NCBI GenBank assembly: GCA_902514805.1
Contig: CABXSF010000001.1
Span: 78,757 to 142,756, forward strand
Source: an uncultured Pelagibacteraceae bacterium
GTDB taxonomy: Bacteria > Pseudomonadota > Alphaproteobacteria > Pelagibacterales > Pelagibacteraceae
DNA length: 64,000 nucleotides
Direction of reading: 5' to 3'
Below, piece by piece: positions 1 to 64,000 of the stretch. The first letter of the stretch is position 1; every line of letters starts with the position of its first letter. A program made the position numbers and the translations under genes. Under the pieces are notes generated by a model. It worked only from the letters and a program-made list of their open reading frames with translations, had not been told where the DNA came from and did no database searches.

Positions 1-119
1 AAACAAAACAAGTTACAGAGGGCTTAGAATGTGGGATAACCTTGAAAAATTTTAATGATTTTCAAAAAAAAGATATTATCGAAGCATATAATTCAAAAAC
101 AACAGAGAGATCAGTATAA
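1..119 (+). CDS. infB: Translation initiation factor IF-2, C-terminal fragment (5' truncated by window)
   Basis: Open frame to TAA at 117-119 translating ...[34 protein letters not shown], an IF-2-like C-terminus, directly upstream of rbfA. Confidence 0.8.
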
Positions 120-484
120 TGGGAAAATTAGGAAAACCAGTTACTCAAAGACAGCTAAGAGTTGGTGAAATGATTAAACAAGCTTTAAGTATGATTTTTT
201 TAAAAGATGAGGCGAAACTTCCTAATGTACAAACTAAAGGAATTACAGTTACCGAAGTTAGAATGAGCCCAGATCTTAAAACAGCAAAAACTTTCGTTCT
301 GCCGCTAGGTGGAATAAATTCCGATGAAACTGTAGAAAATCTCAAAGAATTTTCTTTTGTAATAAGAAAAACTTTATCAAAAAAAATTAACATGAAGTTT
401 TTACCAAAACTTATATTTGTTAAAGATGAGTCTTTCGATTATGCTGAAAAGATTGAAAATTTAATTAAACAAACAAATAAATAG
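119..484 (+). CDS. rbfA: Ribosome-binding factor A
   Basis: RbfA-like sequence (RQLRVGEMIKQAL, ITVTEVRMSPDLKTAKTFV); position after infB. Confidence 0.9.
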   Translation: MGKLGKPVTQRQLRVGEMIKQALSMIFLKDEAKLPNVQTKGITVTEVRMSPDLKTAKTFVLPLGGINSDETVENLKEFSFVIRKTLSKKINMKFLPKLIFVKDESFDYAEKIENLIKQTNK

Positions 485-491
485 GAATAAG

Positions 492-740
492 ATGAACAAA
501 AAATTAAAAGAAGTCGCTTTACATGAAAAAGATACTGGATCATCAGAGGCGCAAATTGCTTTATTAACTGATAAAATAGAAAATTTATCAACCCATATGA
601 AAAAATTCAAAAAAGATAAACACTCATCTGTAGGATTATTAAAGGCAGTAAATAGAAGAAAAAAACTATTAGATTATCTTAAGAAAACTAAGTCTGATGC
701 ATATAAAAATATATTAACCAAATTAAACTTAAGGAAATAA
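492..740 (+). CDS. rpsO: 30S ribosomal protein S15
   Basis: 82 aa; S15 motifs DTGSSEAQIALLTDKI and LLKAVNRRKKLLDYLKK; directly before pnp. Confidence 0.95.
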   Translation: MNKKLKEVALHEKDTGSSEAQIALLTDKIENLSTHMKKFKKDKHSSVGLLKAVNRRKKLLDYLKKTKSDAYKNILTKLNLRK

Positions 741-2813
741 ATGTTTAAAATTTTTAAAAAAGAAGTTGATTTTGGGGGTAAAAAAATTTCCCTTGAAACA
801 GGAAAGGTAGCTCGTCAAGCAGATGGCGCAATCATTGCTACTTGCGGAGAAACTGTAGTTTTGGCAACAGCCGTAGGAGCAAAAAAAGTTAACCCAGATG
901 TAGACTACTTTCCATTATCAGTTAATTATCAAGAAAAATATTATGCTGGTGGTAAAATTCCTGGAGGATATTTTAAAAGGGAAGCAAGACCAACTGAGAG
1001 TGAAACTCTTATTTCTCGATTAATTGATAGACCAATAAGACCTTTGTTTCCAGATGAATTCAAAAATGAAGTACAAGTATTACCAACAGTAATTTCATAT
1101 GATAAAGAAAACGAAGCTGATATTTTGTCAATTATTGCATCTTCAGCTGCTCTTGCAATTTCTGGAATGCCTTTTATGGGTCCTGTTGGTGCATCCAGAG
1201 TTGGTTTTATCGAGGGTAAATATGTTTTAAACCCATCTAAAACAGAATTAGAAAATTCAAGTTTAGATTTAGTTGTAGCAGGCACAAAAGATGCTGTGCT
1301 TATGGTAGAATCAGAGGCTAGTGGATTAACAGAACAACAAATGTTAGACGCAGTAAAATTTGGTCATGAAGGATTTGTGCCTGTTATCAAAATGATCGAA
1401 GATTTAGCCAAAGAATGTAAAAAACCCGATTGGGTAGTCGAGAAAAAAGATCTATCTGAGGTTAAGAAAAAATTGGAGAGTGAATTTACCAAAGATTTAA
1501 AGAAGGCATTTTCTATTAAAATTAAACAAGATAGATCAAATTTAATCTCTGAAGTTACTGAGAAAGCAAAAAAACTGTATGAGGAAGACGATAAATTTAC
1601 TGAGCTTGATGTAATGCATGAACTTAAGAATATCGAAAAAGGAATAGTTAGGACAGATATTTTGAAAAACAAAAATCGTATTGACGGTAGAGGACTTGCT
1701 GATGTGAGACCGATCATGTGCGAGGTTGGAATACTACCTAGAGTTCATGGATCTGCACTATTCACTAGAGGAGAAACTCAAGCTATTGTTACTACAACTT
1801 TAGGAACTTCAGATGATGAACAAAGAATTGAAAGTTTAGATGGTCTCAAAAGAGAAAGATTTATGCTTCACTATAATTTTCCTCCATTTTCAGTTGGAGA
1901 AACAGGGAGAATTGGAACTGGAAGAAGAGAAATAGGCCATGGAAAGTTAGCATGGAGAGCTATCAATTCTTCATTACCTTCTAAAGAAAGTTTTCCATAT
2001 ACCTTTAGAATAGTTTCTGAAATTACTGAGTCGAACGGATCTTCCTCAATGGCAACAGTATGTGGTTCATCACTAGCATTAATGGATGCTGGCGTACCGA
2101 TCAAAGAGCCTGTAGCTGGTATAGCAATGGGACTAATAAAAGAAGGAGACGATTTTAGTGTACTTTCAGATATTCTTGGAGATGAAGATCATTTAGGTGA
2201 TATGGACTTTAAAGTGGCAGGAACTAAAGATGGAATTACTTCTCTTCAAATGGATATTAAAATTACAGGTATTACCTTTGAAATTATGGAGCAAGCATTG
2301 AAGCAGGCTAAAGATGGAAGAATTCATATTTTAGGCGAGATGAATAAAGCTCTAGCTAAATCAAGAAGTGGTGTTGGTAAACACACTCCAAAAATGGAAA
2401 AAATAACAGTTGATAAAAAAGACATAGCAACTGTCATCGGTAAGGGTGGAGCCACAATAAGAGAAATTGTTGAAAAATCAGGAGCCAAAGTAGATGTAAA
2501 TGATGAAGGAGTAGTCACTGTAGCAGCACCAGATGAAGAATCTAGAAACAAAGCTATGCAAATGATTAAAGATTTAACAGCTAAAGCTGAACTGAATAAA
2601 ATTTATAATGGTAAAGTTATGAAAATTATGGAGTTTGGAGCTTTTGTAAATTTCTTAGGAAAACAAGATGGACTTGTTCATATCTCAGAACTTGCGGATA
2701 AGAGAGTGGCTAAAGTAACAGATGTAGTTAAAGAGGGAGATGAGGTTAAAGTAAAAGTTATTGGTTTTGATAGAGGAAAAGTAAAATTATCAATTAAACA
2801 AGCTGCTATATAA
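741..2813 (+). CDS. pnp: Polyribonucleotide nucleotidyltransferase
   Basis: 690 aa; RNase PH repeats, KH and S1 domains. Confidence 0.97.
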
Positions 2814-2845
2814 ATTTTTTTGAAAAGAGATCTATCTTTCCGAAT

Positions 2846-3466
2846 ATGAAAAATAAGTTGGATTATATTATAAAAAAAATTAAGCACATAGATAAAATTC
2901 AAATACTAGAATTAGGTGTCCAATATGGATTTTCAACTAAAAAATTTATTGAATTATGTAATTCAAATAATGGTTTTATAACTTCAGTTGATATCAAAGA
3001 TTGTTCAGATGTAATTAAAAGTGATAGATGGAAATTTATTCATTCTAGTGATGATAATTTCGAAAAAGTTGATAAATTTATTACAACAGATTTAGACTTC
3101 ATTCTTATAGACTCATTGCACGAGCCAAACCATGTAGAAAAAGTTTTTTACCATTATTACAATTTCCTTAAAAAAGGAGGTATTTGTATAATCGATGACA
3201 TAAGTTGGCTTCCTTATTCTAAAAATCAGTGGAGAGACAGAGAATTTAGTGAGTGCATTAACAGATCTACATTCAAAAAGATTCTTGAAATATTCAATCA
3301 GAATCAAAAAAAATTTGATTTAGAGTTCTATTTTAAAGACTCTGGATATGCTATTATTACAAAAAACGAAGATAGTTCTTTAAATAAATCGAAAGAAATA
3401 AAGTCTAGAGAATTTGGGATAAAGAATTTACTGAGAAAAATTTATAAAAGAAAACCTAAAAACTAA
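2846..3466 (+). CDS. Class I SAM-dependent methyltransferase
   Basis: ILELGVQYGFSTKKF motif I, DFILIDSLHE, KKGGICIIDDI; Methyltransf_24 / CmcI-like layout. Confidence 0.65.
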   Translation: MKNKLDYIIKKIKHIDKIQILELGVQYGFSTKKFIELCNSNNGFITSVDIKDCSDVIKSDRWKFIHSSDDNFEKVDKFITTDLDFILIDSLHEPNHVEKVFYHYYNFLKKGGICIIDDISWLPYSKNQWRDREFSECINRSTFKKILEIFNQNQKKFDLEFYFKDSGYAIITKNEDSSLNKSKEIKSREFGIKNLLRKIYKRKPKN

Positions 3467-3478
3467 TAACTTAAAATA

Positions 3479-3601
3479 TCAAAATCCACCTCTCCAATTA
3501 TTTTTATCATTGAAATGATCTTTTTCATTTTTTGAAGTTGGCCTAAATAAGTACATTAAAACAACCAACAAAACAAAGATTGATAAAAGAATTTCTACCA
3601 T
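3479..3601 (-). CDS. Possible 40-aa single-pass membrane microprotein
   Basis: Hand translation: MVEILLSIFVLLVVLMYLFRPTSKNEKDHFNDKNNWRGGF*; starts just after the fabI stop on the same strand. Confidence 0.5.
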   Translation of the reverse strand: MVEILLSIFVLLVVLMYLFRPTSKNEKDHFNDKNNWRGGF

Positions 3602-3604
3602 AAT

Positions 3605-4390
3605 TTATGACATATTTTTTGGATCAGGCATCCCGACTTTGTTATAACCAGCATCAACATAATGAATTTCACCAGTCACACCTCCACCGAGATCACTTAA
3701 TAAATAAAGGGCTGAATTTCCTACATCATGAATATCAACATTTCTTTTTAAAAAAGAATGATCTTCATTCCACTTGTATAAGAATTTAGCATCACCAATT
3801 GCAGATGCAGCGAGCGTTTTAATTGGACCAGCACTAATTGCATTTACTCTAATTTTCTTAGAACCTAAATCCCTCGCTAAATATTTGACACTAGCCTCTA
3901 ATGCAGATTTGCAAACACCCATGACATTATAATTCGGAATTGCTTTGGAAGACTCGTAGGTTAATGTAAGCATACTTCCTCCATCCTTCATTATTTTAGA
4001 AGCTTCTCTTGCGACTTCTGTAAATGAAAAACACGAAATTAACATGCTTCTTAAAAAATTTTCTCTTGACGTATTGAGATATTCACCCGATAGTTCTGAT
4101 TTATCTGAAAATGCAACTGCATGAACCACAAAGTCAATTTGACCCCATTGTTTTTTAATATCCTCAAATAATTTTATTACATCATCCTTTTTTTCAACAT
4201 CACAACTAAATGTAACTTTTGAGTTTAACTTTTCTGCCAAAGGTACAACTCTTTTCTTCAGGGCATCTCCAAGATAAGTGAAAGCTAATTCTGCACCAGA
4301 CTCTGCCAACTTTTGAGAAATTCCCCATGCAATTGATCTCTCATTAGCAACACCCATAATTAGACCTTTCTTTCCTTTCATTAGATCCAT
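3605..4390 (-). CDS. fabI: Enoyl-[acyl-carrier-protein] reductase (NADH)
   Basis: GKKGLIMGVANERSIAWGISQKL and the FabI-type SDR core. Confidence 0.95.
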   Translation of the reverse strand: MDLMKGKKGLIMGVANERSIAWGISQKLAESGAELAFTYLGDALKKRVVPLAEKLNSKVTFSCDVEKKDDVIKLFEDIKKQWGQIDFVVHAVAFSDKSELSGEYLNTSRENFLRSMLISCFSFTEVAREASKIMKDGGSMLTLTYESSKAIPNYNVMGVCKSALEASVKYLARDLGSKKIRVNAISAGPIKTLAASAIGDAKFLYKWNEDHSFLKRNVDIHDVGNSALYLLSDLGGGVTGEIHYVDAGYNKVGMPDPKNMS

Positions 4391-4393
4391 AAA

Positions 4394-5605
4394 TTAAACC
4401 TTTTCAAAAACTAGCGTTGCGTTAGTTCCTCCAAAACCAAAACTATTAGACATTACAGAGTTTAAATTAACATCTTTTTCAACTTTAGTAACTATCGGAT
4501 ACTTTTTAGCTTCGTCGTCCATATCAGTAATATTTGCAGATGCTGCTATAAAACTATTTTTCATCATTATTAAACTATAAATTGCCTCGTGAACTGAAGT
4601 AGCACCCAATGAGTGACCAGCCAATGATTTTGTTGAGCTTATTTTTGGTTTATAATCTTTAAAAGTTTCACCAACTGCCTTTAATTCTGTAATGTCACCT
4701 ACAGGTGTTGATGTTCCATGCGTATTTATATAATCAATTTTATTTTTTGCAGTGCTCAAGGCCATTTTCATACATCTCACTGCTCCTTCACCAGAAGGCG
4801 CAACCATATCATATCCATCAGAGGTAGCTCCATAACCAGTTAATTCTGCATAAATTTTTGCTCCCCTTGCTTTTGCATGCTCATACTCCTCTAAAACCAA
4901 AACTCCTCCACCACCAGCTATAACGAATCCATCTCTAGTTTTGTCATAAGGTCTTGAAGCTCTTTCTGGAGTATCATTATATTTTGATGATAATGCAGTC
5001 ATTGCATCAAACATTGCAGTCATAGCAAAATGAACTTCATCGCTACCACCAGCAAAAATAATTTTTTGTTTCCCTAGCTGGATCAACTCCATCGCATTAC
5101 CAATACAGTGACCACTTGTTGCACATGCTGAACTAATAGTATAATTGACTCCTTTGATCTTAAATGGGACTGCTAACGTTGCAGATGCGGTGCTTGACAT
5201 AGTTCTTGGGACTACAAATGGACCCATTCTCTTTGGATTTTTTGCCCTTGTCTTATCAGCTGCTAAAATTACATTTTCAATAGACGGCCCTCCTGAGCCC
5301 ATTATCATCCCAGTTGATATGTTACTTACATTTTTATCTTCAAGTCCAGAGTCCTTAACCGCCTCTGTCATTGAAATATAGTTGTAAGCTGAGCCAGGTC
5401 CCATAAATCTAATAAATTTTCTATCAACATGATCTTCAAGATTTATTTTTGGTTTTCCATGTATGTTACTTTTTAGATTGTATTCTTTGTATTCATCGGA
5501 AAAAGAAATTCCTGATTTAGAATTTAATAGAGACCGGTAGACTTCCTCTTGATTGTTTCCTAAACAAGAAACTACTCCAATTCCAGTTACAACAACTCTT
5601 TTCAT
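4394..5605 (-). CDS. fabB: 3-oxoacyl-ACP synthase I
   Basis: KAS motifs [43 protein letters not shown]. Confidence 0.95.
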
Positions 5606-6105
5606 TATTTGAATAAACCTACTTTTAAATTTTCTGTTGTATAAATTTGTTTTCCATCAGCTAATAATATCCCATTAGCCAGACCAACAGTTGCTCCTTC
5701 TTTTTTAAGAATTTTTTTCATATTTATCTCATAAATTGCTTTTTTAACATTTTTAAGAACTTCGCCAGTAAACTTTACAGTGTTTACCCCCAAAGCCCTT
5801 CCTCTTCCTGGATTTCCAAGCCAGCCTAAATAAAATCCAACTAACTGCCACATTGCATCTAAACCCAAGCACCCTGGCATCACTGGATCTTTTTTAAAAT
5901 GACAATCAAAAAACCAAAGATTATCTTTAATGTCCAGTTCGGCAATTATTAATCCTTTACTAAACTTGCCTTTATTTTCGCTAATTTCAGTGATCCTGTC
6001 AAACATTAGCATTGGCGGCAAGGGTAGTTTTGCGTTACCTGGACCAAAAAGATCACCATTTCCGCAACTAATTAAATCCTCATATGTGTATGAGTTTTTT
6101 TTCAT
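5605..6105 (-). CDS. fabA: 3-hydroxydecanoyl-ACP dehydratase/isomerase
   Basis: [28 protein letters not shown]; operon with fabB. Confidence 0.95.
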
Positions 6106-6155
6106 TTTTTGATAACCTTATTACTTGATTTAAACTAAATATAATATAGGTTTAG

Positions 6156-6173
6156 TTTAGAATAATTATAAAT
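6156..6173 (+). promoter_or_regulatory. Irr/PerR-like operator TTTAGAATAATTATAAAT
   Basis: 18-bp string found identically upstream of katG (6642-6659); resembles Irr ICE-type and PerR-type boxes; just upstream of the regulator ATG. Confidence 0.65.
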
Positions 6174-6177
6174 AACA

Positions 6178-6597
6178 ATGCTTAATTACAGCAATTATAT
6201 TGAAAAATTAAGAACTTCTGGCTTAAGACCTACCAAACAAAGAATTAAAATTTGTGAAATCTTATTTAACACCGAAAAGACATTTCATTTTACAATAAAT
6301 GATTTGGTAAAAAAAATTAGTAAAGCTACAAACAACAAAATTTCTTTAGCAACAGTTTACAACACAGTTCATGCTTTTAAAAAGAAAGGCTACCTAAAAG
6401 AAATACCAATAAATTCTGATCAGAGTTATTTTGATACCAATACGTCGCATCATCATCACTTTTATGATGAAAATCAAAAAGATTTAATAGACATAGATGA
6501 TGCAGATGTAGAGCCTGTTAAAATCAATACAAGAATTCCTGGTAAAAAGATTAAGTCTGTCGAAGTATTAGTAAAAGTTGAAGATATCAATTCTTAG
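6178..6597 (+). CDS. irr: Fur-superfamily regulator, Irr-like
   Basis: Fur-type winged helix (LRPTKQRIKICEILF, SLATVYNTVHAFKKKGYLKEI) plus a His-rich Irr-type SHHHHFYDE; divergent from fabAB as in other alphaproteobacteria. Confidence 0.8.
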   Translation: MLNYSNYIEKLRTSGLRPTKQRIKICEILFNTEKTFHFTINDLVKKISKATNNKISLATVYNTVHAFKKKGYLKEIPINSDQSYFDTNTSHHHHFYDENQKDLIDIDDADVEPVKINTRIPGKKIKSVEVLVKVEDINS

Positions 6598-6629
6598 TCA
6601 TATTTCTACATTATAATAGTTCTAAACTG

Positions 6630-8910
<2,281 letters not shown>

Positions 8911-8914
8911 AAAA

Positions 8915-9526
8915 ATGGAAACTGCGATAAACACTCCCAAGGTATCTTTTGAAGATTTCTACGAAGTACCAAATCTAAAATTTGATATTGATAGATTAAG
9001 AAAAGACTTAGAAATAATTCTTAAAGAAAAAAAATTTAATACACCTGGGGTTACACATTTTGGCGCTATCCCACTTAATCAGATACCAAACGATATGGAC
9101 TCGATAAATGGAAACAAAATAAGGGGCAAATATTGGACTATAGCGGATGAAAGTGGAAAAGAAGTTTCAAGAGATGTTGATATAGACGAGTCAAAATACA
9201 CTAAACTCTTACCAGAGTTTGAAAAAACTTATTTTAAAGAAGTTTATGAAACGTTAAGTAAAAAGTTTAAGCTTGGTAGAGTAAGACTTTTGTTAAAGGA
9301 GCCAAGATCAACTCTTAGCTGGCATAAAGATCCCGAGTGCAGATTGCACGTTCCAATTATTACAAATCAAGGCTGTTCTATGGTAATAGAGAACGTAGCA
9401 AAACATTTGCCAGCAGATGGAAAAGTTTGGATAACAAACAATACAAAATATCATAATTTTTTTAATGGAGGAGAACAGTCTAGAATACATTTAGTAGCAT
9501 GTGTTTTAGAGAGTCCTTTTAAATAA
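8915..9526 (+). CDS. Aspartyl/asparaginyl beta-hydroxylase-like 2OG-Fe(II) oxygenase
   Basis: STLSWHKDPECRLHVPI metal-binding-like motif and a later NNTKYHNFFNGGEQSRIHLV. Confidence 0.65.
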   Translation: METAINTPKVSFEDFYEVPNLKFDIDRLRKDLEIILKEKKFNTPGVTHFGAIPLNQIPNDMDSINGNKIRGKYWTIADESGKEVSRDVDIDESKYTKLLPEFEKTYFKEVYETLSKKFKLGRVRLLLKEPRSTLSWHKDPECRLHVPIITNQGCSMVIENVAKHLPADGKVWITNNTKYHNFFNGGEQSRIHLVACVLESPFK

Positions 9527-9769
9527 ATGGTCGAAGTTACAAAAGGTATATTTGAAGCGAGTAAAGAAATATACAGTAATAATAGAGGATCAATATTAAG
9601 GACAATTGTTTATACATTTGGTCACTTTGGTATAGCAATTACAGTTTTAATGTTAGTTGCAGATGTTTCTTTTACGATTGCTCTGACTGACGCTATAGTT
9701 GAACCTATCGCTAACTCTGTTTGGTATTTTATTTTAGACAAATGGTGGGCAAGTAAATCTAAAAAATAA
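9527..9769 (+). CDS. DUF2061-type small membrane protein
   Basis: 80 aa, two hydrophobic segments; DUF2061-like RTIVYTFGHFGIAITV...EPIANSVWYFILDKWW. Confidence 0.6.
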   Translation: MVEVTKGIFEASKEIYSNNRGSILRTIVYTFGHFGIAITVLMLVADVSFTIALTDAIVEPIANSVWYFILDKWWASKSKK

Positions 9770-9787
9770 TCATTGAGAATGATTATT
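9765..9787. promoter_or_regulatory. Fur-box-like palindrome AATAATCATTGAGAATGATTATT
   Basis: Perfect 10-bp inverted repeat with a 3-nt centre; a related half-box AATTATCATTATC lies at 9831-9843. Confidence 0.5.
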
Positions 9788-9889
9788 ATTCAAATCAAAT
9801 AATCGCATAAAAAATTTTTTTTTTGCAAACAATTATCATTATCACAATATTTCCTTGTAAATATTTTTTCAGCAATTATTTTTTCTTTT

Positions 9890-10069
9890 ATGGAACTACA
9901 AAATTACAACTGCAAAAAATGTGGACTTACAATCTCTTCTACATGCTCCAAGTGTGATAGAAAAGTTGATGTAAAAGTTCTAGATGACGGATGTTTAGTT
10001 CAGTTAACTAAATGTGGTGATTGCGCTAATGTACCGGTTATCAAAGACGTTTGTTCACAACAAAAATAA
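9890..10069 (+). CDS. 59-aa Cys-rich, zinc-ribbon-like protein
   Basis: Hand translation MELQNYNCKKCGLTISSTCSKCDRKVDVKVLDDGCLVQLTKCGDCANVPVIKDVCSQQK*; 8 Cys including three CxxC pairs. Below the 60-aa ORF-track cutoff. Confidence 0.7.
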   Translation: MELQNYNCKKCGLTISSTCSKCDRKVDVKVLDDGCLVQLTKCGDCANVPVIKDVCSQQK

Positions 10070-10079
10070 ATAAAGACCT

Positions 10080-10565
10080 CTAAAGCTTAGATAACACATT
10101 ATCTGCAGCTGATAGCTCACAGATCCCTGTTTCCTTTTCTACAGCTAAATATTTTATAACTTTATTTTCAATAATCATCGTATAACGACTAGATCTCATA
10201 CCTAAACCTTTTGCATCTTTGTTTACTAATACTCCTAAATTGTTAGCAAAATCTCCAAAAGGATCTGCTAACATTATTATCTCATTCTCAACTTTTGAAA
10301 TTTTGGCCCAGGCATCCATAACATATGGATCATTTACACTGATACAAAAAACTTTATCAACACCTTTAGATCTTATCTTATCAATGTTGTTTTTATAACT
10401 TGGTAAATGTTTATTTGAGCACACAGATGTAAATGCACCGGGCATTCCCAATAGAATAGATTTGTTATCTTTAAAAAAGTTGTTTATTTGAAATTTTTTT
10501 GGATTTCCATCAATTAATTGGAAAACTTCACAATCGGGAATTTGATCGTTTATTTTGTATTTCAT
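10080..10565 (-). CDS. Peroxiredoxin (Prx5/AhpC-TSA, redoxin)
   Basis: GMPGAFTSVCSNKHLPSY peroxidatic Cys motif. Confidence 0.85.
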   Translation of the reverse strand: MKYKINDQIPDCEVFQLIDGNPKKFQINNFFKDNKSILLGMPGAFTSVCSNKHLPSYKNNIDKIRSKGVDKVFCISVNDPYVMDAWAKISKVENEIIMLADPFGDFANNLGVLVNKDAKGLGMRSSRYTMIIENKVIKYLAVEKETGICELSAADNVLSKL

Positions 10566-10566
10566 T

Positions 10567-11016
10567 TTAATTTAACCCCCAAAGATTTTCTTTTAAAACC
10601 CATCCTTTATATTCTCCAGTTTCAACTCTACACCAATTTAAATTACACTTTTTTTTATTTAATAGTCTACCTGACTCAATTTTTGCAATAGGTCTTGAAA
10701 ATTTCGTACTATCAGAAAAAAGAATTACAGTACCAAGCGTTATAAATGAACTACTTTTTTTTAACTGAGATCTATGAATCCATCCACTATTTTTTTTAAA
10801 ATCTAAAATTTTTCTAAAATTTTCTTTTTGGTCTATAATTTCAACTGGATAATTTTTTTTATTAAATACAAATTTTATTGGGTAATCTAATCCAGGGCCA
10901 TACCTTACATTTACTTTTTTATTTTTAAGTGACATATACGTATTGTTATCCGAATAAGAATTGGTTAAAAAAAAACTTAATAAAAACAAATTTATAATCA
11001 AAAATTTTTTGATCAT
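10567..11016 (-). CDS. SH3-domain protein with signal peptide
   Basis: Hydrophobic N-terminus followed by SH3-like NVRYGPGLDYPIKFV and GWVLKENLWG. Confidence 0.7.
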   Translation of the reverse strand: MIKKFLIINLFLLSFFLTNSYSDNNTYMSLKNKKVNVRYGPGLDYPIKFVFNKKNYPVEIIDQKENFRKILDFKKNSGWIHRSQLKKSSSFITLGTVILFSDSTKFSRPIAKIESGRLLNKKKCNLNWCRVETGEYKGWVLKENLWGLN

Positions 11017-11744
11017 CTTATCTTTTTAAGGTTACTTACTCTAAAGTCTAGATTTAAAAGGTTTATAATTAAAACCTTACCATTTAAACTTTTTCCAATT
11101 CCCAAAATATTTTTAATTACTTCATTTGCCTGAATACTACCTACAACACTTGCTATTGTACCAACAACACCATCTGCCTCGCAATTTAAAACTTCATCGT
11201 TTGGTATCGTTTGATAAAAAGATTTTAGACACAATCTTTTATCTTTTGAAAAGTTAAAACTAAATATGTGACCATCAAATTTACTAATCGCACCGCACAC
11301 GAAAATTTTTTTTAATTTCCTAGAGAATTCATTCACAAGAAACTTACTTGTGAAATTATCTGTCCCATCTACTACTATATCAAAATTCTTTATTAAGTTT
11401 TCAACATTTGATTGATTTAATTTTTTTTTATAACTTTCTATCTTAACGTTTGGATTAATTTTCTTAACACTATCACTAACTACTTTTACTTTAAATTTAC
11501 CAACATCTTTTGTGGTAAACATGGATTGCCTATGTATATTTGAAAGATCTATCTTATCATGATCGATTAAACCAATCTTACCTACCCCAGTTCTAGACAA
11601 ATATTCTGCAACAGGACACCCTAATCCACCTAATCCAACAATAAGAACTTTTGAGTTTTTAATTTTTTTTTGTCCTGAGATGCCAATATCTTTAATAATT
11701 ATTTGTCGAGAATATCTTTCAAGTTCTTTTGTTTTTAAGTTCAT
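11013..11744 (-). CDS. ThiF/MoeB/HesA-family adenylyltransferase
   Basis: RYSRQIIIKDIGISGQKKIKNSKVLIVGLGGLGCPVAEYLSRTGVGKIGLIDHD. Confidence 0.85.
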   Translation of the reverse strand: MNLKTKELERYSRQIIIKDIGISGQKKIKNSKVLIVGLGGLGCPVAEYLSRTGVGKIGLIDHDKIDLSNIHRQSMFTTKDVGKFKVKVVSDSVKKINPNVKIESYKKKLNQSNVENLIKNFDIVVDGTDNFTSKFLVNEFSRKLKKIFVCGAISKFDGHIFSFNFSKDKRLCLKSFYQTIPNDEVLNCEADGVVGTIASVVGSIQANEVIKNILGIGKSLNGKVLIINLLNLDFRVSNLKKIR

Positions 11745-12181
11745 TTTTTTCCAGTAGATCCAAATCCACCTGAACCCCTCAAAGTGTCTGGTAAATCTTT
11801 TGTTTCTTGAAACTCAAATTTCAAAACAGGCATCAATACCATTTGAGCTATTCTATCTCCATTGTTAACTAAAAATTTTTCATTACCATGATTAAAAAGA
11901 ATAATTTTAATCTCTCCACGATAATCACTATCAATTGTACCCGGTGAGTTAAGTACTCCAATACTAGACTTAGCTGCAAGTCCAGATCTTGGACGTATTT
12001 GAACTTCGGTGTCTTCAGGTATAGCAATAGCAAGTCCGGTTGGAATCAAAGCAGATTTATTTGGTCCTATTTCAATTGGATTTTCCAAAAATGCCTCGAG
12101 ATCAACCCCAGAAGACCCTATCGTTTTGTAAGAGGGAATTTTTACTTTTTGATTTAATCTTTTTATTAAGACCTTAATCAT
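11741..12181 (-). CDS. dut: dUTP diphosphatase
   Basis: dUTPase motifs RPRSGLAAKSSIGVLNSPGTIDSDYRGE, NGDRIAQMV, RGSGGFGSTG. Confidence 0.95.
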   Translation of the reverse strand: MIKVLIKRLNQKVKIPSYKTIGSSGVDLEAFLENPIEIGPNKSALIPTGLAIAIPEDTEVQIRPRSGLAAKSSIGVLNSPGTIDSDYRGEIKIILFNHGNEKFLVNNGDRIAQMVLMPVLKFEFQETKDLPDTLRGSGGFGSTGKK

Positions 12182-13388
12182 TAAAAAAATTAAATTTATT
12201 CGTAATTTTTTTAATTAGTTCATCTGCAATGACAGATTTAAAATTTTTTGGGATTTTTTCATCATCAATGTTTTTGTCCTTATAAAACAAATGAACTTCA
12301 TTAAAGTCGGATTCAAACCCAATTTCATTATTACTTACATCATTTGCAACAATTAAATCACACCCTTTTTTTTCCAGTTTTAATTTTGCATTATCGAATA
12401 AATTTTCTGACTCGGCGGCAAAACCAACAACAATTTTTGGTTTTTTATTACTTTTAGAAACCAATTCTAAAATATCTGGATTTAAGTCTAAGTCGAAACT
12501 TAGATCTTTATTTTTTTTAATTTTCTCTTTGTTAAATTTTTTTACCTTAAAATCTGATACCGCAGCTGTAAAAATTGCAAGATCACATGGAAGTAACTCC
12601 ATTGTTTTTTCGTACATTTCTTCACCAGTTTTGACCTTTATTAATTTTAAATTATCATTCGGCTCCAAGTTAGTAGGCCCAGATATTAAGGTTGTATCAA
12701 ATCCATTTTCTACTAAAGAATTTGCGATTTCATATCCTTGCTTCCCACTAGATCTATTGGTGATAAATCTAACAGGATCAATTAATTCTTGAGTTGGTCC
12801 AGCAGTAACTATCGCTTTTAATTTTTTGTTTTTACTTATTTGTTTAAAATAAAGTTCAAGTTGATTAATAATTTCATCAACTTCTAGCATCTTCCCTTCA
12901 CCAAATTCTCCACATGCCATCTCACCAATTTCCGGTCCTAAAATCCTATAACCATAACTCTTTAAAGTATTTATGCTCTGTTTATTTGATGCATGTTCCC
13001 ACATTCTAACGTTCATCGCGGGGCACAAGAAAACCTTTTTGTCTGATGCTTTAATTACTGTGCTTGCTAAATCATCTGAAAAACCATTTGAAATTTTTGT
13101 AAGGAAATTCGAAGAGGCCGGAGCAACAAGTATTAGATCAGACCATCTTGAAAGAGAGATATGATCCATTTCACTTTCATTCTCTACTGAAAATAAGTCA
13201 GTGAAAACTTTATTCTTTGATAATGCTGTGATTGATAAGGGGGTTACAAATTCTTTACCGCTTTTAGTCAAAATTGTTTTAATTTCACAATTAAGTTTTG
13301 ATAATTTTCTTATTAGATCTAGTGTTTTATAAGCGGCAATCCCACCAGTTATTATAATCAATATTTTTTTATTTTCTAAAAATTTCAT
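12174..13388 (-). CDS. coaBC: Bifunctional PPC decarboxylase / phosphopantothenate-cysteine ligase
   Basis: ILIIITGGIAAYKTLDLIRKL, PAMNVRMWEHASN, TAGPTQELIDPVRFITNRSSGKQG. Confidence 0.95.
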   Translation of the reverse strand: MKFLENKKILIIITGGIAAYKTLDLIRKLSKLNCEIKTILTKSGKEFVTPLSITALSKNKVFTDLFSVENESEMDHISLSRWSDLILVAPASSNFLTKISNGFSDDLASTVIKASDKKVFLCPAMNVRMWEHASNKQSINTLKSYGYRILGPEIGEMACGEFGEGKMLEVDEIINQLELYFKQISKNKKLKAIVTAGPTQELIDPVRFITNRSSGKQGYEIANSLVENGFDTTLISGPTNLEPNDNLKLIKVKTGEEMYEKTMELLPCDLAIFTAAVSDFKVKKFNKEKIKKNKDLSFDLDLNPDILELVSKSNKKPKIVVGFAAESENLFDNAKLKLEKKGCDLIVANDVSNNEIGFESDFNEVHLFYKDKNIDDEKIPKNFKSVIADELIKKITNKFNFFND

Positions 13389-13394
13389 ACAGAA

Positions 13395-14969
13395 TTAAAA
13401 TACTATGACACCTAAAAAGACAAGCACTAATAATCCAATAATACTTTGATTTCTAATTGATTTCATCTCGTTTTTTTTATCATTAAAAGAGGAAAAAGAA
13501 TTTGTATTTTGGGGTATCTGACCACTTGCTAAAAATGCTAATGCTTGATTTGCATTATCCATTATTTTAGGTAACTCAGGAATTCTCTTTATCACTTCAG
13601 AAGAGTCTTTTAAGGTATCCATCATATTCTTGACAGGATCTTTAGTCTCTTTTAACCAGTTCTCTAAGACAGGTCTAGAGGTCTCCCATATATTATTATT
13701 TGGATCTAAATTCCTTGCAACACCCTCTACTACAACCATTGTTTTTTGTAAAAGTAGTAATTGTGGTTGAGTTTGCATATTAAATTTTTCTGTAATATCA
13801 AATAGTTGTTTAAGTAATTTACCACCAGATATATCTTTAACACTCTGACCAAATATTGGCTCTCCGATAGATCTTAAAGCTTGAGCTAATTCCTCTACAG
13901 ATGTACCTTTAGGTACTAATCCAGCTAACAAATGTACCTCAGCCACTTTTTTGTAATCTCTACGAACAAATCCGTACAAAATCTCTGCTAAGTATCTTCT
14001 ACTCAATTTATCTATTCTTCCCATTATACCAAAATCTATTGGAACTATTTGGGAAGACTCATTAATAAAAATATTTCCTTGGTGCATGTCAGCATGAAAA
14101 AATCCATCACGGACCGCATGTCTCAAAAAATGTTGAATTAAATTTGTAGCTATTTTAGAGGTTTCAATATTTTTTTCTCTGAGCAAGTCTTTTTCTCTTA
14201 TCGATACCCCATCTACCCAATCTAAAGTAAGAACACTTTCGCTTGTAAAATTCCAATATATTTTAGGGACAAAAAATCCTAAATCATTTTTGGTATTTTC
14301 AGCATACTCATTTGCAGCTGCAGCTTCAAATCTTAGGTCCATCTCGTGATTTGTTATTTCTTTGAAAAGAAAAACAACCTCAATGAGCTTAAGTCTTTTT
14401 GTTTTGGTGATTAAATTTTCAATTATATATGCCAATAACATAATGGCATCTATCTCATCATTAAAAATTTTCTTTATGTTTGGTCTTAAAACTTTTATCG
14501 CAACATTTTTGATTATATTATCCTCTTTAATTTTGGCCTTATGGACTTGGGCTATCGAAGCAGCTGCTATAGGCTCTGATAAGTCAATTATATCGTCAAA
14601 ATTAGACTGACCTAAATTTTCAATTATAATTTTTTCTGCCTCCTTTTTTGAAAACGGAGGTAATTTATCTTGAAGAGACTCAAGTTCTTTAGATAATTTT
14701 TCACCGATTATATCTGGACGTGTAGCTAAAAATTGACCAAGTTTTATGAAAGTAGTTCCCATTTCTTGAATTGATGTACTTAATTTGTCTTTACTGTTAT
14801 TTTTCGTTTCTTTTGAACTTGAAAATGAAAAAGCCAATAAATTAAAAAATATTTTAATAAAAACTGGTATTTTATGAGACTCTGAAATTATATTTATTAT
14901 ATTAGACTTTCCAATTTTTCTTCCAATCTTAAAAAGTATAAATAATTTATTAAAAATCATATTTTCCAA
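13395..14969 (-). CDS. ubiB: Ubiquinone biosynthesis regulatory kinase UbiB (ABC1 family)
   Basis: GTTFIKLGQFLATRPDIIG, FFHADMHQGNIFI, VPIDFGIMGR. Confidence 0.93.
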   Translation of the reverse strand: MENMIFNKLFILFKIGRKIGKSNIINIISESHKIPVFIKIFFNLLAFSFSSSKETKNNSKDKLSTSIQEMGTTFIKLGQFLATRPDIIGEKLSKELESLQDKLPPFSKKEAEKIIIENLGQSNFDDIIDLSEPIAAASIAQVHKAKIKEDNIIKNVAIKVLRPNIKKIFNDEIDAIMLLAYIIENLITKTKRLKLIEVVFLFKEITNHEMDLRFEAAAANEYAENTKNDLGFFVPKIYWNFTSESVLTLDWVDGVSIREKDLLREKNIETSKIATNLIQHFLRHAVRDGFFHADMHQGNIFINESSQIVPIDFGIMGRIDKLSRRYLAEILYGFVRRDYKKVAEVHLLAGLVPKGTSVEELAQALRSIGEPIFGQSVKDISGGKLLKQLFDITEKFNMQTQPQLLLLQKTMVVVEGVARNLDPNNNIWETSRPVLENWLKETKDPVKNMMDTLKDSSEVIKRIPELPKIMDNANQALAFLASGQIPQNTNSFSSFNDKKNEMKSIRNQSIIGLLVLVFLGVIVF

Positions 14970-15661
14970 CCTGTATGTAAAGATACAATACCGCCAGACA
15001 AATTTTTATAACTAGCATTGTAGAAATTTTTGTTTTTCATTATATCGAGTAATTCTTCTTGATGGACAAATTCATCTATACTTTGAACCAAATACTCATA
15101 GGGAGCACTTTTTCCAACTATTAATTTCCCAATAAACGGTATTAATCTCGAATACTGTTTATAAATGAAATCTAAATTCTGATTTTGAATTTTTGAAAAC
15201 TCAAGACAGAAAAATCTACCTCCTTTTTTTAGAACTCTGTAAGCTTCTGAAATGGTTGAGTCTAAATTTTTCGTATTTCTAAGACCAAAGCTTATCGTAT
15301 AATAATCAAATGTTTCATTTGGTGCTTTAATTTTTTCAGCTCTTGAAACTTTCCAGTTTATATTTTTGTAACTTGATAACCTCTTTTTACCCTCGTCCAG
15401 CATCTTCTTATTAAAATCAACACATAATATTTTTGATTTGTTGGATGTATTATCAGCAAATAATTTAGCTATATCTCCAGTACCACAAGCAACATCAATT
15501 AAGCTACTTTCCGAATAAGGATTCATTTGTCTGATTAATTCTTTTTTCCACTGTCTGTGGATACCTAAAGACATAAAATCATTCATGAGGTCATACTTAT
15601 TATAAACGTTATCAAAGACCTTTTTTACAAGACCTCTTTTTTTTTGTAGATTTTGTTGCAT
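14957..15661 (-). CDS. ubiE: Ubiquinone/menaquinone methyltransferase UbiE
   Basis: YDLMNDFMSLGIHRQWK, DVACGTGDIAKLFA, SFGLRNTKN. Confidence 0.93.
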   Translation of the reverse strand: MQQNLQKKRGLVKKVFDNVYNKYDLMNDFMSLGIHRQWKKELIRQMNPYSESSLIDVACGTGDIAKLFADNTSNKSKILCVDFNKKMLDEGKKRLSSYKNINWKVSRAEKIKAPNETFDYYTISFGLRNTKNLDSTISEAYRVLKKGGRFFCLEFSKIQNQNLDFIYKQYSRLIPFIGKLIVGKSAPYEYLVQSIDEFVHQEELLDIMKNKNFYNASYKNLSGGIVSLHTGWKI

Positions 15662-15695
15662 ATTTAAAAGTAATAAAAATATAATATAATATTTA

Positions 15696-16553
15696 ATGCC
15701 AGAATTACCAGAAGTAGAAATAGTAAGACAGTCCCTAAATAGACAAGTAAAGAACCAAAAAATAATAAATATTCAAGTCAATAACCGAAACTTGAGACTT
15801 AAAGTACCAAAGAATTTTGAAAAAATATTCAAAAATGCCGTCATAGAAAAGATACAAAGGAAGTCAAAATATCTAGTTTTGGAGTTTGATAACCATCTTT
15901 ATTGTGTAATCCACTTGGGCATGTCAGGTACACTTCATTTTATAGGTTTAAAAAAAAAAGTAACTAATTTAAGTTTTTATGGATCACAAAGTCTTCCAAA
16001 AAAACATAATCACATAATTTTAAGATTTAAAAATTTTAAACTAATTTATAACGATCCTAGAAGGTTTGGTTTTTTTAAAATTTTGAAAAATAAGAGTGAT
16101 TATTTAAGATTTTTTACTCGAATTGGACCTGAGGCTTTAAGTAAAGATTTTAACAAAAATTACTTAAATAAAATTTTAAAAAGTAGAAAAAAAAACATTA
16201 AGAACTTATTGTTAGACCAAAAGTTAGTATCTGGTTTAGGCAATATTTATGTAAATGAAATATTATTTCAGGCTAAAATTAATCCATTTAAAAAATCTTA
16301 CCTGATTAATCTGGAAGAAAATAAAAAAATAATTAAGTATTCAAAAATAATTCTAAATAAAGCTATACATTTTGGTGGTTCCTCTATAAAAGATTTTAAA
16401 GGCATTACAGGTAAAAGTGGTAATTTCCAGTCTAAATTTAAAGTGTATGATCGCGCAAAAAAGAGATGTGGTCGGAATAATTGTTCGGGTCTAATAATAA
16501 GAAAAATAATTTCAAACAGATCTACTTTTATGTGCTCTGTTTGTCAAAAGTAA
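15696..16553 (+). CDS. mutM: Formamidopyrimidine-DNA glycosylase
   Basis: MPELPEVEIVRQSL, LLDQKLVSGLGNIYVNEILF, C-terminal zinc finger. Confidence 0.96.
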   Translation: MPELPEVEIVRQSLNRQVKNQKIINIQVNNRNLRLKVPKNFEKIFKNAVIEKIQRKSKYLVLEFDNHLYCVIHLGMSGTLHFIGLKKKVTNLSFYGSQSLPKKHNHIILRFKNFKLIYNDPRRFGFFKILKNKSDYLRFFTRIGPEALSKDFNKNYLNKILKSRKKNIKNLLLDQKLVSGLGNIYVNEILFQAKINPFKKSYLINLEENKKIIKYSKIILNKAIHFGGSSIKDFKGITGKSGNFQSKFKVYDRAKKRCGRNNCSGLIIRKIISNRSTFMCSVCQK

Positions 16554-16599
16554 AAATACCTATTGACCGTACAATATAGAGAGGATATACCATCGCCGA

Positions 16600-16860
16600 A
16601 TGGCAAATACAAAATCAGCAATTAAAAGAATTAGACGAATAAAGAGACAAACGGAGGTAAATAAAACTCGTAAAAGTCGATATAAAATCGCCCTAAAAAA
16701 AATGAAAAAATTGATTGATGATAAGAAAAAAAAAGAAGCCCTTACCTTCTTACCCAAATTGAACTCGGAATTAATGAAAATTGCTAAGACTGGTGTAATC
16801 AAAAAAGGAAATGCAACTCGAAACGTTTCTAAGATAACTAGAAAAATAAATTCTCTTTAA
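16600..16860 (+). CDS. rpsT: 30S ribosomal protein S20
   Basis: MANTKSAIKRIRRIKRQTEVNKTRKSRYK. Confidence 0.95.
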   Translation: MANTKSAIKRIRRIKRQTEVNKTRKSRYKIALKKMKKLIDDKKKKEALTFLPKLNSELMKIAKTGVIKKGNATRNVSKITRKINSL

Positions 16861-17149
16861 ACAACCTGCGGTTAAATTTATTTTAACACATAAAGAAAAA
16901 TGTCTTGCCACAAAATGTAATTAGGTTTTACAGATTAAACACAACATGTTGGAATTTTATAAATTCAAAAAGTAAATCTTTATTTACTTTGATATTAAAA
17001 ATTGAATTCAATTTTAAAGCTAATCTTTATTCAATTTTAAATTTATACAATTTTTAATTTCATTCAATTAAGGATTTCAAATTTTTTGAACTCAAAGAAG
17101 TATTTTATTGAATAAAGCTTTTTATAAGATTAGCTAGACTATATTCCAC

Positions 17150-18553
17150 ATGAAAAATTTAAACAAAGATTTCAATCAAAAAAAAGATGCAAACCTAATA
17201 TGGACAGAAATTCAAAAAGAAATGAAATTAAAATTTGGTGCAGAGATTTATGAGAGCTGGCTCAAAAAAATATACTTTGAAGAACAACAAAGCAATTACC
17301 TAGTTGTTTCAGTAGCAACGAGATTTCTTAGAGATTGGATTGCGTCCAGATATTTAGATGAAATTTTAAAAATTGTTAAAAAACAAATAAGAGAAATTTC
17401 TAGAATAGAATTTAGGATTGAGAATAAAGAGAATGAAAAAGATAAAGCAGTTGATACTATAATTAAAAAAGATGACAATATCTCTTTCATTAAAGATAGT
17501 TTTCTTCAATATAATAGGATCGATCAAAATAAATCATTTGATAACTTCATCATCGGAACGAGTAATAAACTAGCTTTTGAAGCATCAAAAAAGGTCTCTG
17601 AAAATATATCTCATTATAATCCTTTGTATTTGTACGGAGGTGTGGGAATGGGAAAAACTCATCTATTAAATGCTATTGGTTTAAAGCTTAAATCAGAAAA
17701 CAAGGTAACATTTATCTCTGCCGAAAGATTTATGTATCAATTTGTTAAATCAATAAAAAGTAATGAAATGGTGAGATTTAAAGATAATTTTAGAAATACG
17801 AACGTTTTAATTGTTGATGATATTCAATTTATGGATGGAAAAGAGGCAATGCAGGAGGAATTTTTTCATACCTTTAATGCGTTACTTGAAAAAGGTTCAC
17901 AAATAGTAGTTTCAGCAGACAGACCTCCAAATAAGCTAAAAAGGATACAAGAAAGAATTAAATCTAGGTTTTCAGGAGGTTTAGTGGTTGATATTCAAAA
18001 TCCCGAATATGAATTGAGGTATAAGATTCTCAAGGAAAAAACCAGCGAACTTAATCTATATTATAATGAAAAGTTAAATATATCAGAGGAAATACTAAAA
18101 TTTATTAGCTATGAAATAAGAAGTAGCATCAGGGAACTAGTAGGCGCTTTAAATAGAATTGCTTCATTTGCTAGAATATACGACAGAGTTCCAAATATTT
18201 CTGAAACCAAAATAATACTTAAAGACCTACTAAACATAAACGAAGCCAAAGTATCTATAGATAATATCCAAACATTAGTTTGCAAATATTTTAAGATAAG
18301 TAAAAATGAAATGCTATCTTCAAGAAGATCAAGGTATTTGGTAAGACCTCGACAAGTAGCAATTTACCTATCAAAAATACTTACGTCGAAATCTTTACCA
18401 GAAATAGGTAGAGAATTTTCTAATAGAGATCATACAACCATAATTCACTCTGTAAAAACTATAGAGAAATTGAAGGTAGAAAATAGCGAAATAAATAATG
18501 GAATTAATTATCTCAAAAACCAGATAATGTATAAATCAGAAAATGAAGTTTAG
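17150..18553 (+). CDS. dnaA: Chromosomal replication initiator DnaA
   Basis: Walker A YGGVGMGKTHLLNAIG, VLIVDDIQFMDGKE, C-terminal RPRQVAIYLSK...FSNRDHTTIIHSVK. Confidence 0.97.
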   Translation: MKNLNKDFNQKKDANLIWTEIQKEMKLKFGAEIYESWLKKIYFEEQQSNYLVVSVATRFLRDWIASRYLDEILKIVKKQIREISRIEFRIENKENEKDKAVDTIIKKDDNISFIKDSFLQYNRIDQNKSFDNFIIGTSNKLAFEASKKVSENISHYNPLYLYGGVGMGKTHLLNAIGLKLKSENKVTFISAERFMYQFVKSIKSNEMVRFKDNFRNTNVLIVDDIQFMDGKEAMQEEFFHTFNALLEKGSQIVVSADRPPNKLKRIQERIKSRFSGGLVVDIQNPEYELRYKILKEKTSELNLYYNEKLNISEEILKFISYEIRSSIRELVGALNRIASFARIYDRVPNISETKIILKDLLNINEAKVSIDNIQTLVCKYFKISKNEMLSSRRSRYLVRPRQVAIYLSKILTSKSLPEIGREFSNRDHTTIIHSVKTIEKLKVENSEINNGINYLKNQIMYKSENEV

Positions 18554-19655
18554 TGTAAATCAAAAAGATCTCCAAGAGTCATTAAGTTTTTGTCAAAACG
18601 TAATTGAAAGAAGAAGCACATTACCAATTTTATCTAATGTTCTTTTAGAAGCGAGTGGAAAAGAGTTAATTATAACCGCAACAGATCTAGATATGATTTT
18701 TGTCCATCGAGTTCAAAGTGTTGAAATCGAAAAAGAAGGTAAAACAACCACAAACTCTCTCATAATGTATGATATTGTAAGAAAATTCAGCTCAGGAAAA
18801 AAAATTAACGTAGAGAGTCTATCAGAAAATAAGATGCAGCTAGAGTCTGAAAAATCGAAATTTAAGTTAAATTGCATTGATCCTCAAGAATTTCCATTAA
18901 TGGAAGAAGGTTTTGAAGCAGAAGAAATTAGTTTAGACTCGCAAAGTTTTTTAAAGCTTCTAAATAAATGTAAGTTTTCGATTTCAAATGATGAAACGCG
19001 ACACTATTTAAGTGGTATCTTTTTACATTTCACCAGCGGGGATGATAAAAACTTTTTGACTGCTGTCTCAACAGATTCTCACAGAATGTCCATATCGAAA
19101 ATGAGACTTGAGAAAACCATCAATTTTGAGCCAATAATATTACCAAAAAAAACAATTTTTCAACTTTGCTCGATACTAGAAAATAATCAAGGAAAAATCA
19201 AAGTCTCAAATTCAAAAACAAAAATTAAAATTTCAATGGATAACAGTGTTCTAATTTCAAAAGTTATAGATGGAAAATTCCCTAACTATGCTCAAGTTGT
19301 TCCAAAAAATAATAAAAAAAAGATGGAAGCAGATCTAGAATTATTTAAAAGCAGTGTAGATAGAGTTGCTTCTGTTTCTACAGACAAAAAGGATGGAGTT
19401 AAAATTAAATTATCAAAAGACAAACTTGATTTGTCAGTCAATAATACTCATAGTGGCGATGGAAATGAGAGTGTTTCTGTGAAATTTGAACACGACTTGG
19501 ATATAACTTTTAACTCTAAATATTTGATAGATGTTGCTAGTGAGCTAGAAGGTGAAAAAATTGAAATTTTTTTTAATGATACTGCATCACCAGCGTTAAT
19601 AAAAGATCCTAGTGATTTTGATAGCATTTTTGTGATAATGCCAATGAAAGGTTAA
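18543..19655 (+). CDS. dnaN: DNA polymerase III beta sliding clamp
   Basis: MKFSVNQKDLQESLSFCQNVIERRSTLPILSNVLLEA; C-terminal VIMPMKG. Confidence 0.96.
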   Translation: MKFSVNQKDLQESLSFCQNVIERRSTLPILSNVLLEASGKELIITATDLDMIFVHRVQSVEIEKEGKTTTNSLIMYDIVRKFSSGKKINVESLSENKMQLESEKSKFKLNCIDPQEFPLMEEGFEAEEISLDSQSFLKLLNKCKFSISNDETRHYLSGIFLHFTSGDDKNFLTAVSTDSHRMSISKMRLEKTINFEPIILPKKTIFQLCSILENNQGKIKVSNSKTKIKISMDNSVLISKVIDGKFPNYAQVVPKNNKKKMEADLELFKSSVDRVASVSTDKKDGVKIKLSKDKLDLSVNNTHSGDGNESVSVKFEHDLDITFNSKYLIDVASELEGEKIEIFFNDTASPALIKDPSDFDSIFVIMPMKG

Positions 19656-19657
19656 AT

Positions 19658-20359
19658 TTAATTTATTAAATCTAATTCCCTATAAATTAAATCTTCAACC
19701 TCAAAAGAGAACTGTTCAAGATCTTTTCCGGGTTCCAGAGATTTTAATATGGAAACTGTTATATTTTGTTTACTTTTTAAAAAAGAGGACTTTGGCCATA
19801 TTTTTCCTGAATTAATTGCAATAGGTAGACAATTAATTTGAAAGTCATTGTAAATTCTTGCAAAGCCTTTTTTAAACTTAGATCTGTCTTTATAATCTTT
19901 TCTTGTACCTTGGGGAAAAATTATAAGTGTATTTTTTTTATCTTCCAAAACTTTTTCAACTAATCCTGTGAAACCAAGATTTTCTTTAGAGATTTTATCT
20001 CTATCAATTGATATACATCCCATTTTTTTTAAATAGGATCCAAACAGGGGAATTTTCATCAATTCTTTTTTAAGAATAAAAACAGATGAATTAAAAATTG
20101 TTTGTAAATAAAATGTTTCAAACATAGATTGATGAGAGCAAACAACAAAGTATTTTTTTTCTTTAGGGATGTTTTCTAAACCTTTAACTGTGATATTAAC
20201 ATCTAAAAAAAGTTTAAGACAAATACTAGTCCAAATACCCATTAAACGACCCCCAAACTGAACTCCTTTTTTTGGAAATAAAAGTGCCGGAATAAATAAA
20301 ATTGATATTGAGATAATCCCTAGATAAAAAAAAAGGAAAAATATTATATTTCTTATCAT
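19658..20359 (-). CDS. plsC: 1-acyl-sn-glycerol-3-phosphate acyltransferase
   Basis: VVCSHQSMFETF, IIFPQGTRK acyltransferase motifs. Confidence 0.88.
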   Translation of the reverse strand: MIRNIIFFLFFYLGIISISILFIPALLFPKKGVQFGGRLMGIWTSICLKLFLDVNITVKGLENIPKEKKYFVVCSHQSMFETFYLQTIFNSSVFILKKELMKIPLFGSYLKKMGCISIDRDKISKENLGFTGLVEKVLEDKKNTLIIFPQGTRKDYKDRSKFKKGFARIYNDFQINCLPIAINSGKIWPKSSFLKSKQNITVSILKSLEPGKDLEQFSFEVEDLIYRELDLIN

Positions 20360-21574
20360 TTAAATAAGATCTTTAATGGACTGCCTTTTATTAATTATTT
20401 GAGTTTTTGATTTATCAACTAAAACTTCTTTTGGCATTGGTCGTACATTGTAATTTGATGACAATACATAACCATATGCTCCTACATCTTTAAGAATAAC
20501 AATCTCCCCCTCATTTAGTTTTTGAAATTTTTTCATTTTCAAAAACCTATCTGAAGTTTCACAAATTGGACCAACAAAATCATATTCTTTTTTACTTTTT
20601 TTATTCGATTTAATTGCAGGAATAATCATATGTTTTGCATTGTACAAAGCTGGCCTAATTAAATCGTTCATTCCAGCATCTAAAATAATAAAATCTTTGG
20701 CTGGGTTTTCTTTTATATAAATAACCTTAGAAATAAGCACAGCAGTATCCCCTATTATAGATCTTCCTGGTTCAAGAATAATTTTACATTCATTCCTTTT
20801 TGAAAATTTATGAATTTCCAAAGCAAGCTTTTTAAAATCAAAAGCTTTTTTGCTTGAACTATAGTCAATACCCATCCCACCACCAAAATCAACAGATTCA
20901 AAATTTACTGAAACTTTATCTAGAAAATTATTCACAACGCGTATCATTTTTTGATATGGCACATTACTCAAAATTTGGCTACCAATGTGAACACTTAGAC
21001 ATTTAAATCTAATTGAATTTGAATTTTTATATTTATCGATAATTTTGAGTGCATCTTTAAAAGTTAATCCAAATTTATCTTGCATTCTGCCAGTTGAAAT
21101 TTTTCCTATAGTTTGAGCGTTAACATTTGGGTTTAATCTTATACCTACATTTACTACAGTTTTTTTATTTTTAGATAAATTGATAATATTTTTTAGTTCA
21201 CTCTCAGACTCAACGTTTATCAATAAAATTTTCTTTTTAATCGCAAAATCCAGTTCACTTGTAGTTTTTCCAACTCCTGAAAACACAATTTTGTTTGGTT
21301 TGAAACCTACTTTTAAAACTTTTTGGAGCTCACCTATTGAGACAACATCAGCACCCAATCCGTTGTCTTTTATTATCTTTAATAATTTTGAATTCGAATT
21401 AGATTTTACAGAAAAGCATATTAATGGTTTTGTTTTTTCAAAGTTTTTATTAAAGTTTTTTATATTTTGAATTAGCTTTGATTTTGAATAACAATAAAAA
21501 GGAGTTTGAAATAATCCAGTTAATTTCCCTATAGAAATATTTTCAACATAAAATTTACTATTTTTATAATTCAT
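20360..21574 (-). CDS. lysA: Diaminopimelate decarboxylase
   Basis: FYCYSKSKLIQNI, CFSVKSNSNSKLLKII, DFGGGMGIDY, GPICETSD. Confidence 0.95.
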   Translation of the reverse strand: MNYKNSKFYVENISIGKLTGLFQTPFYCYSKSKLIQNIKNFNKNFEKTKPLICFSVKSNSNSKLLKIIKDNGLGADVVSIGELQKVLKVGFKPNKIVFSGVGKTTSELDFAIKKKILLINVESESELKNIINLSKNKKTVVNVGIRLNPNVNAQTIGKISTGRMQDKFGLTFKDALKIIDKYKNSNSIRFKCLSVHIGSQILSNVPYQKMIRVVNNFLDKVSVNFESVDFGGGMGIDYSSSKKAFDFKKLALEIHKFSKRNECKIILEPGRSIIGDTAVLISKVIYIKENPAKDFIILDAGMNDLIRPALYNAKHMIIPAIKSNKKSKKEYDFVGPICETSDRFLKMKKFQKLNEGEIVILKDVGAYGYVLSSNYNVRPMPKEVLVDKSKTQIINKRQSIKDLI

Positions 21575-21690
21575 TACGATGTTTGAATTAAACTATTTGT
21601 TCCAATTGAACCTTTGTATTCAGGATCCCCTTTTTTTCCACAAGAAATTAATAAAAAACTTAAAACCACAATAATAAAAATATTTTTCAT
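21574..21690 (-). CDS. Small lipoprotein, LptM/YifL-like
   Basis: Hand translation MKNIFIIVVLSFLLISCGKKGDPEYKGSIGTNSLIQTS*; lipobox LISC followed by GKKGDP; between argH and lysA as in many proteobacteria. Confidence 0.8.
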   Translation of the reverse strand: MKNIFIIVVLSFLLISCGKKGDPEYKGSIGTNSLIQTS

Positions 21691-23081
21691 TTTATCTCTT
21701 TTTTATGTTTTCTTATCATTTTCTTTATGTTTTCAAAAGAAGTTCCACCATATGATTTTTTTGAATTTACAGAGTTTCTTAAATCTAGATTTTTCATCAC
21801 ATCGTGACTTATTTTTGGAACAATCTTCTTTAAATCTTCAAGTCCAATTTCACTTAAAGCCAAATTTTTCTTTTCAGCAAAATTCACAACTTTTGCTGTT
21901 AACAAATATGCCTCCCTAAAAGAAAAATTCATGTTTTTAACTAATGCATCAGCAAAATCAGTCGCCGTTGTAAATCCTTTTTTGGCAGCATCTAACATCA
22001 CTTTCTTATTAACAATTACTCCATTTATGACTTCATCAAAAATTATTAAACAATTTTTTAAGTTATCAAAAGATCTAAAAACTAGATCTTTATCATCTTG
22101 TAAGTCTTTAAAATAAGATATTGGTAAACCTTTAACAATTGTTAACATTGAAAAAAGATTTCCAAATATTGATCCAGTTTTTCCTCTTAAAAACTCTAAA
22201 GTATCAGGATTCTTTTTTTGTGGCATTATCGATGAGCCTGTTACAATATTATCTTTTAAGCTAATGAATTTAAATTGATCTGAATTCCAAATAATTAATT
22301 CTTCTGCAATTCTTGATATATGCATTGAGCATACAGATGAACTGTATAAAAAATCTAAAACAAAATCTCTGTCAGATACTGTATCTAAAGAGTTATTTGT
22401 AGGTTTCTCAAATTTTAGTTTTTTAGTGGTATACCATCTATCAATATTAAAAGATGTTCCAGAAAAAGCACCAGCCCCTAAAGGATTTTGATTCAAACTT
22501 TTCATATTAGAAGAAAATCTAAATCTATCTCTTTTGAACATTTCAACATTTGATAAAAAATAATGTGCTAAGGAAATTGGTTGAGCATTTTTTAGATGAG
22601 TAAAACCTGGCATGATAGAAAATATATTTTTCTCTGAAATTTTGATCAAAGATTTTATTAGTTTAAATAATAGACTATCAATTTCTACTGTTGATTTTTT
22701 TAACCATAGTTTTAAATCTGTGACTACTTGATCGTTTCTAGATCTCGCTGAATGTAAATAACCAGCATCATTACCAATAAGTTCAAAAAGTCTATTCTCT
22801 ATATTCATATGAATGTCTTCTAAATTTTCATCAAATTTAAAGTTTTTTCTGTCAATTTCATTTTGAATTCTTTTCAATCCCCACAAAATTTTATCTTTAA
22901 TCTTAATAGATATTATCTTTTGCTTGTATAACATTTCAGCATGTGAAACAGATGCTAATATATCTTCTTTATACAACCTTTTATCTACCTCAATAGAGGA
23001 TCCAACTTTTTTAAAAATGTTTGAAGTTTTTTTTTTGATTCTTGTATTCCAAACTGTATTATTGTTTTTATTTTGACTCAT
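21687..23081 (-). CDS. argH: Argininosuccinate lyase
   Basis: HSARSRNDQVVTDLKLWLK, GSSIMPQKKNPD. Confidence 0.96.
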   Translation of the reverse strand: MSQNKNNNTVWNTRIKKKTSNIFKKVGSSIEVDKRLYKEDILASVSHAEMLYKQKIISIKIKDKILWGLKRIQNEIDRKNFKFDENLEDIHMNIENRLFELIGNDAGYLHSARSRNDQVVTDLKLWLKKSTVEIDSLLFKLIKSLIKISEKNIFSIMPGFTHLKNAQPISLAHYFLSNVEMFKRDRFRFSSNMKSLNQNPLGAGAFSGTSFNIDRWYTTKKLKFEKPTNNSLDTVSDRDFVLDFLYSSSVCSMHISRIAEELIIWNSDQFKFISLKDNIVTGSSIMPQKKNPDTLEFLRGKTGSIFGNLFSMLTIVKGLPISYFKDLQDDKDLVFRSFDNLKNCLIIFDEVINGVIVNKKVMLDAAKKGFTTATDFADALVKNMNFSFREAYLLTAKVVNFAEKKNLALSEIGLEDLKKIVPKISHDVMKNLDLRNSVNSKKSYGGTSFENIKKMIRKHKKEIK

Positions 23082-23104
23082 GATATGTAACTATACTACT
23101 TTAT

Positions 23105-23635
23105 ATGAAATTATTAACTTTAAAGTTCTTTATTCTATCAGTGGTATTATTTATCCCAAATACAGTTAATTCAAAAGAATTAAATGGTATAAAAAATTTA
23201 GTTATTTATGAGGATCAAAAAAAAATTAGTGAAATATCATTTAAAAATGAAAAAGATAAAAATGTTTCATTGTCTGAATATGAAGACAAATTACTAATTC
23301 TGAATTTTTGGGCTACGTGGTGTGAACCATGCAAAGAAGAAATGCCATCTCTACAAAATCTTCAAAACAACTCAAAATTTAAAAATCTTAAAATTTTACC
23401 AATTAATATTGGTCAAGAGGACAAAAATTCAATCAAAAATTTTTTTTCAGATGTAAATATAGATACTTTTGAAATATTTTATGACTCAGATGTAAAATTA
23501 GCTAAGAAATTTTCTTTAAGAGGTATTCCAACATCAATTTTGATCAATAAAGATGGTTATGAATTTGCAAAAGTTATAGGTTCTATAAATTTTGAAGATC
23601 CTAAATTTGTGAATTGGCTTTTAAATTATGATTAA
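23105..23635 (+). CDS. TlpA-like exported thioredoxin-fold protein
   Basis: Signal peptide, then LLILNFWATWCEPCKEEMPSLQNL; RGIPTSILIN. Confidence 0.88.
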   Translation: MKLLTLKFFILSVVLFIPNTVNSKELNGIKNLVIYEDQKKISEISFKNEKDKNVSLSEYEDKLLILNFWATWCEPCKEEMPSLQNLQNNSKFKNLKILPINIGQEDKNSIKNFFSDVNIDTFEIFYDSDVKLAKKFSLRGIPTSILINKDGYEFAKVIGSINFEDPKFVNWLLNYD

Positions 23636-23835
23636 TCCTTAAAAAAATACGCTAAACAAACTAGGACTATTATGGCTACAAACTGCAACAGAACCCTAAG
23701 CTGCATAAGTTTATTTGAATATTTCTTGCTAGTGTCCCCACCTTTAAATAAGGTACCAATACCTAATATTAATACAACCGCGACAGAGACTAAAAGTATT
23801 ACTGCACTTACTTTGACGAATATTTCTGAAATCAT
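23632..23835 (-). CDS. Twin-transmembrane HIG1-domain protein
   Basis: 67 aa with two TM segments flanking KGGDTSKKYSNKLMQLRVLLQ, a HIG1-like signature. Confidence 0.75.
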   Translation of the reverse strand: MISEIFVKVSAVILLVSVAVVLILGIGTLFKGGDTSKKYSNKLMQLRVLLQFVAIIVLVCLAYFFKD

Positions 23836-23886
23836 AAATTATATGTATTACATATTTAAAGAAAAAAAATTAAAATTTTTTATTAA

Positions 23887-24546
23887 ATGACATTTTGTCT
23901 GAATGCTAAAATGATTAAGCCAGCGGGCGAAAAGATCAATAATGCAGTAATTTTATTACATGGTTATGGTGGGGACGGTAATGATATAGCTACACTCTCG
24001 ATTAACTGGAGGAGATTTCTACCAAACACTCTTTTTATTTGCCCAAATGGACCTGAAAGATGTTCTATCAACCCTGCGGGTTATCAGTGGTTTGATTTAA
24101 GCATTGAAGATGAAAGATATGTTACCGAGAAAGCTTTAGAAAGTGAAAAAATATTAAAAAGATTCATAGAAGAAATAAAAACTAAATTTAATTTGCACAA
24201 CTCAAAAATTTGTCTATCTGGTTTTAGCCAAGGATGCATGATGTCAATTAACGTTGGATTGTCTGATAAGGAAAAATTTGCAGGTGTTATTGGATTTTCG
24301 GGAAAAATAATAAATAAAAGTAATTTAAATAATAGAATTTTGTCAAAACCTTCTACATTATTAATTCATGGAGATCAAGATGAAATTGTGGCACCAGTTA
24401 ATTTATTAGAGGCTAAAGATTTTTTTGAGAGAAATAAAATTGATATAACAACGAAAATGTTAAAGGGATGTGGTCACAACATACCTATAGAAGCGTCTAG
24501 TTTAGGCCTAACTTTTTTAAAAAAAATATTTAATATAAATTCTTAG
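23887..24546 (+). CDS. Phospholipase/carboxylesterase (alpha/beta hydrolase)
   Basis: VILLHGYGGDGND, LSGFSQGCMMSINVGL, HGDQDEIVAPVN. Confidence 0.88.
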   Translation: MTFCLNAKMIKPAGEKINNAVILLHGYGGDGNDIATLSINWRRFLPNTLFICPNGPERCSINPAGYQWFDLSIEDERYVTEKALESEKILKRFIEEIKTKFNLHNSKICLSGFSQGCMMSINVGLSDKEKFAGVIGFSGKIINKSNLNNRILSKPSTLLIHGDQDEIVAPVNLLEAKDFFERNKIDITTKMLKGCGHNIPIEASSLGLTFLKKIFNINS

Positions 24547-24602
24547 TTTAATTAATTGACCCATTGAATTAAAATATTTTTTAGGTTAACTTAATATAAA
24601 TT

Positions 24603-25169
24603 ATGATGATAAATAGTGAAAATATGTCTTTAGAAAAGTGTCCCGCACTTGTTTTGAATGCAGACTACAGACCATTAAGCTACTACCCACTGTCACTATG
24701 GAGTTGGCAAGATTCAATTAAATCAGTTTTTTTAAATAGAGTATCTATAGTGAGTTACTACGATAGGGTAATTAGAAGTCCTTCATTTAGCATGAAACTA
24801 CCAAGTGTGATTGCATTGAAAAGTTATATTAAACCAATGTCAAATCCAAATTTTACAAGATTTAATGTTTTTTTAAGAGACAAATTTTCTTGTCAATACT
24901 GCGGAAGTCACAAAGAACTAACTTTTGATCATTTATTGCCTAGATCAAAAGGAGGAAAGACTAATTGGGATAACGTAGTTACCGCTTGTTCATCGTGTAA
25001 TGTAAAAAAAGGTGGAAGACTTCTTTCGAAATCAGGTATGACTTTAAACAAAATGCCTTATCAACCATCGACTGAGGATTTACATAAAAATGGAAAGAAT
25101 TTTCCTCCAAATTTCCTACACAAAAGTTGGATGGATTATCTATATTGGGATGTTGAATTAGAGCCTTAA
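24603..25169 (+). CDS. HNH endonuclease-family protein
   Basis: CQYCGSHKELTFDHLLPRSKGGKTNWDNVVTACSSCN. Confidence 0.88.
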   Translation: MMINSENMSLEKCPALVLNADYRPLSYYPLSLWSWQDSIKSVFLNRVSIVSYYDRVIRSPSFSMKLPSVIALKSYIKPMSNPNFTRFNVFLRDKFSCQYCGSHKELTFDHLLPRSKGGKTNWDNVVTACSSCNVKKGGRLLSKSGMTLNKMPYQPSTEDLHKNGKNFPPNFLHKSWMDYLYWDVELEP

Positions 25170-25170
25170 A

Positions 25171-25704
25171 CTAGATTTTTTCAGATATATTGATAGCTAT
25201 TCTTGATCCGGTTTTTATTACTTTGTCCATAACAGAGTATAAACCTTTTTTTGTTGCACCCTCTTCGTATGCAATATCTTTGTGATCAATTTCATCCTGT
25301 CTAAATTTTTTAATTTTCTCTCTTAATTTCTTTTCATCATCTTTTATTTGGTTAATTTGATTTAAGTAATGTTCGTCAATTACTTCTTCTACAGAGGCCG
25401 TACAAAGCATGGCAGCCTTTTTTCCCAATATTGTACTTCCAAACCCAAGACCTAATCCTAAAAGGTCCCATAAAGGTAAAAATTTAGTTGGATTTATATT
25501 TCTTTTTTTAATCTCATTTTCAAAAAATGAACAATGTTCATCTTCGTGTTTTTTCATGTCCTCAATCTTTTTTTTTAATGTATCATCCTTAATTATTGTA
25601 TTTAAAGCTAACAGTTGACCTTCGTAAATTTTGATCGCACCTCTTTCCCCTGCGTGATCAACTCTGATAAATTCTTCTAGTTTTTGTTTGTTAGTTTTTT
25701 GCAT
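25171..25704 (-). CDS. coq7: Demethoxyubiquinone hydroxylase (Coq7)
   Basis: RVDHAGERGAIKIYEGQL, HEDEHCSFFE, DEIDHKDIAYEEG. Confidence 0.92.
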   Translation of the reverse strand: MQKTNKQKLEEFIRVDHAGERGAIKIYEGQLLALNTIIKDDTLKKKIEDMKKHEDEHCSFFENEIKKRNINPTKFLPLWDLLGLGLGFGSTILGKKAAMLCTASVEEVIDEHYLNQINQIKDDEKKLREKIKKFRQDEIDHKDIAYEEGATKKGLYSVMDKVIKTGSRIAINISEKI

Positions 25705-26167
25705 TAGAATACAAATAATAAGAAACAGAAGAAATTACAAATGATAATACTAAATTTATAGTCGCAAGGGATACCCCAAATACAGCAAAATTTACGTTTC
25801 TACAGTCAGGATTTATCACACTTAAACTCTCAAGCAATTTACCCTCTTCCAAAATACTCAAATTATCGTCTGAGCAATTAAAAATTGACTGGTATAATTC
25901 TTGTTCAATTCCGACATGATATCCAGATAAGGTCATACTTACCAAAAAGTTTAAAAATACATAGATGATTATTTTTGTATTTGACGGTTTAATAAAACCA
26001 AAAAGTCCAATTATCAAACCCAAAATATATGGCACTCTTTGATACTTGCACAAAATACATGGTTTATAACCTCGGATATATTCAACAAAAAATGCATAAC
26101 ATATTGAACTAAGACACAATAAAATAATCAAAGAATAAAATATTTTATGTTTTCTCTCTAAAATCAT
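25691..26167 (-). CDS. dsbB: Disulfide bond formation protein DsbB
   Basis: Four TM segments, CILCKYQRVPYILG, second Cys pair in the periplasmic loop. Confidence 0.85.
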   Translation of the reverse strand: MILERKHKIFYSLIILLCLSSICYAFFVEYIRGYKPCILCKYQRVPYILGLIIGLFGFIKPSNTKIIIYVFLNFLVSMTLSGYHVGIEQELYQSIFNCSDDNLSILEEGKLLESLSVINPDCRNVNFAVFGVSLATINLVLSFVISSVSYYLYSNAKN

Positions 26168-26776
26168 CTATAACGTAAATTTGACTAAGAAATTGTATAC
26201 AAAATAAGCAACTATCACCAAAATAACAGATATAATTATCGAAACTGTGACAAGTCTTTTTTCAATTATTTTTTTCATAGCAGGTCCAAAATTTCCAATT
26301 AAAAATGCAATTAAAAAAAATCTAGAACCTCGTGTTAATAATGATACAAGAACAAAATAGAAAAAATTAAAGTGCACAAATCCACTTGTAATAGTAAGTA
26401 ATTTAAATGGTACGGGAGTGAAACCAGCGATAGCTAGCAAAGTTATCCAAGCTATTACACCACCCTCCGAGGACATTTTATCTTTTAAAAAGTTAGTATT
26501 ATCAACACCGTATAATTCAAATATTTTTATACCAATCTCATTAAAAAAAACAAAACCAATAAAATATCCAAGACATGCTCCTAAAACAGATCCAACAGTT
26601 GCAATTGTTGCAATTTTAAGCCACTCAGTTCTTTTAGCAATGGTCATTGGTATAATAAAAACATCAGGTGGTATTGGAAATATAAAACTTTCTATGAATG
26701 AGATAAAACCTAGAAAAAATTTCGATTTTTTATGACCCGCTAAATTGATCGATTTTCTATATATTTCTTTAAACAT
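26168..26776 (-). CDS. YqaA/DedA (VTT-domain) membrane protein
   Basis: ESFIFPIPPDVFIIPM, GSVLGACLGYFIG, GFTPVPFKLLTITSG. Confidence 0.8.
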   Translation of the reverse strand: MFKEIYRKSINLAGHKKSKFFLGFISFIESFIFPIPPDVFIIPMTIAKRTEWLKIATIATVGSVLGACLGYFIGFVFFNEIGIKIFELYGVDNTNFLKDKMSSEGGVIAWITLLAIAGFTPVPFKLLTITSGFVHFNFFYFVLVSLLTRGSRFFLIAFLIGNFGPAMKKIIEKRLVTVSIIISVILVIVAYFVYNFLVKFTL

Positions 26777-26825
26777 GCTAAAATTGTTTTTATACTATAA
26801 TTATAAAAATGAAATTATTAATATT

Positions 26826-26912
26826 GGGCGAATGGCGGAACTGGTAGACGCGTTGGACTCAAAATCCAATAGTAGCAATACTGTGAGAGTTCGATTCTCT
26901 CTTTGCCCACCA
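26826..26912 (+). tRNA. tRNA-Leu (anticodon CAA)
   Basis: 87 nt; acceptor GGGCGAA/TTTGCCC, anticodon arm TTGGA-CTCAAAA-TCCAA, long variable arm, GTTCGATTC T-loop, encoded CCA. Confidence 0.96.
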
Positions 26913-26916
26913 TTTT

Positions 26917-28605
26917 ATGAAAATAAATAACATAAATAGCTTAGTAGAACTTTATTTTAAAAAATATGAAGAAATTAAAAATAAAGAAAATCTACCTTTT
27001 TTATTTGGACTAAGTTCAAAAAATAAAAAAATCTCCTTAAATTGGAATGAAGTAACATCAAAGATTAGATATTTGACAGCTTTTCTTCAAGATTATATTT
27101 CTCCAGGAGACAGATGTGTTTTACTATCTGAAAATAGACCTCAATGGTTAATTGCTGACATTGCTATAATGAATTCAGGAGGTGTAACAGTGCCATTATT
27201 TACCACTTATTCAGTCTCAGATTATGAGTATATCATCAATGATTGTGGACCAAAGGTTTGTATAGTTTCAAATAAGTTATTATATGAAAAAATAAAAAAA
27301 TTTTTAAATGGAAAAATAAAGGTAATTTCTATTGATGAAATAAAAAATAAAATTGAAAATTTTTCTGAAATATTCAAACAAACAAATATAATTAATAAAA
27401 ATTACAATGATAAAATTAAAAGAAATGACTTAGCTTGTATAATCTACACTTCTGGTACAACAGGTAAACCAAAAGGAGTAATGTTAAGTCATGGTGGAAT
27501 TCTTTCAAATTGCGAGGGTGCTCTAGAAATATTAGCTTCCATTGTCAAAAAGAAAAAACCAGTTTTTTTGACATGGTTACCTCTTTCGCATTCGTATGAA
27601 CATACTGTTCAATTTGTCCAAATTTCTCTGGGAGCAAAAGTTTATTATGCTGAAAGCCTAGATAAACTTATTCCTAACATGTCAGTTGCAAAACCAACTA
27701 TTATGACTGCAGTTCCTAGATTTTATCAAAATTTATATAACAAAATTTCTTTAAATTTTTCAAAACTTGAAGGATTAAAAAAGAGATTGATAATAAACAC
27801 TCTTAGTCTGGGTACAAAAAAACTTAAAAAAATAAACCTGAATTTTGGTGAAAAAATATCTAATTTTTTATGTGAAATTTTAGTCAGGAAAAAGATCAAA
27901 AAACAGTTTGGTGGAGAGCTACAGGCATTTGTTTCAGGTGGTGGGGCTCTTGATCAAAAAATTGGGGAATTTTTGAATGCTATTGGATTACCTACATTAC
28001 AAGGATATGGACTGACTGAGGCTTCTCCAGTTGTAAGCTGCAACATCCCTGGAAACATCCAAATTGAGACAGTTGGACCCCCATTCAAAACTAATGAAGT
28101 AAAAATTTCAAAAGATGGTGAAATATTAGTTAAAGGAGAAAACGTCATGCTTGGATATTGGAATAAAAAAGTTGAAACTGATGAAGTCCTAATAGATGGA
28201 TGGCTGCATACAGGTGATATAGGAGAGTTTACCAAAGAAGGAAATTTGAAAATTACAGATAGAAAGAAAGAAATCATTGTAAATTTAGGTGGTGATAACA
28301 TTTCTCCATCTAAAATTGAAAATTTACTTTGTTTGAATGAAAAAGTTAAACAAAGTTTGGTTTATGGAGATAAAAAAACATATTTAGTTGCATTAATTGT
28401 AACTGATAACGAAAAAAATAGGTCAGAAATTAATTCATATATTGAAAATTTAAATAAAAACTTACAAACAATAGAAAAAGTTAAAAAAATTAAACTTATT
28501 AATGAAGAATTTACAATTGAAAATGGAATGTTAACACCAACTTTAAAACTAAAAAGAAAAAAAATTTTAGAAAAATATAAAGAAGATTTAGAAAAACTTT
28601 ATTAA
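26917..28605 (+). CDS. Long-chain acyl-CoA synthetase-type AMP-dependent ligase
   Basis: IIYTSGTTGKPKGVMLSH, GYGLTEASPVVS, GWLHTGDIGEF, DRKKEIIVNLGGDNISP. Confidence 0.9.
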   Translation: MKINNINSLVELYFKKYEEIKNKENLPFLFGLSSKNKKISLNWNEVTSKIRYLTAFLQDYISPGDRCVLLSENRPQWLIADIAIMNSGGVTVPLFTTYSVSDYEYIINDCGPKVCIVSNKLLYEKIKKFLNGKIKVISIDEIKNKIENFSEIFKQTNIINKNYNDKIKRNDLACIIYTSGTTGKPKGVMLSHGGILSNCEGALEILASIVKKKKPVFLTWLPLSHSYEHTVQFVQISLGAKVYYAESLDKLIPNMSVAKPTIMTAVPRFYQNLYNKISLNFSKLEGLKKRLIINTLSLGTKKLKKINLNFGEKISNFLCEILVRKKIKKQFGGELQAFVSGGGALDQKIGEFLNAIGLPTLQGYGLTEASPVVSCNIPGNIQIETVGPPFKTNEVKISKDGEILVKGENVMLGYWNKKVETDEVLIDGWLHTGDIGEFTKEGNLKITDRKKEIIVNLGGDNISPSKIENLLCLNEKVKQSLVYGDKKTYLVALIVTDNEKNRSEINSYIENLNKNLQTIEKVKKIKLINEEFTIENGMLTPTLKLKRKKILEKYKEDLEKLY

Positions 28606-28803
28606 AATTAACAAATAAAGTTGATTATAATGCGCATAAACACTATTCTTTTTAATCTTTTAATATTTGAAAAAATAAATTTAATTTCTTACTTAGTTGA
28701 TGAATCAATTTATAACTAATTAAATGTTTGACATAACAAAAGAAAATATTTAAAAATTAACTTATAACGAATCAAAAAGATTCGTAACAACAGGGAGCTA
28801 AAG

Positions 28804-28875
28804 ATGGCTAAACGAAGAAAAAAAGCTAAGAAAAAAGCTAAGAAAAAAGCAAAAAAAAGAAGAAGAAGAAGATAA
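28804..28875 (+). CDS. 23-aa hyperbasic microprotein MAKRRKKAKKKAKKKAKKRRRRR
   Basis: Hand translation; 18/23 Lys/Arg; GGGAG RBS before the ATG, promoter-like TTGACA (28728-28733) upstream, strong terminator downstream. Confidence 0.7.
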   Translation: MAKRRKKAKKKAKKKAKKRRRRR

Positions 28876-28887
28876 GTTTTCTTTTTT

Positions 28888-28926
28888 AAAAACGCTTCTC
28901 ATAACGTTTGTGTGAGAAGCGTTTTT
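28888..28926. terminator. Rho-independent, probably bidirectional terminator
   Basis: AAAAACGCTTCTCA / TGAGAAGCGTTTTT 14-bp stem with 11-nt loop and T-run, between the micro-ORF (+) and carD (-). Confidence 0.9.
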
Positions 28927-28929
28927 TTT

Positions 28930-29814
28930 TTATTCTTCTTCTGAAACGTTTTCTAAATTCTCTGGTTCTTCAGTATTTTGGCTTGGTTGTGGATTAGATG
29001 GTGATTTTTTTTCCAAGTTTTGCTGAATTTTCTCTAGATTTCTCTTCAAAGCCTTATCAAGCTTTTTTTGAGTATCCTCAAGAGATAGATTTAATATTAT
29101 TTGAAATTCTGTTAAAATTCTTTCGTAAGCTTTTTCGAATAACTGCCTTTCACTATATGATTGATCAACCATAATATCGTCACCTTTATTTAAATCTCTT
29201 ACTACCTCAGCTAGTTCATAGATTTTTCCAGATGTAATTTTTTGCTCATATTCTTGTGCTCTTCTACTCCACATAGATCTTTTAATTTTTGGTTTACCTT
29301 TTAAAATTGAGACAGACTTGTTAACTTGGTTGATAGTTGATAAAGGTCTCAGGTGTGATTGTTTATTAATTGGCAGCAGTCCGATAGCTTTATCCTTTTC
29401 AAATTTTATGTCGTAACACTGTACATCTATACCACCTATTGTTTTTGAACTTATGGACAAAATTTGTCCCACACCATGCTTCGGGTAAACAATATAATCT
29501 TTCGGTTTAAATTGTTTTTTTTCTGTCTCCTGTCTTTTAATTTTAATTATTTCAGGTTTTTGATCTTGGCTTCTAGTGAGACGTAAATTTTCAGCATTTT
29601 TTTGTTTAGATAAACTAGCTTTAGCATTTTCCTTCAAAGTTTTTTTATTTATTTGTTTTGACTTAGGTCTACCTATTTTATTTTTTGCCATTATTGTTTT
29701 GGATTTTTTGAGTGTTTGCTTCGTCTTTTTTTTGGCCAAAGCTTTCTTCTTTTTTTTAAAGGTTTTCTTTAAAATACTTTTCAAATTTATTTTCTTCATT
29801 TTTATATTTTTCAC
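28930..29814 (-). CDS. carD: CarD/CdnL-family RNA polymerase-binding regulator with basic N-terminal extension
   Basis: [23 protein letters not shown] CarD core; basic N-terminus with AT-hook-like KIGRPKSKQ. True start may be the internal Met at 29691, because the annotated start overlaps fdxA. Confidence 0.88.
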
Positions 29815-30082
29815 TATCTGTTGGTGGATCTTTTTTTTCTGATATATTCGGCCATATTTCTGAATATTTTTTGTTTAGCTCTAACCATTTTTCGCTTCCA
29901 TCTTCTGAATCGGGTTTAATTGCATCAACTGGACATTCAGGTTCACAAACGCCACAATCTATACACTCATCCGGTTTAATTACAAGCATATTTTTTCCTT
30001 CGTAAAAACAATCAACTGGACATACTTCTACACAATCCATTAATTTACATTTAATACACTTGTCGTTTACTATGTAAGTCAT
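29756..30082 (-). CDS. fdxA: Ferredoxin FdxA (two Fe-S clusters)
   Basis: [28 protein letters not shown]...[16 protein letters not shown]. Confidence 0.95.
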
Positions 30083-30504
30083 TATTTTTTTTTTAGAACT
30101 TTAATTTTAGTCTCGCCCACTATCTTATCATCTAAATAAAGCAACCCAGCTAATCGTCTCATAAGGTTATTTTCGTAAATATCTGATTTACCGTCTGACA
30201 ATATTATTTTCCATAAAGTTTCAAGAATGATAATTTTATTTTCCATACTTAAAGACTTTACGTCTCTGGTAAATTCTTGAATATGATTTGAATCATTTTC
30301 TTTTTGTTCTGCTTTTGAAATAATATTATCCAAATTATCTAAATCAGGGTATAATTTCATAACTGTTTTCTTAATTATTTCTCTTTCCTCAGATGTATAA
30401 TTTTCATCTATTTTGGCTGCATGTATCAAAAGACAAGCAGTATTGATAGATTCTACATTTGTGTCGGTTTTTTTTTTGTCTTTATTTAAAAACTTAAATA
30501 TCAT
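30082..30504 (-). CDS. TerB-family protein
   Basis: [23 protein letters not shown] and [28 protein letters not shown] TerB-like repeats. Confidence 0.75.
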
Positions 30505-32981
30505 TTTAAATCTAATTGTTTTAATGCTTCAAAGGGATTATCTTTTTTGATTTTTAAATCTAAACTCTTTTTAATCTTATTAAAAGGCCTATATTTAAAA
30601 AACGTTTCATTTTTTTCCTCAAAGACCTTATATCCCATTGATTTGATGACTTTTACAAAACTTTCTTTTTTACATCCTAATAGATTTAACATTTTAGGAA
30701 TTAGTTTTATTTTGTCAGATTTATTTACATTAGAATTTATTATTTCAATAAATAATCTTTCTAAAATATCAATTCTAACAAAAAAACTATCAAATTTTTC
30801 AAACCCACATAAAAGCATAAATTTTTTGTTTTTATATTTAATATTATTTACAAAATTTAATCCAAAAGTAGGAGGAATTAGATTGAGATCCTCACCATTA
30901 AAATTCTTCCAAAGTAGAATTCTTAAAGATACGACACTCGGTTTGAAAAGTTTGAACAAAAATACATGATACCTACCAAATTTTACCCCCAAATTTCTAA
31001 GCACCTTTCTTTCTTGTTGGCTTAAATTTTTGATGATATCTAAAACTTCCTCTCTTTTTATTACACCATTGTTTTCATATAATTGGTAAGACAAAGCCCT
31101 TATCCGAGCGTTTACTGAATTTATACTCTTAAGTTTTAATAAACTATCTAACTCATTATTAATTTTGGAGTCTAACCAATTTTTTAAAAAAAAGTTAAGT
31201 TTTGATTTTTCCTCATTTTCTACAATATCGTCTATAATTAAATTTAGTTCTGGGCACAGATAATCCGAACCTTTTGCAAGAACTGCTATAGGGAAATTAT
31301 TCCAATAGATTTTTCTATCCTCTTTTAATTCAATTTGTTTTCCTTCAATTATTTGATTTATTCTTTTTGAAATCTCTGGACTAACATTTTGTCTTGCTGC
31401 CTTCTTTAAAGATTTAATATCAGTTTCCAAATCGCCAACTTTAAAATCTAATTCAAGCTTTAAACCTTTTAAATTTCCAATAAATTGATTGTTAATTAAA
31501 ACTTTTTCGTCATCTTCAATTTTTGTCTCAAAAGAAATGTCTTGTTTCAAACCTTTTGCAAGTACACTTGCTCGTTTATCAATAAAACTTTTTGTAAGCT
31601 CTTCATGCAATCTATCAGATAATTTATCCTCCAAAGACTTTGTTCTTTTAATCCAATAATCTTGATTCTCTACCCACCCATTTTTGTTAGAAACGTAAGA
31701 CCATGTCCTTACATTTGCAATTCGATTTGATATTGAGTCTACATTTCCGTCAGTCTTATCTAAAATTGATAATTGCTCTTTCATGTATTTATTAGAAACT
31801 TTTCCTGTTTTTTCTCTTAAAAAATTAAAAACTTTTCCAATTACCTCTAAATGATTTCCGTAAGTTTTTTTTACAAAATCTGGTATCTGACAACATTCCC
31901 ATAATAATTTTAATTCATTTTCATTATTATAAATCTGTAGTTTTTCAGTATCTTTTAATATATATTTTAAAACTTTTTCGTCCTCACACTCTGAAATTCT
32001 TTTTAACCAAGATTTATTGGGTCGTTCCTCTAATGACTTAATTAAAGATTGACCATTTTTAAAATTTAAATTTGGATTTCTCCAAAAAATTGTATTGATG
32101 TCATCAATTTTATGGTTTTCAAGTAATTCAATTTCCTCTGAACTTATCTCACCACATTCACCTGTTATTCCGAAGGAACCATCATTAAGATACCTTCCAG
32201 CTCTTCCAGCAATCTGCGCTATTTCAGAAAGTCTGAGTCTTCTAATTTTTTTACCATCGAATTTTTTTATGCTTGAGAAAAAAACATTATTTAGATCCAT
32301 GTTTATTCCCATACCAATTGCATCAGTCGCAACAAGATAGTCGACATCCCCGGATTGATATAAATGTACTTGTGAATTTCTTGTTTTTGGACTTAAAGAT
32401 CCCATCACAATTGCAGCTCCACCTTTTTGACGTCTTATCAATTCAGCAATCGCATAAACTTCTTCTGCTGAAAATGCTATTATTACACTTTTTCTTTCTA
32501 TTCGAGAGATTTTTTTGTGACCTGAGTAACTTAATTTAGATAGTCTTTTTCTGTCAATATATTCTATGTCACCATCTAATTTTTCAATAATATTTTTCAT
32601 TGAGTTTGATCCCATAAACATTGTTAATTTTTCACCTCTTAGGTTTAACAATCTGTCAGTAAAAATATGACCTCTTTCATGGTCAGAACACATTTGAATT
32701 TCGTCAATTCCAACGAATTCTAAATCTTTTTCTATAGGCATAGACTCTACAGTGCAAAAATAATATTTAGCGTTTGAGGGTATTATCTTTTCTTCACCTG
32801 TGATTAATGCAACTTTACTTGGATCTGTTTTTTTAATTACTTTGTCAAAAACTTCCCTAGCTAAAAGCCTCAAGGGAAAACCCATCATTCCAGAGCTAAA
32901 AGACAACATCGTTTCAATAGCCAGGAAGGTTTTTCCAGTATTGGTAGGTCCGAGAACAGCAGTTATTTTATTTTTAGTCAT
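30501..32981 (-). CDS. SUV3/MgpS-like ATP-dependent RNA helicase
   Basis: AVLGPTNTGKTFLAIETML, DEIQMCSDHERGHIFTDRLL, ATDAIGMGINMDL, QIAGRAGRY. Confidence 0.9.
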   Translation of the reverse strand: MTKNKITAVLGPTNTGKTFLAIETMLSFSSGMMGFPLRLLAREVFDKVIKKTDPSKVALITGEEKIIPSNAKYYFCTVESMPIEKDLEFVGIDEIQMCSDHERGHIFTDRLLNLRGEKLTMFMGSNSMKNIIEKLDGDIEYIDRKRLSKLSYSGHKKISRIERKSVIIAFSAEEVYAIAELIRRQKGGAAIVMGSLSPKTRNSQVHLYQSGDVDYLVATDAIGMGINMDLNNVFFSSIKKFDGKKIRRLRLSEIAQIAGRAGRYLNDGSFGITGECGEISSEEIELLENHKIDDINTIFWRNPNLNFKNGQSLIKSLEERPNKSWLKRISECEDEKVLKYILKDTEKLQIYNNENELKLLWECCQIPDFVKKTYGNHLEVIGKVFNFLREKTGKVSNKYMKEQLSILDKTDGNVDSISNRIANVRTWSYVSNKNGWVENQDYWIKRTKSLEDKLSDRLHEELTKSFIDKRASVLAKGLKQDISFETKIEDDEKVLINNQFIGNLKGLKLELDFKVGDLETDIKSLKKAARQNVSPEISKRINQIIEGKQIELKEDRKIYWNNFPIAVLAKGSDYLCPELNLIIDDIVENEEKSKLNFFLKNWLDSKINNELDSLLKLKSINSVNARIRALSYQLYENNGVIKREEVLDIIKNLSQQERKVLRNLGVKFGRYHVFLFKLFKPSVVSLRILLWKNFNGEDLNLIPPTFGLNFVNNIKYKNKKFMLLCGFEKFDSFFVRIDILERLFIEIINSNVNKSDKIKLIPKMLNLLGCKKESFVKVIKSMGYKVFEEKNETFFKYRPFNKIKKSLDLKIKKDNPFEALKQLDLK

Positions 32982-33123
32982 TTCAACTTTTGGTGTGTTA
33001 AATTTTTTTACTACTATATGTTGTTATCGCTAAAGAACAAAAATAGCCTAAAACAAGTCCGAATCATTAAGATAAAAGTTCTCATTTTTATTTATTTTTT
33101 CGATAATAACATATTTGGTCTAA

Positions 33124-33822
33124 TTATGCAGCTTTATATTTTTTTGCACAAGAATTCGCTAATATTAAATTTGGATCGATAAATATTTTTGATTTTTTTG
33201 CTTTTTTAAAAGACTTGAAAGCAAAAATCGCTATAGGTAATTCAGTACATCCTAAAATAATTTTTTTACAATTTGTTTTTATTAAATAGTCTACAGCTGG
33301 CTTAATTATTTTTTCTGCTTTTCGTACGTTACCCATTTTCACAAACTTGATTGCTTTATTTACATTTTTTTTTTGTATTTTCGTAGGTGGTGATAAAAGT
33401 TTAAATCTTTTATTAAAATATTTGTGGTAAACTTTGGTGTTTAAAGTTGCTTCCGTAGCAAGTATTCCAATTTTAGAGTAAATTTTACATCTTTTTTTTG
33501 TATGATCATAAACCTCTTCGGGCATACTTAAGATAGGTATCTTCACTTTTTTTTTTAAATCATCATACCAATAATGTGCTGTATTACATGGCATCACGAT
33601 AAACTTACATTTGTTTCTTTCCAATAATTTACAACCTTTTACCAATTCTTTTAGAACGTTATAATATTTTTTTAAATTTTCTGGTCTCTTTGGAGTATCA
33701 GATTTATTATATAATAAAAATTTTGGGTATTGTTGGTCTTGTTTACCTCTATACAAAACAGCTAACTTATTGCAAATGTCTAAACCAGCTTGTGTTCCCA
33801 TTCCGCCTAAGAATCCAATCAT
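33124..33822 (-). CDS. Aspartate/glutamate racemase family
   Basis: IGFLGGMGTQAG, VMPCNTAHYWYDDL, ILGCTELPIAI. Confidence 0.88.
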   Translation of the reverse strand: MIGFLGGMGTQAGLDICNKLAVLYRGKQDQQYPKFLLYNKSDTPKRPENLKKYYNVLKELVKGCKLLERNKCKFIVMPCNTAHYWYDDLKKKVKIPILSMPEEVYDHTKKRCKIYSKIGILATEATLNTKVYHKYFNKRFKLLSPPTKIQKKNVNKAIKFVKMGNVRKAEKIIKPAVDYLIKTNCKKIILGCTELPIAIFAFKSFKKAKKSKIFIDPNLILANSCAKKYKAA

Positions 33823-34220
33823 AACTTTTTAACTACTTTCCAAACACCCGTTGCTGATGCAATAACATTTTTATTTAAATATAGATTACAATTAATAAAT
33901 AACATAGATTTTGTTTTCTTTAATATATTTACTTTTCCTAATATTTCATCTCCATGTCTAGTTGGTGCAATAAATTTTACATCTAAAGAAATTGTTACAC
34001 ATGATTGATTGTTGCTTGCTCTATAAACAGCAGTACCAGCCCCCGCATCAATTAAAGAACAAATAAATCCTCCGTGAGTAATTTCTCTTCTGTTTAAGTG
34101 AATTTTTTGTATTGTACTTTTAAATTCAAATTCTGTTTCTGATACATTTCTAAAAAGAAGTCCACCATTATGTTTCATAAAACCAGAAACTTTACTGATT
34201 TGCTCAAATTCGTTTTTCAT
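33819..34220 (-). CDS. PaaI-like hotdog thioesterase
   Basis: NRREITHGGFICSLIDAGAGTAVY, VSLDVKFIAPTRHGDEILGK. Confidence 0.83.
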   Translation of the reverse strand: MKNEFEQISKVSGFMKHNGGLLFRNVSETEFEFKSTIQKIHLNRREITHGGFICSLIDAGAGTAVYRASNNQSCVTISLDVKFIAPTRHGDEILGKVNILKKTKSMLFINCNLYLNKNVIASATGVWKVVKKL

Positions 34221-34223
34221 TTT

Positions 34224-34307
34224 TCATAAAAAGATTGTTAATAAAATTAAAACTATTAACACTATAGAAAAAAAATATACAACACTTGATTGTAAAGAGA
34301 TTTTCAT
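34224..34307 (-). CDS. Possible 27-aa single-TM microprotein
   Basis: Hand translation MKISLQSSVVYFFSIVLIVLILLTIFL*; begins 4 nt after the VTC-domain stop, same strand. Confidence 0.4.
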   Translation of the reverse strand: MKISLQSSVVYFFSIVLIVLILLTIFL

Positions 34308-34311
34308 AGTT

Positions 34312-34896
34312 TTAATGTTCCAGTAGCTTTTCTACACCGTTGGTGTATTTTGAGAACCTTGATCTTGGAAAGGGAAAGTCCTTCATCAGTTCATTTAAAT
34401 CTTTTTTAAAAGAAGCTTTTAACTCAATTATTTGGTTTTTATCAATACCTAAAAATTTTCTGTACTTTGTAAAGTAATTTATATCATTATCTATGGTAAC
34501 TCTAATGTCTCTATATTTAAAATAATCTCTGGTATACTCAACATAAAGGACTGGCTTGCATGAGCCATAGTCTTTGTCGAAGAAACCCAAATTTTTCATA
34601 TTATTAGTTTTTTTTAAGTCTATTTGATTACTCGTTTTGTATCTACCCTCCGTACTAGATATTTTTATTTCTAAAAAATTTCTATCATCCTCGTATCTTC
34701 TCAATCTAATTTTTTTTCTTGGTAGACATCCTTCAATTGAGTCATTAAACATTTCAAATTTATCATTATCAAAATAAAGATTGTTGATTTTTCTTGTTTC
34801 GAAAATTTTGGAAGCCCCTTTTGATATCAGATATTCTTTAAACTCAGATAATTGATATTTATTTATCAAAAGTTTTTCTTCTATTCTAAAACTCAT
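34312..34896 (-). CDS. VTC-domain (polyphosphate polymerase-like) protein
   Basis: RIEEKLLINKYQLSEFKEYL, NNLYFDNDKFEMFNDSIEG, RKKIRLRRYED, FLEIKISS: VTC tunnel-fold signature. Confidence 0.78.
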   Translation of the reverse strand: MSFRIEEKLLINKYQLSEFKEYLISKGASKIFETRKINNLYFDNDKFEMFNDSIEGCLPRKKIRLRRYEDDRNFLEIKISSTEGRYKTSNQIDLKKTNNMKNLGFFDKDYGSCKPVLYVEYTRDYFKYRDIRVTIDNDINYFTKYRKFLGIDKNQIIELKASFKKDLNELMKDFPFPRSRFSKYTNGVEKLLEH

Positions 34897-34901
34897 AATT
34901 T

Positions 34902-37229
34902 TTATTTAATCATTGTATTCAAGGTTTTTATTTGTGAAAACTTATCTGTCTCAATATTACTTTCAGAATTCTCGCAGCTAAAATTTTCCACACTTATAAA
35001 ACCACCAAAAAATTCTTGTTTCTTTTTATATGCAGCTAAACAAATTTCTAGATTTTGTGAATTATTATCAATTACTTTTACAATAGATCCATCCTTAGAA
35101 GCTATTCCCATTTTTGAGTCTTTTATATTAATTTCATTCGTAGTCAGTATAGATCTCTCACCCACTGAAAGCGCTTTATCTCCACAATTACTTAAATTAA
35201 ATTGATTTATATCATAATTGCCGAAAGAGAAATCAGCACAATCATTTTTTGAATTATTTATATAAATATTATTTATATTTACTTTAGAAAAATCTAAATC
35301 AAGAGCGTCACTATACGCTTCAGTAATTTCAATTTCTTTAATCTCACCACTCGAGTTGATTAAATTGATAGTGTCTTCGCATGCTCCATTTGTACCTTTA
35401 ATTTTCACGTTTTCAAACTTTATATTTATAAAAGACAAGCAACCAGTAAGGCCGTAATCATTTATTGAGCTCGACTGTACTTTGTCAAATTCATTTACTT
35501 TCAAGCCAATAAAATTAATGTTAATTTTATTTAATCCCCCATTTATAAAGTAAGCTCTAGCAAAAGGAGTTTTTTGATAGACATCTAAATAATTTTTATC
35601 TTCATTATATTTAACCTCTATATTTTTATCATGATAAAAATCTGCATTTTTGACTCTTAATTTTTTGTAAGTATTATTTTGATTTTTTTTATTAAGATTT
35701 TCTTTTATACCAATGTATTGATAAATTGTATCATCTTTAACAAGTTCATCAGAAATTAATTTTAAAATTTCTTCTTTTTGAAGATTAATTTTTTCACATT
35801 TTAAATCTTCTATATTACATAATAAATAGTCTTCATTAAAATTATTATAAACAATTTTTAAATTTTTGTTTTCAGTCTTTGTTTTACGCAAAGCATCAAA
35901 ATAGTTTTCCACTAGCGTATTTTTAATATCCTCGGGTGCAAAATTTTTATTAGATACATATTTTTTTAAAATCATTAGATTATCTGATAATTTTTTGAAA
36001 AATAGCTCAACTTTATTTTTTGAGAGGTTTCCTCCCGACCCTAAGAACTTTTTATATAAACTACCTTTATCTAAATTTTGAATTTTTATATGGGCATTTT
36101 TTACATTTTCTAGATCAATAATTGTAAAATCATAATTCTTGTCATTAAACATTTCCATCTGGCTAACAGCTTCATCAATCACTATATCTCCGTCATAGTA
36201 AACTGGCTCAAAATACTCACCAAGTGAATTCCAATGAAACTTTCTATTGTGCGGAGACATTCCATGTCTTGCTCCTACAGCATACATTAAGGAGCTAAAA
36301 ACACCCAGTTTTTCTGATCCAACACTATTTTCGTTGCTTAAAACATTTTCGTTTAAATTATAATGCGAGATATTTACTGGACCTAATGTCATTTCCTCAA
36401 TCCATTTTAAATATACTTTATTTAGTTCAGTTAAAGCCTTATTTGATATTTGAAAGTGATTTTCAGATTTTTTGGCCCAATTAGAATTGGTAATTCTTGC
36501 AACCTGATTATCAAGTCCTGAATTAAAAAAAGGATTGTTATTTTCTAGAAAAGTGAACATATATCTCTCGCTTCCTTCTAAGAGCGGTCCCTCAACTCTT
36601 TTATTATATTCCAACATTTCTTTTCTAACTTTTTCCTGGAATAACATTTTTTTTTCAAGATTATTTACTTTTACATCCACTAAAAAAGTTCTAGGAGCTA
36701 GTATATCTATTTCTTTCAAAAATTTTGTAAAAAGTATTTCATAATTAGGATCTTTCCTTGTTTCTGGAATGAAAAGTTTAAAATCCACTATTCCGTTAAT
36801 ATTACCTTCATCTAGTTTTACATCTAAAGAGGTAAAAAAGTTTCCGTCGATTATTTGTATATGATCTTTAAGATCACCATGAAGCCTTATTCTACTTTCA
36901 TGTGAACAAACAATATTATCTTTATAATAAGCCTTAACAGTAGCTACGAATCTTCTTTTATTTTTCTTTTTTAAGACACTATTATTAGCAAATTGATTTT
37001 CTTTTTTTTCTCTTTCAACCAAAACTTCAAAAATATTTGAGTACCAATTTCTAGACTGTTTAATTTCAATTATAATATTTTCAGGTATTGAATTAAAAAC
37101 TTTTTGTGCTTGAGAATTATCTAAGTTAGAATAACAATTATTTTCTTGGGAATAAGAATAATTTGAAAAAAGAAAAAAAAAGAAAATTGTATTTATCAAT
37201 ATCAAACATTTTCTAAACATATGAGACAT
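34902..37229 (-). CDS. Exported CotH-kinase-like protein with C-terminal beta-helix-like repeats
   Basis: Signal peptide; ARHGMSPHNRKFHWNSLGEYFEPVYYDGDIVID CotH-like segment; C-terminal INLINSSGEIKEIEITEAYSDALDLDFSKVNI repeat character. Confidence 0.68.
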   Translation of the reverse strand: MSHMFRKCLILINTIFFFFLFSNYSYSQENNCYSNLDNSQAQKVFNSIPENIIIEIKQSRNWYSNIFEVLVEREKKENQFANNSVLKKKNKRRFVATVKAYYKDNIVCSHESRIRLHGDLKDHIQIIDGNFFTSLDVKLDEGNINGIVDFKLFIPETRKDPNYEILFTKFLKEIDILAPRTFLVDVKVNNLEKKMLFQEKVRKEMLEYNKRVEGPLLEGSERYMFTFLENNNPFFNSGLDNQVARITNSNWAKKSENHFQISNKALTELNKVYLKWIEEMTLGPVNISHYNLNENVLSNENSVGSEKLGVFSSLMYAVGARHGMSPHNRKFHWNSLGEYFEPVYYDGDIVIDEAVSQMEMFNDKNYDFTIIDLENVKNAHIKIQNLDKGSLYKKFLGSGGNLSKNKVELFFKKLSDNLMILKKYVSNKNFAPEDIKNTLVENYFDALRKTKTENKNLKIVYNNFNEDYLLCNIEDLKCEKINLQKEEILKLISDELVKDDTIYQYIGIKENLNKKNQNNTYKKLRVKNADFYHDKNIEVKYNEDKNYLDVYQKTPFARAYFINGGLNKININFIGLKVNEFDKVQSSSINDYGLTGCLSFINIKFENVKIKGTNGACEDTINLINSSGEIKEIEITEAYSDALDLDFSKVNINNIYINNSKNDCADFSFGNYDINQFNLSNCGDKALSVGERSILTTNEINIKDSKMGIASKDGSIVKVIDNNSQNLEICLAAYKKKQEFFGGFISVENFSCENSESNIETDKFSQIKTLNTMIK

Positions 37230-37827
37230 CTATTTTAGTAATCTCATTTCTTTCTTTAATAGAATCTTTAAAACTATTAAGTTCTTTAGAATTTTCAAAA
37301 GATAATCTATAAATATACTCATTTGAGTCTTTTAGAACTACCATGTTTTTAATATTTTGGTTTTTTTCAATATCTTCCATTGATTTAGATGAATATATCT
37401 CAATTGTATTAAGTGACATGCCTTCATTAAATGAGACATTATAAAAAGGTTTGCTAAAAAATTTTTTTAAAATAAACTGGCTTAGTCTTGTGCCACCTAT
37501 TACTAACAAACATGTCGCGACCAAAATATAAGCAAAATCCATATTTACACTTGCCGCAATTCCGATTGTAATTAAAACAAAATACATTACCAATTCTAAT
37601 GCGCTTTTAACTGGATTACGAAATCTTACAATTGACAAAGCACCAATCATTCCGAGTGATAATGCGATGTTGCCCGTTATTGTTTTAGTTATTACGTATG
37701 TTACAACCGGTAAAATTAGAAAAGCTATAGTTTGTTGGTATGTTTTAACCCAATTTTGACCAGTTATACTCAAGGAGAATCTTAGGACTAATCCTGAGAG
37801 TATTAAGAAAATGATATTTTCAACCAT
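37213..37827 (-). CDS. DUF4956 membrane protein
   Basis: Several TM segments and GMIGALSIVRFRNPVKSALELVMYFVLITIGIAAS, characteristic of DUF4956. Confidence 0.8.
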   Translation of the reverse strand: MVENIIFLILSGLVLRFSLSITGQNWVKTYQQTIAFLILPVVTYVITKTITGNIALSLGMIGALSIVRFRNPVKSALELVMYFVLITIGIAASVNMDFAYILVATCLLVIGGTRLSQFILKKFFSKPFYNVSFNEGMSLNTIEIYSSKSMEDIEKNQNIKNMVVLKDSNEYIYRLSFENSKELNSFKDSIKERNEITKIDVSYV

Positions 37828-37878
37828 AGTATATTATACAAATTTATTAGTTAGATTAAACTAATTAAAGGCGTTATT

Positions 37879-37955
37879 TGGTGCGCCTGCTAGGAGTCGA
37901 ACCCAGAACCTCCTGGTCCGTAGCCAAGCGCTCTATCCAGTTGAGCTACAGGCGC
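37879..37955 (-). tRNA. tRNA-Arg (anticodon ACG)
   Basis: GCGCCTGTAGCTCAACTGGATAGAGCGCTTGGCTACGGACCAGGAGGTTCTGGGTTCGACTCCTAGCAGGCGCACCA; 77 nt, cloverleaf pairs, encoded CCA. Confidence 0.97.
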
Positions 37956-38016
37956 CAAATTAAAAAATAGTCACATTTAATAATGTAATTTTTTTATAAT
38001 TAATTATTCTATATTA

Positions 38017-39123
38017 ATGTCAAAAAATTCTAAAGATATTGTTTTTGTTGCAGCTCAAAGATCAGCTATTGGAAGATACAAAGGTATCTACAAAGATTTA
38101 CAAGCTCACAATTTAGGTTCATTAGTAATTAAAAGTTTAATTAAAAAAACGAAACTAAATTCTGATGAAATTGACGAAGTAATATTAGGCCAGGTGTTAA
38201 CAGGTTCTTGCGGGCAAAATCCAGCAAGGCAAGCAGCTATAAATTCAGGAATTCCAAAAGAAAAAACTGCAATAATTATTAATCAAGTTTGTGGGTCTGG
38301 ATTAAGATCTATTGTAAATGGATATCAATCATTGATTACAAATTCTGCAAGCTTTATAATTGCTGGCGGTCAAGAAAGCATGACTAATTCACTGTATGAT
38401 CAAATGATGAAAGATGGTTTGACGGACGCTTTTTATAATTACCATATGGGTGTTACAGCCGAAAATGTTGCTGCAAAATATAATATATCAAGAGAAGAAC
38501 AAGATGAATTTGCACTTGAGTCTCAACGAAAAGCAAATCTAGCAATAAACAAGAAAAAATTTGATAATGAAATCATTAACGATGATACTGACGAACACCC
38601 AAGAACTGGAATTACAATAAACGACCTTTCAAAATTAAATTCTGTTTTTAAAGAAAAGGGAACTGTCACACCTGGAAATTCATCTGGTATTAATGATGGA
38701 GCAGCTGCAGTAGTTCTAACCACAAGAGAATTAGCTGAAAAAAATAATTTAGAAATTTTAGGAAAGATTTCATCTTGGGCAACTTGTGGTGTTGATCCAT
38801 CAATGATGGGATTAGGGCCAATCCCTTCTTCATACAAAGCTCTTCAAATAGCAAAATGGGATATAAAAGACTTGGACTTAATTGAAATTAACGAAGCCTT
38901 CGCTGCTCAAAGTATTGCTGTAATAAAAGAGTTAAAAATTCCTAAAGAAAAAGTAAATGTGAATGGTGGGGCAATAGCTCTCGGTCATCCTATAGGTGCT
39001 TCAGGAGCAAGAATTGTTGTTACACTTTTAAGTGAATTAAAAAAAATAAATGGAAAAAAAGGTTTGGCAACCCTGTGTATAGGGGGAGGAATGGGAATTT
39101 CGATGTGTATAGAAAAAGATTAG
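38017..39123 (+). CDS. Acetyl-CoA C-acetyltransferase (thiolase), shortened
   Basis: NQVCGSGLRSI, GGQESM, NEAFAAQSIAV, GGAIALGHPIGASGARI, CIGGGMG; 368 aa. Confidence 0.9.
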   Translation: MSKNSKDIVFVAAQRSAIGRYKGIYKDLQAHNLGSLVIKSLIKKTKLNSDEIDEVILGQVLTGSCGQNPARQAAINSGIPKEKTAIIINQVCGSGLRSIVNGYQSLITNSASFIIAGGQESMTNSLYDQMMKDGLTDAFYNYHMGVTAENVAAKYNISREEQDEFALESQRKANLAINKKKFDNEIINDDTDEHPRTGITINDLSKLNSVFKEKGTVTPGNSSGINDGAAAVVLTTRELAEKNNLEILGKISSWATCGVDPSMMGLGPIPSSYKALQIAKWDIKDLDLIEINEAFAAQSIAVIKELKIPKEKVNVNGGAIALGHPIGASGARIVVTLLSELKKINGKKGLATLCIGGGMGISMCIEKD

Positions 39124-39311
39124 TGTTTGAGGGTTTTATAATATTTATTTAGAATTATATTTTGTATCCAAATTTTTGCGTCTAAATTTTTATAATTAGG
39201 CTTTTTCTTAATAAAATTAATCAATTTTTTTAACATATGTAAATTAACTCATTTTAGGATGACGAAAAAAAGATATAAATATGTTAAAATATTGATCTTA
39301 ATAAAATATAG

Positions 39312-42300
39312 ATGAAAAAAGATATTCTAGTACCTGATATAGGAGATTTTGACAACGTAGAAATTATTGAAGTCCTTGTAAAGGAAGGCCAGAAAATTCA
39401 AAAAAACGATTCCATTGTTACACTTGAAAGTGATAAATCAAGTGTTGAAGTTCCAAGTACAGAAGAGGGCGAAGTACTAAAAATTTTAGTAAAAGTCGGT
39501 GACAAAGTATCAAAGGGAGATAAATTAGTAGAAATTCAATCTGCCTCTGAAAAAAAACCTGAACCTGAGAAAAAAGAGGTTAAAAATTTAGATATTCCTA
39601 AAGATACTGAAAAAATTATTGTAGATGCTGAAAAATCTGAAAGAGTAGAACAAGAAAAACCTGTTGAAACACAAACTATAAGCCAAGAGAAAAAGAAACC
39701 AACCAGAAATATTGAAATAATATCTGATGGCAATGATTTAGATCCAACTGAAACTAAAGAGTGGCTAGAGTCTTTATCTGCAGTTCTTCAAAATGACGGT
39801 AAAGAAAGAGCTCAATATTTAATAAAACAATTAATTGAACATTCTTATAAAGAAGGTTCAGATTTAGTCTTATCTCGAAATACACCTTACATAAATACTA
39901 TTCCTCCCGAAGAGGATAAAAAATCTCCAGGGGATCAAAACATTGAGAGAAAAATAAGATCTTTAATTAGATGGAACGCGGCTGCAATGGTTGTGCGAGC
40001 TAATAAAAAGAATCCTGATCTCGGTGGTCATATAGGAACCTTTGCCTCAGCTGCAACTTTATATGACGTTGGTATGAATCATTTTTGGAGAGCAAAAAAT
40101 AATAAGTTTGGTGGAGATTTAATATATTTCCAAGGTCATAGTGCTCCCGGAATTTATGCAAGATCTTTTTTAGAGGGAAGATTAACTGAGAAACAACTAG
40201 ACTCGTTTAGACAGGAGGTCTTACCAGGTGGTTTATCCTCTTATCCTCACCCTTGGCTTATGCCAAACTACTGGCAGTTTCCAACCGTATCAATGGGTCT
40301 TGGTCCAATGCTAGCGATCTATCAGGCAAGATTTATGAAATATTTAATCAATAGAGGTTTGATTAAAGATGAGAATAGAAAAGTTTGGGCCTTTTTAGGA
40401 GACGGGGAAATGGATGAACCAGAGTCTTTAGGTGCAATTGGATTAGCCTCTAGAGAAAAATTAGATAACTTAATATTTGTGGTTAACTGCAATCTTCAAA
40501 GATTAGATGGACCTGTAAGAGGTAATGGAAAGATAATTCAAGAACTTGAGGGAATTTTTAGAGGAGCCGGTTGGAACGTTTTAAAGGTGATATGGGGATC
40601 TTACTGGGACCAATTATTAGCAAAAGATAAAACAGGTTTATTAGTAAAAAGAATGAATGAAGCTGTTGATGGTGAGTATCAAGCATTTAAGGCGAAGGGC
40701 GGCGCATATGTAAGAGACAAATTTTTTGGAAAATATAAAGAATTAAAAGATTTAGTTTCAAGCTTTACAGATAGAGATATATGGAAACTTAATCGAGGAG
40801 GCCACGATCCACACAAAGTGTATTCAGCTTATCATAGAGCAGTAGAAAACAAAGGTAGTCCAACAGTGATCATTGCCAAAACTATCAAAGGTTATGGAAT
40901 GGGTAAATCCGGGGAAAGTATTAATACCACCCATCAACAAAAAAAATTGGACGTAGACGATTTACTTTATTACAGAGATCGATTTGATGTTCCTTTAACT
41001 GACAAGCAGGTAAAAAATATTGAATACTACAGACCAAAAGAAGACTCACAAGAAATAAAATATTTAAAAGAGAGAAGACTTCAACTTGGAGGTTTCATTC
41101 CTGAAAGATCATCTTTTGCCAAACCAATTAAAGTTCCTCCGAAAGATATCTTTGATGTGATGAAACAATCAACAGGTACTAAAGAAATGTCGACGACTAT
41201 GGCACTGGTTAGAATGTTAACAAACCTCTTAAGAGATAAAAATGTTTCACCTAAATTAGTTCCTATAATTCCTGATGAGGCTAGAACATTTGGTATGGAG
41301 GGTTTTTTTCAAAAAATTGGTATTTACGCGCATGAAGGTCAAAAGTATGAGCCTGTAGATGCAAAACTACTTTCATCCTACAGAGAAGACAAATCAGGCC
41401 AAGTATTAGAAGAAGGAATAACCGAGGCTGGTTCCATGTCATCTTGGATAGCAGCAGGAACATCATACACTAATCATGATATAGAAATGATTCCAATATA
41501 TTTGTTCTATTCAATGTTTGGTTTTCAAAGAGTCGGTGATTTTGCTTGGGCCGCAGGTGATAGTCAGGCAAGAGGTTTTCTTATAGGCGCAACATCTGGA
41601 AGGACAACTTTAGCTGGAGAGGGATTACAACATCAAGACGGACACAGCCACTTACTAGCATCGACAATACCAAATTGTGTTTCTTATGACCCAACCTTTG
41701 CTTATGAGTTAGCTGTAATATTCAGAGATGGTTTAAGAAGAATGTATGAAAAAAAGGAAAATGTTTTTTATTATATCACAACAATGAATGAAAATTATCC
41801 GCATCCAGCAATACCAAAAGATAAAAATATTGAAGAAGCAATTTTAAAAGGAATGTATAAAATTAAACAATTTTCAAAAAATAAAAAAACAAAAATCCAA
41901 CTATTAGGATCTGGAACTATTTTAAGAGAAATGATGCAGGCGGCAGACATTTTGGACAAAGATTTCAAGATTGATTGCGATGTATGGAGTGTAACTAGTT
42001 TTAATGAATTAAGAAAAGATGGCATGGAAGTAGAGAGATACAATCTTTTAAATCCAAATGAAAAACAAAAAAAAACATATGTTGAAAATTGTTTAAAAGA
42101 TGCCGAAGGTCCTATACTAGCTGCATCAGACTATATGAGAATTACATCAGATCAAATAAGACCTTTTACTAACAAAAGTTTTTATTCACTAGGAACAGAT
42201 GGTTATGGAAGAAGTGACAGTAGAGAAAAACTTAGAAATTTCTTTGAGGTGGATAAAAAATATATTGTTACTTATGCTTTAAGTGTTTTAGCAAAAGAAC

Positions 42301-42383
42301 AATTAATTCCATCAAAATACGCAGAACAAGCAATTAAGAAATATAACATTGATAAAGATAAACCAATACCAACAAAATTATAA
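39312..42383 (+). CDS. aceE: Pyruvate dehydrogenase E1 (homodimeric type) with N-terminal lipoyl domain
   Basis: Residues ~1-78 are a lipoyl domain (VTLESDKSSVEVPS), then a Lys/Glu/Pro-rich linker, then AceE (GDLIYFQGHSAPGIYARSFLEGRL, FLGDGEMDEPES). Confidence 0.93.
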   Translation: MKKDILVPDIGDFDNVEIIEVLVKEGQKIQKNDSIVTLESDKSSVEVPSTEEGEVLKILVKVGDKVSKGDKLVEIQSASEKKPEPEKKEVKNLDIPKDTEKIIVDAEKSERVEQEKPVETQTISQEKKKPTRNIEIISDGNDLDPTETKEWLESLSAVLQNDGKERAQYLIKQLIEHSYKEGSDLVLSRNTPYINTIPPEEDKKSPGDQNIERKIRSLIRWNAAAMVVRANKKNPDLGGHIGTFASAATLYDVGMNHFWRAKNNKFGGDLIYFQGHSAPGIYARSFLEGRLTEKQLDSFRQEVLPGGLSSYPHPWLMPNYWQFPTVSMGLGPMLAIYQARFMKYLINRGLIKDENRKVWAFLGDGEMDEPESLGAIGLASREKLDNLIFVVNCNLQRLDGPVRGNGKIIQELEGIFRGAGWNVLKVIWGSYWDQLLAKDKTGLLVKRMNEAVDGEYQAFKAKGGAYVRDKFFGKYKELKDLVSSFTDRDIWKLNRGGHDPHKVYSAYHRAVENKGSPTVIIAKTIKGYGMGKSGESINTTHQQKKLDVDDLLYYRDRFDVPLTDKQVKNIEYYRPKEDSQEIKYLKERRLQLGGFIPERSSFAKPIKVPPKDIFDVMKQSTGTKEMSTTMALVRMLTNLLRDKNVSPKLVPIIPDEARTFGMEGFFQKIGIYAHEGQKYEPVDAKLLSSYREDKSGQVLEEGITEAGSMSSWIAAGTSYTNHDIEMIPIYLFYSMFGFQRVGDFAWAAGDSQARGFLIGATSGRTTLAGEGLQHQDGHSHLLASTIPNCVSYDPTFAYELAVIFRDGLRRMYEKKENVFYYITTMNENYPHPAIPKDKNIEEAILKGMYKIKQFSKNKKTKIQLLGSGTILREMMQAADILDKDFKIDCDVWSVTSFNELRKDGMEVERYNLLNPNEKQKKTYVENCLKDAEGPILAASDYMRITSDQIRPFTNKSFYSLGTDGYGRSDSREKLRNFFEVDKKYIVTYALSVLAKEQLIPSKYAEQAIKKYNIDKDKPIPTKL

Positions 42384-42385
42384 TA

Positions 42386-43288
42386 ATGATTTATAGAATA
42401 CTCGCTACTCCGAAAGTAAGAAAATTTGCAAGGGAATTAGGGGCTGATATATCCAACTTAAAAGGGTCTGAAAGGAATGGGAGGATAACTGAGGAAGATG
42501 TTAAAAATTTTATAAAAAGTTCTAAAAAAAGTACACAAGTACAAGTAAAAGAAACCCAAAAACCAGAACCCAAAAAAAACATAATTGATCACTCTGAATT
42601 TGGTGAAATAGAAGTTGTTGAAATGCCAAGAGTAAAAAGGCTTGCAGCACCGTTGTTATCGGAATCTTGGAGAACTATTCCTCACGTTACTCATCATGAT
42701 GAGGCTGATGTGACTGAACTTGAAAACTTCCGTAAAAATTTAAAAGATGGTTACACAGGTGAGCAAAAGAAAATTACCCCGCTTGCTTTTATAATTAAGG
42801 CATTAGTGAAGAGCATGATGAAATATCCAATCTTTAATTCATCTATAAAAGACGAGGAAAGTTATCAAATAATATTAAAAAAATATTTTCATATCGGTAT
42901 TGCGGTAGATACTCCACATGGCCTTATGGTTCCCAAAATAAGAGATGCCAATAAATTTAAGATATCTGACTTATCGCAAAAATTAAAAGAGGTAAGTGAT
43001 AAATGTAGAAATTTAAAAATTGATAAAAAAGAATTTCAAGGTGGCTCAATAACTATCACTAGTCTTGGTGGAATAGGCGGTACATTTTTCACACCTATAA
43101 TAAACCCTCCCGAGGTAGCCATATTAGGAATAGGAAAAATATTTCAAAAAGATAAAAGCGAAAAACTTATACTTCCGATATCACTCTCATATGATCACAG
43201 AATTATTAACGGAGCAGATGCTGCTAGGTTTTGTAATGAGATTAAAGAAAACTTAGGTAAAAATTTCGCTTACAACCTCTCAATATAA
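42386..43288 (+). CDS. aceF: Dihydrolipoamide acetyltransferase E2 lacking a lipoyl domain (PSBD + catalytic domain)
   Basis: Begins at the E3/E1-binding domain (ATPKVRKFARELGADISNLKGSERNGRITEEDV); catalytic SYDHRIINGADAARF. Confidence 0.9.
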   Translation: MIYRILATPKVRKFARELGADISNLKGSERNGRITEEDVKNFIKSSKKSTQVQVKETQKPEPKKNIIDHSEFGEIEVVEMPRVKRLAAPLLSESWRTIPHVTHHDEADVTELENFRKNLKDGYTGEQKKITPLAFIIKALVKSMMKYPIFNSSIKDEESYQIILKKYFHIGIAVDTPHGLMVPKIRDANKFKISDLSQKLKEVSDKCRNLKIDKKEFQGGSITITSLGGIGGTFFTPIINPPEVAILGIGKIFQKDKSEKLILPISLSYDHRIINGADAARFCNEIKENLGKNFAYNLSI

Positions 43289-43296
43289 TTAACTAA

Positions 43297-44202
43297 ATGT
43301 CAAAGAGACTTTCACTTATAAGCGCGTTTGTTTGTTGTTTAATCTGGGGCACCACGTTTATCGCACAAGATACAGGGATGGATGAAATTGGCCCTTTCAC
43401 ATTTAATGGTGTGAGGTTTTTTGTTGGTTTCCTCGCTCTGGTCCCCTTTTTTTTAGTAATTGAAAAAAATAAATTTTTTAATGAATTTAATAAAGATAGA
43501 AGAAATTTTCTATATCTTTCAATCTCTATAGGTATTTTTTTATTCTTAGCCTCTGCGTTACAACAAGTTGCACTTCTTTACACAGATGTAGCTAACGCAG
43601 CTTTTTTCACTATTTTTTATGTACCTTTAGTACCATTTGTTCTTTATATACTTTATCGAAAAAAAGTTCATTGGAGTGTCTGGCCATCTGTTTTGTTATG
43701 TGTAGTTGGAGGATATCTTTTAACAAATTTTTATGATGCTTCAGTTAGAAAAGGAGACATATTAGTATTGATATGTGCTTTATTTTGGAGTTTACATATT
43801 ATTTTTATTGGACAATTAGTAGAAAAATTTGATTTACCAGTCACGGTTGGTCTTATTCAAACTTTTATTGTTTCTATCTTATCAATATTAATTGGATTGG
43901 TTTATGAAACATTTACAATTTCAAATATTTTATCTGAGACCTATGAAATTCTTTATGCAGGTGTATTATCTGGCGGATTTGCATTTGTTTTACAAATTTA
44001 TGCACAAAAAAATATCAGTCCAGCGCCCGCAGCAATAATTTATTCATTAGAGGGTGTTTTTGCAACAATAGCTGCTTGGATTATATTAAATCAAATTTTA
44101 AACATAGATAATATTTTAGGATGTTTATTTATTCTTGCAGGAGTTTTACTGTCACAATTGATGCCAGAATTCAAACGGTTAAGTATAGATAAACCAAAAT
44201 AA
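43297..44202 (+). CDS. EamA/DMT-family transporter
   Basis: ten-TM profile; FVCCLIWGTTFIAQD, SLEGVFATIAAWIILNQ. Confidence 0.87.
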   Translation: MSKRLSLISAFVCCLIWGTTFIAQDTGMDEIGPFTFNGVRFFVGFLALVPFFLVIEKNKFFNEFNKDRRNFLYLSISIGIFLFLASALQQVALLYTDVANAAFFTIFYVPLVPFVLYILYRKKVHWSVWPSVLLCVVGGYLLTNFYDASVRKGDILVLICALFWSLHIIFIGQLVEKFDLPVTVGLIQTFIVSILSILIGLVYETFTISNILSETYEILYAGVLSGGFAFVLQIYAQKNISPAPAAIIYSLEGVFATIAAWIILNQILNIDNILGCLFILAGVLLSQLMPEFKRLSIDKPK

Positions 44203-44943
44203 GACTACTCCTAAGCAAATTCTATAAATTACAAAAAAGTTCATACTAAATTTTTTAACATAAATTAAAAAATATTTAATTGTGATATACGAGAAAACAA
44301 AAGAGGAGATGACCGCAAGTAAAACCATAAAATTTACTTCGATATTTGAAAAAGTTAATTCTTTTAAGTTTAAAAAACTTGCCCCAGCGATTGCCGGTAC
44401 AGATAGAAAAAATGAAATTTTGGCTGAGTCGTATCGGTCAAAGTTGAGCAATCTACCGGCAGTAATAACAATTCCAGCTCTACTTACTCCAGGAATTAAT
44501 GCAAGCACCTGAAAAACGCCAATAGCAAGTATTGACCTTAAATTTAAATCTGTATCTATTTTTTTTCTTACAGAAAATTTATCAGCAATATATAAAAGGA
44601 TTGCGAAAATTATTGTAGTCCACGCTATTATTTCAATACTTCTAAAATAATTAATTAAACCAGTTTTGAATACAACGAGACCAACTATAATTAGAGGTAG
44701 AGATCCAAAAATTAATAGTTTAAGTAATTTTTTATCTTTGAATAATTTTAAAAAATCATCCTTAAAATAAATCAGTATTGCCAATAGTGACCCTAGATGA
44801 AGAGATACATCAGTTAAAAGAGACTTTATCTTCAAATTTTGTACTTCAGACATTAAGTATAAATGAGCTGATGAACTCACAGGAATAAATTCAGATATCC
44901 CTTGTATTGCTGATAAAATTATAATTTCGAAGAATTCCGCCAT
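44179..44943 (-). CDS. uppP: Undecaprenyl-diphosphatase (BacA/UppP)
   Basis: AIQGISEFIPVSSSAHL, LIPGVSRAGIVITAG. Confidence 0.93.
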   Translation of the reverse strand: MAEFFEIIILSAIQGISEFIPVSSSAHLYLMSEVQNLKIKSLLTDVSLHLGSLLAILIYFKDDFLKLFKDKKLLKLLIFGSLPLIIVGLVVFKTGLINYFRSIEIIAWTTIIFAILLYIADKFSVRKKIDTDLNLRSILAIGVFQVLALIPGVSRAGIVITAGRLLNFDRYDSAKISFFLSVPAIAGASFLNLKELTFSNIEVNFMVLLAVISSFVFSYITIKYFLIYVKKFSMNFFVIYRICLGVVLFWFIYT

Positions 44944-45121
44944 TGTTAATTATTTAACTAAACTAATTAGGGGCAAATTAAAGCAATAACATGAATGCAT
45001 ATGAGGTATGCAAAACAAGAAAAAACTAGCAAAAACACTGAATTTTTTAAAATATAGGTAATAATAACTGTCCTATTTTTCATTTAATTCAACGACTTAT
45101 TAATATATAAACCGCAACACT

Positions 45122-46561
45122 ATGTCAGAAAAAATGCTCAAATTTGTGGAAATAGGTCAACAGAATCCACCTAAAAGGAAAACTGATTCCCGGAAAGAGG
45201 ATTTTAATGAGATTTATAAAGAGTTCATTCATGAAGGCGCTAAAGAACAATCAAGCAGATGCTCACAATGTGGTGTTCCTTTTTGTCAAGTTCACTGTCC
45301 TTTAAGTAACAATATTCCAGATTGGTTAAAACTTACAGCTGAAGGAAGATTAGAAGAGGCTTACAATTTAGCTCAAAGTACAAATAATATGCCAGAAGTT
45401 TGTGGAAGAATTTGTCCACAAGATAGATTGTGTGAAGGGAATTGTGTTATCGAACAGTCCGGTCATGGCACGGTAACGATCGGATCTGTTGAGAAATTTA
45501 TAACTGACAATGCTTGGGATAAGGGTTGGGTAAAACCAATCAAAGTCGAGAGGGAATTAACTCAAAGTATAGGAATCATTGGATCTGGACCTGCAGGTAT
45601 GGCTTGTGCCGAGCAGCTTAGAAAAAAGGGTTACCAAATAACTATTTACGATAGATATGACAGAGCTGGTGGATTGTTAATATACGGCATACCAAATTTT
45701 AAGTTGGAAAAACATGTTGTCGAGAGAAGAACAAAGCTTTTACAAGATGGTGGTATTAAATTTGTTTTAAATTTTGAAGTTGGAAAAGATGCATCATTAA
45801 ACGAACTGAGGGAGAAGCATGATGCAGTTTTAATTTCTACTGGTGTTTATAAACCAAGAGAAATTGAAATTGAAGGTAGTGATTTGAATAACATTTATCC
45901 TGCGATGGAATTTTTGACTGCATCAAATAAAAAAGGTCTTGGAGATAAGGTTGAAAATTTTGACAATGGATCTCTAAATGCAAAAGATAAAGACGTTATT
46001 GTAATTGGGGGTGGTGATACAGCAATGGATTGTGTAAGAACTGCAGTAAGACAAAAAGCTAAATCAGTAAAATGTTTATATAGAAGAGATAAAGAAAACA
46101 TGCCTGGTTCATCAAGAGAAGTTGCGAACGCGGAGGAAGAGGGAGTTAAATTTGTTTGGTTATCTAGTCCAAAAAAGTTTTTAGGTAAAAATAAAATAGA
46201 AAGAGTTTCTGTAGATAAAATTAAACTTGGAGATCCTGATGAAAGTGGAAGAAGAAAACCCATCATTCAAGAAAATTCCGTTTTTGAATTAAAAGCAGAC
46301 ATGGTTATAAAATCATTAGGTTTTGATCCAGAAGATCTTCCAACTTTATTTGGAGAGAATAAGCTACAAGTTTCAAGATGGGGGACGATTAAGATAGACT
46401 TCGATACAATGGAAACAAATATAAGTGGTGTATTTGCAGCGGGAGATATAGTGCGAGGAGCATCTTTAGTTGTTTGGGCTATAAAAGATGGAAGAGATGT
46501 AGCTGATAATATTGATAAATATTTAAAAAACCAAAAAGCTAATAAAAAAAAAGTTGCATGA
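45122..46561 (+). CDS. gltD: Glutamate synthase small subunit
   Basis: CSQCGVPFCQVHCPLSNNIPDWLKL, IGSGPAGMACAEQL, VFAAGDIVRGASLVVWAI. Confidence 0.95.
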   Translation: MSEKMLKFVEIGQQNPPKRKTDSRKEDFNEIYKEFIHEGAKEQSSRCSQCGVPFCQVHCPLSNNIPDWLKLTAEGRLEEAYNLAQSTNNMPEVCGRICPQDRLCEGNCVIEQSGHGTVTIGSVEKFITDNAWDKGWVKPIKVERELTQSIGIIGSGPAGMACAEQLRKKGYQITIYDRYDRAGGLLIYGIPNFKLEKHVVERRTKLLQDGGIKFVLNFEVGKDASLNELREKHDAVLISTGVYKPREIEIEGSDLNNIYPAMEFLTASNKKGLGDKVENFDNGSLNAKDKDVIVIGGGDTAMDCVRTAVRQKAKSVKCLYRRDKENMPGSSREVANAEEEGVKFVWLSSPKKFLGKNKIERVSVDKIKLGDPDESGRRKPIIQENSVFELKADMVIKSLGFDPEDLPTLFGENKLQVSRWGTIKIDFDTMETNISGVFAAGDIVRGASLVVWAIKDGRDVADNIDKYLKNQKANKKKVA

Positions 46562-49500
46562 AAAAAAAAGAATTAAAAAAGATAAACGAGTCTCAAATTT
46601 TAATTGTTGGATTAGCAAGAAATTGTGCGAAGACAATTGAAAAAGAAATTTACAATATCGATAAATCCTTTTCTGGATTTAAAAAAAAAAACTGGTTTAT
46701 AGTAGAGTCCGACAGTAACGATGAAACTTTAGAAAAATTGAAGTCCATCAATGGTATTGAAAATTTCAATTTTAAAAGCTTAGGAAAATTAAAAGATAAG
46801 ATTCAAAAAAGAACTGAAAGAATTGCTTACTGCAGAAATTATTACCTTCAAGAGCTTGAAAACAATGAAAAGTTTAAAGATGTAGACTTTCTGGCAACAG
46901 TGGACCTTGATGGTGTAAATAATTTATTAACAAACGAAGCTGTTATAAGTTGTTGGCAAATGAATAATGAATGGGATATGTGCTCTGCGAATCAATCGGG
47001 ACCGTACTACGATATTTGGGCTTTAAGGCATAAAAAATGGTCTCCTAACGATTGCTGGAAAGAAGCAAGAGAACTTTTGAATGGCGGCATGAGAGAAGAT
47101 TTGTGTGTACATCAAGCAGTTTACTCAAAGATGATATCAATACCTGAAAAATCCAATCCAATAGAGGTAGAGTCTTCTTTTGGAGGTTTAGCAATTTATA
47201 AAAGAGAATTGTTTTTAAAGAAAAGATATCATGGTCTTGATAAAGATGGAATTGAAGTATGTGAACATGTTGAAATGCACGAGAAAATGAAAAAAAATGG
47301 TGCAAAACTTTTTATTAATCCAAAATTGATAAATTGTAAACTTACCGAACATTCAAAATATATTCCGCTAAGAACAAAAAATCTTGATACTCTAAAAAAG
47401 TATGGGGTGTACAATGAAAGTATGGAGCATGACGCCTGTGGCGTAGGACTTGTTTCTTCCACGGATGGAAAAAAATCTCGAAAAGTGGTCGAATATGGTA
47501 TTGAGGCACTTAAAGCTGTTTGGCATAGAGGAGCTATTGATGCTGATGGAAAAACAGGGGATGGAGCAGGAATTCATTTAGAGATTCCCTCAGATTTTTT
47601 TATTGAAAAAATTGAAACCACCGGACACAAACATGACAATTCTGATGTTTGTGTTGGAATGATATTCCTCCCTAGAAATAACTTTATAGCACAAGAAAGT
47701 TGCAGAACAATCGTTGAAAGTGAACTAACAAAGGGTAATTTCAGTATTTATGGTTGGAGGCAAGTACCTGTTGATCCATCAGTTTTAGGTGAAAAAGCTA
47801 ATTCGAATAGACCCGAAATTACTCAAGTATTGTTTAAACATGTGGATAAATCTCTTAAGGGTAAATCTCTTGAAGTTAAACTTTATGAGGTTAGAAGGAA
47901 AATTGAAAAAAATATATTACTAGAGAACCTTAAGGATTTTTACATTTGTTCATTTAGTTCTAAATCTATAATTTATAAAGGTATGTTCCTCGCAGAGTCT
48001 CTCTCAGATTTTTATTCAGATCTTAAAGACCCTAGGTTTATATCTAGGTATGCAATTTTTCATCAAAGATTTTCCACAAATACGGCTCCAAGTTGGGATC
48101 TAGCTCAACCTTTTAGAGCATTAGCACACAACGGTGAAATCAACACATTAAAAGGAAATATAAATTGGATGAAAGTTCACGAGGAAGAAATGTTCAGTCC
48201 AGTTTTTGAAGATATTGAAAATTTAAAACCAGTAATTCCAAGTGGAAATTCCGACTCTGCTTCATTAGATAATGTTTTTGAATTATTAAATGTTTCAGGT
48301 CAACCCGCTCCATTAGCAAAACTAATGTTAATTCCTGATGCATGGTCTAAAAAAAGTAAAGTACTGCCAGCAGATCATCAAAAACTATTTAACTTCTTAA
48401 ATAGTACAATGGAACCTTGGGACGGACCTGCTGCAATTGCAGCTACAGATAACGAATGGGTAATAGTTGCTACAGATAGAAATGGTTTAAGACCAATGCG
48501 ATATACAATTACAAAAGATAACCTACTGTTTGCTGGGTCCGAGACTGGAATGATTAAACTTAATGAAAAAAAAATTATATCAAAAGGGCGATTGGGCCCG
48601 GGTGAAATATTGGGAGTAAGGTTAGAAAAAGGAAAGATATTTGAAAATACAGAGATTAAAAATTATTTAGCAAAGGAATACAAACATTTTAATAACCAGA
48701 TAATTGACTTAGACAAAAAATTTCCTATCAAAAATGAAACAAATTTATTTAAAGGTGATCAACTAAGAAAACTTCAGTATTGTTTTGGATATAGTCTAGA
48801 AGACCTTGAATTGATACTTCACCCAATGGCTGAGGATGCAAAAGAAGCAACAGGGTCAATGGGTGATGATACCCCACTTGCGGTCCTATCTAATAAATAT
48901 AGACCCTTGTATCATTTTTTTAGACAAAATTTTAGTCAGGTAACCAATCCCCCAATTGACTCGTTGCGAGAAAATAAAGTTATGAGTTTAAAAACAAGGT
49001 TTGGAAATCTCGGAAATATTTTAGATTTTAATAATCTTACTGAGGAAAATATTTACGTATTAAACAGTCCAATATTATCAAACAAACAGTTTGAAAAGTT
49101 TGTTTCTTTTTTTGACAAGAACAATCAAGTTTTAGATTGTACTTTTACAAATGAAGAAAACATCGAGTCTTCTCTTGAAAGATTGAAAAAAGAGGCTGAA
49201 GTTTTAGTAAGACAAGGGATAACGCAACTAATTTTAAGTGATAAAGAAGTTTCTAAGGACAAGTACCCAATTCCTATGCTTCTATGTATTGGTGCTGTTC
49301 ATACTCATCTTATCAAATTGAAGTTAAGGGGTTATGTTTCAATTAATGCTCAAACGGGTGAAGCGCTAGATACCCACTCTTTTGCAACTCTTATAGGAGT
49401 TGGAGCTACTACAGTTAACCCTTATTTAGCATTAGACAGTCTTTACCAGAGATTTGAAAAAAAATTATTTGGAAAGTTTATTTATGATGATTGTGTTGAA

Positions 49501-51855
49501 AGATATGTAAAATCCGTAAATTTAGGCCTTTTAAAAATAATGTCAAAAATGGGTATTTCTGTAATTAGTTCTTACAGAGGAGGATGTAATTTTGAAACTG
49601 TAGGATTAAGCAGAACAATTGTTAATGATTTTTTTCCTGGTGTTACCTCTAAAATTTCAGGTATCGGACTTACAGGGATTGAAAAAAAAATAAGAGGCAT
49701 TCATAAGGAGGCTTTTAAATCTGACACAAACGTGTTGCCAATAGGAGGAATTTATCGATATAGAAAAAATGGTGAGACACACCAATACCAAGGTAAACTA
49801 ATACATTTGCTTCAATCGGCAGTTACAAACAAATCTTATGAATTATATAAAAAATACTCTAAAGGAATATATGAGTTACCCCCTATAAATTTAAGGGACT
49901 TAATTGATTTCAAGAAAAAAAATACAATTAGCATCGATGAAGTGGAACCAGTTGAGAATATCTTAAAACGTTTTGGAAGTGGAAGTATGTCTCATGGAGC
50001 ACTATCAAAAGAAGCTCACGAAACACTAGCTATTGGAATGAATAGAATTAAAGGAGCATCTTGTAGTGGAGAAGGTGGTGAAGATGAAAAAAGATTTCAA
50101 ATTCAATCCAATGGAGATAGTGCTAATTCAAGAGTGAAACAAATAGCATCCGCAAGATTTGGAGTTACAATTAATTATTTAAATAACTGTAACGAGATAG
50201 AAATTAAAATCGCACAAGGCGCTAAACCAGGAGAAGGTGGACAGTTACCCGGATTTAAGGTCACAAAAGAAATTGCCAGATTAAGACATTCTACTCCTGG
50301 GGTGACTTTAATATCGCCACCTCCTCATCATGACATTTACTCAATTGAGGATTTGGCCCAATTAATTTATGATTTAAAACAGATAAATCCTAAAGCACGT
50401 GTTGGTGTAAAACTTGTTGCATCTTCTGGTATTGGTACTATTGCAGCAGGAGTTGCAAAGGCAAAAGCTGATATAATTTTAATTTCTGGGCATAATGGTG
50501 GAACAGGAGCTACTCCTCAAACTAGCGTTAAATACGTTGGAATACCTTGGGAGATGGGATTAACCGAGGCAAATCAAGTTTTAACGTTAAATAATTTAAG
50601 ACATACAGTTACATTGAGGACAGATGGTGGAATTAAAACTGGTAGGGATGTTGTCATTGCAGCCATGATGGGAGCAGAAGAATTTGGCGTAGCAACAACT
50701 GCTTTAGTCGCTATGGGATGTATTATGGTAAGGCAATGTCATTCAAACACGTGTCCAGTGGGTGTTTGCACGCAAGATGAAAAATTGAGAGAAAAGTTTA
50801 ACGGAACTCCTGACAAGGTAGTAAATTTGTTTACATTTATAGCTCAAGAGGTGAGAGAAATTCTGTCTGAACTTGGATTTAAATCTTTAAACGAAATAAT
50901 TGGAAGAACAGATCTCTTAAGGCAAGTGAGCAAAGGATCTCCTAATTTGGATGATTTAGATCTGAACCCTCTTTTTGTAAGAACGGATCCTGGTAAAAAC
51001 AAAAGATACTGTGAAAAACAAATAATAAATTTTGTACCAGACACTTTAGACCAGAAAATTTGGCCTGAGATAAATAAAAAAATTGATAACAATGAAAAAA
51101 TTGAAAAATCCTATCAAATTGAAAATACCCATAGAGCTGTAGGCACACGTATTTCATATGAATTATATAAGAAATATAATAATGCAAAATTAAACGACGA
51201 CCACCTAACCCTAAATTTTGAAGGATCTGCGGGACAATCTTTTGGTGCATTTGGAATCAAAGGACTTAAATTAGTTTTGAGCGGAGATGCAAATGATTAT
51301 GTTGGGAAAGGATTATCAGGAGGTAAAATAGTAATTAAGCTAAGCAAAGAAAGTAATTTGATTTCTAAAGACAACACAATTATTGGTAACACAGTTTTAT
51401 ATGGAGCAACTTCAGGAAAATTATTCGCGGCTGGACAAGCAGGGGAAAGATTTGCTGTAAGAAATTCGGGAGCAACAGCTGTAATTGAAGGATGTGACTC
51501 AAATGGTTGTGAATACATGACAGGGGGAAATATAATTATTTTAGGAAATACTGGAGATAATTTTGCTGCTGGTATGACGGGTGGTATGGCTTTTATTTAC
51601 GATAATGAAAAAGAATTTGAAAAAAGAGTTAATCCCGAAAGTGTAATTTGGCAAGGTGTTGAAACAAAATTTTGGCAGGAATTTTTAAAAAAAATTATTG
51701 AAGAACACTTTCATGAGACAAATTCAAATGTTTCTAAAAAAATACTAGAAAAATTTGATACAGAGATACAAAATTTTATTCAAGTTTGTCCAAAAGAAAT
51801 GATCGACAAACTTGAAAATCCTATTACAAATAAAATCTCTAATTTCGCAAGTTAA
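46558..51855 (+). CDS. gltB: In-frame fusion: CAP59/GT69-like glycosyltransferase (residues ~1-275) + glutamate synthase large subunit (nucleophile Cys294)
   Basis: One uninterrupted 1765-codon frame. N-terminus ILIVGLARNCAKTIEKEI...RTERIAYCRNYYLQEL...DFLATVDLDGVNN...YYDIWALRHKKW; from residue 289 MEHDACGVGLVSS and full GltB (CSNTCPVGVCTQ, GHNGGTGATP). Confidence 0.92.
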   Translation: MKKKELKKINESQILIVGLARNCAKTIEKEIYNIDKSFSGFKKKNWFIVESDSNDETLEKLKSINGIENFNFKSLGKLKDKIQKRTERIAYCRNYYLQELENNEKFKDVDFLATVDLDGVNNLLTNEAVISCWQMNNEWDMCSANQSGPYYDIWALRHKKWSPNDCWKEARELLNGGMREDLCVHQAVYSKMISIPEKSNPIEVESSFGGLAIYKRELFLKKRYHGLDKDGIEVCEHVEMHEKMKKNGAKLFINPKLINCKLTEHSKYIPLRTKNLDTLKKYGVYNESMEHDACGVGLVSSTDGKKSRKVVEYGIEALKAVWHRGAIDADGKTGDGAGIHLEIPSDFFIEKIETTGHKHDNSDVCVGMIFLPRNNFIAQESCRTIVESELTKGNFSIYGWRQVPVDPSVLGEKANSNRPEITQVLFKHVDKSLKGKSLEVKLYEVRRKIEKNILLENLKDFYICSFSSKSIIYKGMFLAESLSDFYSDLKDPRFISRYAIFHQRFSTNTAPSWDLAQPFRALAHNGEINTLKGNINWMKVHEEEMFSPVFEDIENLKPVIPSGNSDSASLDNVFELLNVSGQPAPLAKLMLIPDAWSKKSKVLPADHQKLFNFLNSTMEPWDGPAAIAATDNEWVIVATDRNGLRPMRYTITKDNLLFAGSETGMIKLNEKKIISKGRLGPGEILGVRLEKGKIFENTEIKNYLAKEYKHFNNQIIDLDKKFPIKNETNLFKGDQLRKLQYCFGYSLEDLELILHPMAEDAKEATGSMGDDTPLAVLSNKYRPLYHFFRQNFSQVTNPPIDSLRENKVMSLKTRFGNLGNILDFNNLTEENIYVLNSPILSNKQFEKFVSFFDKNNQVLDCTFTNEENIESSLERLKKEAEVLVRQGITQLILSDKEVSKDKYPIPMLLCIGAVHTHLIKLKLRGYVSINAQTGEALDTHSFATLIGVGATTVNPYLALDSLYQRFEKKLFGKFIYDDCVERYVKSVNLGLLKIMSKMGISVISSYRGGCNFETVGLSRTIVNDFFPGVTSKISGIGLTGIEKKIRGIHKEAFKSDTNVLPIGGIYRYRKNGETHQYQGKLIHLLQSAVTNKSYELYKKYSKGIYELPPINLRDLIDFKKKNTISIDEVEPVENILKRFGSGSMSHGALSKEAHETLAIGMNRIKGASCSGEGGEDEKRFQIQSNGDSANSRVKQIASARFGVTINYLNNCNEIEIKIAQGAKPGEGGQLPGFKVTKEIARLRHSTPGVTLISPPPHHDIYSIEDLAQLIYDLKQINPKARVGVKLVASSGIGTIAAGVAKAKADIILISGHNGGTGATPQTSVKYVGIPWEMGLTEANQVLTLNNLRHTVTLRTDGGIKTGRDVVIAAMMGAEEFGVATTALVAMGCIMVRQCHSNTCPVGVCTQDEKLREKFNGTPDKVVNLFTFIAQEVREILSELGFKSLNEIIGRTDLLRQVSKGSPNLDDLDLNPLFVRTDPGKNKRYCEKQIINFVPDTLDQKIWPEINKKIDNNEKIEKSYQIENTHRAVGTRISYELYKKYNNAKLNDDHLTLNFEGSAGQSFGAFGIKGLKLVLSGDANDYVGKGLSGGKIVIKLSKESNLISKDNTIIGNTVLYGATSGKLFAAGQAGERFAVRNSGATAVIEGCDSNGCEYMTGGNIIILGNTGDNFAAGMTGGMAFIYDNEKEFEKRVNPESVIWQGVETKFWQEFLKKIIEEHFHETNSNVSKKILEKFDTEIQNFIQVCPKEMIDKLENPITNKISNFAS

Positions 51856-51862
51856 TAAAAAA

Positions 51863-52720
51863 ATGAAATTATTTTGTTTCGGTTTTGGACAAGTAGCCCA
51901 ATCTTTCGTGGAACATCTATTAAATTGTAAAGTTGATTTAAAATTAACAACCACATCAAGAAAAAAAACTTCTGAGCTTACTTTCAAAAATTTAGAATAT
52001 TTTAATTATGAATTTAATGAAAATAATTTTGATAAAGATTTGATCAATCCATTACAAGAGTCTGATCATATTTTAATATCTGTTCCTCCAATAAATGGGA
52101 AGGATATGTTTATAGAACGATTAGTAAAAAATAATTTTAATTTACTAAACCTAAAATGGCTGACTTATTTATCCTCAACAAGTGTTTATGGTAATCACGA
52201 TGGGGCCTGGGTAAATGAAGACAGTCCAACGAACCCGCAAACGCTTGCAGGAAAAAATAGATTAAATGTTGAGAACGGTTGGTTATCTATTGGAACAAAA
52301 TATTCATTACCAATTCAAATTTTCAGACTTTCCGGAATTTATTCTGATAGATATAATGCAATTACCAGACTTAAAAATGATCAAAAATTTGTCGTTGATA
52401 AAAAAGATCACTTTTTTTCTAGAATACATGTCAAAGATATAGCTCAAGCATTACACTTGTCGTTAAATAAATCTTTAAAAAATGACATTTATAATTTGTC
52501 GGATGATAAGCCAGCATCAAATTTAGAGGTCGTTAAATATGCATGTAATTTAATAAATTTTGAATTACCAAAAATTATTAGTTTTGATGAGTTAGAAGAA
52601 GGCATGCTAAAGGATTTCTATAAAGATTCTAAAAAAGTCTCAAATAAAAAAATCAAAGATAAATTTAAATTAAAATTGATTTACTCAACTTATGAAGAGG
52701 GTTTAAAGGTTAATATATAA
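51863..52720 (+). CDS. NAD(P)-binding SDR/epimerase-like protein (YeeZ-like)
   Basis: KLFCFGFGQVAQSFVEHL, YLSSTSVYGNHDGAWVNED. Start moved from 51812 to the internal ATG at 51863 to clear gltB. Confidence 0.8.
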   Translation: MKLFCFGFGQVAQSFVEHLLNCKVDLKLTTTSRKKTSELTFKNLEYFNYEFNENNFDKDLINPLQESDHILISVPPINGKDMFIERLVKNNFNLLNLKWLTYLSSTSVYGNHDGAWVNEDSPTNPQTLAGKNRLNVENGWLSIGTKYSLPIQIFRLSGIYSDRYNAITRLKNDQKFVVDKKDHFFSRIHVKDIAQALHLSLNKSLKNDIYNLSDDKPASNLEVVKYACNLINFELPKIISFDELEEGMLKDFYKDSKKVSNKKIKDKFKLKLIYSTYEEGLKVNI

Positions 52721-53456
52721 CTTTGTTTATTAAACTTGCGAGCTTATTTAAATCACCTCTACGAGATAAACTATGATCACCTCCCTTTATAATTTCCATT
52801 TTCTTTTTTGCTCTTGGAAAAATACTAAAAATTTTTCTGGATAGTTTTAGAGGAACAACATCATCTTTTTTCCCATGAATTAAAAAAACAGGGATTTTTG
52901 AATTTATCTTTTTATTAAGCACTTTATTTTTTCTACCATCTTTCAGAAAAGCTAATTTGATTTTATATTCATAGCCATCACTTTTAAGCATATAGAATTT
53001 CTTTTTTAAAAAAATTTTTTTTTCACTATTTTTCAGTTTTTGCCAAATTAACCTATCCAAAAATTCAGGAGCAGAACCTATTCCAATAAATCCAATTATT
53101 TGTTTCCTAAAATCTTGAAATTGCAAAAGTCCAAGCCAAGCACCTAAACTTGAACCAACTATTAAAAATTTTTCTTTTTTAATTATTTTGCGAATTACAA
53201 ATTTAACGTTATTCTTCCATTGAGAAATAGTTCCATTTTCAAATTTTCCATATGACTTGCCATGACCAGCATATTCAAGAGAGAGAAAGTTAACTTTGTT
53301 TTTTTTACAATACTTATTTATAAAAAGAGGTTTTTTTCCCTCCATATCAGATTTTAAACCGTGCAAAAACACAATAGTAAGTTTAGAATTTAATTTACTG
53401 TTCAAAATTCGTAATTTTTTATCCTTTTTAAAATAGATATAATTGAATTTAGTCAT
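52710..53456 (-). CDS. Alpha/beta hydrolase
   Basis: TIVFLHGLKSDMEGKKP, VGSSLGAWLGLL, IHGKKDDVVPLKL, GGDHSLSRRGDL. Confidence 0.83.
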   Translation of the reverse strand: MTKFNYIYFKKDKKLRILNSKLNSKLTIVFLHGLKSDMEGKKPLFINKYCKKNKVNFLSLEYAGHGKSYGKFENGTISQWKNNVKFVIRKIIKKEKFLIVGSSLGAWLGLLQFQDFRKQIIGFIGIGSAPEFLDRLIWQKLKNSEKKIFLKKKFYMLKSDGYEYKIKLAFLKDGRKNKVLNKKINSKIPVFLIHGKKDDVVPLKLSRKIFSIFPRAKKKMEIIKGGDHSLSRRGDLNKLASLINKVIY

Positions 53457-53492
53457 TTTGAAATTTTAAATATGATATTATAAGTTAAATAA

Positions 53493-54650
53493 ATGTCATC
53501 TAAATTAAAAGTTTTACAAGTAATACCAAGACTTGGTTATGGTGGAGCTGAAATAGGTTGTTACGATCTTGCCCATTATTTAAAAGAACAAAAATCAAGC
53601 TCCTTTATTGCTACTAGTGGAGGAGAGTTATTGAAATATATAGATAAAAAAAAAGTAAAACTATTTAGACTTCCTGTCCACAGCAAAAATCCTTTACTGA
53701 TTTTAATAAATATATTTATACTTGCTTTTATAGTTATATTTTACAAAATTAATATACTTCATGTAAGAAGTAGGGCGCCAGCATGGTCATGTTATTATGT
53801 CTCTAAAATAACTAGATGTAAATTAGTAACAACATTCCATGGGACATATAATTTTAATAATTCAATAAAAAAAAAATACAATGCAATCATGCTTAAGTCA
53901 GATTGTGTAATTGCGGGCTCAAATTTTATTTTTTCACATATCAAAGAAAAATACCCAGAGTACATATCCAAAATTAAGAAATTTTTAGTCATTTTTAGAG
54001 GGATTAACACTGAATATTACGACCCTGATAACATCAAAGAAGTAGAGAGAATTAAATTTTTAAGAAAACTTAATACTGATGCAAATAAAAAAATTATTTT
54101 AATGCCAGGAAGACTTACTGAGTGGAAAGGTCAAGAAATCTTTATAGAAGCTCTAAATGATCTTAAAACAAAATTTGGTTATAAAAACTTTATTGCTATA
54201 CTTTTAGGGTCTGATCAAGGAAGAAAAATTTACAAAAAAAAACTCATTAGATTGATTGAAAGATTTAGATTAAATAATGAAGTAATTTTTCTTGAACATG
54301 CACCCTCAATGCCTGTGGCTTATAGCGTATCTAGCGTTATTGTTTCTGCATCGATTGAACCTGAAGCTTTTGGCAGAATATCAGTCGAAGCACAATCAAT
54401 GAAAAAACCAATAGTTGCAAGTGATATTGGTGGATCTAGGGAAACAATAGTTGATAATAAAACTGGTTTATTATTTAGTTCTAACGATCATCATTCTTTG
54501 AGTGAAAAATTAGATTTTATTTTTAGATTGGACGATACTTCACTTAATGTGATGGGAAATAATGGTAGAAAAAACGTGCAAAAAAAATTTAATGTTGAAA
54601 AAATGTGTTTTTCAACTTATTCAGAATATAAAAAATTAATAAATGCCTAA
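53493..54650 (+). CDS. GT4-family glycosyltransferase
   Basis: RLGYGGAEIGCYDLAHYL, MPGRLTEWKGQEIFIEAL, EPEAFGRISVEAQSMKKPIVASDIGGSRETI. Confidence 0.9.
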   Translation: MSSKLKVLQVIPRLGYGGAEIGCYDLAHYLKEQKSSSFIATSGGELLKYIDKKKVKLFRLPVHSKNPLLILINIFILAFIVIFYKINILHVRSRAPAWSCYYVSKITRCKLVTTFHGTYNFNNSIKKKYNAIMLKSDCVIAGSNFIFSHIKEKYPEYISKIKKFLVIFRGINTEYYDPDNIKEVERIKFLRKLNTDANKKIILMPGRLTEWKGQEIFIEALNDLKTKFGYKNFIAILLGSDQGRKIYKKKLIRLIERFRLNNEVIFLEHAPSMPVAYSVSSVIVSASIEPEAFGRISVEAQSMKKPIVASDIGGSRETIVDNKTGLLFSSNDHHSLSEKLDFIFRLDDTSLNVMGNNGRKNVQKKFNVEKMCFSTYSEYKKLINA

Positions 54651-56556
54651 TATAACTTTACCTGATGGAAAAAAATTAACTTTTAAAGAAAAAGTTTCAG
54701 GACTTAAAGTTGCTGAAAAAATTAGTAAATCTCTCGCTAAAGAAGCTTTAGTTATAAGTGTAGATGGTAAATTAAAAGATTTAAGTTTTGAAATTGAAAA
54801 GGATTGTAAAGTTAAAGTTTTAACGTCAAAAGATAAAGATGGGCTCGATACCATCAGACATGACACAGCACATATTTTAGCAATGGCAGTCCAAGAGCTA
54901 TTTCCTGGAACTCAAGTGACGATCGGACCAACTATTGAAGATGGTTTTTATTATGACTTTTCTAGAAAAGAACCTTTTACTGAAGCAGATTTAAAAAAAA
55001 TTGAGACAAAGATGTCAGAAATTGTTGATAGAGATGAGCCAACTTACAGAGAAGTTTGGGATAGGGACAAAGCTATTTCACATTTCAAAAAAATTGGTGA
55101 GAACTATAAGTCAGAAATTATTCAAGATATTCCTAAAACTGAGGAAATTTCTATATACTTTCATGGTAAATGGTATGACCTTTGTCGAGGGCCACATTTA
55201 TCATCAACAGGTAAAATCGGTAAAAATTTTAAATTAACAAAAGTTGCAGGGGCATATTGGAGAGGTGACTCAAAAAATGAGATGTTGCAGAGGATCTATG
55301 GAACTTCATGGGCATCAAAAAAAGATTTAGATAATTATATTAAAAGATTAGAGGAGGCTGAAAAAAGAGATCACAGAAAACTTGGTAAAGAAATGGACTT
55401 ATTTCATTTTAGAGAAGAAAGTCCAGGTGCAGTATTTTGGCATCAAAGAGGATGGACATTATTTCAAAAACTTATCGACTACATGAGAAAAAAACAAAAT
55501 GAGGCAGGTTACAAAGAAATTAACACCCCAGAAGTTTTAGATAGATCTTTGTGGGAAAAATCTGGTCATTGGGAAAAATTTGGTGCACATATGTACACAT
55601 CTGAAACACCAGATGAAAAAATATTTGCTATTAAACCCATGAATTGTCCAGGATGTGTTCAAGTATTTAACCAAGGTTTAAAAAGTTATAGAGACCTACC
55701 TTATAAAATGTCCGAATTTGGAAAGGTTCATAGATATGAACCATCAGGCGCACTACATGGTTTATTAAGAGTAAGAGCTTTTACACAAGATGATGCGCAC
55801 ATTTTTTGCACAGAAGATCAAATTACAGAAGAGTCTTTATCAGTCACAAATCTTATTTTAAATATTTATAAAGATCTTGGATTTGAAAATGTTATTTTAA
55901 AATATTCTGATAGACCAGATCTTAGAGTTGGAGAGGATGAAGTTTGGGATAAAGCAGAAAATGCTTTATTGGAAGCAGTTAAAGCTACAAAATTAGAATA
56001 TAGTATCAACAAAGGGGAAGGTGCATTTTATGGTCCAAAGATTGAGTTTGTTTTAAGAGATGCAATAGGAAGAGATTGGCAATGTGGAACTCTTCAGGTT
56101 GACTTAAATTTACCAGGAAGACTTGGTGCATCTTTTGTTGATAAAGATGGATCAAAAAAAGTTCCAGTAATGTTGCATCGAGCTTTATTTGGTTCTCTTG
56201 AAAGATTTATTGGAATATTAATTGAAAATTACTCTGGAAAACTTCCATTTTGGATTAGTCCATCACAAATAATGGTAATACCAATTTCTGAGGACTTTAA
56301 TGATTATTCTGTTGAAGTAAATAAAAAGCTTATTGCATCCGGTTTAAATTCAGAGGTTGACCTAAAGAATCATAATTTAAATTATAAAATAAGGGAACAT
56401 TCATTATCAAAAGTTCCAATACTATTAATTTGTGGAAAAAAAGAAGTTGACAGCAATAGTGTAACTATTAGACAATTAGATTCTACAAAACAAGAAAATA
56501 TGGAACTAAAAAAATTTATTAATCACTATCAAGCTTTAAATAAAGCTCCATCATAA
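54643..56556 (+). CDS. thrS: Threonyl-tRNA synthetase
   Basis: TGS domain, HDTAHILAMAVQELFPGTQV, GPHLSSTGKIG, RVRAFTQDDAHIFC. Confidence 0.97.
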   Translation: MPNITLPDGKKLTFKEKVSGLKVAEKISKSLAKEALVISVDGKLKDLSFEIEKDCKVKVLTSKDKDGLDTIRHDTAHILAMAVQELFPGTQVTIGPTIEDGFYYDFSRKEPFTEADLKKIETKMSEIVDRDEPTYREVWDRDKAISHFKKIGENYKSEIIQDIPKTEEISIYFHGKWYDLCRGPHLSSTGKIGKNFKLTKVAGAYWRGDSKNEMLQRIYGTSWASKKDLDNYIKRLEEAEKRDHRKLGKEMDLFHFREESPGAVFWHQRGWTLFQKLIDYMRKKQNEAGYKEINTPEVLDRSLWEKSGHWEKFGAHMYTSETPDEKIFAIKPMNCPGCVQVFNQGLKSYRDLPYKMSEFGKVHRYEPSGALHGLLRVRAFTQDDAHIFCTEDQITEESLSVTNLILNIYKDLGFENVILKYSDRPDLRVGEDEVWDKAENALLEAVKATKLEYSINKGEGAFYGPKIEFVLRDAIGRDWQCGTLQVDLNLPGRLGASFVDKDGSKKVPVMLHRALFGSLERFIGILIENYSGKLPFWISPSQIMVIPISEDFNDYSVEVNKKLIASGLNSEVDLKNHNLNYKIREHSLSKVPILLICGKKEVDSNSVTIRQLDSTKQENMELKKFINHYQALNKAPS

Positions 56557-56559
56557 TAA

Positions 56560-57105
56560 GTGGCAGACTTCAAACAAAACTATTTCCAGAGAAGAACGAA
56601 GGATAGAGGACCTCGTTCAAATAACAGGATTATGTCTCAAGAGGTTCAGGTAATTTCAAGCGATGGAAAAAATTTAGGGATTCTAAATACCCAAGAAGCA
56701 ATCAACATGGCTAAAAATGAAGGGCTTGATCTAATTGAGATCGCCCAAAATGCCAAACCACCAGTCTGTAAAATTATGGATATGGGTAAGTTCAAGTATG
56801 ATGCTCAAAAAAAAGCCAATAAAGCAAAGAAGAAACAAAAAAAAGTAGAACTTAAAGAAATAAAACTTAGACCAGTAACTGAAATTCATGACTACTCATT
56901 TAAAATTAAAAATGCTCAAAAATTTTTGAGCAAAGGTGATAAAGTAAAATTTACTATTAAATTTAAAGGAAGAGAGTTACAACATTCAAATCTTGGACAT
57001 GAGTTAATGGATAAGATTAAGACTGATATAGAAAAACTTGGAAAAGTAGAGTTACAGCCTAAATTTGAGGGCAAACAGATGATAATGGTCATTCAACCAA
57101 TTTAA
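56560..57105 (+). CDS. infC: Translation initiation factor IF-3 (GTG start)
   Basis: NNRIMSQEVQVISSDGKNLGILNTQEA, NAKPPVCKIMDMGKFKYD, KFKGRELQH. Confidence 0.95.
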   Translation: MADFKQNYFQRRTKDRGPRSNNRIMSQEVQVISSDGKNLGILNTQEAINMAKNEGLDLIEIAQNAKPPVCKIMDMGKFKYDAQKKANKAKKKQKKVELKEIKLRPVTEIHDYSFKIKNAQKFLSKGDKVKFTIKFKGRELQHSNLGHELMDKIKTDIEKLGKVELQPKFEGKQMIMVIQPI

Positions 57106-57150
57106 TTATTCTTGTAAATTTATCATTATATTTGTATAACCCCTCCTGTT

Positions 57151-57357
57151 ATGCCAAAGTTAAAAACAAAAAGTTCAGCAAAAAAAAGATTTAAGATTTC
57201 TGCAAGAGGAAAAGTAATCATGCCTCAAGCAGGAAAAAGACATGGCATGATCAAGAGAACGAATTCACAAATTAGAAAACAAAGAGGGACAACTGTAATG
57301 TCTAAACAGGATAGCAAAATTGTAAAGTCATACATGCCATACAGTCTGAGAGGATAA
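57151..57357 (+). CDS. rpmI: 50S ribosomal protein L35
   Basis: [22 protein letters not shown]. Confidence 0.96.
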
Positions 57358-57358
57358 A

Positions 57359-57715
57359 ATGCCAAGAGTAAAAAGAGGAGTAACAAGCAGAGCTAAACAC
57401 AAGAAAGTTCTTAAAGCTGTAAAAGGGCAGTGGGGCAGAAGGAAGAATACCATAAGAGTTGCAAGACAAGCGATGGAAAAGTCGATGCAATATGCATATA
57501 GAGATAGAAGAAATAAAAAAAGAGAATTTAAGTCATTATGGATACAAAGAATTAATGCAGGAGTAAGAGGTGAAGGACTTACATATTCAAAATTTATACA
57601 TGCTTTAAGCAAATCTGGTGTTAAGTTAGATAGAAAAATTCTAGCTGAAATTGCCTATGATAACCCTGAAGCGTTTAAAACAATTGTAAAAAAAGCTCAA
57701 GCAGCACTTAATTAA
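57359..57715 (+). CDS. rplT: 50S ribosomal protein L20
   Basis: [30 protein letters not shown]. Confidence 0.97.
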
Positions 57716-57758
57716 TCTTCCCTATTGTTTTTCTTAGTTTAAGAAATAATCTGTAAAA

Positions 57759-58826
57759 ATGTCTGATTTTGAAAAAAAAATTCTAGAGTTTAAAAACAGA
57801 TTGAACGGAACTCAGGATTCAAAAGAAATTGAATCCATAAGAACAGATATTTTTAGTAAAAATGGATTTATAAATTCTCAGTTTAAAAAACTCGGTTCTT
57901 TATCTGAAGATGAGAAAAAAACTTTTGCATCCAATCTAAACAAAGCAAAACAAGAATTACTTGAAATATTTAGATCAAAAGCAACAGAAGTTTCGGATAA
58001 AGATCTTAATGAAAAAATAAAAAAAGAAAAAATTGACGTCACTTTACCTGAGAAAGAATTCAAAATCGGAAAGATTCACCCTGTATCTCAAGTAATTGAC
58101 GAAATATCATGTATTTTTTCAGAAATCGGATTTAGTGTAGAAGAAGGACCTGACGTTGAAAATGATTATAATAATTTTACTGCTTTAAATACTCCCGAAG
58201 ATCATCCAGCAAAAGATATGCACGACACATTTTATTTGGATGAGAACATGAAAACATTGCTTAGGACGCACACTTCTCCAGTTCAAGTACGCACGATGTT
58301 AAAAGGCAAACCTCCTTTTAAGATAATTGCACCAGGAAGAACTTATCGTAGCGATAGTGATCAAACTCATACACCAATGTTTCATCAGCTGGAAGGTCTT
58401 CACATAGATAAAAATATTAATATGGGACATTTAAAAGGATGTTTAAATTATTTTATTAAAGAATTTTTTGAAGTGGATAAAATTAAGATGAGATTTAGAC
58501 CTAGTCACTTTCCATTCACAGAACCTTCAGCTGAGGTAGATATTGGATATAGGATTGAAAATAACAAAATTATTATTGGTGAAGGCGATAAATGGCTTGA
58601 GATTCTTGGATGTGGAATGGTTCATCCAAATGTTTTAAAAAACTGTAAGGTTGACCCAAAAATTTATCAGGGTTTCGCATTTGGTATTGGTATTGATAGA
58701 TTGGCAATGCTTAAATACGGAATTAATGATTTAAGATCTTTTTTTGAATGTGATTATAGATGGTTAAATTATTATGGTTTTGATCCTTTAGATGTTCCAA
58801 CAAACTACAGAGGTTTAAGCAAATGA
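57759..58826 (+). CDS. pheS: Phenylalanyl-tRNA synthetase alpha
   Basis: [48 protein letters not shown]. Confidence 0.97.
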
Positions 58827-61207
58827 AATTCACTAAAGACTGGCTTGATGTTCACTTAAAAACAAACAAAAGTGAGTCTCAAATTATTCAAAAATTAAAT
58901 AGTATTGGCCTAGAGGTAGAAAAGGTAGAACCAGTCAAAAATGAACTTAGTGAATTTATTATAGCGAAAATAGTAAAAGCAAATAAACATCCTAATGCTG
59001 ACCGACTCAAGTTATGTGATGTAGATATTGGAAAAAAGGAAACTCTTAAAGTTGTATGTGGTGCTCCTAATGCAAGAGATGGACTTTTGACAGTTTACGC
59101 ACCGCCGGGTTCAGTAATTCCAAAAAATGGTATGAAATTGGAAGTATCAAAGATCAGAGGAGAAACCTCTTACGGGATGCTTTGTTCTGAGTCAGAGTTG
59201 AAACTTTCTAATGAGAGTGAAGGAATAATAGATCTAAATGATAAATATAAAACAAAAATTGGAAAATCATTTTTTGGTGAAAAAAAAGTAAAAAATGTAA
59301 TAGAATTATCAATCACCCCAAATAGACCAGACTGTCTAGGTGTGAGAGGTATAGCGAGAGACCTTTCAGCCTCTAACTTTGGAAAACTAAAAGAACCAAG
59401 AAAAAGCAAAGTTAAAAAGAATATTAAACATAATTTAAAGATAAAGATTGAAAAAAATAAAAATCAGGCATGCTCAATTTTTGGAAGCTGTATAATTAGA
59501 AATATTAAAAATACTGAAAGTCCAGGATGGTTAAAAAATAGAATTTTAGCACTTGGCTTAAGGCCTATTTCTGCTGTTGTTGATATAACAAATTATGTAA
59601 TGTTTGATTTAAACCGACCCCTCCATGCATACGATTTAGACAAGATAAAGAATAAAATTACCGTTAGAAATTCAAAAAAAGGAGAGAGCTTTAAAGCCCT
59701 AGATAACAAAAATTACACTCTTAATAAAGACATGTGTGTGATATCGGATGATGAGGGTGTACTTGGTTTGGGTGGAATAATCGGAGGCGAAAGGTCAGGA
59801 ACAGAAATACATACAAAAAATATACTATTAGAGTCAGCTTATTTTGATCCTGCAATAATAAGAAAAACTGCTAAAAAATTAGATTTGAGTAGTGATGCAA
59901 AGTTCCGTTTTGAAAGAGGAGTAGATCCTCAGTCCGTAAATGCTGGGCTTGAGTCAACTGTTGAACTAATTTTAGAAATTTGTGGAGGAGAAGTTTCTAA
60001 ATTTGATGTTCAACAAATAAGAAAATTTAAGGACCTTGAAATTAAATTTGATCCCAAAATGGTATCAAAAATTGTTGGTTCCAACATTAACTCGAATGAA
60101 ATAAAAAAAATTTTACTAAACCTAGGGTTTACTATTAAAGCAAAGGGTAAATTTCTTGATGTAAAGGTTCCAAGTTGGAGACCAGATATTTTTGGTGAGG
60201 TTGACCTAGTAGAGGAAGTAATCAGAATTATTGGATTTGAAAAAATTAAGTCTATTGAACCTGAAAAAAAACGAACTAAACCAACACTTAATTTTTATCA
60301 GAAACATTTTCATTTAGCCCAAAGATCGGTGGCTTCAAAAGGATATCTTGAAACAATAACCTGGTCGTTTACTGATGAAATGATTAATAGTAAATTTAGA
60401 GAAAATTTAGAAAGCATAAAGATTATTAATCCAATAAGTTCAGATTTAAATGTGTTAAGAAATTCTTTATATCCAAACCTAATTTTTTATTTAGAAAAAA
60501 ACTTAAACAGAGGATTTGGAGATCAGGCTATTTTTGAAATTGGCCCAACTTTTACAGGAAAAAAACCTGGTCAACAAAAAACTGTTGTTTGTGGAATTAA
60601 AAAACAATTCATGGATGATGATAATTCTTTAAAGAATAAAAATTTAATTGATGTATTCCACATTAAAAAGGATTTAGTTCAATCATTAATTGAACTTGGA
60701 ATAGAAAAAGATGAGTTCATAATTGAGGATAATACACCCTCTTATTATCACCCAGGTATTTCAGGATCTATTGTTTCAAAAGATGGCAATTTTGTTCTAG
60801 GATATTTTGGTGCTTTGCATCCAAAAATAATTTTAAATACCTTTGGATTTGAAATTTTTTTAGAAAACTTAGTTAATTACAAATCCAAGAATATAAAAAT
60901 AAAAGAAAGTCTAACTTTTTCAGATTACCAAAAGTCAGATAGAGATTTTGCTTTTTTAGTTAATAAAGATTCTAGGGCTCAGGATTTATCAGAAGTGATA
61001 AAAAAAATAGACAAAGATTTAATCAAAGAAATAAAAATTTTTGATGTTTATGAAGGAGAAAATATTCCGTCTGATAAAAAATCAATTGCATTAAAAGTGA
61101 CAATACAATCTGACCATAAAACTTTAAATGAAAATGATCTCACAAACATAACCAAAAAAATAATTAGCACTGTAGAAGAAAAAACTGGTGCAAAATTAAG
61201 ATCATAA
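58823..61207 (+). CDS. pheT: Phenylalanyl-tRNA synthetase beta
   Basis: [38 protein letters not shown]3/B4 and FDX-ACB domains. Confidence 0.97.
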
Positions 61208-63016
61208 ATGTCTAATCTCGATAACATTAGGAATTTTGCCATCATCGCTCATATTGACCACGGGAAATCAACAATAGCAGATAGAATAATTCATAAGTGT
61301 GGAGGGTTAACAGAAAGAGAGATGAAGGATCAAGTATTAGACTCTATGGATATTGAAAGAGAACGAGGGATTACAATTAAAGCACAAACAGTAAAACTTA
61401 TTTATAAATCTAAAGATGGCAAAGAGTATATTCTTAACATTATAGATACACCAGGTCATGTAGATTTCAGCTATGAGGTTAGTCGATCACTTTACGCCTG
61501 TGAAGGATCCATATTAATTGTGGACAGCACTCAAGGGGTTGAAGCACAAACACTTGCCAATGTTTACCAGGCGCTAGATATAAATCATGAAATAATACCC
61601 GTATTAAATAAAATTGATTTACCTGCTTCCGATTTAGATAGAACAAAAAAACAAATAGAAGATGTTATTGGTATAGATACTTCTACTGCTGTTCCTTGCT
61701 CAGGAAAAACAGGCGAAGGTATAGAAGAAATTTTAGAGCAAATAGTCTCTGCATTACCACCACCAAAAGGTGAGATTAAAGAACAATTAAAATGTTTGCT
61801 TGTTGATAGCTGGTACGACTCTTATTTAGGAGTTATCATTCTAGTTAGAGTAATAGATGGAACGTTAAAAAAGAATATGAAAATTAAAATGATGTCTACC
61901 GATCAAGATTATACAGTCGAAAAAGTAGGTGTTTTTACACCAAAAGCTAGAGATATTAATGAACTTAAATCAGGTGAAATAGGATTTATTATTACAGGAA
62001 TTAAAAATTTATCTGATACAAAAGTTGGTGACACTATTTGTGATGCTCAAAATCCTCTCAAAAAAGCTTTACCTGGTTTCAAACCAAGTAAACCGGTGGT
62101 TTTCTGTGGCTTATTTCCAGTTGATAGTTCTGAGTACCAAAAATTAAAAGATGGTTTAGCAAAATTACAATTAAATGACTCTAGCTTTTCTTATGAAGCA
62201 GAATCTTCATCAGCTCTTGGGCTTGGATTTCGTTGTGGTTTTTTAGGTTTACTTCATCTTGAAATAATAACCGAGAGACTTGAAAGAGAATTTGATATTA
62301 ATTTACTAACCACAACTCCAGGCGTTGTTTACAAAGTTCATTTAAATAATGGGAGCATTCAAGACTTGCAAAATCCATCAAATTTGCCTGATCCAACCTT
62401 AATTAAATTTATAGAGGAACCATGGATTAAAGCTACAATTATTACACCTGATCAATACTTAGGTTCTATTATGAAACTTTGTCAGAACAAAAGAGGTATT
62501 CAAAAAAACTTAAATTATTCAGGTAATAGAGCAGTATTAAATTATGAAATACCTTTAAACGAAGTTGTTTTTGATTTTAACGATAGGCTTAAATCTATGA
62601 CGAGTGGATATGCCAGTTTCGACTACGAAATAATGGGTCATAAAGAAGGCGATTTGGTAAAATTAGGAATATTAGTGAACTCTGAGCCAGTTGATGCCCT
62701 TGCAATGATGGTTCACAAAGATTTTGCACAAACGATTGGAAGAGATGTTTGTGAGAAACTAAAAGATCTTATTCCAAGACATAACTTCATGATTCCTGTA
62801 CAGGCAGCAATAGGTGGTAAAATTATTGCCAGAGAAACAATTAAAGGTTTTAAAAAAGATGTTCTTACAAAAATACACGGTGGTGGGGCACGAGATAGAA
62901 AAAGAAAACTTTTAGACAAACAAAAAAAGGGAAAAGCAAGATCAAAACAATTTGGAAGAGTGGAGATACCACAAGAAGCTTTTATTGGTGTTCTTAAAAT
63001 AAATAAAGAAAATTAA
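61208..63016 (+). CDS. lepA: Elongation factor 4
   Basis: [23 protein letters not shown]; LepA C-terminus ([26 protein letters not shown]). Confidence 0.97.
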
Positions 63017-63017
63017 A

Positions 63018-63827
63018 ATGATATATGATTGTTTCTCTTACTGGGATGAAGATTTACTTTTAGATTTAAGACTAAACATTTTAGATAAAATTGTAGATCG
63101 TTTTGTAATTGTTGAAGGAGATAAAACTTGGCAAAACAATCCAAAAAAACTTAAGTTTGACGTTAAAAAATTCCAAAAATTTAAAGACAAAATTATTTAT
63201 ATTCCCGTAACAGACTTGCCAGATGGTGAAGATCCATATTTACGTGAGAACCATCAAAGAAATTCAATTTCAAAAGGTATAAAAGATGCAAATGAAGATG
63301 ATATTATTTTAATTTCAGATTTAGATGAAATTCCATGTCCAAAAGCCGTTAAAAATTTTGACCACAAGATGAGATATGCAACTTTCAAACAAAAACATTT
63401 TTATTACAAATTCAATCTGCAAAGTAAAAGCTATCCTTATTGGTATGGTTCAAGAGTTTGTATAAAAAAATATTTAAAATCACCTCAATGGTTAAGGGAC
63501 TTAAAATTTAAAAAAAGACCATTTTGGCGTTTAGATAAGTTCAGACTAAATAACATTATTAGCGATGGTGGTTGGCATTTTTGTAATTTAAAAACTCCTG
63601 CAGATTTATTGTATAAATATAAAAATTTATGTGAAACAAATGATCCAATACATTTTAAAGAGCGTATTGATCCCAAATATCTTCAAATAGATGAAATACA
63701 AAAAAAAATTATTTCAGGGGAGGATATAATTGGCAGAAAAGATAATTTTGAAAAAATTGAATTAGATTATTCTTTTCCAGAGTATTTAATCAAAAATAAA
63801 GAAAATTATAGTGATTGGATAATTTAG
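63018..63827 (+). CDS. GT17-like glycosyltransferase
   Basis: MIYDCFSYWDEDLLLDLRLNILDKIVDRFVIVEGDKTWQ...DDIILISDLDEIPCP...GGWHFCNL resembles family 17. Confidence 0.83.
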   Translation: MIYDCFSYWDEDLLLDLRLNILDKIVDRFVIVEGDKTWQNNPKKLKFDVKKFQKFKDKIIYIPVTDLPDGEDPYLRENHQRNSISKGIKDANEDDIILISDLDEIPCPKAVKNFDHKMRYATFKQKHFYYKFNLQSKSYPYWYGSRVCIKKYLKSPQWLRDLKFKKRPFWRLDKFRLNNIISDGGWHFCNLKTPADLLYKYKNLCETNDPIHFKERIDPKYLQIDEIQKKIISGEDIIGRKDNFEKIELDYSFPEYLIKNKENYSDWII

Positions 63828-64000
63828 TTTAAGTAATACTTGAGTCTTTTTACGTCTAATAGCATATCACCCTTTTTTTCATTCTCAACTTTTTCCAATC
63901 TAATGAGATAGTGTTTCAATTTATTGAATTTACTTATTCTTTTATAAACATTATTTGGATGACCTAAGGGTCTTATTTCTACAACTTTAGTTTTTCTTCT
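63824..64000 (-). CDS. C-terminal end of an unidentified protein (5' end outside window)
   Basis: Open frame from the window edge to a stop at 63824-63826: ...RRKTKVVEIRPLGHPNNVYKRISKFNKLKHYLIRLEKVENEKKGDMLLDVKRLKYYLN*. Confidence 0.6.
   Translation of the reverse strand, partial: RRKTKVVEIRPLGHPNNVYKRISKFNKLKHYLIRLEKVENEKKGDMLLDVKRLKYYLN

Follow-up and report, generated by a model that had tools for sequence, protein, structure and literature searches.

An in-frame glycosyltransferase-GltB fusion shared by two related bacterial species with tiny genomes: a predicted self-cleaving polyprotein

The gltD-gltB locus and its fused open reading frame

The window, the whole stretch of 64,000 nucleotides that was analysed from an uncultured Pelagibacteraceae bacterium (genome G000), contains gltD, whose stop overlaps by 4 bases (ATGA) the start of a single long frame. 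As the first-pass annotation had read, this frame is stop-free from 46558 and codes for a complete GT-A glycosyltransferase (GT; residues 1 to about 267) followed by a complete GltB. The features of the locus are as follows:

45122..46561, + strand: gltD, small subunit of glutamate synthase and partner of GltB, with Fer4_20 and Pyr_redox_2 domains
46558..51855, + strand: GT-GltB fusion ORF, ATG start, 1765 aa in a single stop-free frame
46558..47358, + strand: glycosyltransferase domain, residues 1-267, GT-A fold (PF11735, AF2 model, Foldseek)
46903..46911, + strand: D116-L-D118, presumed metal/nucleotide-sugar DxD motif; D116 is invariant in 16 homologues
47359..47436, + strand: GltB propeptide and junction, residues 268-293, YIPLRTKNLDTLKKYGVYNESMEHDA, aligned with the unfused propeptide
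47422..47424, + strand: internal ATG (Met289), an alternative start
47437..47439, + strand: codon for Cys294, predicted N-terminal nucleophile, with predicted cleavage at Ala293/Cys294
47437..51852, + strand: mature GltB, 1472 aa (Pfam, NF008730, alignment with 1ea0)
approximately 46200..49240, + strand: block more diverged than its flanks from genomes G201, G168 and G183 (third codon positions)

The N-terminal part of the fusion matched the Pfam family CAP59_mtransfer (PF11735) with 31.0-31.2 bits when the domain was scanned alone (gathering score, 28.8) and with 25.4 bits when the full-length fusion was used as query. The first-pass annotation had proposed a CAP59/GT69-like domain of ~275 aa; the domain is there, although the family name is tentative because the PF11735 score is close to the threshold. 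The AF2 model of the GT had a pLDDT of 89.9 and a pTM of 0.89, confidence being low at about residue 261 and beyond, and its Foldseek matches included ColGalT1 as the best (E 1.5e-9), Mnn9 (3.2e-8) and TarP. The GT shares with CAP59-like (PF11735, GT69) and GT2-like GT-A enzymes the PF11735 match, the fold and a DxD-like motif; by analogy with GT-A enzymes, D116-L-D118 presumably has a catalytic role, and alignment with homologues showed that the fused GT retains all the invariant columns of the family. Stand-alone GT relatives in the genus are separate frames of 261-330 aa with a short basic C-terminal tail, which is replaced here by the GltB propeptide.

Downstream of the GT, Pfam identified the four GltB domains in order (GATase_2, residues 294-709, Glu_syn_central, Glu_synthase and GXGXG; PF00310, PF04898, PF01645 and PF01493, each with E <= 1e-78), and the GltB part matched NF008730 with 1726 bits, against a cut-off of 1047. 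Cys294 aligned with residue 1 of chain A of PDB 1ea0, the solved mature Azospirillum GltB, and of 2vdc, in agreement with the earlier assignment of residue 294 as the catalytic Cys of a 1472-aa mature enzyme. In Azospirillum, the glutaminase site is located at Cys1 of the mature alpha subunit (PMC8097209). The GltB part thus has in common with known GltB proteins (NF008730; PDB 1ea0, 2vdc and 6s6s) the four domains, the CGVG context of the Cys, an adjacent gltD, the mature length of 1472 aa and a conserved propeptide. However, 293 residues precede the Cys here, against about 25-37 in the unfused relatives examined, owing to the complete GT upstream of the propeptide; this departure from the short propeptide of GltB affects the precursor only.

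The junction and a second fused species

In unfused relatives, gltB begins at an ATGA overlapping the gltD stop, with a 25-aa propeptide before the Cys, and there is neither a gene nor a spacer between the gltD stop and gltB. The junction sequence YIPLRTKNLDTLKKYGVYNESMEHDA aligns with MNKLRKKNLDLLKKSGVYHESMEHDA, the propeptide found in G016 and other unfused relatives, and the propeptide (LRxKNLxxLKKxGVYxESMEHDA) is present almost whole behind the GT. The alignment thus places the GT between the gltB start site and the GltB propeptide, and contradicts the earlier suggestion that the GT stands in for the propeptide. Five unfused siblings have an extra propeptide segment, KKINLKL, resembling KLINCKL of the GT; tested as a remnant of GT loss, this resemblance was not significant (p ~0.05-0.15).

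The search for the same fusion among relatives, advised by the first-pass annotation, identified a second species (G201; L046:10795-16092) with a fusion of 1765 aa, showing no indels and an identical ATGA overlap and junction with respect to G000. The GT parts of both genomes have 76% amino acid identity, with a dN/dS of 0.066 and a dS of about 2, whereas dN/dS was 0.036 for the propeptide and junction and 0.028 for the GATase domain; these Nei-Gojobori values are rough, as synonymous sites are near-saturated. Conservation of 76% of the GT residues despite this saturation indicates selection on the GT, and the sequence comparison shows the GT, the propeptide and the glutaminase domain to be under purifying selection. 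Additionally, the 293-codon leader contains 29-33 stops in each of its other two frames, which, together with the indel-free fused frame of the second species, indicates that the frame is not due to chance; the stop-free run of 27 junction codons is mildly informative (~13-37% expected without constraint). These sequence data confirm a genuine, conserved GT-GltB fusion, carried by two related species of tiny-genome bacteria (n=2, G000 and G201, both from uncultured or unfinished genomes). As in a polyprotein, two complete enzymes occupy one open frame that is under selection in more than one species. Trees of the GltB N-terminus and of GltD did not settle either way whether the two fused genomes group as a clade.

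Since both assemblies are incomplete and multi-contig, an assembly or sequencing artefact, or else a recent functionless loss of a stop codon, has to be considered. We find this scarcely credible, because the two species, whose synonymous divergence is near saturation, have identical architecture and junction, no indels and a low dN/dS. The possibility raised in the first-pass annotation that a stop codon or intergenic region was lost recently is likewise at odds with the unfused relatives, which have no gene or spacer there and, in particular, no separate GT gene at the gltB site whose stop might have disappeared.

Third-position divergence from G201, G168 and G183 was about 0.4 within the block 46200..49240 and 0.1-0.2 outside it. 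The fusion junction falls inside this block, which was likely exchanged by homologous recombination, judging from its divergence.

Relatives from the genus and the order, sampled in overlapping draws, yielded no further GT-GltB fusions, nor did 150 genomes from across the phylum that carry GltB. A long N-terminal extension as a general trait of GltB was discarded, because none of these 150 genomes had a frame as long; the longer open frames of G701, G705 and G677 have propeptide-sized starts (Met at -36, -29 and -29, respectively) behind unrelated read-through sequence. A search of the open literature found no description of a GT-GltB fusion of this sort.

Predicted maturation of the fused product

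Class II (Ntn) amidotransferases are reported to shed autocatalytically the few residues preceding the Cys (PMC9140057). The fusion has in common with this maturation (MEROPS C44) a removable peptide before the Cys and the expected autocatalysis (PMC9140057), but here the cleavage is predicted and the leader is a folded enzyme instead of a few residues. Neither of the fused genomes (assemblies 70% and 74% complete, multi-contig) showed a second gltB, so that the fused gene presumably supplies GltB. Since a functional GltB glutaminase must expose Cys294, the best reading is a self-resolving polyprotein, to which we assign a probability of about two in three: in-frame insertion of the GT, translation as a single chain, release by GltB maturation, and activity of both products. 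Of the self-cleaving polyprotein originally proposed, the conserved fusion and the need to expose Cys294 are thus retained, but not the GT as a propeptide substitute. In a SAR11-like lineage, the GT gene would have been inserted, in frame, immediately after the gltB start and upstream of the propeptide, and translation from the gltD-coupled start would give the GT and GltB as one polypeptide. An autocatalytic cut before Cys294, as in class II amidotransferases, would then yield a mature GltB of 1472 aa beginning with CGVGLVSS and a released GT of 293 residues with the propeptide as its C-terminal tail. In this way, the GT would come to be expressed with the gltBD operon, and Ntn-type maturation would resolve the polyprotein. 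That the fusion is translated as a single chain, that it is cut at Ala293/Cys294 and that both products are active is inferred from sequence; the expected semi-tryptic peptide would be CGVGLVSSTDGK.

GltB might instead be made alone from an internal start, either Met289 (47422), as contemplated in the first-pass annotation, or Met244, the fused frame being incidental or a minor product. Both Met residues are in frame and conserved in the two fusions, and the main start has no strong ribosome-binding site either. Nevertheless, nearly all unfused relatives also have Met289, as an ordinary residue within the propeptide, and hence its conservation is not specific to a start. Initiation there would also discard residues 271-288, which are closely similar to the unfused propeptide despite near-saturated synonymous sites, and the GT and GltB are joined without an intervening stop in both genomes. 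We thus consider dual translation unlikely.

Somewhat less probable again is a fusion that remains uncleaved or is partly cleaved, acting as a bifunctional enzyme or as a complex-bound GT, with the glutaminase activity of GltB lost and free ammonia being used. Cleavage is a prediction here, and an ammonia-dependent activity of glutamate synthase is known for GltS; but strong purifying selection acts on the glutaminase domain (dN/dS 0.028), on Cys294 and on the propeptide, implying that the enzyme continues to use its N-terminal Cys.

Provenance of the glycosyltransferase and meaning of the fusion

A viral origin of the GT was rejected, since no relative was found in IMG/VR or among INPHARED phages; a scan of genome contigs gave as sole match a 41% partial one in a Clostridium MAG. 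The first-pass annotation had suggested that the fusion links the synthesis of glycans one-to-one with nitrogen assimilation. The ratio in which two products are synthesized is indeed set by a polyprotein, but a deliberate regulatory device of this kind is very improbable and found no support: the fusion is rare, close siblings have neither the fusion nor a GT at the gltB site, and related GTs occupy unrelated sites alone, for instance singly between typA and groEL. This distribution is compatible with the arrival of a mobile accessory gene in an operon that is expressed, and hitch-hiking on that expression would be a simpler explanation than glycans and nitrogen being linked metabolically. 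With the self-resolving polyprotein as the preferred reading, we see an even chance that the obligatory autoproteolytic maturation of an Ntn amidotransferase serves a bacterial operon as a "self-cleaving linker", through which an unrelated accessory enzyme is produced in one polyprotein with a housekeeping enzyme and afterwards set free, the fused allele spreading from strain to strain by homologous recombination through its gltD and gltB flanks.

Unrelated functional proteins that are co-translated and then separated by proteolysis occur in Nup98-Nup96 and in the ubiquitin-ribosomal protein fusions; here, in contrast, a metabolic amidotransferase would bring about the separation through its own Ntn maturation. 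Similarly, in eukaryotic GOGAT the Cys nucleophile lies behind a longer leader that is removed, although those leaders are targeting peptides or propeptides, whereas here the leader is a second enzyme. The fusion is a natural test of how large a removable leader an Ntn amidotransferase may have, with a folded enzyme of 267 residues placed before an otherwise ordinary propeptide. If cleavage occurs, it would be a naturally evolved bacterial polyprotein resolved by its own metabolic enzyme, and a streamlined genome could take up accessory glycosylation genes in a core operon with no need to give them their own promoter, start or stop.

The fused frame and its propeptide

The first-pass annotation had described a glycosyltransferase (GT) fused in frame to the glutamate synthase large subunit GltB, and both its coordinates and its account of the frame are correct:

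46558-51855 (+), GT-GltB fusion ORF, 1765 open codons

The ATG of the fusion overlaps the stop codon of gltD (45122-46561, +) as ATGA. By Pfam, the N-terminal part matches PF11735 (CAP59_mtransfer), and a complete GltB domain set follows from residue 294. Residue 294 is a cysteine, and in an alignment it matches residue 1 of mature GltB from Azospirillum (chains 1ea0 and 2vdc); the 1472 residues from Cys294 to the stop equal the length of chain 2vdc_A and the residue range 1-1472 of the alpha subunit (PMC8097209).

The same annotation proposed that the GT takes the place of the GltB propeptide. This is the main point needing correction, because the whole propeptide remains in front of Cys294. 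Among unfused relatives, the nearest (G016, G069 and G035) have gltB itself starting at an ATGA that overlaps the stop of gltD. The encoded protein opens with MNKLRKKNLDLLKKSGVYHESMEHDAC, a propeptide of 25 residues, and the fusion retains all of it, from LR onward, immediately before Cys294. Judging from this alignment, the GT has been inserted after the gltB start site and ahead of the propeptide; its own start and stop, and the short tail of its stand-alone relatives, are no longer separate features.

A second fused genome and searches for others

A GT-only search of 399 genus genomes identified a second fusion, in G201 (locus L046), whose open frame measures 1768 aa; counted from the ATGA overlap it is exactly 1765 aa and aligns without gaps to that of the window. 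The annotation had proposed looking for the fusion among relatives, and this one matches in length and junction (window, KLTEHSKYIPLRTKNLDTLKKYGVYNESMEHDAC; G201, KFTDHSKNISLRIKNLENLKKHGVYHESMEHDAC). Identity is 76% between the two GT parts (pS 0.71; dN/dS about 0.066, a rough value because synonymous sites are near saturation) and 92% between the glutaminase parts. Differences in the leader fall mainly in third positions (50/26/129 for codon positions 1/2/3), and its two other frames contain 29-33 stops each. An assembly artefact or a decaying read-through is contradicted by the fusion in G201, the low dN/dS, the third-position bias and these stops. A second gltB was not detected in either fused genome, the assemblies being only 70-74% complete.

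A genus-wide GltB search gave matches in 168 of 201 genomes; the open frames listed were nearly all 1500-1557 aa or less, with 1769 reached by the window's frame alone. The AT-rich genomes of 0.9-1.4 Mb suggest a SAR11/Pelagibacterales assignment, as in the annotation. No third fusion was found in further draws from the genus (overlapping the first) or in an order-wide draw; all other GT relatives were 27-46% identical and occupied frames of 261-330 aa. Among 160 genomes drawn phylum-wide, 150 of them with GltB, no open frame was as long as the fusion, and three longer frames that were read out all had ordinary propeptide-sized starts. GT relatives were not found among viral contigs or phages, and no paper on a GT-GltB fusion was found in the open library searched.

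The glycosyltransferase and the origin of the fused allele

In an alignment of 16 homologues, the fused copies have every invariant column, including D116 of the D-x-D motif. A confident AlphaFold model of residues 1-273 (pLDDT 89.9, pTM 0.89; confidence falling from about residue 261 on) was placed by Foldseek among the GT-A enzymes ColGalT1, Mnn9, TarP and RmlT. TM-scores of 0.5-0.6 make the predicted GT-A fold clear, though not the subfamily; the PF11735 match is only just above the cut-off, and several relatives also match Glycos_transf_2. The nearest stand-alone relative (46% identical), L047:7944-8825 (-) in G326, is a single gene between typA-like and groEL-like housekeeping genes (named from reading the sequences), and another, in G278, lies within a small cluster; these differing sites suggest that the GT is an accessory gene landing at various places.

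Other genes in the window were noted by eye, the first two without an NCBIfam match:

63018-63827, glycosyltransferase-like gene (DLDEIP motif), alone after a lepA-like gene
2846-3466, methyltransferase-like gene, alone after a pnp-like gene
34312-37827 (-), three genes, VTC-like, CotH-like and DUF4956-like

The last group looks like a strain-specific insertion, because its flanking genes adjoin each other in G201.

Compared with G201, G168 or G183, the window varies along the locus in its third-position divergence:

46200-49240, diverged block, about 0.4 against 0.1-0.2 in the flanks (compared with loci L046, L067 and L068)

In gltD the values were 0.11-0.23 until three quarters of the way through and about 0.4 thereafter; this higher level continued across the GT and some ~480 codons into mature gltB, then dropped (about 0.27 by codon 600), and most values further on were 0.03-0.28. 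Since G201 shows no such step against the unfused G168 and G183, a window block of roughly 2.5-3 kb, with the fusion inside, apparently came from a more distant donor by recombination, and homologous recombination through gltD and gltB seems to be the route by which fused alleles move. The divergence of the block is near the between-subclade level (window versus G035), so the fusion is not a recent one. In trees built from the GltB N-terminus and from GltD, the two fused genomes cluster with five siblings that lack the fusion; the trees are compatible with one gain with loss or with spread by recombination, without deciding between them. These siblings (L005-L009, respectively G049, G183, G008, G141 and G168) have a 37-residue propeptide, a GTG start and no gltD overlap; the extra segment weakly, and not significantly, resembles the GT C-terminus (KKINLKL / KLINCKL), and is a possible GT remnant.

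Probable maturation and significance

In class II amidotransferases the cysteine is exposed through autocatalytic removal of the preceding residues (PMC9140057). The fusion would be translated as a single 1765-residue chain and cleave before Cys294 into mature GltB of the normal kind and a 293-residue GT carrying the propeptide as its tail. We infer this translation, the cleavage and the enzyme activities from a fused frame, its conservation, a kept propeptide and kept active-site residues, all of which are seen in the sequence. The strongest competing explanation is that translation starts within the message, at one of two conserved methionines, Met289 or Met244. Met289, however, occurs as an ordinary residue of the propeptide in almost all unfused relatives, and beginning there would leave a still-conserved propeptide unused. 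Because the glutaminase domain, the cysteine and the propeptide are all under selection, a polyprotein cleaved before Cys294 is the simplest reading.

The GT-GltB fusion is real, conserved, rare and mechanistically interesting. It belongs with the already known GltB with Ntn-type maturation, from which it differs by the GT ahead of the propeptide, and is a variation on GltB rather than a new type of system. The arrangement is accounted for by the GT hitch-hiking on gltBD expression, with no need to suppose that glycans and nitrogen are metabolically linked.
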